Assembly (NCBI GenBank): GCA_017854655.1
Contig: JAFMHF010000017.1
Location: forward strand, 1-35,263
Direction of reading: 5' to 3'
DNA: 35,263 bases
From: Puniceicoccaceae bacterium
GTDB taxonomy: Bacteria > Verrucomicrobiota > Verrucomicrobiia > Opitutales > Coraliomargaritaceae
Below the pieces are notes generated by a model that was not told the origin of the DNA, made no database searches, and saw only the letters and a program-made list of their open reading frames with translations. The translations under genes were made by a program, and so were the position numbers. This document shows, in pieces, positions 1-35,263 of the stretch (position 1 is its first letter; every line of letters begins with the position of its first letter).

Positions 1-512
1 GCTGCTTTTTTCACTACCTTCTTAGCAACTTTTTTAACCGCCTTCTTTACAGCCTTTTTCTTTGGTGCTGCTTTTTTGGCGACTGTCTTCTTTGTAGCTT
101 TTTTAGGAGCTACCTTCTTCTTAACAGCCTTTTTGGCTGGAGCTTTTTTAGCGATTTTCTTGGTCGCTTTCTTAGTAGTTGTTTTTTTCTTAGGCATAGT
201 TTGTTGGGGGTTAAAATCCGATAATTCGGCTGGTAGAGACTCGAGCGCTGCTCGCAACAGTTCACCCACGCTTACCTTCTTCTGCTTACTCAAGCGGGTA
301 AGTCGCTGACGAAGCTCTGAAGATAAACGCACGGAGATCTGGCGGTGAGAGGATATTTTCAGATTAACATCTGAAGAATCAAAAACACTCACGGCATAGC
401 GAACAACTTCGCTTAGTGAGCGTGCTCCGACTTTCTTTTGTAACTGCTTGAGCTTATCAAGCAGTTCTTGTTGGAGGTCGAAAGTTAAGGGACTAGTAGT
501 TTCGCTACTCAT
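1..512 (-). CDS. tandem ribbon-helix-helix protein with histone-H1-like Lys/Ala tail (3' end outside window)
   Basis: Reading from the ATG at 512 there is one open frame of 170 codons that runs off the left edge. Residues about 6-45 look like a ribbon-helix-helix (RHH/CopG-type) unit: a short strand (PLTFDL), a helix, a turn and a second helix (SLSEVVRYAVSVF). Residues about 55-92 repeat the pattern (QISVRLS, then SVGELLRAALESL). From about residue 106 the protein is almost only Lys, Ala, Val, Thr and Pro in KKA/AKK repeats, as in histone-H1-like nucleoid proteins of Chlamydiae and other bacteria. Inference: an abundant DNA-binding or nucleoid protein, or a regulator with a nonspecific DNA-binding tail. 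An in-frame ATG at 196 begins MPKKKTTTKK and could give a tail-only form. There is no clear Shine-Dalgarno sequence. The plus-strand reading of the tail is an artefact. Confidence 0.82.
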   Translation of the reverse strand, partial: MSSETTSPLTFDLQQELLDKLKQLQKKVGARSLSEVVRYAVSVFDSSDVNLKISSHRQISVRLSSELRQRLTRLSKQKKVSVGELLRAALESLPAELSDFNPQQTMPKKKTTTKKATKKIAKKAPAKKAVKKKVAPKKATKKTVAKKAAPKKKAVKKAVKKVAKKVVKKA

Positions 513-518
513 AATTAC

Positions 519-530
519 GTCGCATGCGAC
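519..530. promoter_or_regulatory. 12-bp perfect palindrome in the leader of the RHH/H1-like gene
   Basis: GTCGCATGCGAC is a perfect palindrome whose inner edge lies 6 nt before the ATG at 512. RHH proteins commonly repress their own genes through short palindromic operators, so this is a candidate autoregulatory operator. It could alternatively form an mRNA hairpin close to the start codon. Only the palindrome and its position are seen directly. Confidence 0.4.
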
Positions 531-536
531 ACGAGC

Positions 537-565
537 GAAAATGCAAAGTGTAGCAACAATGTCAA
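537..565 (-). promoter_or_regulatory. candidate sigma-70-like promoter for the RHH/H1-like gene
   Basis: On the minus strand a perfect TTGACA (-35, 565 to 560) is followed after 16-17 nt by a weak -10-like element (CATTTT/ATTTTC, about 543 to 537). The -35 box is good and the -10 box is poor, so the call is tentative. It places transcription across the palindrome at 519-530. Confidence 0.3.
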
Positions 566-615
566 TACAATAGATTTACGCAAATATTCCCGCAAAAAAA
601 TCAGCCACATTAAAC

Positions 616-1551
616 TTACAACACATCAAAAAGTGCCGCAGAAATCGCTGGAACATCCATGTCACATTCGGGATTAAAAACCGCGGCATCGAAAATTAAA
701 CCAACGCTTGCTTCCTTAACTTTAAAACCAGTGGAACCTTGGACTTTACCAGCGTCAATTTCTGACAATACGATTTCCTTTACGATATACTGCCCCTGCA
801 CTTTCTGAAAGCTTCTTAGCTTGAACTCCGAACGCGGCTCACCATCTACACCAAACACTTTAACTCCAAGTAACCCATAATACATATCGTCTAAAGCGAT
901 CTGCACGCCCGAGATTCCATGTCGAGCAGACAATGAGCCTTCAGGTGGCTTCATGAGAAAACGCTGGCCAATACGACTCAAGATATTCGCGGGCCCCTTG
1001 TATATATAGTCATCCCAATAAATGAATGGCATTTGCAAATCAAAGGGGGTGTAAATCACACCATCAAAGATAGGCTCAAACAACGCCCCATCTTCAATGC
1101 GCGCAAATGGTTCGGCAGGGCCATGACGCATCCATACTTCAGGCGAGATTCCGTTTTGCACGATTAAATCAATCGGAGAAACCTCAACGAGTTGACCGCG
1201 CTTTACCGGCTCAGGATATAGTTGAAACCGGCTAACAGGTCCACGCTCATTCCAAGAACCAAACATGACACCATTATATCGGATAGTTCTACTGCTCTTT
1301 TTCGGTTTATGCTCTAACTGAAACTTGAAACAGAAATCACCATTCAAGCGTTGCGCTCGAAAAGACGCGATGCGCTTGGCTCCCTCCTCTGCATCAATCT
1401 TCTCCATAATCGAAGGTCGCGGAGCACTATCTCCAGCTCGCTGGGCATGAGAGACACTTGGTAACCAGGCATAGAAAAGGCCAGCTGCGGTAAAACCGAG
1501 AACAGCTGACCTTAGTCTAAAGAAAAATTTAGGTGTCTTTATGGGATGCAT
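616..1551 (-). CDS. secreted protein, possibly outer-membrane lipoprotein-sorting (LolA-like)
   Basis: 311 aa. The N-terminus has basic residues, a hydrophobic core (AVLGFTAAGLFYAWL) and an A-X-A-type site (VSHA, then QR near residue 37), so a Sec signal peptide is likely. The mature part is mixed alpha/beta with many aromatic residues and no membrane segments. The overall pattern (FCFKFQLEHKPK..., FDLQMPFIYWDDYIYKG, repeated strands ending in a conserved-looking C-terminal block) is reminiscent of LolA-like periplasmic lipid-binding proteins, but this is a weak resemblance. Its ATG overlaps the secG stop codon by one base (TAATG), so the two are probably co-transcribed and translationally coupled. 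A job in the cell envelope fits both the signal peptide and the secG linkage. Confidence 0.7.
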   Translation of the reverse strand: MHPIKTPKFFFRLRSAVLGFTAAGLFYAWLPSVSHAQRAGDSAPRPSIMEKIDAEEGAKRIASFRAQRLNGDFCFKFQLEHKPKKSSRTIRYNGVMFGSWNERGPVSRFQLYPEPVKRGQLVEVSPIDLIVQNGISPEVWMRHGPAEPFARIEDGALFEPIFDGVIYTPFDLQMPFIYWDDYIYKGPANILSRIGQRFLMKPPEGSLSARHGISGVQIALDDMYYGLLGVKVFGVDGEPRSEFKLRSFQKVQGQYIVKEIVLSEIDAGKVQGSTGFKVKEASVGLIFDAAVFNPECDMDVPAISAALFDVL

Positions 1552-2051
1552 TAATTTGAAGTTGGTACAGTCTCAGTCGTCGACGCTTCTGCGTCAACAA
1601 CTGGAGCAACCACTTCAACAGACTCGACTATCGCTTCAATTGTTCCCCCTGCGTCTTCGACGACAGCAATAACATCTTCAACCTCAACAACGCCCGTACC
1701 TGCAACAGCAGACTCTTCAACCTCAGCAACAGCAGTCTCAGCCGTCGGAGCCACCTCTTCAGCGCTAATTAATTCACCCGCACTGACGATCTGTGTACGA
1801 TTGGACGCCTCAGATTGATACATAAGGAACAAGCCCAATGCCACTAAGAAGAAAGCAATGATACCATAAATAGTACCCTTAGTCAGTATACTGCTGGTAT
1901 CCGAACCAAATGCCGACTCAGCCGCACCGCCTCCAAGCGCTGCTCCCATACCTCCGCTCTGGCTAGTGCGTTGCATCAAGACCAGCAAGATGACGAAAGC
2001 AGAAATAAGAATAAGAACTAGAGTGAGAAGGCTGATGAATAATGCGCTCAT
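1551..2051 (-). CDS. secG: preprotein translocase subunit SecG with long acidic C-terminal tail
   Basis: From the ATG at 2051 the protein is 166 aa; the frame stays open upstream to 2222, but SecG homology begins at this ATG ([18 protein letters not shown]). Seen: a first membrane segment (about 3-24), the SecG loop with a Gly/Ser-rich stretch ([20 protein letters not shown]), a second membrane segment (about 58-78), then about 85 residues rich in Ala, Val, Glu and Thr. SecG is usually about 75-110 aa, so the tail is an add-on. SecG is the small auxiliary subunit of the SecYEG channel in the inner membrane. It overlaps the downstream secreted-protein gene by one base. No tpiA lies upstream, unlike the common tpiA-secG arrangement. 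Confidence 0.9.
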
Positions 2052-2238
2052 AAAATATCGCGGATGGGAATTAGAAAAGCTTGCTAAATTGCGCAGTGAG
2101 CACCCGAGTTCAAGCGATAAATTCAACAGAAACGGCTCTATAGCCAGAAAAAGCCACTGGATCTGATCGCGTCTCCTTATATAATTGATAAATTTCGCTT
2201 TGACAGTCACCCCTGACTGCATTTTCTGATGCGCACAA

Positions 2239-2487
2239 ATGGAAAACGCACCTTACCAGAAACTACTCACTAAAGGCCACATTGCTCTTGGAGCGATCCT
2301 CACACTTGGAGTCTTCATCCTAATGTCGTTTTTATTGCGCCCATTTACTTTCTCAACTGACCCGACAGTTGCACAGCTACAGGCTTGCTTCACCGCGATC
2401 CCGATCAGTGCAACCTTTTGGTTTGCGTGCCACATGTTCATGCTCGTCCTAGTCGATCAGCGTAAGCGCAACAAAGCAGGTAAGTAG
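2239..2487 (+). CDS. small two-helix membrane protein of unknown function
   Basis: 82 aa, divergent from secG. Two hydrophobic segments are visible (about residues 13-35 and 52-74), with a basic C-terminus ([11 protein letters not shown]) that would favour a cytoplasmic end. It is followed 25 nt later by a strong intrinsic terminator, which supports a real, separately transcribed gene. I do not recognise the family. The antisense frame over the same stretch is a shadow. Confidence 0.65.
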
Positions 2488-2512
2488 ATTAAGCTCTAGA
2501 TAATTTCCAGAC

Positions 2513-2547
2513 AAGGCCGCATCCTGCATTCAGGATGCGGCCTTTTT
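2513..2547 (+). terminator. strong intrinsic terminator after the small membrane protein gene
   Basis: A perfect 12-bp stem (GGCCGCATCCTG at 2515-2526 with its complement at 2531-2542), a CATT loop and five T residues. Flanking AA/TT could extend the stem. Confidence 0.93.
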
Positions 2548-2789
2548 CATGTGCCTGCCCTTCCGCGATCACTGAGAAACACTTGTTAAGACTCGGTAGA
2601 GGTGGCAGTCAGCAGACCTATTGATGAGCATTGGGAATCGAATAACCTAGAGGGACGACTTCCACGTCGTCCGCATTGCCTTTAAACTTACCCCTTGCGG
2701 TCAACACTGCGGCGGGCCTTGCCCATCTCAGCACAAAAGTGGCACGATACCCACTGAGTGAGCAACTCTTCGACAATGCAGGACAACGA
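2548..2789. other. gene-free spacer with one interrupted palindrome
   Basis: Between the terminator and the tatC stop there is no convincing gene. At 2653-2672 there is an interrupted palindrome, GGACGAC-6 nt-GTCGTCC. A 62-codon minus-strand frame crosses the stretch but has no recognisable domain and overlaps the tatC stop. Confidence 0.5.
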
Positions 2790-3698
2790 TTATTCCTTGG
2801 CGTCAAGCTCTGCTAATTCAGCAGCACGGCGTTTCTTCTCGATATGCGAACCGACCAAGATCGCCAGCTCGTAGAGCCCGTATAGAATCCCTGTCGTCAA
2901 CGGCAAAGATAAAAAGTCACCTCCAGGAGTTAGCAGCGCCGCAAAGATCATCGTCCCGACAAAAACCGCCCGACGAATCGCTTTCAGCTTCTCAACCGCT
3001 AACACTTGTATGAAGATCAAGATCACTATAATTAGTGGAAACTGAAAGATCGCGCCCGTCGCCAAGGAAAACCAGACGACCATGCTATAATATTCCGACG
3101 CGGCCAACAGCACCTGAAAGCCCATCACTTGGTTGAACTTAACTGAGAAAGCCAGCGTAAGCGGCAGAATCCCATAAAATGCGACCGCCACTCCTGACAG
3201 GAATAAGACAAATGCAGCGAAACAAGCAGGACGCACCACTTTACGCTCTCGATCCGTTAACCCCGGAGCAATGAAGCACGCCATAAAATACAGAACAAAA
3301 GGCATCGACAGTACTAAGCCCCCCAACAACGCGATCTGAATAAAAACCGAAAAGACACCCATCGGCTTATACGTAATCAATTTCTCTCCGACCAATTCCG
3401 CCGACCCATAAGCCTCAATCAAAGGCATCTGCAGAAAAGCACCAACATATGGCATCAAGCAACCAACAATCACCACGCCGAGGAGAAACGCTAAAATACT
3501 ACGGCCGACCGTCCAACGAAAATCCTCCAGATGCTCCAAGAAGGACATTCCGCTCTCTTCCGGATCTGGCTCTAACCCATCGTCCCAATTAAACTCACCT
3601 TCGTCACTGTTTGAGAACTCACCTTCGTCACTGTTTGAGAACTCATCTTCTCCACTGTTTGAAAAATCGTCTTCGTCACTGTTTGGATATTCCGTCAT
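2790..3698 (-). CDS. tatC: Sec-independent protein translocase TatC with acidic repeat N-terminus
   Basis: 302 aa from the ATG at 3698; the frame opens earlier (3743), but the residues before this Met look like leader. After an acidic N-terminal region of about 50 residues, TatC begins at [20 protein letters not shown], the family's conserved start (HLxELRxR). Six hydrophobic segments follow, with FxPGLTxxER ([13 protein letters not shown]) and the C-terminal [11 protein letters not shown] region typical of TatC. TatC is the integral membrane receptor for twin-arginine signal peptides. No tatA/B is adjacent in the window. The odd part is the N-terminus, built from four octapeptide repeats of the type FSNSDEGE encoded by 24-bp DNA repeats. 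It would lie on the cytoplasmic side. Divergent from ppdK. Confidence 0.95.
3592..3687. repeat. four tandem 24-bp repeats inside tatC
   Basis: Four consecutive 24-nt units start at 3592, 3616, 3640 and 3664. The first two are nearly identical and the others have diverged slightly. Each encodes an acidic octapeptide with Phe-Ser-Asn-Ser. Because the unit is a multiple of three, copy-number changes would keep tatC in frame. Confidence 0.9.
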
Positions 3699-3908
3699 AG
3701 CTATAACATACTTTTGAATAAGACCGCAGTGTAACCGCAACACTGAAAATGCGCCGAATAAATAAATTATCCAATCTGGCCGATTACTCGGCTTCTAATC
3801 CATTGACAGGCATGGCGAAATTCATTTGCTACACGATTTCCGCCTGCTGAGAGAATTCAAAAACAGATTACCTCAGCAATCAACTCGATCCAATCTAGGT
3901 CGTTTCTT

Positions 3909-6668
3909 ATGCCAGCTAAAAAAGCAAAAAAAGTCACAAAAAAAGCAGCCAAGCGCACAGTCGCGAAGGCAATTAAATACAGCTACGACTTCGGTCAAAA
4001 AACTGATGGTAGCTCCAAACTCCGAGAACTTCTCGGTGGTAAGGGTGCCAATCTCGCTGAGATGGCCCGTATTGGCCTGCCAGTGCCACCAGGCTTCACG
4101 ATCACCACTGACGTCTGCTCTTACTTTTACGACAACGGTCGCAAATATCCAAAGACACTCGCTGCTGAAGTTAAAGCTTCGGTTGCTGTGATCGAAAAGG
4201 AAGTTGGCAAAAAGCTCGGTGCTGAAAAGAACCCACTCCTGCTCTCCGTTCGCTCCGGCGCTCGCGAGTCCATGCCTGGCATGATGGACACCATTCTTAA
4301 CCTAGGTCTCAACGACAAGACAGTTAAGGCACTCGCTAAAGAATCCGGCAACCCAGCATTCGCATACGATTGTTATCGTCGCTTCATCCAAATGTATGGC
4401 GATGTCGTCATGGGCGTTCAAGCGGTCAACGAAAACGACCACTGCCCATTCGAAGCGATCCTCGAAAAAATCCGTAGCGAAGCTGGCGTTGAACTCGACA
4501 ATGAGCTTACAGCTGCTGACCTCAAAGAGCTGATTAAGCGCTACAAGGCAGTCATCAAACAACGCACTGGCACCGCGTTCCCACAAGATGCTTACGAGCA
4601 ACTCTGGGGTTCCGTCAGCGCCGTGTTCAACTCATGGCAAAATGAGCGCGCGACACTTTACCGCCAGAAATACGGCATCCCAGCAGCTTGGGGCACCGCT
4701 GTTAACGTTCAGGCTATGGTCTTCGGTAACATGGGTGACACTTGCGCAACAGGTGTTGCTTTCACACGTGACCCTGCAAATGGTGAGAAAGTCTTCTACG
4801 GCGAATATCTCATCAATGCTCAAGGCGAAGACGTTGTGGCAGGTATCCGAACTCCAAATCCGATCGCACAGCTCAAGGACGAAATGCCACACGCGCACGC
4901 TGACCTCGAAGCCGTTCGTAAAAAACTCGAAAAGCACTTCAAGGACATGCAAGACTTCGAGTTTACCGTTGAAGACGGTAAACTATGGATGTTGCAGACT
5001 CGTAACGGCAAGCGCACTGGCCTCGCGGCGGTTCGTATCGCAGTTGAGCTGGTTAAAGAAAGGCTGATCGATCAAAAGACTGCACTTCTTAAGATCCCTG
5101 CGGACTCGATCTCTTCCCTGCTAGTGGCGGTCTTCGACCCAGTTGCAGTGAAGAAGGCGAAGGTCCTGACAACTGGTCTTCCAGCTGGTCCAGGTGCTGC
5201 CTCTGGTAAAATCTGCTTCACCGCTCCTGAAGCTGAAGCAGTTGCTGCTCAAGGTGGTCGCGCAATCCTTTGCCGTGTTGAAACAACTCCTGAAGACCTT
5301 CGCGGCATGATCGCAGCGGATGGTATTCTCACCTCTCGTGGCGGTGTTTCTTCTCACGCTGCACTGGTTGCTCGTCAGATGAATAAGGTCTGCGTCTGTG
5401 GCGCGTCTGCAGTCATCATTAGCTACGGTGCTGAAACACTCAAAATCGGCAACAAAACCTTCAAGAACGGCGACGATATTTCTATCGATGGCACAACTGG
5501 TGAAATCTTCGCTGGTGCAGTTGCAACCGCTCCCTCTGAAGTTGACCAAGTGCTCAACGGTAAGTTGAAAGCCAAGGACAGCTATACATTCCAAATGTAT
5601 GACCAAGTGATGAAGTGGGCTGACAAACATCGCAAGATGGGCGTTCGCACAAATGCTGACTCTCCTGAGCAAGCCATTTCCGCGATCGCTTACGGCGCTC
5701 AAGGTATCGGACTTTGCCGCACAGAGCACATGTTCTTCGAAGGTGATCGCATCACATTCATGCGTCAGATGATTCTTGCAACTGACGAAAAAGAGCGCCG
5801 CGCAGCACTCAAGAAGCTTCTTCCATTCCAACGCAAGGACTTCACAGGTCTCTTCAAGGCAATGGGCGGTCTTCCTGTAACCGTGCGTTTGCTCGACCCA
5901 CCTCTGCACGAGTTCCTCCCTCACGATGAATCCTCCAAGCGTGAGCTTGCGAACTCCCTCGGCGTAAATGTTGACGTGATCTCAAACCGCGTGCACGCAC
6001 TCCACGAATCCAACCCAATGCTTGGCCACCGTGGTTGCCGTCTCGGCATTTCCTATCCGGAAATCACCGAGATGCAGGCACGTGCGATCTTCGAAGCCGC
6101 TGCAGCTTGCTACAAGCTCAAGAAGCCAATCAAGGTGATTCCTGAAGTCATGATTCCTCTCGTCGGCTTCGCTGATGAGCTCAAGAATCAAGTCGCAGTG
6201 GTTCACCGCGTCGCCGCTGAAGTCATGGAGAAGAAGGGCATCAAGTTCAAATATCTCGTCGGTACAATGATCGAAGTCCCTCGTGGCGCTTTGACCGCTG
6301 ATGAGATTGCTGAAACTGCAGAATTCTTCAGTTTCGGAACCAATGACCTGACTCAGACTGGTCTCGGCATGAGCCGTGATGATGCAGGCACATTCCTCGG
6401 CAATTATAAGGATCTCGACATTCTTCCACAAAACCCATTCGCATCCATCGATGCTGCGGGGGTTGGCCAGCTCGTTGAAATCGGCGCACAAAAGGGTCGC
6501 AAGACTAAGAAGAACTTGAAACTCGGCGTTTGCGGCGAGCATGGTGGCGATCCAGCTTCCATCGAGTTCTTCCACAATGTCGGCCTCGACTATGTTAGCT
6601 GCTCGCCCCCTCGCGTGCCAGTTGCTCGCCTATCCGCTGCACAAGCAGCACTTAAGGCGAAGCAGTAG
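3909..6668 (+). CDS. ppdK: pyruvate, phosphate dikinase
   Basis: 919 aa. Interconverts pyruvate + ATP + Pi and PEP + AMP + PPi in the cytoplasm. The core starts around residue 24 (KYSYDFGQ...[11 protein letters not shown]), followed by the nucleotide-binding domain ([21 protein letters not shown]), the swivelling phosphohistidine domain with [15 protein letters not shown] (phosphorylated His483), and the C-terminal PEP/pyruvate barrel with [19 protein letters not shown] and [10 protein letters not shown] (catalytic Cys875). All expected catalytic features are present and the length is normal apart from a 23-residue lysine/alanine-rich N-terminal extension ([20 protein letters not shown]). The ATG at 3909 has only a weak AGGT upstream. 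A TTGACA at 3803-3808 is a possible -35 element. A strong terminator follows. Confidence 0.98.
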
Positions 6669-6697
6669 TCTGGATCGAATCAGTCACATTTAAGTTC

Positions 6698-6728
6698 AAA
6701 AGCCCTTCGGTTCGCCGAAGGGCTTTTT
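6698..6728 (+). terminator. intrinsic terminator after ppdK
   Basis: Stem AAGCCCTTCGG / CCGAAGGGCTT with a TTCG tetraloop (6711-6714) and a long T run after 6722; flanking A residues can pair with the T tract. It lies about 30 nt past the ppdK stop. Confidence 0.95.
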
Positions 6729-6766
6729 TTGGTTTATCGTCGAGAACTGGGAAAGCCTAAAGAAGA

Positions 6767-6823
6767 GAGGGCGACTCGCCCTCCTTCGCAGCAACACAGG
6801 ATCAACGTGGGCGAGTCGCCCAC
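6767..6823. repeat. pair of GGGCGASTCGCCC palindromes
   Basis: Two 17-nt palindromes with one central unpaired base: GAGGGCGACTCGCCCTC at 6767-6783 and GTGGGCGAGTCGCCCAC at 6807-6823. The same family recurs at 18969-19074. They sit in a gene-free spacer after a terminator, like REP-type extragenic palindromes. Confidence 0.85.
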
Positions 6824-6964
6824 AATCCTATTTTAATCGCTCAGGTAGACCACCATAAGGATGCCTTCGACGCGAAATGACGAAAAGCTTTTTTTGTTTC
6901 ACGTCATCCGAAATCCGCACGCATACCAGAATCATTTATTTTCGCTTGCTGGAGGGGCGTTTGA
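6824..6964. other. remainder of the ppdK to GYF_2 spacer
   Basis: No gene seen. There is a weak nested inverted repeat: ATGACG (6877-6882) and CGTCAT (6902-6907) around AAAAGCTTTT. A GGAGG at 6951-6955 lies 9 nt before the ATG at 6965. Confidence 0.4.
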
Positions 6965-7837
6965 ATGACTATTTATATATCATTCCAAGATTGCCGAGCC
7001 AGGCTCAGCAGTAAAGTCGCACCACTCCTAATCATGGCAGACTACTACATCCGTACACCCGACCGCGAGGAATCTCGTGGCCCCTTCGAAGCTTCACAAC
7101 TTTTGACCTTAGCTGAAGCGGGCCAAATTACAGAGAATACCCTCCACTACGACGAAAACAAAGAAGAGTGGACCCCCATTGGCCTAAACCAGCAACTCAA
7201 AGCAGAGGTTTTCCCTGAAAACGAAAAACTCTCGCTTAAAATTAATCCGCCAGAAGAAGCATCAACCCAAGCTGAAAATGATTCAGCTGAGCAAGGCGGC
7301 ATCAAAGTCACCGACATGCTCGCGGCAGCCGAACGCGACTCGGAAGAGACACGCCACTTAAAAAAGAGAGAAGAAAGCTTTCATAAAGCCGCAGCACTCT
7401 CAACCAGCAGTCTCGGCCTGATGATGATGCTCTCGGCAGTCGCCCTGCTCGCACCGCATTTTTCGGCCATCAACGAAGCGATCACAGCAGGAGAAGTCAG
7501 CACGATCTTCAACTACCCATTCATGATTGTCGGACTTTTTGATTTCATCATGGCGGCGATGTTGTTCCTCGCCGTCACTGAGGTCTATCCGCTGCTACGT
7601 GGCCGCGCCATGCTCACCCTTGGCTTCGGCATTTATGTCGGCTGGGCGCTCGGCGACCCGATCATCCTAATCGCATCCGCTGCGGCTGGTTTTGGAATTT
7701 TCTACGCAACCATCGCGCAAAGCTTCTCGACCATGCTCGTGGCCGTGGCACTTGGCATCGGCGGTAACGCAGCCCTTGCCTACTTAGCCATTATCGGCCA
7801 CTTCGCAGGATTTTTCGATAGCATTATTTCGAGCTAA
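6965..7837 (+). CDS. GYF_2-domain membrane protein of unknown function
   Basis: 290 aa from the ATG at 6965, chosen because GGAGG stands 9 nt upstream, which is rare in this window. The ATG at 7034 (MADYYIRTPD) is the alternative, because the domain starts immediately after it. Residues about 25-75 match the GYF_2 (DUF4339) pattern: YYIR, then RGPFEASQLLTLAEAGQI and a conserved Trp (EEWTPIG). A charged linker with a possible helix follows (DMLAAAERDSEETRHLKKREE), then three or four hydrophobic segments between about residues 145 and 285. GYF_2 domains are thought to bind peptides or act in signalling at the membrane; no specific role can be given. The gene runs in the same direction as the yihY-like gene 32 nt downstream, so an operon is possible. 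Confidence 0.85.
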   Translation: MTIYISFQDCRARLSSKVAPLLIMADYYIRTPDREESRGPFEASQLLTLAEAGQITENTLHYDENKEEWTPIGLNQQLKAEVFPENEKLSLKINPPEEASTQAENDSAEQGGIKVTDMLAAAERDSEETRHLKKREESFHKAAALSTSSLGLMMMLSAVALLAPHFSAINEAITAGEVSTIFNYPFMIVGLFDFIMAAMLFLAVTEVYPLLRGRAMLTLGFGIYVGWALGDPIILIASAAAGFGIFYATIAQSFSTMLVAVALGIGGNAALAYLAIIGHFAGFFDSIISS

Positions 7838-7869
7838 TACCGTCTAAATAAAATTAGTAGCTAATTATT

Positions 7870-9351
7870 TTGACAAACAAAGAACACGCCGTGTCTCAGC
7901 AAACAGAGGTCAACTGGTCAGTGCGCATTCGCAAGCAATTGTCGCGCACCCGCGACCTGATGGACAAAGATATTTGGGAGCTAGAGCACCTCGGCCGTCA
8001 AACAGCTCGCGCTCGCTTCTATCTTTTACTGCGCATCCTCACGCTCACATTTCAAGGGCTCCGCCGAAATAAACTACCAGTTCAATCGGCTGCGTTAACC
8101 TTCTATTCACTAATCGGCATTGGCCCGCTCATCGCACTGGGTATTATGGTCTCCAGCTTCGTGATCGACCAATCTCCTGCGAATCCGAGTAATGGCGAGT
8201 CACCCGCCGAAAACCGTGCAGTGGCATGGATTGAAACTGCGATCACCTACGCTGCACCTCAACTCTCAATCGATACCAACGATGATGATATCGATAACGC
8301 TGAGTTAGCTCCTGAAATTACCGAGATGATCAATAGCTTCATCGCGGCGGCACAGTCCGGCACCGTCGGCGTCGTCGGTTCGCTCATGTTGTTCGTGATC
8401 GGCATCCAAGTACTCTCCTCAATTGAAGCCTCGTTCAACTCACTCTGGGGTGTCGATCAAGGCCGAAAAATCGGTGAGCGCATCGTGGTGTATTGGACTT
8501 TTATCAGCCTCGGAGCAGTCATGGGCGCGGCAGCGCTCACCTTGGTCACGGTCACAAAGATCGCACAATTAATGGAGTATCTGCCCTTCGGCGGCGAATT
8601 TCTATCCCTTGCCCTCTTTTTGAGCCCGATCATTGCTTTTATTCTAATCACTACACTGCTGGCGGTCTTCTTCCGTTTTATCCCCAATACACAAGTCAAT
8701 TGGAAGGCAGCCTTCACCGGAGCAACTCTAGTCGTCATATTGCTCCAGCTTTATAATATGCTCTCATTTTTATATGTGCAGCGTGTGGTCGATACCCGCA
8801 GCCTCTACGGCTCAGTCGGCATCATCGTCGTGCTCATGCTTGGGCTCTACGTCTTTTGGTTACTCATTCTATTTGGAGGTCAGATAACCTACGCAGTGCA
8901 AAACGCCGATTATCTGACAAATGAGAATGCCTGGCAGAAAACCAGTGAACACACTCAAGAAATCATTTCACTGGCTGTACTGATTCTGGTCGGCAAGCGC
9001 TTTCAGGCCGGTGCTTCCCCCTCGCGCGCTAGCGAACTCCACAAACAGCTTCGTGTGCCCAACCACATATTAAATTCAAGTATCAACCGACTGTGCGAAC
9101 TCGGCTACCTCACCGCAGTCGCCATCAAATCAATCGAAGACGAACGCGACCATGCCTACCAACCAGGGCACCCGCTTGAATCGATTACCCTCGGCGCATT
9201 TAAGCAGACATTTCAATCTTACGGGAACAATGATGGTGCCGAACTAGTCGTGCAGCACACGCCCGAACTGCACACTTATTTAGAGGGAATCATCAGTTTG
9301 AAGGACTGCCCCAAGGCCACACTCACGATCCGCGACCTAATTAGGGGCTAG
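7870..9351 (+). CDS. YihY/BrkB-family membrane protein with C-terminal winged-helix-like domain
   Basis: 493 aa from a TTG at 7870; a GTG at 7891 or an ATG at 7960 are equally possible starts, since none has a Shine-Dalgarno sequence. Residues about 60-360 show the YihY/BrkB pattern (formerly called RNase BN): QSAALTFYSLIGIGPLIALG near the N-terminus, about six hydrophobic segments, FNSLWGVDQGR, FRFIPNTQVNWKAAFTGA, and SLYGSVGIIVVLMLGLYVFWLLILFGGQITYAVQN. The C-terminal 130 residues are soluble and look like a winged helix of the Rrf2/MarR type (SRASELHKQLRVPNHILNSSINRLCELGYL). The family is an inner-membrane protein of uncertain transport or envelope function. The early idea that it is a ribonuclease is not supported. 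Confidence 0.9.
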   Translation: MTNKEHAVSQQTEVNWSVRIRKQLSRTRDLMDKDIWELEHLGRQTARARFYLLLRILTLTFQGLRRNKLPVQSAALTFYSLIGIGPLIALGIMVSSFVIDQSPANPSNGESPAENRAVAWIETAITYAAPQLSIDTNDDDIDNAELAPEITEMINSFIAAAQSGTVGVVGSLMLFVIGIQVLSSIEASFNSLWGVDQGRKIGERIVVYWTFISLGAVMGAAALTLVTVTKIAQLMEYLPFGGEFLSLALFLSPIIAFILITTLLAVFFRFIPNTQVNWKAAFTGATLVVILLQLYNMLSFLYVQRVVDTRSLYGSVGIIVVLMLGLYVFWLLILFGGQITYAVQNADYLTNENAWQKTSEHTQEIISLAVLILVGKRFQAGASPSRASELHKQLRVPNHILNSSINRLCELGYLTAVAIKSIEDERDHAYQPGHPLESITLGAFKQTFQSYGNNDGAELVVQHTPELHTYLEGIISLKDCPKATLTIRDLIRG

Positions 9352-9455
9352 TCACACAAATCCAATCTGTCGCGAATCCGTTGACATACATGTAAGCAAG
9401 GGATTGACAGGTCATAAACTGCATCTAACCTCCCCGTTTTCTTACTTCCTTTGTC

Positions 9456-11126
9456 ATGATTTCTTGGATCCAAAACCACCTCATCCGCCACGGCCGCTGG
9501 ATATTCCTCACTCTTTTGTCGGTCATCATCGTCGCCTTCGTTTTCACGATTGGTAACACGCCAGGTTGCACATCCGACCAAAGCGCTTACCGAGAGCAAA
9601 ACTTCTATGGTTATGACCTCAATTCACCTCATGAAATGGGCATTATCAGTGAAAAAGTTTCGCTGAGCGCGATTCTCAACACAGGTCGTCCGATCCAGAA
9701 CGAACAACAATTCCAGTCGCAACTGACTAGCCGTATCGCTCTGCTGTACTTAGCCGAGGAGATCGGCGTGCCAGCCCCCAACCAGAAGACACTTGAAAGC
9801 TACATTATGACCAAAGCTGCCTTCAGAGGCGCCGATGATCAATTTAGCCGCGATGCCTACACCAGCTTCGTCGACAACCTCGAATCCAACCCGCGCACGC
9901 CGCAAGGTCTTTTCGCTGTCGTCCTCGAAGAGGACTACCGTATCGATCAAATCGGCAGCGCCCTCTCTGGGCCAGGCTACCTACTGCCTTCCGAAGCACT
10001 GGCACAAACACAGCGCAATGAAACATCCCTTAAACTGGTAACTGCCGAAATCAACTATGCTGCATACACTCCGGAAGTCACACCCTCTGAGGAAGCGCTG
10101 AAGGCATACTACGCTGCCAACAACAGTCGCTACGAAATTGCTGAGCGTATCCAAGCCAGCTATATTACCTTTTCCGCAGCCAAGTATGCCGACCAAGTCA
10201 TCGCAGCTGCAGAGTCTGATCTGCGCCCACACTTTATTGCGAACCGCACGCGCTTCATCGCAGCCTACGAGGCCGCTCAACCAAAAGCTGAAGACCCTGC
10301 TGCAGAGACACCTGCAGTCACTTTTGATAATGTACGCGATGCGGTTGCGGCCGACCTCGCAACTGAAGCAGCTCAGCGCTTGGCCAACGAAGCCGCACAG
10401 AGCTTCGCCTATGCGCTTTACCGTGATAATATAGAACAAGACTCCGCTGCCTTCAACAAGCTGCTCAACCAGTCTGACCTGACACTCACAAAGATTGCGC
10501 CTTACACCGCTGAAGGTGCTGCTAACCGTGCGCTATCAACCGAGATGCTCGAATCCGCCTTCGCACTTTCCAAGAGTCGCTACTTCTCAGACGCCTATGC
10601 GATTGACGGAGGCTTCGGTGTGCTGATCTACACAGGTCGTATCGCGCCAGAGATCCCAGCCTTCGAAACAGTCGAAGCAGTTGTCACTGCCGATTATACT
10701 GCCGAAGAAAAACGCCGTCTGTTTAACGAAAATGGCGAGCGCTTGGAAGCAGCGCTCAAAACCAAAATCGCCGAAGGCAGCACCTTCAGCGAAGCTGCGG
10801 CAGCACTTGACCTCAAAGTCACCCAGAACGAAAGCTTCAAAATTGGCGAGGCACCACGCACATTTAATCAAGCTGCCCTGCAAAAAGCACAAAGTATGAG
10901 CGCCGGAGACATCTCGCCAATGTTAACTAGCGGTGCCATCGGCACCTTCGTCTATGTCGAAGAGAAAAGCGTTCCCGAAATTACATCGGAGGACGAAAAC
11001 TTAGTGCAAGCACGCAGCTTCCTGCAACGCTACGCATCTTATGTCAGCTCCAATGCACTCGTCAGCGAGTTAGTTGCTCGCGGTATCAGCGAAGATGCAG
11101 CAGCCGAAATAATCGACGAGCAGTAA
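9456..11126 (+). CDS. PpiD/SurA-like membrane-anchored periplasmic chaperone
   Basis: 556 aa. Architecture is that of PpiD: a short cytoplasmic N-terminus, one membrane anchor (about residues 14-34, WIFLTLLSVIIVAFVFTIG), then a long helical periplasmic part. Residues about 70-190 resemble the SurA_N-like chaperone region (FQSQLTSRIALLYLAEEIGVPAPNQKTLESYI...). The domain after it includes VTPSEEALKAYYAANNSRYEIAERIQASYI, as in PpiD. I do not see a clear parvulin active-site signature (such as GGDLGW), so isomerase activity is doubtful. The C-terminal helical part is Ala/Glu-rich. Likely role: holding or folding newly exported proteins near SecYEG. No Shine-Dalgarno sequence; two TTGACA motifs lie upstream (9381 and 9404) without good -10 partners. 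A terminator follows. Confidence 0.85.
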   Translation: MISWIQNHLIRHGRWIFLTLLSVIIVAFVFTIGNTPGCTSDQSAYREQNFYGYDLNSPHEMGIISEKVSLSAILNTGRPIQNEQQFQSQLTSRIALLYLAEEIGVPAPNQKTLESYIMTKAAFRGADDQFSRDAYTSFVDNLESNPRTPQGLFAVVLEEDYRIDQIGSALSGPGYLLPSEALAQTQRNETSLKLVTAEINYAAYTPEVTPSEEALKAYYAANNSRYEIAERIQASYITFSAAKYADQVIAAAESDLRPHFIANRTRFIAAYEAAQPKAEDPAAETPAVTFDNVRDAVAADLATEAAQRLANEAAQSFAYALYRDNIEQDSAAFNKLLNQSDLTLTKIAPYTAEGAANRALSTEMLESAFALSKSRYFSDAYAIDGGFGVLIYTGRIAPEIPAFETVEAVVTADYTAEEKRRLFNENGERLEAALKTKIAEGSTFSEAAAALDLKVTQNESFKIGEAPRTFNQAALQKAQSMSAGDISPMLTSGAIGTFVYVEEKSVPEITSEDENLVQARSFLQRYASYVSSNALVSELVARGISEDAAAEIIDEQ

Positions 11127-11154
11127 GCCAAACAGAGACTCTTTAAAAAAAATC

Positions 11155-11185
11155 AGCTTCGTCCTTAACCGGACGAAGCTTTTTT
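11155..11185 (+). terminator. intrinsic terminator after the PpiD-like gene
   Basis: AGCTTCGTCC (11155-11164) pairs perfectly with GGACGAAGCT (11171-11180) across a six-base loop, followed by TTTTT. It starts about 28 nt after the stop codon. Confidence 0.93.
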
Positions 11186-11318
11186 GTACCCGACTCTCAG
11201 CCCTCAAAAGGCTACTCCAACAGATCTAGTACTAGGCGTTAAGCACATTAAATCGTGCGAGGATTAGGAACGACACAGAATAATAGCTAGAATCGAAACT
11301 AGTCTGCTGGGTGAATCC

Positions 11319-12095
11319 TCAACCCAATCCGCGCTGACTATCTGCAGTAAAGTCCAAAAAAGTCTTCACCACACGATGCTCAATATCTTCATTGGCGCGC
11401 AACCACTCGACTGCCTGACTGCGGTTCAGGCCGTCTTTAAAAAATGCTTTAAACATACGGCGCGCTAAAGAAATCTCTTCTTTACTATAACCAGCACGTT
11501 CGAGTCCGACCTTATTAATCGTGCGCGCGACTGCTGGATTTCCATCGCTGATCACATACGGTGGTACGTCTTGCACCACCTTCGAAGTCGCACCAACCAT
11601 TGCGCGTGTGCCGATTCGACAGAATTGATGAATACCAGCACCCCAGCCAATATTGGCATAGTCATCAACGATCACGTGACCACCCAGTGCGGCATGGCTA
11701 CTCATCACCAAATGATCACCGACCACGCATTCATGGGCAATGTGGCTGTAGGATAAAATGTTATTATGATTGCCGACCACCGTCAGTTGCTCGGCCGACG
11801 TGGCACAGTGCACTGTGGTAAACTCGCGAAAGACATTGTGCGCGCCAATCTGCAAACGTTGCACGCCACCCTGGTATTTCAAATCATGAGTTTTGCCGCC
11901 GATATATGCATACGGATGGACCTCATTACTTTCCCCCATCGTGGTCACACCATCGACTGTCGCGTGGTGCATCACCACGGTGCCTTTGCCGATTTTGACT
12001 TGCGCACCGATATACGCATAGGCGCCGACACTGACACCTTCGTCAAGTTCGGCACCCTGCTCTATAATTGCAGAAGGATGAACGTCTGTAGCCAT
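11319..12095 (-). CDS. lpxA: acyl-[ACP]-UDP-N-acetylglucosamine O-acyltransferase
   Basis: 258 aa, the usual LpxA length. First step of lipid A synthesis: transfer of a 3-hydroxyacyl chain from ACP to UDP-GlcNAc in the cytoplasm. The N-terminal two thirds is a left-handed beta helix of hexapeptide repeats ([25 protein letters not shown]...). Seen: [25 protein letters not shown], which contains the catalytic His region; [28 protein letters not shown]; and a helical C-terminal domain ([11 protein letters not shown]). The start codon is preceded by AAGGGA at about 10 nt, a weak ribosome site. It begins 14 nt after the lpxC/fabZ stop, so the two genes form an operon. Confidence 0.97.
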
Positions 12096-12109
12096 TTGAT
12101 TTGTTTCCC

Positions 12110-13447
12110 TTATTCCGAAACATCTGCCAGCATGAACATCAGCTCAGCACTGGAAACAACCTTACCGCCGACGGTGCAAACACCAGTCGCAGTCGCGATC
12201 TTATTACCCCGAATCTTGACAAGCTTCACACGGATCTCGACTGAGTCGCCCGGCTCCACCGCTTGACGGAACTTGACCTTGTCCACACTCATGAAGAAGG
12301 CGATTTTGTTCTCCTCAACGGGCAATTTACGCAGCAGCAAAACACCAGCTGCCTGCGCCATGGCTTCGACTTGCAAGACACCAGGCATCACTGGACGGCC
12401 TGGGTAATGACCTTGGAAATACGGTTCGTTAATCGTGACATTCTTCAATGCTACCAATTCATCTTCGCTCACCACCTCAATCACGCGATCGATCATAATG
12501 AAAGGATAGCGATGCGGCAACAGATCCATCACACGACGAATATCCATTACTGTTTCAGGCGCATCCATTACTGCGGCGGCCTTCTTAGGCGCTACAGCTT
12601 TCTTTGCTCCCTTGATCTTATCCAGCATTTTCTGGCGAAGTACCTTAGAGAGTTCCGCATTCAGCGCATGACCCGGTCGCACCGCAATAAAGTGTGCCTT
12701 AATCGGCATGCCAACCAACACGATGTCACCGACGATATCGAGAATCTTGTGACGGACGAATTCTTCCTTAAAGCGAAGCGGTTCCTTAGAGAGAATTTTA
12801 TCCCCCTTGATCACGATAGCACTGTCGAGACTGCCTCCTTTAATCTTACCAAGCTTCAGTAGCTCTTCAATATCTTCATAAATAGTAAAGGTGCGAGCTG
12901 GTGCGACCTGTGCCACATACGACTCAGGATCAATATCGAGGCTCAGGTGCTGCGTGTGAATGCCACGATCATCTGTGGATGTGCACGTCACCCGGAAACC
13001 ATCGTGTGGCAGCGCAATGATCGAGCTAGCCCCACGAGTTACGGAAATCGGCTCATCCAGTACGAAATACTCACGCTCCGCATCCTGCTCAACTGGTTCG
13101 GCTTGTTGGATCAAATTCACAAAATGCTTGGCAGAACCATCCAGAATCGGCGGCTCACTGGCATCCATTTCAACAAGAACATTGTCCACCCCACAGCCGT
13201 TCAATGCACTCAGGACGTGCTCCACGGTATTAACCTTCGCATGCCCATCAGCAATCGTGGTGCTACGCACTAGATCGGTCACGAATTCAACCAATGGCTT
13301 CAGCTCAGGTTTGCCAAAAAGATCCATGCGCTGAAAGACGATGCCGTGATTCACCGCTGCTGGTTTCAAAGTCAGTTGAACTTCTTCGCCCGTGTGCAAG
13401 GACTTACCACTGATCGAAACTTCTCTGAGAATGGTGCGTTGCTTCAT
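12110..13447 (-). CDS. lpxC/fabZ: bifunctional UDP-3-O-acyl-GlcNAc deacetylase / 3-hydroxyacyl-ACP dehydratase (LpxC-FabZ fusion)
   Basis: 445 aa from the ATG at 13447 ([20 protein letters not shown], the normal LpxC start); the frame is open to 13498 but the extra residues do not look like LpxC. LpxC part, about residues 1-285: [21 protein letters not shown] with Glu76 and zinc ligand His77, [16 protein letters not shown] with the other zinc ligands, and PGHALN with the catalytic His. A Lys/Ala-rich linker follows ([14 protein letters not shown]), then FabZ (about 306-445): [14 protein letters not shown] and [23 protein letters not shown] with catalytic His347 and the downstream Glu. The fusion joins the committed step of lipid A synthesis to fatty-acid dehydration. 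It is known in Bacteroidetes and other groups. Divergent from ffh. Confidence 0.97.
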
Positions 13448-13694
13448 ACTATTTATAAATATACGGCTCTGTGACAGAGAGGCGGTCAAGCGAGCCAAAG
13501 CGGATTAAACTACGAGAAGCGGGCTATATGTAAAGCATGGGTTTTAAGCTGAATTTAGCCCATTTTAATCACCGGAGCACGGAGACTGGTGGTAATCTGA
13601 GGCAATTCGCCCCGCAGAAGCCGATCTACTGAAAAATTACTTTGCCTCTCCCGCAAGTGCCTATTAGCTCCGACACCTTAATTTTACCACTAAA

Positions 13695-15053
13695 ATGCTC
13701 GAAAATCTTACAGACAAATTGGGCTCAGCCCTACGAAACCTTCGCGGCGTTGGCAAACTCAGCGAAGACAACATGGCCGAGGCACTCAAAGAAGTGCGTA
13801 AAGCCCTACTCTCGGCCGATGTTCATTTTAAAGTGGCACGCGAGTTTGTCGCCAATGTTCAGGCGCAATGCGTCGGTCAGGAAGTACTGAAATCAGTTAC
13901 CCCTGGCCAACAAGTCATTAAAATTATCCACGACGAGTTGGCGAAGCTTCTCGGCGAAGGGGCCACTGACCTTGAAGACAAGAAGCCGCTGCGCATCATG
14001 ATGGTCGGCCTGCATGGCTCAGGTAAGACCACCAGCAGTGGTAAGCTCGCCCGCTACCTCGCCAAAAAACGTGCATACCGCCCCGCTCTCGTCGCCTGCG
14101 ATGTCTATCGCCCCGCCGCGATTGATCAGCTCGAGATGCTGGCCAAGAACGAAGGCTGCACCTTCTACGGTGATCGCGAAGAGAAAGACGTCATCAAAAT
14201 CGGCAAGCGCGGCCTCGAGGCTGCGAAATCCGCTGACGCTAACCTGATTATTTTTGATACCGCTGGTCGTCTCCAAATCGACACCGATCTAATCGAGGAG
14301 ATCAAGCAACTAAAGGATGCCGTCCAGCCCGACGAAATTCTACTCGTTGCCGACTCGGCACTCGGTCAAGAGGCGGTCAATGTCGCTAAGCACTTCCACG
14401 AAGCTGTCGGCTGCACAGGTATTATTCTGACCAAGCTCGATGGTGATGCCCGCGGCGGCGCGGCACTCTCGATGAAGTCCATCACTGAAGTGCCGATCAA
14501 ATTCATGGGGCTTGGCGAAAAGCCAGACGAATTCGAAGTCTTCCATCCAGATCGCCTCGCCTCTCGTATCTTAGGTATGGGTGACGTCGTCTCCCTCGTC
14601 GAGCGCGCGCAGGAGAACATCGATGAGAAGGAAGCTGAGCGACTTGCAGAGAAAATGCGCAAGGCCGACTTCAACCTCGAAGACTTCCTCTCGCAAATGC
14701 AGCAGGTTAAAAAAATGGGTTCACTCGGCTCCATCGTTGGTATGCTCCCCGGCGCCAGCGGCATCCAAGTCGGCGACGAAGAGGAAAAGAAAATGGCCCG
14801 CACCGAAGCCATCATTCTCTCGATGACTTTGAAAGAGCGCCGCCAGCCACGAATCCTTCGTGGCAATCGCCTCAAGCGCATCGCCGATGGCTCCGGCGTT
14901 CAAGTGCGCGACGTCAATGCACTGCTCAAGCAATTCGGGCAGATGCAAAAGATGATGAAAATGATGAACGGCGGCAAAGGCCGTAAGATGATGAAAGCCA
15001 TGAAGGCGCAAATGGGAGAAGGTGGCGGCATGCCCGGCCTTCCTGGAATGTAG
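13695..15053 (+). CDS. ffh: signal recognition particle protein Ffh
   Basis: 452 aa, typical length. GTPase that binds SRP RNA and signal sequences and docks at FtsY to deliver membrane proteins to the Sec channel. Helical N domain (1-90), then the G domain with the P-loop [15 protein letters not shown] (residues 105-119; His stands where Gln is usual), [23 protein letters not shown] and [14 protein letters not shown]. The C-terminal M domain is methionine-rich ([20 protein letters not shown]), which lines the signal-peptide groove. The frame is uninterrupted; no Shine-Dalgarno sequence. The hpt start lies 35 nt after its stop, so co-transcription is likely. Confidence 0.98.
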
Positions 15054-15088
15054 TCACTCAAGGGTTTTAGCACCAAGCCAAACACGCC

Positions 15089-15655
15089 ATGTCAACAGAC
15101 ACCCCCCTGCACTCTCAACTCAACGATCTCGCCAGTGTTTTGCTGTCTGAGCAGCAAATCAACACGCGCCTAAAAGAGCTCGGTGCTGAGATCAATGCAG
15201 CCTATGCGGGTCGTGAGATCGCCGTCATCGCAATTATCAATGGTGCGGTGATCTTTGTCGCCGATATCATTCGACAGCTGAATATCCCACTGCGACTCGA
15301 CTGCATCCGCGTCTCAAGCTATCACAATAGTGCATCGCCTCAGCAAGCGCCAGAAATCATCGACCGTATTCGCCTCAACATTGAAGGTGCCGATGTACTA
15401 CTGATGGACGACATTCTCGACACCGGCAACACACTCGCCGCTGTCTCCAAAGTGTTACAGAGCATGAATCCAGCTAGCCTCAAGACCTGTGTGCTGCTCG
15501 ATAAGAAGGCCCGCCGCGCAGTTGAATTCGAAGCAGATTTCGTGGGTTTCGAAATCCCCGACGAATTTGTCGTCGGCTACGGTCTCGACTTCGCCGAGCG
15601 CTACCGCCAACTCCCTTGCATTGGTGTCCTGAAACCCGAACATCACAGTATTTAA
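15089..15655 (+). CDS. hpt: hypoxanthine phosphoribosyltransferase
   Basis: 188 aa. Salvages hypoxanthine (and guanine) to IMP/GMP with PRPP. The type I phosphoribosyltransferase PRPP-binding loop is clear ([22 protein letters not shown], residues about 107-128), preceded by the [14 protein letters not shown] segment. The end of the protein ([25 protein letters not shown]) is the standard bacterial HPRT C-terminus. Length matches the family. ATG start without a Shine-Dalgarno sequence, 35 nt after ffh. Confidence 0.95.
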
Positions 15656-15660
15656 TCTTT

Positions 15661-15686
15661 AGTAACACACTTCGCCTGTTACTTTT
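15661..15686 (+). terminator. weak hairpin after hpt, possible terminator
   Basis: AGTAACA (15661-15667) pairs with TGTTACT (15677-15683) over a nine-base loop and is followed by only three T residues. The stem is short and AT-rich, so readthrough into the DAHP synthase gene is plausible. Confidence 0.35.
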
Positions 15687-15687
15687 C

Positions 15688-15718
15688 AAGTCTCAGCCCT
15701 CAGCTCTCTCACTGACAC
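15688..15718 (+). repeat. degenerate heptamer tract before the DAHP synthase start
   Basis: The 30 nt before the ATG at 15719 are pyrimidine-rich and read as near-repeats with 7-nt spacing (GTCTCAG, CCCTCAG, CTCTCTC). A shorter piece with the same TCTCAGCCCTCA core stands after the PpiD-like gene's terminator near 11195. No Shine-Dalgarno sequence is present. Confidence 0.5.
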
Positions 15719-16780
15719 ATGTCCACAACACACGACAACCGCCGTATTGCCGGTAACCGCCCACTCTTACCGCCAGCAATTCTGATCGAAGAAATTCCGC
15801 TCACTGAAAGAGCGACAACCGTGGTCGAGAACGGACGCGCCGAGAGCGAAGCCATCCTCAATGGCAACGATGATCGCCTGATCGTCGTCGTCGGCCCGTG
15901 TTCGATTCACGATACCAAAGCGGCAATCGAATACGCCGAGCAACTGCTGCCTCTCGCGGAGAAGTATAAAGCCGATCTACAAGTGATCATGCGCGTGTAT
16001 TTCGAAAAGCCACGCACGGTGGTGGGCTGGAAGGGGCTCATTAACGACCCCAACATCGACGGCAGCTTCGAGATCAACTCCGGCCTACGCATCGGCCGTA
16101 AACTACTGGTCGACATTGCTGAACTCGGCCTGCCGACCGGCGCTGAATTCCTCGATACCATCATTCCACAGTTCATCGCCGATGCTATCGCATGGTCCGC
16201 CATCGGCGCACGTACCACCGAGAGCCAAGTCCACCGCGAACTCGCTTCTGGCCTCTCCATGCCGGTCGGTTTTAAAAACGGCACCAGTGGCAACGTGCAA
16301 ATCGCAATGGATGCGGTGCGCTCTGCGGCCCAGCCACACTGGTTTCCGTCCGTCACCAAGCAAGGCGTGACCGCAATTTTCCAAACAACTGGCAACCCAT
16401 CGGCACACCTAATTCTACGTGGCGGCAACCGTACAGGCCCTAACTACGAGGCCAAGGATGTCGAACCGATCTTAGAGCAACTCGCCGCCGTCGACTTGCC
16501 GCAAAAGCTGATTGTCGATTGCAGCCACGGCAACAGCAACAAGGATTACACCCGCCAAACCGCAGTCGCCAAGACACTCGCCGAACAAATCTCAGCAGGC
16601 CAACATGGCATCGCCGGAGTCATGCTTGAAAGTCACCTCGTCGGCGGTCGCCAGAACTACGACGTAAATGGTGACAATGTCTATGGCCAGAGCATCACCG
16701 ACGAGTGCATCGACATGCCAGCCACTGCAACCATTCTCGAAGAACTCGCCAAGGCGGTGCAAGCACGACGTAAAGCCTAG
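15719..16780 (+). CDS. aroG: 3-deoxy-7-phosphoheptulonate synthase (class I DAHP synthase)
   Basis: 353 aa. Condenses PEP and erythrose-4-phosphate, the first step of the shikimate pathway. Type I (AroF/G/H) signatures: VVVGPCSIHDTKAAIEYAEQL, VIMRVYFEKPRTVVGWKGLINDPNIDGSF, LPTGAEFLDTIIPQFIADAIAWSAIGARTTESQVHRELASGLSMPVGFKNG in separate stretches of one conserved block, DCSHGNSNKD, and GVMLESHLVGGRQ. Length matches E. coli AroG. The feedback-sensitivity subtype (Phe, Tyr or Trp) cannot be decided by eye, so the symbol is by family only. ATG start preceded by a pyrimidine heptamer tract. Confidence 0.96.
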   Translation: MSTTHDNRRIAGNRPLLPPAILIEEIPLTERATTVVENGRAESEAILNGNDDRLIVVVGPCSIHDTKAAIEYAEQLLPLAEKYKADLQVIMRVYFEKPRTVVGWKGLINDPNIDGSFEINSGLRIGRKLLVDIAELGLPTGAEFLDTIIPQFIADAIAWSAIGARTTESQVHRELASGLSMPVGFKNGTSGNVQIAMDAVRSAAQPHWFPSVTKQGVTAIFQTTGNPSAHLILRGGNRTGPNYEAKDVEPILEQLAAVDLPQKLIVDCSHGNSNKDYTRQTAVAKTLAEQISAGQHGIAGVMLESHLVGGRQNYDVNGDNVYGQSITDECIDMPATATILEELAKAVQARRKA

Positions 16781-16906
16781 ACTACTTTAGTCGTCACATC
16801 CGCCATCATCATGGCAATTACTAAAGACATCATCGGCACAACGATGACAGTCTGACACGACTTAGAGCCGAGCCAAGACGAGCTGCTATATGTGCATGCC
16901 TAGCCT

Positions 16907-18004
16907 TTATAACGATCCGCTAATCGGAACATTGATACCAGGCTTACGACCTGTGCGTTTCACGCGCTTCGCTTTCAACTGACCACAGCCGGCTGCGACA
17001 TCAATCCCACGACGTTGGCGAATGGTGCTCGGAATGCCCGCGTCTTGGATGATTTTCTGGAACGCTTGTGAACGTTCCTCTGTCGGCATCGTGCCATCGA
17101 AACCTTCGGTCGGATTGAGCGGGATTAAATTCACATGCGCATCCATTCCTCTTAACAGTTCTGCCAACCGCTGCGCATGATCGTCGCTATCGTTCACGCC
17201 GCCGATGAGAGTCCACGCAAAGAACACTCGGGCACGCTTGATCGCTGAATACTCGCGGCACGTTTCGAGTAACTCAGCCAACGGCCAACGCTTGTTAATT
17301 GGTATTAACTTTCCTCTTTCTTCGTCACTGGCGCCATGCAAGCTCACCGCCAGTGAATAGCGTTTCGGGTGGCGGGTCAGTTTCTGAATGCCAGGAATAT
17401 AGCCCACCGTGCTGATCACCACACGCGCCGGCCCAATATTCATACCACGATCATCGGTGATGATATCCAGCGCCTCCATGGTTGGCTCAAAGTTATGTAA
17501 CGGCTCGCCCATCCCCATCATCACGATATTACGTAAGGTACTCCCCTGAGTGCGGCGCAGTTCACGCTCGACGTGATGCGCCTGTGCCACGATCTCGCCA
17601 GCAGTTAAATGCCGCGAAAAGCCCATCTGCCCAGTGGCACAAAAGACACAGCCCATCGCACAACCGACCTGACTGCTCAGGCATGCGGTATAGCGCCCGG
17701 GAAAGCCCATCTGCACGGACTCCACTTCGGTGCCATCGTGCAGACGCAGAAGATACTTCCGCGTAAATCCGTCCGAACTGGCCGTATCATCAACTAGTTT
17801 CATTGCACAGGGCTTGACCGCCTGCTCACTCGCCAACCAACGCTGAAGCGGTGGTAGGATGCCTTCCGCTGACCCTAAATCATTTCGAAGCAGGCGACGT
17901 TGCACGGCCCTAAACAGGGGCTTCGCATGCACCGGGTTGACTCCTGATTTTGCAAGCTGCGCTTCTAGCGCCTCATAGCGCAGACCTTCCAACGAAAAAT
18001 TCAT
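16907..18004 (-). CDS. rlmN: 23S rRNA (A2503-C2)/tRNA (A37-C2) methyltransferase RlmN
   Basis: 365 aa. Radical-SAM dual-specificity methyltransferase. The CxxxCxxC cluster motif is seen as CAMGCVFC (Cys115, Cys119, Cys122), followed by ATGQMGFSR. Further RlmN signatures: NIVMMGMGEPLHNF, VVISTVGYIPGI, LAVSLHGASDEERGKLIPINKRWP, VNLIPLNP, and C-terminal RQRRGIDVAAGCGQL with the second methyl-carrying Cys. The N-terminal helical domain has the usual length. Starts at ATG 18004. No terminator found between its stop and the convergent DAHP synthase gene. Confidence 0.97.
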   Translation of the reverse strand: MNFSLEGLRYEALEAQLAKSGVNPVHAKPLFRAVQRRLLRNDLGSAEGILPPLQRWLASEQAVKPCAMKLVDDTASSDGFTRKYLLRLHDGTEVESVQMGFPGRYTACLSSQVGCAMGCVFCATGQMGFSRHLTAGEIVAQAHHVERELRRTQGSTLRNIVMMGMGEPLHNFEPTMEALDIITDDRGMNIGPARVVISTVGYIPGIQKLTRHPKRYSLAVSLHGASDEERGKLIPINKRWPLAELLETCREYSAIKRARVFFAWTLIGGVNDSDDHAQRLAELLRGMDAHVNLIPLNPTEGFDGTMPTEERSQAFQKIIQDAGIPSTIRQRRGIDVAAGCGQLKAKRVKRTGRKPGINVPISGSL

Positions 18005-18127
18005 ACCGTCATTGCGTGGATGCAGATCGTATCCGCGTCAACTCCGTAAAACCCAAAACATACAGAAGTCACTCTCATGCATCGAATTAACTCTCATTTT
18101 TAAACTGATAGCTCCTAACGACTACGA

Positions 18128-18156
18128 TTGACATTCCGGCATCCTAACTGCATATT
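18128..18156 (+). promoter_or_regulatory. candidate promoter for the 53-aa lipoprotein gene
   Basis: TTGACA (18128-18133), 17-nt spacer, CATATT (18151-18156; four of six matches to TATAAT). About 65 nt separate it from the ATG at 18222. The -35 box and the spacing are good. Confidence 0.45.
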
Positions 18157-18221
18157 AAACACCTAAGATTTAGACCAATCCTGGTCGAAATCATCAATCA
18201 ACGACGTATATATATATTATC

Positions 18222-18383
18222 ATGGAACTCAAAAAAATCACACTTCTCTTCTCTGTCATCGCACTTGCAAGTGCTAGCTTCCTCACTGGTTGCGGCGAAA
18301 AAAGTGATGCAGACAAAGCAGCGGATGCGGTTGAAGAAGCAGGCGACAAAGCTGCTGACGCAGTCAAAAGCATCACAGACTAA
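18222..18383 (+). CDS. small lipoprotein, 53 aa
   Basis: MELKKITLLFSVIALASASF then LTGC: a short basic N-terminus, a hydrophobic core and a clear lipobox with Cys24, so this is a predicted lipoprotein processed by Lgt/LspA. The mature part is only about 30 residues, acidic and alanine-rich, with a repeated DKAADAV motif (at about 31-37 and 42-48) that would form one amphipathic helix. It has its own candidate promoter and a terminator starting about 22 nt after the stop. Comparable in style to Lpp/entericidin-like or YtxH-like small envelope lipoproteins, but no family can be assigned. Confidence 0.8.
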   Translation: MELKKITLLFSVIALASASFLTGCGEKSDADKAADAVEEAGDKAADAVKSITD

Positions 18384-18405
18384 GAACTCCAATCGGATTC
18401 ATCAC

Positions 18406-18436
18406 AAAAGGCGCTCTTTTATAGAGCGCCTTTTTT
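18406..18436 (+). terminator. intrinsic terminator after the small lipoprotein gene
   Basis: GGCGCTCT (18410-18417) pairs with AGAGCGCC (18423-18430), with AAAA before and TTTTTT after. Confidence 0.93.
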
Positions 18437-18575
18437 GTTTTTCGCCTAGCCTCAGCCTAAAGTCTCAACTCATTCTGGATTGCTCATTCTCCAAAATCCT
18501 GAGATTGCTCTGGCACTACGAATCGACTAACTTTTTACATCTCTTCCTAAATCCAAAAACAACCGACAAACTATT

Positions 18576-18677
18576 ATGGCAAAATCACTCGACGCAAAAA
18601 GTAAGACCAAGAAAGCTCCACAAAAAACAGCTAAGGAAAAAAAAGAGGCTAAACGCCTAAAGAAGAAGGGCCAATAA
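18576..18677 (+). CDS. 33-aa lysine-rich microprotein
   Basis: MAKSLDAKSKTKKAPQKTAK then a run ending KRLKKKGQ: about half the residues are Lys or Arg, with Ala, Thr and Glu, and no hydrophobic segment. It is bounded by a terminator upstream (18406-18436) and a weaker terminator-like hairpin downstream (18748-18789), which supports an independent transcript. The composition resembles the H1-like tail at the left edge and the ppdK extension. Could be a nucleic-acid-binding microprotein. It could also be a chance frame in an A-rich stretch. Confidence 0.5.
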   Translation: MAKSLDAKSKTKKAPQKTAKEKKEAKRLKKKGQ

Positions 18678-18747
18678 TTAGTTAATTCGGCCGTATGGAG
18701 CATCAGTCTCCCATGCCATCTACATATGCTATCAAGCCCAGATAGAT

Positions 18748-18789
18748 TAAACCCCACCCCTCCGAAGAGAGATGGGGAGTTTGTTTTTT
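18748..18789 (+). terminator. imperfect terminator-like hairpin after the microprotein
   Basis: AAACCCCACCCCTC and GAGAGATGGGGAGTTT can pair with mismatches and bulges, followed by GTTTTTT. Less perfect than the other terminators in this window. Confidence 0.5.
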
Positions 18790-19194
18790 ACCTGACTAGT
18801 TACCCCTAACTAACATATGAAAAAGCCATGCATTGCATGACGCTTTATGTAATGCCTACGCCGGAGAAGAAGTTCCCGAAAAATGGAGTTTTTTTTATTA
18901 CTGGAAAACCAGTCATATATGCGGATGAAAAACGACCCGCTTCGCTACTAATAAACAGTTAAAGGAGTGTGGGCGACTCGCCCACGTCCACCAACGAGGG
19001 CGGTTCGCCACAATGAACAGTTAAAGGAGTGTGGGCGACTCGCCCACGTCCACCAACGAGGGCGAGTCGCCCTCACTCCATTACAAAATACATGCATAAA
19101 GGCTGGGAATCGAATGATGCAATGGAATTGGGACAATCCCGAAGCACGGCAAACATCCGTAGCGACTGGCTTTATGCCAATGCCAGAATCTGGA
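18790..19194. other. 405-nt gene-free stretch holding a palindromic repeat block
   Basis: No credible gene on either strand. The stretch from 18790 to 18950 is AT-rich and featureless apart from short self-complementary bits. The centre (18954-19077) is a 62-bp tandem duplication built from GGGCGASTCGCCC palindromes. From 19080 up to the methyltransferase stop nothing stands out. The short ORFs crossing the block are by-products of the GC-rich repeats. Confidence 0.6.
18954..19077. repeat. 62-bp tandem direct repeat carrying four palindromes
   Basis: Two copies of a 62-nt unit start at 18954 and 19016 with AACAGTTAAAGGAGT. Each unit carries GTGGGCGACTCGCCCAC (18969-18985; 19031-19047) and then a GAG-capped partner. 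In copy 2 the partner is a perfect GAGGGCGAGTCGCCCTC (19058-19074). In copy 1 it has decayed to GAGGGCGGTTCGCCAC (18996-19011). Same family as 6767-6823. Confidence 0.9.
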
Positions 19195-19842
19195 TCACAC
19201 CCGCTCATACAGCGTGCTGTAGAGCATTTCGGCGCTATAGGTTTTACGCGCGACCTGTTTGAAACTGGTTGTGGCTAGGATGGCCTCAGCGGGTGGCACA
19301 GTGCGGGCGGGGATCTTTGCCACGCAGCGAAAGAAGGCATACAAAATGGTGAGCCAGATACGGGCGCGCAGTCGTCGCCAACCACTGGCGGGAATCTGAA
19401 AGTCCGAGAGGATCCATTGAGCGGACGGTGAACTGGCGTGCTCTAGCGCTGGCACGATTTGCTGTACAGTGGCGGCATCGAAGTTATCGAAAAAAAACAA
19501 AGTGACGATCAAATCGTAGCGACCTTCGGGCAACTGCTCTGTGGTCATGTCCGCCTGCCGAAAGGTAATACGAGCAGTGTCGATGCCTGCGGCTTTGAGC
19601 CTATTTTGTGCCACCCGCAACATCGCAGGGCTTTCATCTAGCACAGTAATCAGTGTATTGGGAAACTGTTGAGCGAACGGCAGCAGAAAGGAACCGTTGC
19701 CCTCCCCGACTAAGAGCGCGTGTTGAATCGCTGGCCCTTCAGCAAGGCACTTGAGATGCGCCAGGCGTGCATCCAAGAGCGGACGACCGATCGTCACGGA
19801 TTCGATCAGTTTATAGAATCGCGCGATGCTGGAGTAGGACAT
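19195..19842 (-). CDS. class I SAM-dependent methyltransferase
   Basis: 215 aa from the ATG at 19842 (MSYSSIARFYKLIESVTIGR); the frame is open to 19902, but the 20 extra residues look like leader. The Rossmann-type SAM-binding motif I is HALLVGEGNGSFLLPFA (residues about 41-57), then VLDESPAML (acidic residue of motif II), FRQADMT and YDLIVTLFFFDNFD. The C-terminal part has a hydrophobic helix (IWLTILYAFFRCVAKIPAR), perhaps for a membrane-bound or lipid substrate. The substrate is unknown. It lies next to cysI with the same orientation, but a terminator separates them. Confidence 0.85.
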   Translation of the reverse strand: MSYSSIARFYKLIESVTIGRPLLDARLAHLKCLAEGPAIQHALLVGEGNGSFLLPFAQQFPNTLITVLDESPAMLRVAQNRLKAAGIDTARITFRQADMTTEQLPEGRYDLIVTLFFFDNFDAATVQQIVPALEHASSPSAQWILSDFQIPASGWRRLRARIWLTILYAFFRCVAKIPARTVPPAEAILATTSFKQVARKTYSAEMLYSTLYERV

Positions 19843-19912
19843 TAAAAGGATTTTTGGAGGGAAACGCTCCGTCGTTTCCACTGAATTAGCGATCAATCTC
19901 AAACAGAGTATA

Positions 19913-19948
19913 CAAAATCAGCCAATGCCCATGTGGACATTGGCTGAT
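19913..19948 (-). terminator. intrinsic terminator after cysI
   Basis: ATCAGCCAATG (19917-19927) and CATTGGCTGAT (19938-19948) form a perfect 11-bp stem. On the minus strand it is followed by TTTTG, about 27 nt past the cysI stop. Confidence 0.9.
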
Positions 19949-19974
19949 GAAATTTAGTGCGAGTTCGGCTCTGG

Positions 19975-21729
19975 CTACCCTGCTACGTTCGCGTGGAAGT
20001 TATTGCCAGCAGTGGTTGCTTTCACGTAGTCCTTGCGAATCACGAAGTCACCGAAGCGTTCGCCCTCGTTGCGCTCTTTGGCGTAAGCCAAAAGCAGCGG
20101 ACGTAGTTCTTCAATAATTTGCTCGTGGGTAATCGAGGTGCGGTAGAGCTTGTTCAAGCGCTCGCCGTCGAAGCCAGCACCGAGATACAGGTTATACTTA
20201 CCGGGAACTTTACCAACTAGGCCGATCTCACCGAGATACGGACGGCCACAGCCATTCGGGCAACCTGTTGAGCGAATCACGATCTCGTCATCACGGAGTC
20301 CGGCTTCTTCGAGAATCACCTCGAGATCGGTGACTAGGGTCGGCAGATAGCGCTCAGACTCAGCCAGTGCGAGTCCGCAAGTTGGCAGCGATACGCAAGC
20401 GATCTGGCTGCGGCGCATGCCGGATGCGGTCTTGTAGCCATCGAGCTTGTATTGCTCAACGAGGGCGTCGATCTTGCCCTTGTCGGCGGCATCGACATTA
20501 CCGATCAACACATTCTGATTACCAGTGAGGCGGAAGTCGCCGGTGTGCACCTTGGCGATTTCGAGCATACCGGTCTTCAGCGGGCTACCTTCGATATCGA
20601 CGATCCGGCCACCTTCGATGAATAGACCAAGATTCCACTTGTCGTTGGTCCCTTCGACCCAGCCGTAGCGGTCGCCCGTACTGGTGAATGTATAATCGCG
20701 CGCATCTTCGAGCTTGGTACCGAGCCGTGTCTCGAGCTCGTTGCGAATCCAGTCCACCCCGAGACGTTCGACAGTGTATTTGAAACGCGCGTTGGCGCGT
20801 TCGACACGATTGCCATGGTCACGCTGGATCGTGACGATCTTTTCCGCCACTGCGACCGCCTGCTCAGGCGTGCAGAATGCCATAACATCAGCCAAGCGCG
20901 GGAAGGTCTTTTCATTGCCATGGGTCATGCCCATACCACCACCGACAGTGACATTGAAACCAGCTAAATGGCCGTCTTCTAGAATTGCGATGAAGCCGAG
21001 GCAGTTCGCGAAAATATCAACGTCGTTGTAAGGCGGAACCGCCACAGCGATCTTAAATTTACGCGGCAGGTAGGTTTTACCGTAAAGTGGCTCCACATCC
21101 GTGCCGCCACAATCCAGAGAGCGTTCCGCGGCTTGCGGAACAGTCAGTTTGAGCGGCTTGCCATCCAGCCACATTTCAGAAAAAGAGGGTGTCTGCGGCT
21201 TGAGGTGCGCGTCGATCTCGTCAGTGATTTGTTGCACCTGAGCATGCACTTCGGAAGCAAAGGGGTTCGGATTGCACATCACATTGCGATTCACATCACC
21301 ACAGGCGGCAAGCGTCGTCATCGCCACGTCATTACAACGACTGATGACTTCCTTGAGGTTGCCCTTGAGGATGCCATGCAACTGAAACGCCTGACGTGTA
21401 GTCAGTTTCAACGTGTTGAACGCGCAATAGTTGGCGAGCTCATCCATCAGGATCCACTGCTCAGTCGTGCAAATACCACCTGGCAAGCAGATACGGGACA
21501 AGAATGAGTATGCCTTGTCGAGCTTGTGCTTACGCCGTGCGCTGCGCACATCGCGGTCGTCTTGTTGGTAGAGACCGTGAAACTTGGTCAACTGCTGGTC
21601 ATCGGCTGCGATCGAACCGGTGGAGACATCGGCCAGCCCTTCCAGGATGGTGCCACGGAGATAGTCGCTGCTATCTTTGATGCCTTCGTTTTTGTGCAGT
21701 TTCTGCGGTGTTTGACTGTCGGAAATCAT
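19975..21729 (-). CDS. cysI: sulfite reductase hemoprotein (beta) subunit
   Basis: 584 aa from the ATG at 21729 (MISDSQTPQKLHKNEGIKD). Reduces sulfite to sulfide with six electrons using siroheme and a [4Fe-4S] cluster. The two cluster/siroheme Cys pairs are seen: CVSLPTCGLALAESER and STGCPNGCGRPYLGEIGLVG. Two nitrite/sulfite-reductase ferredoxin-like halves are present (KLTTRQAFQLHGI; FRLTGNQNVLIG), with substrate-binding Arg/Lys regions (LPRKFKIAV). Length is close to E. coli CysI (570). An upstream in-frame GTG at 21807 has AAGGAG 9 nt before it, so a 26-residue N-terminal extension cannot be excluded. Divergent from cysJ across a shared upstream region; together they make the NADPH enzyme. 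Confidence 0.97.
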   Translation of the reverse strand: MISDSQTPQKLHKNEGIKDSSDYLRGTILEGLADVSTGSIAADDQQLTKFHGLYQQDDRDVRSARRKHKLDKAYSFLSRICLPGGICTTEQWILMDELANYCAFNTLKLTTRQAFQLHGILKGNLKEVISRCNDVAMTTLAACGDVNRNVMCNPNPFASEVHAQVQQITDEIDAHLKPQTPSFSEMWLDGKPLKLTVPQAAERSLDCGGTDVEPLYGKTYLPRKFKIAVAVPPYNDVDIFANCLGFIAILEDGHLAGFNVTVGGGMGMTHGNEKTFPRLADVMAFCTPEQAVAVAEKIVTIQRDHGNRVERANARFKYTVERLGVDWIRNELETRLGTKLEDARDYTFTSTGDRYGWVEGTNDKWNLGLFIEGGRIVDIEGSPLKTGMLEIAKVHTGDFRLTGNQNVLIGNVDAADKGKIDALVEQYKLDGYKTASGMRRSQIACVSLPTCGLALAESERYLPTLVTDLEVILEEAGLRDDEIVIRSTGCPNGCGRPYLGEIGLVGKVPGKYNLYLGAGFDGERLNKLYRTSITHEQIIEELRPLLLAYAKERNEGERFGDFVIRKDYVKATTAGNNFHANVAG

Positions 21730-21933
21730 AATAGAAGTCGGAATAAATGGATTAAGCGGACCCTTGTAAATATCGAAGATTACTGGATGCGCAGATAAAA
21801 CTTGCACTGATACTAGCTCCTTTCTTTAGTTTGTCACTCATAAACCTAAGAAAAGGATCAAAAGCCCGAATTCGTGCTAGCATTTCAGCCATACAATGCT
21901 TTCATTCCTACACTTTCCAAACCGCGAACTATC

Positions 21934-23730
21934 ATGAGCAACTCTGACGCTTTCCTACCAAACACAGCACCCTTCACACCCGACCAGGTGCAATGGCTTA
22001 ACGGATTCTTGCCCAATCTTCAATCCGACCAATTGATTTGGATGGAAGGCTTTATCAGTGGCCTCCGTGCTGCTAAAGGTGGCGCAGCGGCAGTTGTACC
22101 CGCGACAGCGCCGACATTAACTGTTTTGTTCGGCTCTGAGTCGGGCAACGCTGAAAGCCTCGCAGATCAAACTGTAAAAACCGCGACAAAGGCAGGCTTC
22201 AAAGCAAAGGCAGTGAGCATGAGCGACATTAAGCCAGCGAAGCTCAAGGGCATCGAAAACCTGCTCGTACTCGTCAGCACATGGGGCGAAGGTGATCCTC
22301 CCGAAAATTCGATCGATTTCATCGAAGCATTCATGAGCGACCAAGCACCAAGGCTCGAAGGCACTCGTTTCTCGGTACTCGGCCTTGGCGATACCAGCTA
22401 TGAGCATTTCTGCAAAATGGGCATCGATATCGACGCCCGCCTCGAAGCCCTAGGTGCACAGCGTGTGTTCGACCGCAAGGACTGCGATGTCGATTTTGAC
22501 GATGACTACGCTGCATGGAGCACCGGCGCTATCGCCGCTCTTTCGGCCCTCGCCGCCCCCGCAGCCGCACCAGCCAGTGCCGCAGCAGTACCGGCGACTG
22601 CCACCGTCAAATACTCGCGCAAAAATCCTTTTCCATCTGAGCTCACCGAGCGCGTGATGCTCAATGGCGCAGGCTCCGCCAAGGAAACAATCCATCTAGA
22701 ATTCAGCCTCGAAGGTTCCGGCCTCGAATATGAGGCGGGTGACGCGCTCGCGGTGATTCCTCACAATGCGCAAGACGTGGTCGATGCGATCCTCGCAGCA
22801 ACCAAGCTCGACGGCAGCTCAACAGTCACTCTAAAAGACGGTGAATGCACACTCAGTGACGCCCTCACCCGCAAGCTTGACGCGACTGCGATTTCTCTGC
22901 CAGTGCTCAAACGCTACAATGAAATTGCGCTAAACGATCAACTCGCTGAATTGATCGATCCAGCCAACAAGGCAAAACTGAATGACTACATTCACGGTCG
23001 CGAAATAATTGATGTGCTAGTCGACTTCCCCGCGAACGAGATCACCGCGAACCAGCTCGCAAGCACCATGCGCAAATTGCCGCCACGCCTCTACTCGATC
23101 GCATCGAGCCTGAAGGCACACCCCGGCGAAGTTCACCTGACTGTCGGCGTCGTCCGCTACGATAGCAATGGTCGTGAGCGCAAGGGCGTCTGCTCCAGCT
23201 TTCTCGCTGACCGCATCGAAGAAGGCAGTACAGTCGACATCTTCGTCACAGCGAACAAACATTTCAAGGTTCCGGCTAATCCAGACGCGCCACTCATCAT
23301 GGTCGGCCCTGGAACTGGTATCGCCCCGTTCCGCGCATTCATCGAAGAGCGCCAAGCCACCGAAGCCAAAGGCAAGAACTGGCTCATCTTCGGCGATCAA
23401 CATTATTTGACCGACTTCCTCTATCAGACCGAGTGGCAAAGCTATTTGAGCGACGGTGTGCTCACCAAGCTCGACGTTGCCTTCTCCCGCGACCAAGCCG
23501 AGAAAGTTTATGTACAGGACCGCATGCGTGAAAACGCCAAGGAGCTGTATGCATGGCTCGAACAAGGCGCCTCTTTCTGCGTTTGTGGTGATGCCACCCG
23601 CATGGCCCATGATGTCGATAAAGCCCTGCACGATGTAATCGCCCAACAAGGAGGCCTCAGCGAAGAAGCCGCCGTCGATTACGTCAAGCAGCTCAAAGCC
23701 GACAAGCGCTACCTGCGTGACGTGTATTAA
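21934..23730 (+). CDS. cysJ: sulfite reductase [NADPH] flavoprotein (alpha) subunit
   Basis: 598 aa from the ATG at 21934 (MSNSDAFLPNTAPFTPDQVQ); a GTG at 21874 is in frame but no ribosome site supports it. Flavodoxin domain at about 65-205 (VLFGSESGNAESLADQ, STWGEGDPPENS, LGLGDTSYEHFC), an Ala/Pro-rich linker, then the FAD-binding (LPPRLYSIASS, GVCSSFLADRI) and NADPH-binding (MVGPGTGIAPFRAFIEER, CGDATRMAHDV) domains, ending in the CysJ-typical KRYLRDVY. Passes electrons from NADPH through FAD and FMN to CysI. Length equals E. coli CysJ. Divergent from cysI with about 200 nt between the chosen starts. Confidence 0.97.
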   Translation: MSNSDAFLPNTAPFTPDQVQWLNGFLPNLQSDQLIWMEGFISGLRAAKGGAAAVVPATAPTLTVLFGSESGNAESLADQTVKTATKAGFKAKAVSMSDIKPAKLKGIENLLVLVSTWGEGDPPENSIDFIEAFMSDQAPRLEGTRFSVLGLGDTSYEHFCKMGIDIDARLEALGAQRVFDRKDCDVDFDDDYAAWSTGAIAALSALAAPAAAPASAAAVPATATVKYSRKNPFPSELTERVMLNGAGSAKETIHLEFSLEGSGLEYEAGDALAVIPHNAQDVVDAILAATKLDGSSTVTLKDGECTLSDALTRKLDATAISLPVLKRYNEIALNDQLAELIDPANKAKLNDYIHGREIIDVLVDFPANEITANQLASTMRKLPPRLYSIASSLKAHPGEVHLTVGVVRYDSNGRERKGVCSSFLADRIEEGSTVDIFVTANKHFKVPANPDAPLIMVGPGTGIAPFRAFIEERQATEAKGKNWLIFGDQHYLTDFLYQTEWQSYLSDGVLTKLDVAFSRDQAEKVYVQDRMRENAKELYAWLEQGASFCVCGDATRMAHDVDKALHDVIAQQGGLSEEAAVDYVKQLKADKRYLRDVY

Positions 23731-23809
23731 AAAAGAAGTTAGAAGGTAGTAGCCAGAAGGAAGCCTCAGATCGGACTTCTAACTCCTGACTTCCAACTTC
23801 TAGCTCCTT
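23731..23809 (+). repeat. paired purine/pyrimidine heptamer tracts between cysJ and pfkB-like gene
   Basis: Directly after the cysJ stop comes a purine tract with 7-nt period (AGAAGTT, AGAAGGT, AGTAGCC, AGAAGGA; 23734-23763). After 11 nt a pyrimidine tract follows with the same period (GACTTCT, AACTCCT, GACTTCC, AACTTCT, AGCTCCT; 23774-23808), ending six nt before the next ATG. The arms are imperfectly complementary (22 of 31 positions by my alignment), so the spacer could fold into a long interrupted hairpin. A similar pair lies at 33833-34027. Confidence 0.8.
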
Positions 23810-23814
23810 AACCA

Positions 23815-24708
23815 ATGTCCACCCCCACTCCAGTCGACGTTCTTTGCGTAGGCTATGCGTGTGTGGATATTAATTTTAACGCGTCGCACCACCCGACAGC
23901 CGATGAAAAACTGCGCGCTACCAGCATGCATACCTGTGGGGGCGGCCCAGCGGCCAATGCTGCAGTCACCATCGCACGGCTCGGCGGCTCAGCGCGCTTC
24001 TGCGGCTACTTGGGCAACGATGCCTTTGGCGACGCGCACCTACGTGAATTCGCCAACGATGGCGTGCATGCCGACGCCCTACAACGCGGCGATGCACCCA
24101 CACCCGTCGCAGCAGTCACGATCAAGCCCAACGGCGAGCGCTCGATCATCGACTACCGTTCGCCCTCTGCGATCGCAGCGGAAGACACCATCAGCCTCGC
24201 AAAATTTCCCGCCAAGGTGCTATTGATCGACGGCCACCAGCCACTGCTATCCCTAACACTCGTCGAAGAGGCCAGAGCGCTGGGCATTCCTTCAATATTG
24301 GACGCAGGTTCGATCAACGACGGCACCCAACTACTTTACAACAAGGTCGATTACCTGATCACCTCCGCGAAATTTGCCAAACACTACAGTGGCGAAGACG
24401 ATCCACGCACCGCTCTGGCGGCCCTTGATGGCGCAGCCCCGCTGATCGCCTGCACTTGGGGAGCGGACGGCGTGTATTGGCAAGACAAATACGGCCAACA
24501 CCATACACCCGCATTTGACATTGAAGCGGTCGATACCACCGGAGCCGGTGATGCCTTTCACGGCGCATTTGCGCTCGGAATCGCCGAAGGGCTCAAAACC
24601 AAGCAGAACATGCGCCGTGCCTGCGCCACTGGTGCACTCACTTGCCTCAGAGCCGGCGCCCGGAGCGCACTGCCAACAGGCAAAGCCGTTGACGCGCTTT
24701 GCCAGTAG
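23815..24708 (+). CDS. PfkB-family carbohydrate kinase
   Basis: 297 aa. Ribokinase/PfkB fold: N-terminal [12 protein letters not shown], the glycine-rich [16 protein letters not shown] (signature 1, about 40-55), and the C-terminal [16 protein letters not shown] (signature 2, about 240-255) with the catalytic Asp of the GAGD motif and the anion hole. Length is normal. Phosphorylates a sugar or sugar-like alcohol with ATP; the substrate cannot be read from sequence (ribokinase, fructokinase or YihV-like are all possible). The start follows a pyrimidine heptamer tract with no Shine-Dalgarno sequence. Same direction as cysJ, 84 nt downstream, though metabolically unlinked as far as can be seen. 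Confidence 0.93.
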
Positions 24709-24815
24709 GTAGCGCAGGTGCGTTAATTATGCCCTTGGGTGCCCGCACCGCACTCGATTGCACTGCACACAGACAATTTGCACAGGATGCGTTGCGGGAC
24801 GCGCCTGCGCCACCT
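24708..24815. repeat. 108-bp segment bounded by a 17-nt inverted repeat
   Basis: GGTAGCGCAGGTGCGTT (24708-24724) and GACGCGCCTGCGCCACC (24799-24815) are inverted copies, 14 of 17 matching, with all differences being transitions. The left arm begins on the last base of the pfkB-like stop codon. Could be a MITE-like remnant, a REP-like element or an RNA hairpin. It encodes nothing evident. Confidence 0.6.
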
Positions 24816-24821
24816 CTCTGC

Positions 24822-24857
24822 AATCTGAGCGAATCACTTAATCTGAGCGAATCACTT
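24822..24857. repeat. two exact 18-bp tandem direct repeats
   Basis: AATCTGAGCGAATCACTT occurs at 24822-24839 and again immediately at 24840-24857. It lies in the pfkB-polA spacer, beside the inverted-repeat segment. Confidence 0.9.
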
Positions 24858-24934
24858 AATCTCCTCACAGCTGATTAGGAATAAGATTACGAGTATGATT
24901 ATGACCTACCCTCCATAAAAAATCAGATTCAAGG

Positions 24935-24964
24935 TTCGACGTTCGGCGTTTGATGTTGGACGTT
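24935..24964 (+). repeat. heptamer tract before polA
   Basis: TTCGACG, TTCGGCG, TTTGATG and TTGGACG follow each other with exact 7-nt spacing, ending six nt before the polA ATG. Same position and periodicity as the tracts before the pfkB-like and add-like genes, but a different unit. Confidence 0.75.
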
Positions 24965-24970
24965 ATTTAA

Positions 24971-27784
24971 ATGCCCAAGACGCTCTATCTTCTCGATGGT
25001 ATGGCCCTCGCCTACCGCGCACACTTTGCCCTGATCCGTAGCCCGATTTATACCTCCAAAGGCTTCAACTCGTCGGCTATCTTTGGATTCACCGGCACCC
25101 TGATCGAGCTGATCACCAAGAAGCAACCCAGTCACCTCGCGGTGGTCTTTGATACTTCTGCACCAACCGCACGCCACATTCTGCACCCAGAATACAAGGC
25201 ACAACGCGAAGCCATGCCGGAAGACCTCGCCGCCGCGATGCCGCACCTTAGCCGTGTCGCTGAAGCGTTCGGGATTCCTGTACTCAAGATGGATGGCTAC
25301 GAAGCCGACGACATTATTGGCACCCTCGCTCACCGTGCTGAGGCCGATGGATTTGACGAAGTCTTCATGGTCACTCCTGATAAAGACTTTGGCCAACTTG
25401 TGACCGAAAAGATCAAAATGTATCGCCCCTCCCGCCAAGGTGACGGCGCAGAAATTCTAGGTATCGATGAGATCAAAGCGAAGTGGGACATCATTCGCGT
25501 CGATCAAGTCATTGATATGCTCGGCCTCTGTGGCGACGTCTCCGACAACATCCCCGGCGTGCCCGGCATCGGCCCCAAGACCGCAGCCAAGCTCCTCGCG
25601 GCCTACGACAACGTCGACAACATCATCGCCCACGTCGACGAGCTGAAAGGCAAGCAACAAGAACGCGTGCGCGACAATGCCGAACAAGCCCGCCTCTCCA
25701 AGACCCTCGCCACGATTCAATTGGATGTGCCAATTGATGCCGAATGGGATAACCTACGCCTCGACGCGCCGAGCCAGGACAAGCTGGTGCCTTTGTTTGC
25801 CGAATTTGAATTCCGCACCCTAGCCAAACGCATTTTCGGCAGCGATTTCACCATCCAAGAAGCCAGCTCCGAGCTGGTGCTAATGAGTGAGGACGACGAG
25901 AAGACACAGGCCAAGCAACCCGCCGCTGACAGTTCCGGCGATCTACAACTCGACCTACTTCCCGCCGTCACCTACACCACCTTTACAGATACAAAGACCG
26001 ATTACCGCATCGCTGACTCTGCCGAAACACTCAAGCAGTTGACCGATGCACTGCGCGCTGCCGGCAGCTTTGCCTTTGATACCGAAACCACCGGGCTCAA
26101 CCCACGCAGCGTCGATCTAGTCGGCATCTCATTTTCAACCAAAGCGCACAGCGGCTGGTTCGTGCCAGTCTCGAAAGGCAACTCCGCCGCAGTGTTCGAC
26201 GTCTTGCGCCCCGTATTCAGTGACGGCAGCCTCGCTAAAATCGGCCACAATTTAAAATTCGACCTATCGATTCTAGCCGAACAAGGCATCGACGTCGCTG
26301 GCCACTGCTACGACACGATGTTGGCACACGCGCTGATCGATCCAGAGCAGCGCCACAATCTCGACACGCTGTCGGAAGATTTCCTGCAATACACCACGAT
26401 TCGTTTCAGCGAACTCGTGCCTGATGTAAAGAAGGGTCAGCCAATCGACTACTCTTCGGTCAAACCTCAAGCCCTCGCAGATTACGCGATCGAAGATGCC
26501 GACGTCACACTGCAGCTATGGGAACTATTTAAAGCGAAACTTGAAGAAAGCGGCCAAGCCAAAGTTTTTTACGAAATTGAAACACCCCTGCTCCCCGTGC
26601 TCGTGGCGATGGAGCGTGAAGGTATTTTGATGAACGAAGCGACACTGGTCGATACCGGCAAGTCGCTCGAAGGCCACATCGAAACACTGCGCGAGTCGAT
26701 CAACGCCGCCGCTGGACGCGAGTTCAACCTCAACTCCCCTAAGCAACTCGGTGAAATCTTATTCGACGAACTCAAGCTGGTCGAAAAACCAAAGAAGACC
26801 AAAACCGGTCAATACGCGACCAACGAACAAGTACTCTCCTCGCTCGCACCAAAGCACCCGATCGTCGCCGACATTCTCGAATACCGCCAACTGACCAAAC
26901 TCAAAAGCACCTATATCGATTCATTGCCCAATTCAATCGATCCAGTCAGCGGTCGCGTGCATACCAACTACGGCCAAGTGCAAACATCAACAGGTCGTCT
27001 CTCTTCAAACGATCCCAACCTGCAAAACATTCCCGTGCGCAGCGTGCAGGGTCGCGAGATTCGCAAAGCCTTCATCGCACGCCCAGGATGGAAACTACTC
27101 TCGGCCGATTACTCGCAAATCGAGCTACGTATCCTCGCTGCACTGACTGAAGATACAGGCCTGCTCAACGCCTTTCGCGAAGGCCGCGACATTCACGCCG
27201 CCACCGCTGCGAAAATCTTTAATGTCGGACTCGACGAAGTCACACGCGAGCAACGCAGCACCGCCAAGATGGTCAACTTCGGGATCCCTTACGGTATTTC
27301 CGCCTTCGGCCTAGCCCAACGCCTCGGCACTGTTTCGCGCACCGAAGCGCAGGAGATCATCAACAACTACTTCGCGCAGTTCCCTGGCATCCCCGGCTAC
27401 ATGTCGCGCATGCAAGACAGCGCCAAAGCCACAGGCTACGTCGAAACTATCACTGGACGACGACGTTATCTGCAGGATATTAATTCCAGAAATGGCACCA
27501 TCCGTGCCGCTGCTGAGCGCAATGCGATCAACATGCCGATCCAAGGCACCGCCGCCGACATGATTAAAATCGCGATGGTGAACGTGCAAAACGCATTGGT
27601 CGCGCAGAATCTCAATACCCGTATGCTGCTGCAGGTGCATGACGAATTGATCTTCGACCTCGACCCTAGTGAAGAGACCACAGTGCGCGCCCTCGTCACC
27701 GAAGGCATGAAAAAAGCTCTCGACTTAAAGTGCCCGATCGAGATCGACATTGGCCTCGGCGATAACTGGCTGGAAGCCCACTAA
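24971..27784 (+). CDS. polA: DNA polymerase I
   Basis: 937 aa, full three-domain enzyme. The 5'-3' exonuclease (about 1-300) shows LLDGMALAYRAHFAL, AVVFDTSAPTARH, DGYEADDIIGTLA and GVPGIGPKTAAKLL. The 3'-5' proofreading domain (about 345-530) is intact: AFDTETTGLNP (Asp370, Glu372), GHNLKFDLSIL and YAIEDADVT. The polymerase domain contains NDPNLQNIPVR, LSADYSQIELRILAAL (Asp713), TAKMVNFGIPYGISAFGL (O helix) and LQVHDELIFD (Asp891). Role: removal of RNA primers and gap filling in replication and repair. No Shine-Dalgarno sequence; a heptamer tract precedes the start. A linker of about 40 residues with low complexity (EDDEKTQAKQPAADSSG) joins the first two domains. Confidence 0.98.
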   Translation: MPKTLYLLDGMALAYRAHFALIRSPIYTSKGFNSSAIFGFTGTLIELITKKQPSHLAVVFDTSAPTARHILHPEYKAQREAMPEDLAAAMPHLSRVAEAFGIPVLKMDGYEADDIIGTLAHRAEADGFDEVFMVTPDKDFGQLVTEKIKMYRPSRQGDGAEILGIDEIKAKWDIIRVDQVIDMLGLCGDVSDNIPGVPGIGPKTAAKLLAAYDNVDNIIAHVDELKGKQQERVRDNAEQARLSKTLATIQLDVPIDAEWDNLRLDAPSQDKLVPLFAEFEFRTLAKRIFGSDFTIQEASSELVLMSEDDEKTQAKQPAADSSGDLQLDLLPAVTYTTFTDTKTDYRIADSAETLKQLTDALRAAGSFAFDTETTGLNPRSVDLVGISFSTKAHSGWFVPVSKGNSAAVFDVLRPVFSDGSLAKIGHNLKFDLSILAEQGIDVAGHCYDTMLAHALIDPEQRHNLDTLSEDFLQYTTIRFSELVPDVKKGQPIDYSSVKPQALADYAIEDADVTLQLWELFKAKLEESGQAKVFYEIETPLLPVLVAMEREGILMNEATLVDTGKSLEGHIETLRESINAAAGREFNLNSPKQLGEILFDELKLVEKPKKTKTGQYATNEQVLSSLAPKHPIVADILEYRQLTKLKSTYIDSLPNSIDPVSGRVHTNYGQVQTSTGRLSSNDPNLQNIPVRSVQGREIRKAFIARPGWKLLSADYSQIELRILAALTEDTGLLNAFREGRDIHAATAAKIFNVGLDEVTREQRSTAKMVNFGIPYGISAFGLAQRLGTVSRTEAQEIINNYFAQFPGIPGYMSRMQDSAKATGYVETITGRRRYLQDINSRNGTIRAAAERNAINMPIQGTAADMIKIAMVNVQNALVAQNLNTRMLLQVHDELIFDLDPSEETTVRALVTEGMKKALDLKCPIEIDIGLGDNWLEAH

Positions 27785-27965
27785 AGCCGAGTGCCAAAGG
27801 CAACCGACAGAAGACGAAATACCCCTGCCCCGTTCATTCGCCTCTCGTACAAGTGATGATGGACAGGGATGTCCTGGCTCCTAAGTAAAAATTAAATTCA
27901 GGGCCAGCTAGCCAATAGCGCATATTTAGCTTTTCTTTCTAAAAAGAAAGGATGCTATCTGAGCT

Positions 27966-29165
27966 GTGAAACTATCAATTTTATCCTGCGCGCCTAAATG
28001 CTATTCCACTCTGCGCCTGATTGAGGCAGCCAAAGTACGGAATCATTCCGTTAAAGTCCTAAATACCACGCGGTTGACGCTCGAACTCGCCCATGGCGAA
28101 CCAGACCTTTATTATCGTGGCTCGCAGATTGATACGCCCGACGCAATCCTACCCCGAATCGGCACCTCGCTGACGCGCTATGGCACCGCAGTGGTTCGCC
28201 AATTCGAGCAAATGGATATCTATACTCCAAACACGTCCGCTGGCATCAGTAATTCACGTGATAAGTTAAGAAGTTTACAGATCCTCTCACGCCACGATAT
28301 CGGCATCCCGCGGACTGCTTACGTTCACGACAAGCGAGACGTGCAAGAAGCATTGGAACGCGTCGGCGGTGCGCCCGTAATTATCAAACTACTTGAAGGC
28401 ACTCAAGGTGTTGGCGTAATTCTCGCAGATAAGCCGGAAATCGCGAAAGCGATCGTAGAGACCTTACACAGCACGAACCAGCAAGTCTTGCTGCAAAAAT
28501 TCGTTGCCGAAAGTAAAGGTAAGGACGTTCGTGCATTTGTCATCGGCGATCGGGTGGTCGCAGCGATTCGTCGCACCGCTCAGGGCCAGGAGTTTCGCAG
28601 TAATGTCCACCGAGGCGGTAAAGCAGAAGCCATTGATCTAGATCCCGCTTACGCAGAGGCGGCAGTACGGGCCGCTCAGATCATGGGCCTACGCGTCTGT
28701 GGCGTTGACATGCTCGAAGGAGCTATGGGCCCGCAAGTGATGGAAGTTAACTCGTCTCCGGGCTTCGAAGGAATCGAGTGTGCCACTGGCCTAGATATCG
28801 CTGGCGCGGTGATCGACTACATCGCAGATCAAGTAAAATTTCCTGAAATTGATATTCGCCAACGTCTCACAGTGAGCCGCGGTTATGGCGTCGCAGACAT
28901 CAACATCCCCGAAAGTAGTAAATTCGTTGGCATGACAATCGAAGCGACTGGCTTACGGCAGCAAGATGTAGTGGTGCTCACGTTGCGACGTGGGCGTTCG
29001 GTTATTTCAAACCCAAAAGGAACTCGCGTGCTAGAAGCGGATGACTCTCTGCTCTGCTATGGTCGCTCCGATCACATGAAAGAGCTGATTCCCGACCATC
29101 CAAAAAAGCGCCGTAAGCTAAAGCCACTGCCGACTACACCAATTACCGAAAGACACACATCATGA
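27966..29165 (+). CDS. rimK: RimK-like ATP-grasp peptide ligase with C-terminal RCK_C/TrkA_C domain
   Basis: 399 aa from a GTG at 27966. Residues about 1-290 match RimK: pre-ATP-grasp domain (MKLSILSC..., ILPRIGTSLTRYGTAVVRQFE), SRDKLRSLQILSRHDIGIPRT, ATP-grasp lid GGAPVIIKLLEGTQGVGVILA, and metal/ATP residues in GVDMLEGAMGPQVMEVNSSPGFEGIE. E. coli RimK (300 aa) adds glutamates to the C-terminus of ribosomal protein S6 and makes poly-alpha-glutamate. Residues about 300-375 are an extra TrkA_C/RCK_C-like ligand-binding domain (INIPESSKFVGMTIEATGLRQ, VISNPKGTRVLEADDSLLCYG). The tail is basic (KKRRKLKP). AAAGGA lies 13 nt before the GTG, inside a small hairpin (27935-27950). Its stop overlaps the next ATG (ATGA). 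True substrate unknown. Confidence 0.92.
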   Translation: MKLSILSCAPKCYSTLRLIEAAKVRNHSVKVLNTTRLTLELAHGEPDLYYRGSQIDTPDAILPRIGTSLTRYGTAVVRQFEQMDIYTPNTSAGISNSRDKLRSLQILSRHDIGIPRTAYVHDKRDVQEALERVGGAPVIIKLLEGTQGVGVILADKPEIAKAIVETLHSTNQQVLLQKFVAESKGKDVRAFVIGDRVVAAIRRTAQGQEFRSNVHRGGKAEAIDLDPAYAEAAVRAAQIMGLRVCGVDMLEGAMGPQVMEVNSSPGFEGIECATGLDIAGAVIDYIADQVKFPEIDIRQRLTVSRGYGVADINIPESSKFVGMTIEATGLRQQDVVVLTLRRGRSVISNPKGTRVLEADDSLLCYGRSDHMKELIPDHPKKRRKLKPLPTTPITERHTS

Positions 29166-30238
29166 GCCTCGATGTCGGAGTTTGGGGCACTCAGGAAATT
29201 GCCCTTGGTCAACGCAAGCGCTTACAACTCCAAGTGGGTAAGAGCTTTAGCGGTGCCAACATCAACCTACCGCTGATGGTTTGGCGGGCCGCCGAGCCTG
29301 GCCCCGTACTGGGAATTACTGGCGCACTGCATGGCGATGAGATCAACGGAACTGGTGCCATTCGTGGCATTATTCAAGAACCACCTTTTGAGTTAAAGCG
29401 CGGTGCATTAATACTCGTGCCGGTGCTGAACATCATGGGCTTTGAGCGGCACAGTCGCTACAGCCCCGATCGGCGTGATCTAAACCGATGCTTCCCCGGT
29501 AGCAGTACCGGTAGCTTAAGCGCACGCTTGGCGAAGCTGATCTTTAGCGAAGTGGTCGCTCGCTGCGATTACATCGTCGATTTACATACCGCAGCAGTAC
29601 GACGCACAAACTTCCCCAACGTGCGCGCCGACTGTGACAATGCCGATTGCGAGCGTCTCGCGAAAGCCTTCGGCTGCGAAGTGATCGTCAATGGTACTGG
29701 CCCTGACTGTTCGCTGCGTAAGGAATCTGTGAAAGCGGGTTGTCCGACCATCGTGCTCGAGGCTGGCGAAGTATGGAAAGTCGAACCAGCGGTCCAAGAC
29801 CTAACAACTCGCGGTATCGTCAATGTCTTACACGAACTAGAGATGACCGACAGCGATGCCTACGAAGCACCGCCTCATCAGGTGGTGGTTAAGGAAACAC
29901 GTTGGATTCGTTCCGAAACAGGGGGCTTTCTGCACTTCCACGTCGCTCCCGGCGAAGCAGTCGTCAAAGGTCAAGCAGTGGCCAGCAGCACGAGTTTACT
30001 AGGTATGGAAAAAGAAGTCATTCGCAGTCCACACGATGGTATCGTGATGGGGATGACCACAATGCCGGCAGTGGGCCCCGGCGATCCAGTCGTGCACATT
30101 GCGTTGCACATTACGAAGCATTCGCAGCGCAAGATGGAGGCAAGCATTGACGGTCTGGAAGCAGGCACGATTGAGACGGACATTCGCTCTCAGCTGGCAA
30201 CCAACATAACGGTAACTGAATTAGAAGACGACGCATGA
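29162..30238 (+). CDS. succinylglutamate desuccinylase/aspartoacylase-family (M14-like) zinc hydrolase
   Basis: 358 aa. Zinc motif ALHGDEINGTGAIRG gives ligands His57 and Glu60, with the third ligand His142 in DLHTAA, and RDLNRCFPG as the substrate-binding Arg/Asn segment of the AstE/AspA family. The C-terminal 110 residues (about 245-335) look like a biotinyl/lipoyl-like barrel with GGFLHFHVAPGEAVVKGQ and VIRSPHDGIVMGMT, as in many bacterial members. Family enzymes cut an amide bond of an N-acylated or side-chain-linked amino acid. It overlaps rimK by 4 nt and the following protease gene by 4 nt (ATGA both times), which indicates translational coupling. Inference: it trims or recycles what the RimK-like ligase builds. 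Confidence 0.92.
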   Translation: MSLDVGVWGTQEIALGQRKRLQLQVGKSFSGANINLPLMVWRAAEPGPVLGITGALHGDEINGTGAIRGIIQEPPFELKRGALILVPVLNIMGFERHSRYSPDRRDLNRCFPGSSTGSLSARLAKLIFSEVVARCDYIVDLHTAAVRRTNFPNVRADCDNADCERLAKAFGCEVIVNGTGPDCSLRKESVKAGCPTIVLEAGEVWKVEPAVQDLTTRGIVNVLHELEMTDSDAYEAPPHQVVVKETRWIRSETGGFLHFHVAPGEAVVKGQAVASSTSLLGMEKEVIRSPHDGIVMGMTTMPAVGPGDPVVHIALHITKHSQRKMEASIDGLEAGTIETDIRSQLATNITVTELEDDA

Positions 30239-30678
30239 AATCGAAAACAACTATTGGCTGGCGCGAATGGGTCGAATTGCCCGACTGGGGCCTGCGCATA
30301 CGTGCCAAAGCAGACACTGGCGCAAAGAGCAGTGCAATTGATTGCGGCGAGATCATCGAGTTACCCGGCGAACGCGTGCGCTTCACCGTGCGCTTAGATC
30401 GTAAACAAAAGCGACTTCTTACACTCGAAGAGCCGATACAGTTGCGCAAGCGCGTCCGCAGTAGCGCGGGCCACGGCCACGATCGCATTTTTGTGGAAAC
30501 AACCTTACGCTTGGGCCATGTCGAGCAACGAATATTAGTTAATCTAGTGTGCCGCAAAAATATGATTCATCGCATGCTGCTGGGTCGCGAAACATTAAGC
30601 GGCGCATTCCTGGTAGATTCTTCGGTCGATCATTGGGTAACGCCCAACAAGCCAGTTCAAATCGATTCGTCTGTTTGA
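30235..30678 (+). CDS. RimB-like ATP-dependent zinc protease family protein (DTG motif)
   Basis: 147 aa. Matches the small family annotated as 'ATP-dependent zinc protease' or RimB (Pfam Zn_protease): start IGWREWVELPDWGLRIRAKA, then DTGAKSSAID (Asp27-Thr28-Gly29-Ala30), a central strand region, and the closing LVCRKNMIHRMLLGRETL. The Asp-Thr-Gly-Ala motif in a small beta-rich protein is what retropepsin-like aspartic proteases have, and there is no HEXXH zinc motif, so the family name may be misleading. Such genes are often next to rimK (rimABK of Pseudomonas). Start overlaps the upstream gene by 4 nt. Likely regulator or partner of the RimK-like ligase. Confidence 0.88.
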   Translation: MKSKTTIGWREWVELPDWGLRIRAKADTGAKSSAIDCGEIIELPGERVRFTVRLDRKQKRLLTLEEPIQLRKRVRSSAGHGHDRIFVETTLRLGHVEQRILVNLVCRKNMIHRMLLGRETLSGAFLVDSSVDHWVTPNKPVQIDSSV

Positions 30679-30748
30679 AAAAGCGCATTAATGAGAGCAC
30701 CATTAAAGACATAGTAGATATTTATCTAAGAATCAATCGACACTTTGT

Positions 30749-31729
30749 ATGAAACAATTCTGGCTCAAAATTATTAAGCCCAAAGCCCATTTGGCTAAAT
30801 GGTTGATGTTCATTCTGCTCGCGATGGTGGTAGCACTCGGAGCAAGCGGCTATTTTGAAGTAATCAAATCGTATACTGATACCGACATGCTATCGTTCAA
30901 GATAGCCGAGCATGAGTTCAGTTTATATGGGATCTTAAAGTCGACATTGATACTTGTGCTGCTGTTCTGGTCCGCAGCCATTATCTCCGACCTTGTAGAT
31001 GTGCGTATCAATCAGCTTAGTCGAATGCGTGCGGCAAATCGGGCTTTGGCGATGAAGGCTTCGCAAATCGCGATCTACTTCATTTCGTTCTTATTGGCGT
31101 TGGACATGCTTGGTATTGACCTCACCACACTAAAAATTTTCAGCGGGGCCTTGGGCATAGGTTTAGGTTTTGGCTTACAAAAAATCGCGTCTAATTTTAT
31201 CAGTGGAATTATATTACTGATGGAAAAATCGGTAGAGCAAGATGACTTGGTAGAGATGGGAGATGGCACGACTGGCTTCATCCGCAGATCGAGTGCACGC
31301 TTCACGGTAATTGAGACCTTTGATGGTAAAGAAGTGATGGTTCCGAATGAAGATTTCATTACCAACCGAGTGGTCAACTGGACCTACAGTGACACTAAAG
31401 GACGGATCGAAATACCGATCGGTGTCGCGTATGGATCAGATATTCAGAAAGCACATGACCTCATTCTAGAAGCTGCAACTGAGAACCCACTTTGCATTTC
31501 AGACCCCGCACCTTTTTGTTACTTAAGAAATTTTGGCGATAGTTCGGTTGATTTCATCCTTCATCTTTGGATTGCAGATGTCACTGGAGGGCGTTGGAAA
31601 ACGCAAAGCCAAGTCATGTTTGAAATCTGGCGTAAATTTAAAGCAAATGAGATTGAGATTCCATTTCCCCAGCGCGATCTACACCTGAAAAGCTCCGACG
31701 TAAGTATTACCTCAAACCATGAATCATAA
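30749..31729 (+). CDS. MscS-family small-conductance mechanosensitive channel
   Basis: 326 aa. Membrane segments at about 18-40, 62-84 and 105-150. The third holds the pore-lining helix, rich in Gly/Ala/Leu (LKIFSGALGIGLGFGLQKIASNFISGIILL), which is the MscS signature. The cytoplasmic beta domain follows (VEQDDLVEMGDGTTGFIRRSSARFTVIETFDGKEVMVPNEDFITNRVVNWTY, in family order) and the end is EIPFPQRDLHL. MscS channels open on hypo-osmotic shock and release small solutes. It lies 70 nt after the RimB-like gene and overlaps the downstream transporter by 11 nt. The context suggests a link to solute homeostasis in this gene run. Confidence 0.95.
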   Translation: MKQFWLKIIKPKAHLAKWLMFILLAMVVALGASGYFEVIKSYTDTDMLSFKIAEHEFSLYGILKSTLILVLLFWSAAIISDLVDVRINQLSRMRAANRALAMKASQIAIYFISFLLALDMLGIDLTTLKIFSGALGIGLGFGLQKIASNFISGIILLMEKSVEQDDLVEMGDGTTGFIRRSSARFTVIETFDGKEVMVPNEDFITNRVVNWTYSDTKGRIEIPIGVAYGSDIQKAHDLILEAATENPLCISDPAPFCYLRNFGDSSVDFILHLWIADVTGGRWKTQSQVMFEIWRKFKANEIEIPFPQRDLHLKSSDVSITSNHES

Positions 31730-32699
31730 TCCAGGCATCCTACTCGCACATCAAATAGACAACACTGGCCAAGGCGTCGCATTGACCGACGATGCGATTA
31801 CGAAGTGCATACTAGCGGAAGATACATTAGCTTGGGTGCACCTCGATGTAAATGCCCCTGAGAGTCGGGAATGGTTGGAGCAGGAACTGAGTTATTTAGA
31901 TCCAATCATTTTGGATGCGTTGCTTGCAGAGGAAACACGTCCCCGAATATTAGAATTCGAGCAAGGCATGTTGCTAATTCTGCGCGGGATTAATCTCAAT
32001 AAAAATGCAGAACCAGAGGACATGGTTTCGCTTCGCATCTGGATCGATCAATCGCGAATCATTACGCTGCAACGTCGACCTCTCAAAGCAATCACTGACA
32101 TCTACGAATGCTTAAAATCAGGCCGAGGACCGAAAACCTCCGGTGAATTTATCACCACATTGAGTGCACGACTGTTTGAGCGAATGGAGCCTATTTTCTC
32201 AGACTTGGATGATCGCTTGGATGTTACCGAAGAGCAAGTCATGGAGGATCCTGATGCAGAGAATCGTGCTGAGATTACCTCGATCCGCAAAGAGACGATT
32301 ATGTATCGGCGTTATATTGCTCCGCAGCGCGATGTCATCGCGCATCTGCGCACTTCCGAGCAAGCGTGGTTGAGTCAGATGGACAAGCGTCACTTACAGG
32401 AGTCGCTCGATCACGTAATCCGTTATATCGAAGACTTGGATACGATGCGTGAACGCGCCCAGATCATCAAAGACGAACTGACAAATGCGTTATCTGACAA
32501 GATGAATAAGAATATGTATATGCTGTCAGTCATCGCAGCCATCTTTCTACCTCTGGGCTTCCTAACCGGCCTACTCGGCATCAATGTCGGCGGCATCCCT
32601 GGCTCAGACAACGGCAATGCCTTTTACCTGTTCTGCGCCATACTCGTAGGCATCATCTCATTGCAGATTCTGCTCTTCAAAAAGCTAAAGTGGTTTTAA
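31719..32699 (+). CDS. CorA/ZntB-family divalent metal transporter
   Basis: 326 aa. Large cytoplasmic N-terminal domain (1-265) with long coiled-coil-prone helices (RLFERMEPIFSDLDDRLDVTEEQVMED...), then two C-terminal membrane helices: NMYMLSVIAAIFLPLGFLTG followed by LLGINVGGIPGSDNGNAF, and FYLFCAILVGIISLQILLF. The selectivity motif is Gly-Ile-Asn rather than the GMN of true Mg channels, and the NVGGIPG loop is the ZntB type, so zinc or other metal transport is more likely than classic Mg uptake. Overlaps the MscS gene by 11 nt, so it is almost certainly co-transcribed. No terminator was seen after it. Confidence 0.93.
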   Translation: MNHNPGILLAHQIDNTGQGVALTDDAITKCILAEDTLAWVHLDVNAPESREWLEQELSYLDPIILDALLAEETRPRILEFEQGMLLILRGINLNKNAEPEDMVSLRIWIDQSRIITLQRRPLKAITDIYECLKSGRGPKTSGEFITTLSARLFERMEPIFSDLDDRLDVTEEQVMEDPDAENRAEITSIRKETIMYRRYIAPQRDVIAHLRTSEQAWLSQMDKRHLQESLDHVIRYIEDLDTMRERAQIIKDELTNALSDKMNKNMYMLSVIAAIFLPLGFLTGLLGINVGGIPGSDNGNAFYLFCAILVGIISLQILLFKKLKWF

Positions 32700-32832
32700 T
32701 CCTTAAACCAGAGCACTGCAAGCCATGCGCTTAATCGATCAATTAAGAATCGAAATCTGATTCACTCTGAGTGGCATTAACCAGCTCAAACAGGCAGACA
32801 AATGGCCTCTCCAGACCAGCGCACGAGATGGG

Positions 32833-33828
32833 TTACTCCACCACCGCATCCACCTCGGCGATCCATTGCGCACGTGTCGCCTCATCCACTAGCGCTACTT
32901 CGAAGCCATTCTTGGCAATCTGCGCGAGCTCGACATGGCTGAAATTTAGGCCAGCACTCAATGCCGCATACTCATCTTCGACATTGTTACCAAAGGAAAA
33001 GGGGTCATCCGTGCTAATCGTGCAGCGGAGGCCACGATCCACTAACTGACGAATCGGGTGCTCTTCCAGTTCTTTCACCACATTAAGTTTCACGTTACTG
33101 ATCGGGCAGACATCAAAAGTCGTGCCACTCTCAATTGCTAGATCCACCACGGCATCGTCCTCGATCGCTCGCACGCCATGTTGGATACGACGTACGCCTA
33201 GCACTTCAATCGCTTCACGAACATTGGAGGCCGGACCAAATTCACCGGCGTGCGCCTTCATCTCCAAGCCCGCATCCCGAGCCCTGGCCCACAGCTTCGG
33301 CGTCCACTCTTCCAAAGGTAAATATTCGACGCCATGTAGATCGAGCCCGGCAAGACCGTCCCAATGCACACATTCCTCCAGCACTGGAGCCAACACCTCG
33401 TTGTAAGAATTACGCGCCATGCCCATGAACACCCGCACTTCCATCCCGGCAGGCACCGCACTACGAATCGCCGCCAAGATTTCCGGCCCCGGAATATCAA
33501 TGAATTGAATCATGCCGGCATGAAACGAGGTTTCTACATAACGCACATTATGCGCAAGTTGCCCTTCGAAAATCACCTTAGCCGCTTCGTAATAGCGCTC
33601 AGGCGTGGTGAACCACTGCATCGCATGCTCGATCAAGTGATGCTCAAAATCCTCAAAGCACTGCCATCTAAAATCCTGCGCCCAACACGCCTGTGGCTCG
33701 CTAAACTGCTCGGGGTCAATCAGCTGCAACAGTTGATGCGGTAACGCGCCTTCAATGTGTAAGTGCGTTTCAGTTTTGGGAAGACGCCGAATGAAGTCAG
33801 CAGTCTTTGGCGAAATCGGAGGATGCAT
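32833..33828 (-). CDS. add: adenosine-deaminase-family aminohydrolase
   Basis: 331 aa. Zinc-dependent purine deaminase fold: [13 protein letters not shown] with zinc ligands His22 and His24, a central AHAGEFGP with the zinc His and catalytic Glu, [20 protein letters not shown], and [11 protein letters not shown] with the last metal Asp pair. Length is typical. The normal reaction is adenosine to inosine, but aminodeoxyfutalosine deaminase and adenine deaminase share these motifs and cannot be excluded by eye; the symbol is provisional. Same direction as the M29 aminopeptidase upstream, with a 200-nt spacer that holds paired heptamer tracts. The ATG at 33828 has only a CT-rich stretch before it on the coding strand. 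Confidence 0.9.
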
Positions 33829-33832
33829 ATTA

Positions 33833-34027
33833 AAAGGAGAAAGGAGTTAGTAGATAGAAGTTAGGTATTCTTATTCAGCGACTTAAGAAACGCGATAAAG
33901 TCGCTATTTGGCTTCGCCCTGCGGTTGAGTGTCGCTGTGCTCGGAAGGCGACGTTCGTCTCAGTTGTAAATAGACTGACCATCTGGGACTAACTTCTGAC
34001 TCCTATCTTCTAACTACTCTTTTTAGG
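33833..34027 (-). repeat. paired purine/pyrimidine heptamer tracts between M29 gene and add-like gene
   Basis: Read on the minus strand, just after the aminopeptidase stop there is a purine tract of 7-nt units (AGTAGTT, AGAAGAT, AGGAGTC, AGAAGTT). Just before the add-like ATG there is a pyrimidine tract with the same period (AACTTCT, ATCTACT, AACTCCT, TTCTCCT). About 120 nt of non-repetitive sequence separates them. Units AGAAGTT and AACTTCT/AACTCCT are the same as in 23731-23809. Confidence 0.8.
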
Positions 34028-34028
34028 A

Positions 34029-35141
34029 TTACCTATTGAGCAAGTAATTTGGGTTAAGCGTCTTGAGCGCTTCTTTTACGAACAAGCCGTCTTTACGGAT
34101 CAGCTCGCCATCAAACCAGATTTCACCGCCACCATACTCTGGGCGTTGGATCTGCACCATGTCCCAGTGCACTTGTGAGCGGTTACCGTTGTCCGCCTCT
34201 TCATACGCTTGACCTGGCGTGAAGTGGAAAGAGCCCGCGATCTTTTCATCAAACAGAATATCACGCATCGGCTCGAGAATGTGTGGATTAAAACCAATCG
34301 CAAACTCGCCGATATAGCGCGCACCGGCATCCGAATCAAGAATCTCGTTCAAGCGCTCTGCATTGCTGCCGTCTGCGTGCACGATCTTACCCTTTTCAAA
34401 TTTCAAGTGGATCCGATCGAAGGAGACGCCCTGATAAATCGTCGGCGCGTTATAAGTAATTTCGCCTTCGACCGAATCCTTAACCGGGCAAGAGAAGACC
34501 TCACCATCCGGGATATTGTGCGAGCCACCACAAGCGACCGCGCCGATGCCCTTGATCGAGAAACGCAGATCGGTATCTGGCCCTTTGAGATGCACTTGAT
34601 CAGTATTGGCCATCAGCGTCTCTAGACTCTGCATCCCCTTCACCATACGTGAGTAGTCCTGTGTGCAGACACGGAAGAAAAAGTCTTCAAAGCTTTCTGT
34701 GCTCATCATCGCCTGTTGCGCCATTGCAGGAGTTGGCCAACGAAGAATCACCCACTTCGTTTTATTCACGCGGTAGTCGAGCACCGCTTTCATCGCCTTC
34801 ATCACGCGCGATACTTTGGCAGGATCCACATCCGACATCTCAAAAATATTATCCGATCCACGCACTGCGATATAGGCGTCCATCTTCTGCATGCGGGCCA
34901 ACTCCCAAGTCGCCTGCGTCTCATACTGCTCTACATCAATATCGTTGACCAGCTCACGGCTGATACGCGCATCTTGTAGATTCACAAACGGAATTGCCCC
35001 GAGCTCACGTGCAGCACGCACCAAAGCGACCACCATCGCCTGCGGAATATCAAACGCATCAATCAGCACACGCTCGCCTTTTTGCAGATTCGTCGAGAAT
35101 CCAGTCAACACCTTCGCTAATTTCGAATAATTCGGTTCCAT
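34029..35141 (-). CDS. M29-family (AmpS-like) aminopeptidase
   Basis: 370 aa. Cytoplasmic metallo-aminopeptidase of the thermophilic aminopeptidase T/AmpS family. Seen: N-terminal [23 protein letters not shown]; the metal and active-site elements [11 protein letters not shown] (Glu), [11 protein letters not shown] (Glu), [10 protein letters not shown] (His) and [10 protein letters not shown] (His, Asp), in the family's order. Length fits (about 370-415). Role: general release of N-terminal residues. Begins at ATG 35141 without a Shine-Dalgarno sequence. The terminator at 35200-35230 separates it from whatever lies upstream. Confidence 0.95.
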
Positions 35142-35199
35142 GCGAAAATGCTCACGAATTCAGGCCGAAGGTCAACAGTCACCCTTAATATTCAGCAAT

Positions 35200-35230
35200 A
35201 AAAAGCCCCCAGACGTTTGACTGAGGGCTT
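35200..35230 (-). terminator. intrinsic terminator for a minus-strand gene beyond the right edge
   Basis: AAGCCCCCAG (35203-35212) pairs with CTGAGGGCTT (35221-35230), a 10-bp stem with one G-T pair. On the minus strand it ends in TTTTT, so it stops transcription coming from the right. The last 33 nt of the window hold nothing else I can call. Confidence 0.85.
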
Positions 35231-35263
35231 CGAGAAATGGAGCGAGCGAAGAGGTTGCCTGAG

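Follow-up and report, generated by a model that had tools for sequence, protein, structure and literature searches.

Intervening sequences (IVS) of 23S rRNA with an S23p/IVP open reading frame (ORF), as in Coxiella, are small elements with complementary, stem-forming termini and the S23 ORF inside the IVS; the stem is cut by RNase III in Coxiella (PMC4990558). TAACTGA heptamer repeats are described from Beggiatoaceae, Cyanobacteria and Bacteroidetes (MacGregor 2015, PMC4679880); they lie mostly within several nucleotides upstream of start codons in a context poor in ribosome-binding sites, they are direct repeats with only one inverted, and no four-helix-bundle or S23 gene is named in that paper (PMC4679880). 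MITEs with 5-bp target duplications are comparable to elements of a species of the same genus (G010; described below) in being about 200 nt long and ORF-less with inverted ends. The cyanobacterial STRR repeats are degenerate heptamers such as TGACTTC, TGAATTC and TGACTCC. To our knowledge the heptamer repeats of cyanobacteria, Beggiatoaceae and Bacteroidetes have no known origin, and the four-helix-bundle/S23 proteins are common proteins for which we know of no function.

The locus analysed here is nearest to the 23S IVS in architecture, not in location. The element lies in an intercistronic mRNA spacer rather than in an rRNA gene, its arms are degenerate tandem heptamer arrays, and the S23/IVP ORF is absent from this copy; the ORF is present in elements with the same arms between gltB and gltD. 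In position and unit the TAACTGA repeats are the nearest relatives of the start-adjacent arrays (TAACTGA versus TAACTTC). The difference from MITEs is that the ends are made of heptamer arrays and that no transposase was found in a PF13701 search of 12 genomes. On plasmids of Trichormus and Nostoc (L452, L457), four-helix genes have arms built of STRR-like heptamers; a tie between the two is absent from the STRR papers that could be searched, and the present comparison concerns plasmids. Avd of diversity-generating retroelements belongs to a related protein family, the gltB-gltD protein giving E=3.9e-12 against the Avd model, which is below its cut-off; neither a reverse transcriptase nor a variable repeat was noticed here.

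The spacer between the M29 peptidase and add-like genes

The window is the whole stretch of 35,263 nt that was analysed; its genome of origin (G000) is the MAG of a marine, Coraliomargarita-like member of the Opitutales (Verrucomicrobiota), 2.31 Mb in 141 contigs. By domain assignment an M29 peptidase gene (PF02073; 34029-35141, minus strand), whose closest relatives are Opitutia/Puniceicoccaceae proteins with 99-90% identity, is followed by an adenosine-deaminase-like (add-like) gene (PF00962; 32833-33828, minus strand). Read on the minus strand from 34028 to 33829, the spacer runs TAA-TCCTAAAAAG[AGTAGTT AGAAGAT AGGAGTC AGAAGTT AG]...[CTAACTT CTATCTA CTAACTC CTTTCTC CTTTT]AAT-ATG, with four AGNAGNY heptamers following the M29 stop and RNCTNCT heptamers leading up to the start of the add-like gene; Table 1 collects the features. 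The left end, CCTAAAAAGAG, matches that of the G010 elements, and the middle has two further weak matches within the own genome. No ORF of 100 aa is present inside the 200-nt spacer, and an Rfam search gave no match above the gathering score.

Table 1. Features of the putative element, its second copy and the four-helix genes of the own genome
Feature	Position	Strand	Basis or remark
Putative insertion element: whole spacer, M29 stop to add-like start	33829..34028	-	sequence and orthologue comparison
5' (purine) arm, CCTAAAAAG-AGTAGTTAGAAGATAGGAGTCAGAAGTTAG, directly after M29 stop	33989..34027	-	terminal motif as in G010 elements (CCTWAAAAGAGTAGTTAG)
3' arm, (AGNAGNY)n on +, pyrimidine (RNCTNCT)n on transcribed strand, ends shortly before add-like ATG	33835..33864	+	pattern and period-7
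Part of middle, GGCTTCGCCCTGCGGTTGAGTGTCGCTGTGCTCGGAAGGCGACG	33910..33953	+	common to G010 element middles (GGCTTCGCCCTTCGGTTGAGTATCGCTACGCTCGGTAGGCG in L152)
Candidate target-site duplication, left copy TAAT, overlaps stop codon	34028..34031	-	inferred from sequence, 4/5 bp
Candidate target-site duplication, right copy TAAT	33829..33832	-	inferred from sequence, 4/5 bp
Second copy, cysJ-like flavoreductase/pfkB spacer: two arms and short loop, no middle	23731..23814	+	orthologue in G011 (L234)
Purine arm of second copy	23734..23763	+	pattern
Pyrimidine arm of second copy (AGNAGNY on -), 5 nt before pfkB ATG	23776..23809	-	period-7
Own-genome four-helix gene L398	G000:C12:61479		arrays AATCCT/AGGATT and CACTCT/AGTGGT, given jointly for L398 and L397
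Own-genome four-helix gene L397	G000:C141:4957		arrays given jointly with L398

The same heptamer architecture had been read from the letters in the cysJ/pfkB spacer, and it is confirmed: both spacers have AGNAGNY after the stop and RNCTNCT before the start, both show a period-7 run at p<=0.0025 and stand among the best period-7 leaders, and the three-heptamer pattern AGNAGNNAGNAGNNAGNAG has 12 matches in the 2.3-Mb genome versus 0 for a reversed control pattern. The original prediction also held that the middle 120 nt differ; they do, since in the cysJ/pfkB copy a short loop of about 12 nt stands in place of a middle. Its argument that recurrence in orientation relative to the genes points to a function in mRNA falls away: since the arms are inverted repeats, a purine arm follows the upstream stop and a pyrimidine arm precedes the downstream start in either direction of insertion, and inverted arms read alike from both strands, so that for two-armed copies the recurrence does not argue for a function. 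The proposed intercistronic hairpin can form, as the predicted fold of the window transcript pairs both arms, much as in an IVS stem, with modest stability (z=-2.6); the non-transcribed strand folds equally well, and a strand-specific RNA hairpin was rejected on that ground.

Orthologous M29-add spacers are short and without the element at three loci (L014, L018, L038) and hold other inverted arrays or another element at three more (L013, L015, L016), with gene order unchanged throughout. Spacers lacking both tracts at the same gene order, which the original prediction had named as evidence against itself, thus exist; further copies, whose absence from the genome it had named alongside, are present. 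In the closest species (G009, L230; G011, L237) and at L011 the element is near-identical, at 98.5-99% where 4-fold sites have 83-93% identity. No case for purifying selection on it is made from this, as the whole 7.2-kb region is 97% identical. Elsewhere in the window, 18950-19083 and 6758-6829 hold another family, with palindromic GTGGGCGACTCGCCCAC / GAGGGCGAGTCGCCCTC units; two copies of 62 nt stand in tandem, and a relative in inverted orientation lies 12 kb from them.

Dispersed copies and inverted arrays at four-helix-bundle genes

The heptamer pattern is abundant among relatives, with matches versus control of 261 versus 12 in G010, 45 versus 0 in G016 (same family) and 72 versus 0 in G027 (another family). 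G010 has dozens of dispersed copies of about 200 nt with inverted ends, as in MITEs, with at least 40 scored copies among 113 candidates; their ends are CCTTAAAAG/CTAGG, and their layout is CCTTAAAAGAGTAGTTAGAAG..., a middle with GGCTTCGCCCTTCGGTTG...TCGCTGCGCTCGG, then ...AACTTCTAACTCCTGAATCTAGG. Exact 5-bp target duplications flank about 22 of the 29 distinct elements (counted by hand; a script listing gave most of them twice), as against 6.8% when ends of different elements are paired; examples are TTCAT, ATGAA, TTTAA and ATAAA, with a W-rich consensus of about WTNAW. Together with the presence or absence of the element at orthologous spacers, these copies support the suggestion of a mobile repeat with site preference. 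From the G010 copies with their target duplications, the common middle segment and the orthologous spacers that lack the element or hold another, the window spacer is identified, on sequence grounds, as a degenerate, ORF-less insertion element.

The CCTAGATTC end, which we take to be like that of ISEcp1 (IS1380), suggested IS1380 as mobiliser; this candidate was rejected on the absence of a PF13701 transposase in 12 genomes of the genus. CCTAGATTCGGGAG variants were considered as possible autonomous copies, and no transposase-sized element lies between such ends. Seven G010 loci (L153, L156, L164, L181, L190, L203, L206) have nested insertions inside the heptamer arms; these comprise palindromes of the TTGCTACGCCATCTACGGCAGACCTCCGTC type and an element reading TAATACYATCC...TTGGTATTA.

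Seven sister species share the arrangement gltB-[AGNAG arm]-four-helix-bundle ORF-[AACTTCT arm]-gltD, in which a reverse-complement array stands directly after the gltB stop, ahead of the ORF. The ORF is a member of PF05635/TIGR02436, the family of the protein encoded in 23S rRNA intervening sequences, with 2gsc as a relative in the PDB. No clear target duplication is seen at the gltB-gltD elements, and ORF-bearing and ORF-less forms may therefore move by different routes. Among the loci examined in G010, the genome richest in ORF-less elements, no four-helix gene with AGNAG arms was found. As a side observation, the family genomes g4, g5 and g8 (e.g. G014, G015, G018, G022) have no or almost no AGNAG arrays and also no PF05635 gene; G024 has a few array matches and no PF05635 gene.

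Inverted arrays associate generally with four-helix-bundle genes. They flank 36 of 62 non-redundant four-helix loci but, among 139 matched small genes that likewise have a spacer at either end, a single one (z>4 against a dinucleotide-shuffle null; Fisher p=8e-22), the genes belonging to Verrucomicrobiota, Cyanobacteria and Bacteroidota. Arm flavours include CCCCACT, CCTCTAA, ATCATTC, AACCGAAAACT, AACTCGAAC, CAACAAC, CACTCT and others, in each case as inverted copies of one short-period array. Such arms are present at four-helix genes on plasmids of Nostoc, Calothrix, Anabaena and Geminocystis, and also in Riemerella; on plasmids of Anabaena sp. 90 (L448) and Pseudanabaena galeata (L451) the gene lies with repeat arrays between cas6 and cas4, and one cyanobacterial gene lies between nrdB and nrdA. 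An Azospirillum gene (L459) is, by eye, apparently within a 23S rRNA gene and has a heptamer-like 3' arm; the own genome has two four-helix genes with inverted hexamer-like arrays. No paper linking inverted heptamer arrays to four-helix genes was found in the open-licence literature.

The repeat sequence also tracks the protein clade. For pairs whose insertion sites differ, an arm similarity >=20 is reached by 73% at a protein score ratio >=0.7, as against 0.1-2.6% below a ratio of 0.5; across different sites arm and protein similarity correlate with Spearman 0.13 (2/500 permutations). The AGNAG flavour is essentially one protein clade, with 4 changes versus 10.4 when shuffled, in a tree of 119 columns with many unresolved forks; this clustering is inflated by near-copies at gltB-gltD, which leaves three other sites unaffected. 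The clade joins the Verrucomicrobiota gltB-gltD proteins with L436 and the cyanobacterial plasmid proteins L452/L457, which are at other sites.

Probable origin of the element and its arms as possible leaders

The window spacer is considered, with moderate confidence, to hold an ORF-less element with inverted AGNAGNY/RNCTNCT arrays from a class whose full form carries a four-helix (S23/IVP) ORF, and which would be IVS-like in mRNA spacers. The full form would consist of a four-helix ORF between inverted arrays of a single heptamer flavour, and the ORF-less elements would derive from it or be mobilised by it, no autonomous transposase having been found in the PF13701 search; the window copy is probably an ORF-less relative of the AGNAG four-helix element, since the two agree in their arms and in their A-rich termini. 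In the transcript the arms may fold into a long-stem hairpin, processed or neutral for the flanking cistrons, and the 3' pyrimidine arm would end as a G-poor, Shine-Dalgarno (SD)-independent leader of the add-like gene. Against this explanation, the window copy is itself ORF-less and has a candidate duplication of a mere 4 of 5 bp; the unclear duplications at gltB-gltD, the lack of AGNAG-armed four-helix genes among the G010 loci examined, the PF13701 result and the modest fold, equal on both strands, weigh in the same direction. An ordinary MITE family mobilised by a transposase, with the heptamer TIRs as sub-terminal transposase binding sites and the four-helix likeness convergent, is an unlikely alternative with real points in its favour, namely the W-rich 5-bp duplications and defined ends in G010, the lack of a four-helix ORF in the G010 elements with those ends, and nested insertions there, as in MITE graveyards; it is opposed by the failure to find a transposase with those ends (PF13701, the one family searched, is absent), by the same arm sequence flanking four-helix ORFs with a similar A-rich terminal motif in the same bacterial family, and by the commonness of single pyrimidine arms without MITE ends. 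Local slippage, with tandem heptamers forming and lengthening in each spacer separately and no element involved, would fit the long arrays and their many flavours (TAACTTC, TAATTCC, GTTCGAC, CCACTCT, ATTAGCC); it is very improbable given the target duplications in G010, the inverted, flavour-matched arms common to unlinked loci and species, and the empty orthologous sites.

A cis-acting explanation, compatible with any origin, is that G-poor period-7 pyrimidine arrays ahead of start codons within operons promote SD-independent initiation, for example via ribosomal protein S1, and that selection maintains them. In array-containing regions of small-genome relatives, chosen in any orientation, 45 pyrimidine-sense and 5 purine-sense arrays precede starts, and between most of them and the ATG lie 4-10 nt; many lack a purine arm, the strict pattern missing degenerate arms. 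Genes so preceded, named from translations, include gltD, atpG, atpD, atpA, pdhB, nadB and sufD-like genes, and the commonest form of the RNCTNCT unit is TAACTTC/TAACTCC, not TAACTGA, the Beggiatoaceae repeat (PMC4679880) to which the arrays are otherwise a parallel. In genome stretches taken largely irrespective of arrays, period-7 is marked in tandem-gene leaders (z=5.4 in G000, 4.8 in G016/G023, 7.1 in G010) and weak or absent in divergent ones (0.7, 1.6 and 3.1, respectively); of the 124 tandem leaders in G000, 14 have p<=0.01 at lag 7 where 1.2 are expected, and 1-2 do so at other lags. The unit varies between leaders, and at atpG, atpD and gltD it differs from one species to the next, with position and composition unchanged. 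Of the suggestion of a translation signal in an SD-poor genome, the absence of SD enrichment in the genomes examined and the placement of the arrays thus hold, and the leader role itself is plausible: the arm may have been co-opted as a translation leader, given that no SD signal is seen and that pyrimidine arms mostly lie 4-10 nt before starts. That selection keeps such arrays as leaders is a more tentative proposition, since most genes have no array and syntenic orthologues manage without one, and since starts were called with a simple ORF script on fragmented MAG contigs. The gltD arrays are 0.88-0.95 identical among G001, G002, G009 and G016, against about 0.5 at gltD 4-fold sites, while unrelated AGNAG arrays are already 0.65-0.86 alike; as evidence of selection on the leader this was downgraded, because those spacers contain the four-helix ORF and the arrays are its 3' arms, so that the conservation may be that of the element.

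A broader form of the ORF-less-element explanation is that four-helix genes and inverted arrays, the latter recognised by the protein of their own clade, are cross-phylum selfish 'mRNA intervening sequences' in operon spacers and rRNA that give off ORF-less copies and whose 3' arms stay behind as SD-independent leaders; this is put forward as a conjecture that may well fail. If true, it would explain both the STRR heptamers of cyanobacteria and the TAACTGA repeats known from giant sulfur bacteria. Through the link between arrays and four-helix genes (36/62 versus 1/139, with the repeat following the clade), both acquire a role that can be tested, as the two partners of a single element. Should the 3' arm also support SD-less translation, it would act as a mobile leader and allow operons to tolerate the insertion. 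At six gltD loci (L268, L269, L272, L275, L277, L278) there is no four-helix element, and the leader has an octamer-like CTTTCAA/CCTTCAC pyrimidine repeat that is similar across species. Further leader flavours are seen in the window, with GTTCGACGTTCGGCGTTTGATGTTGGACG at 24910-24970 before a gene at 24971 and TCTCAGCCCTCAGCTCTC at 15660-15718 before a gene at 15719.
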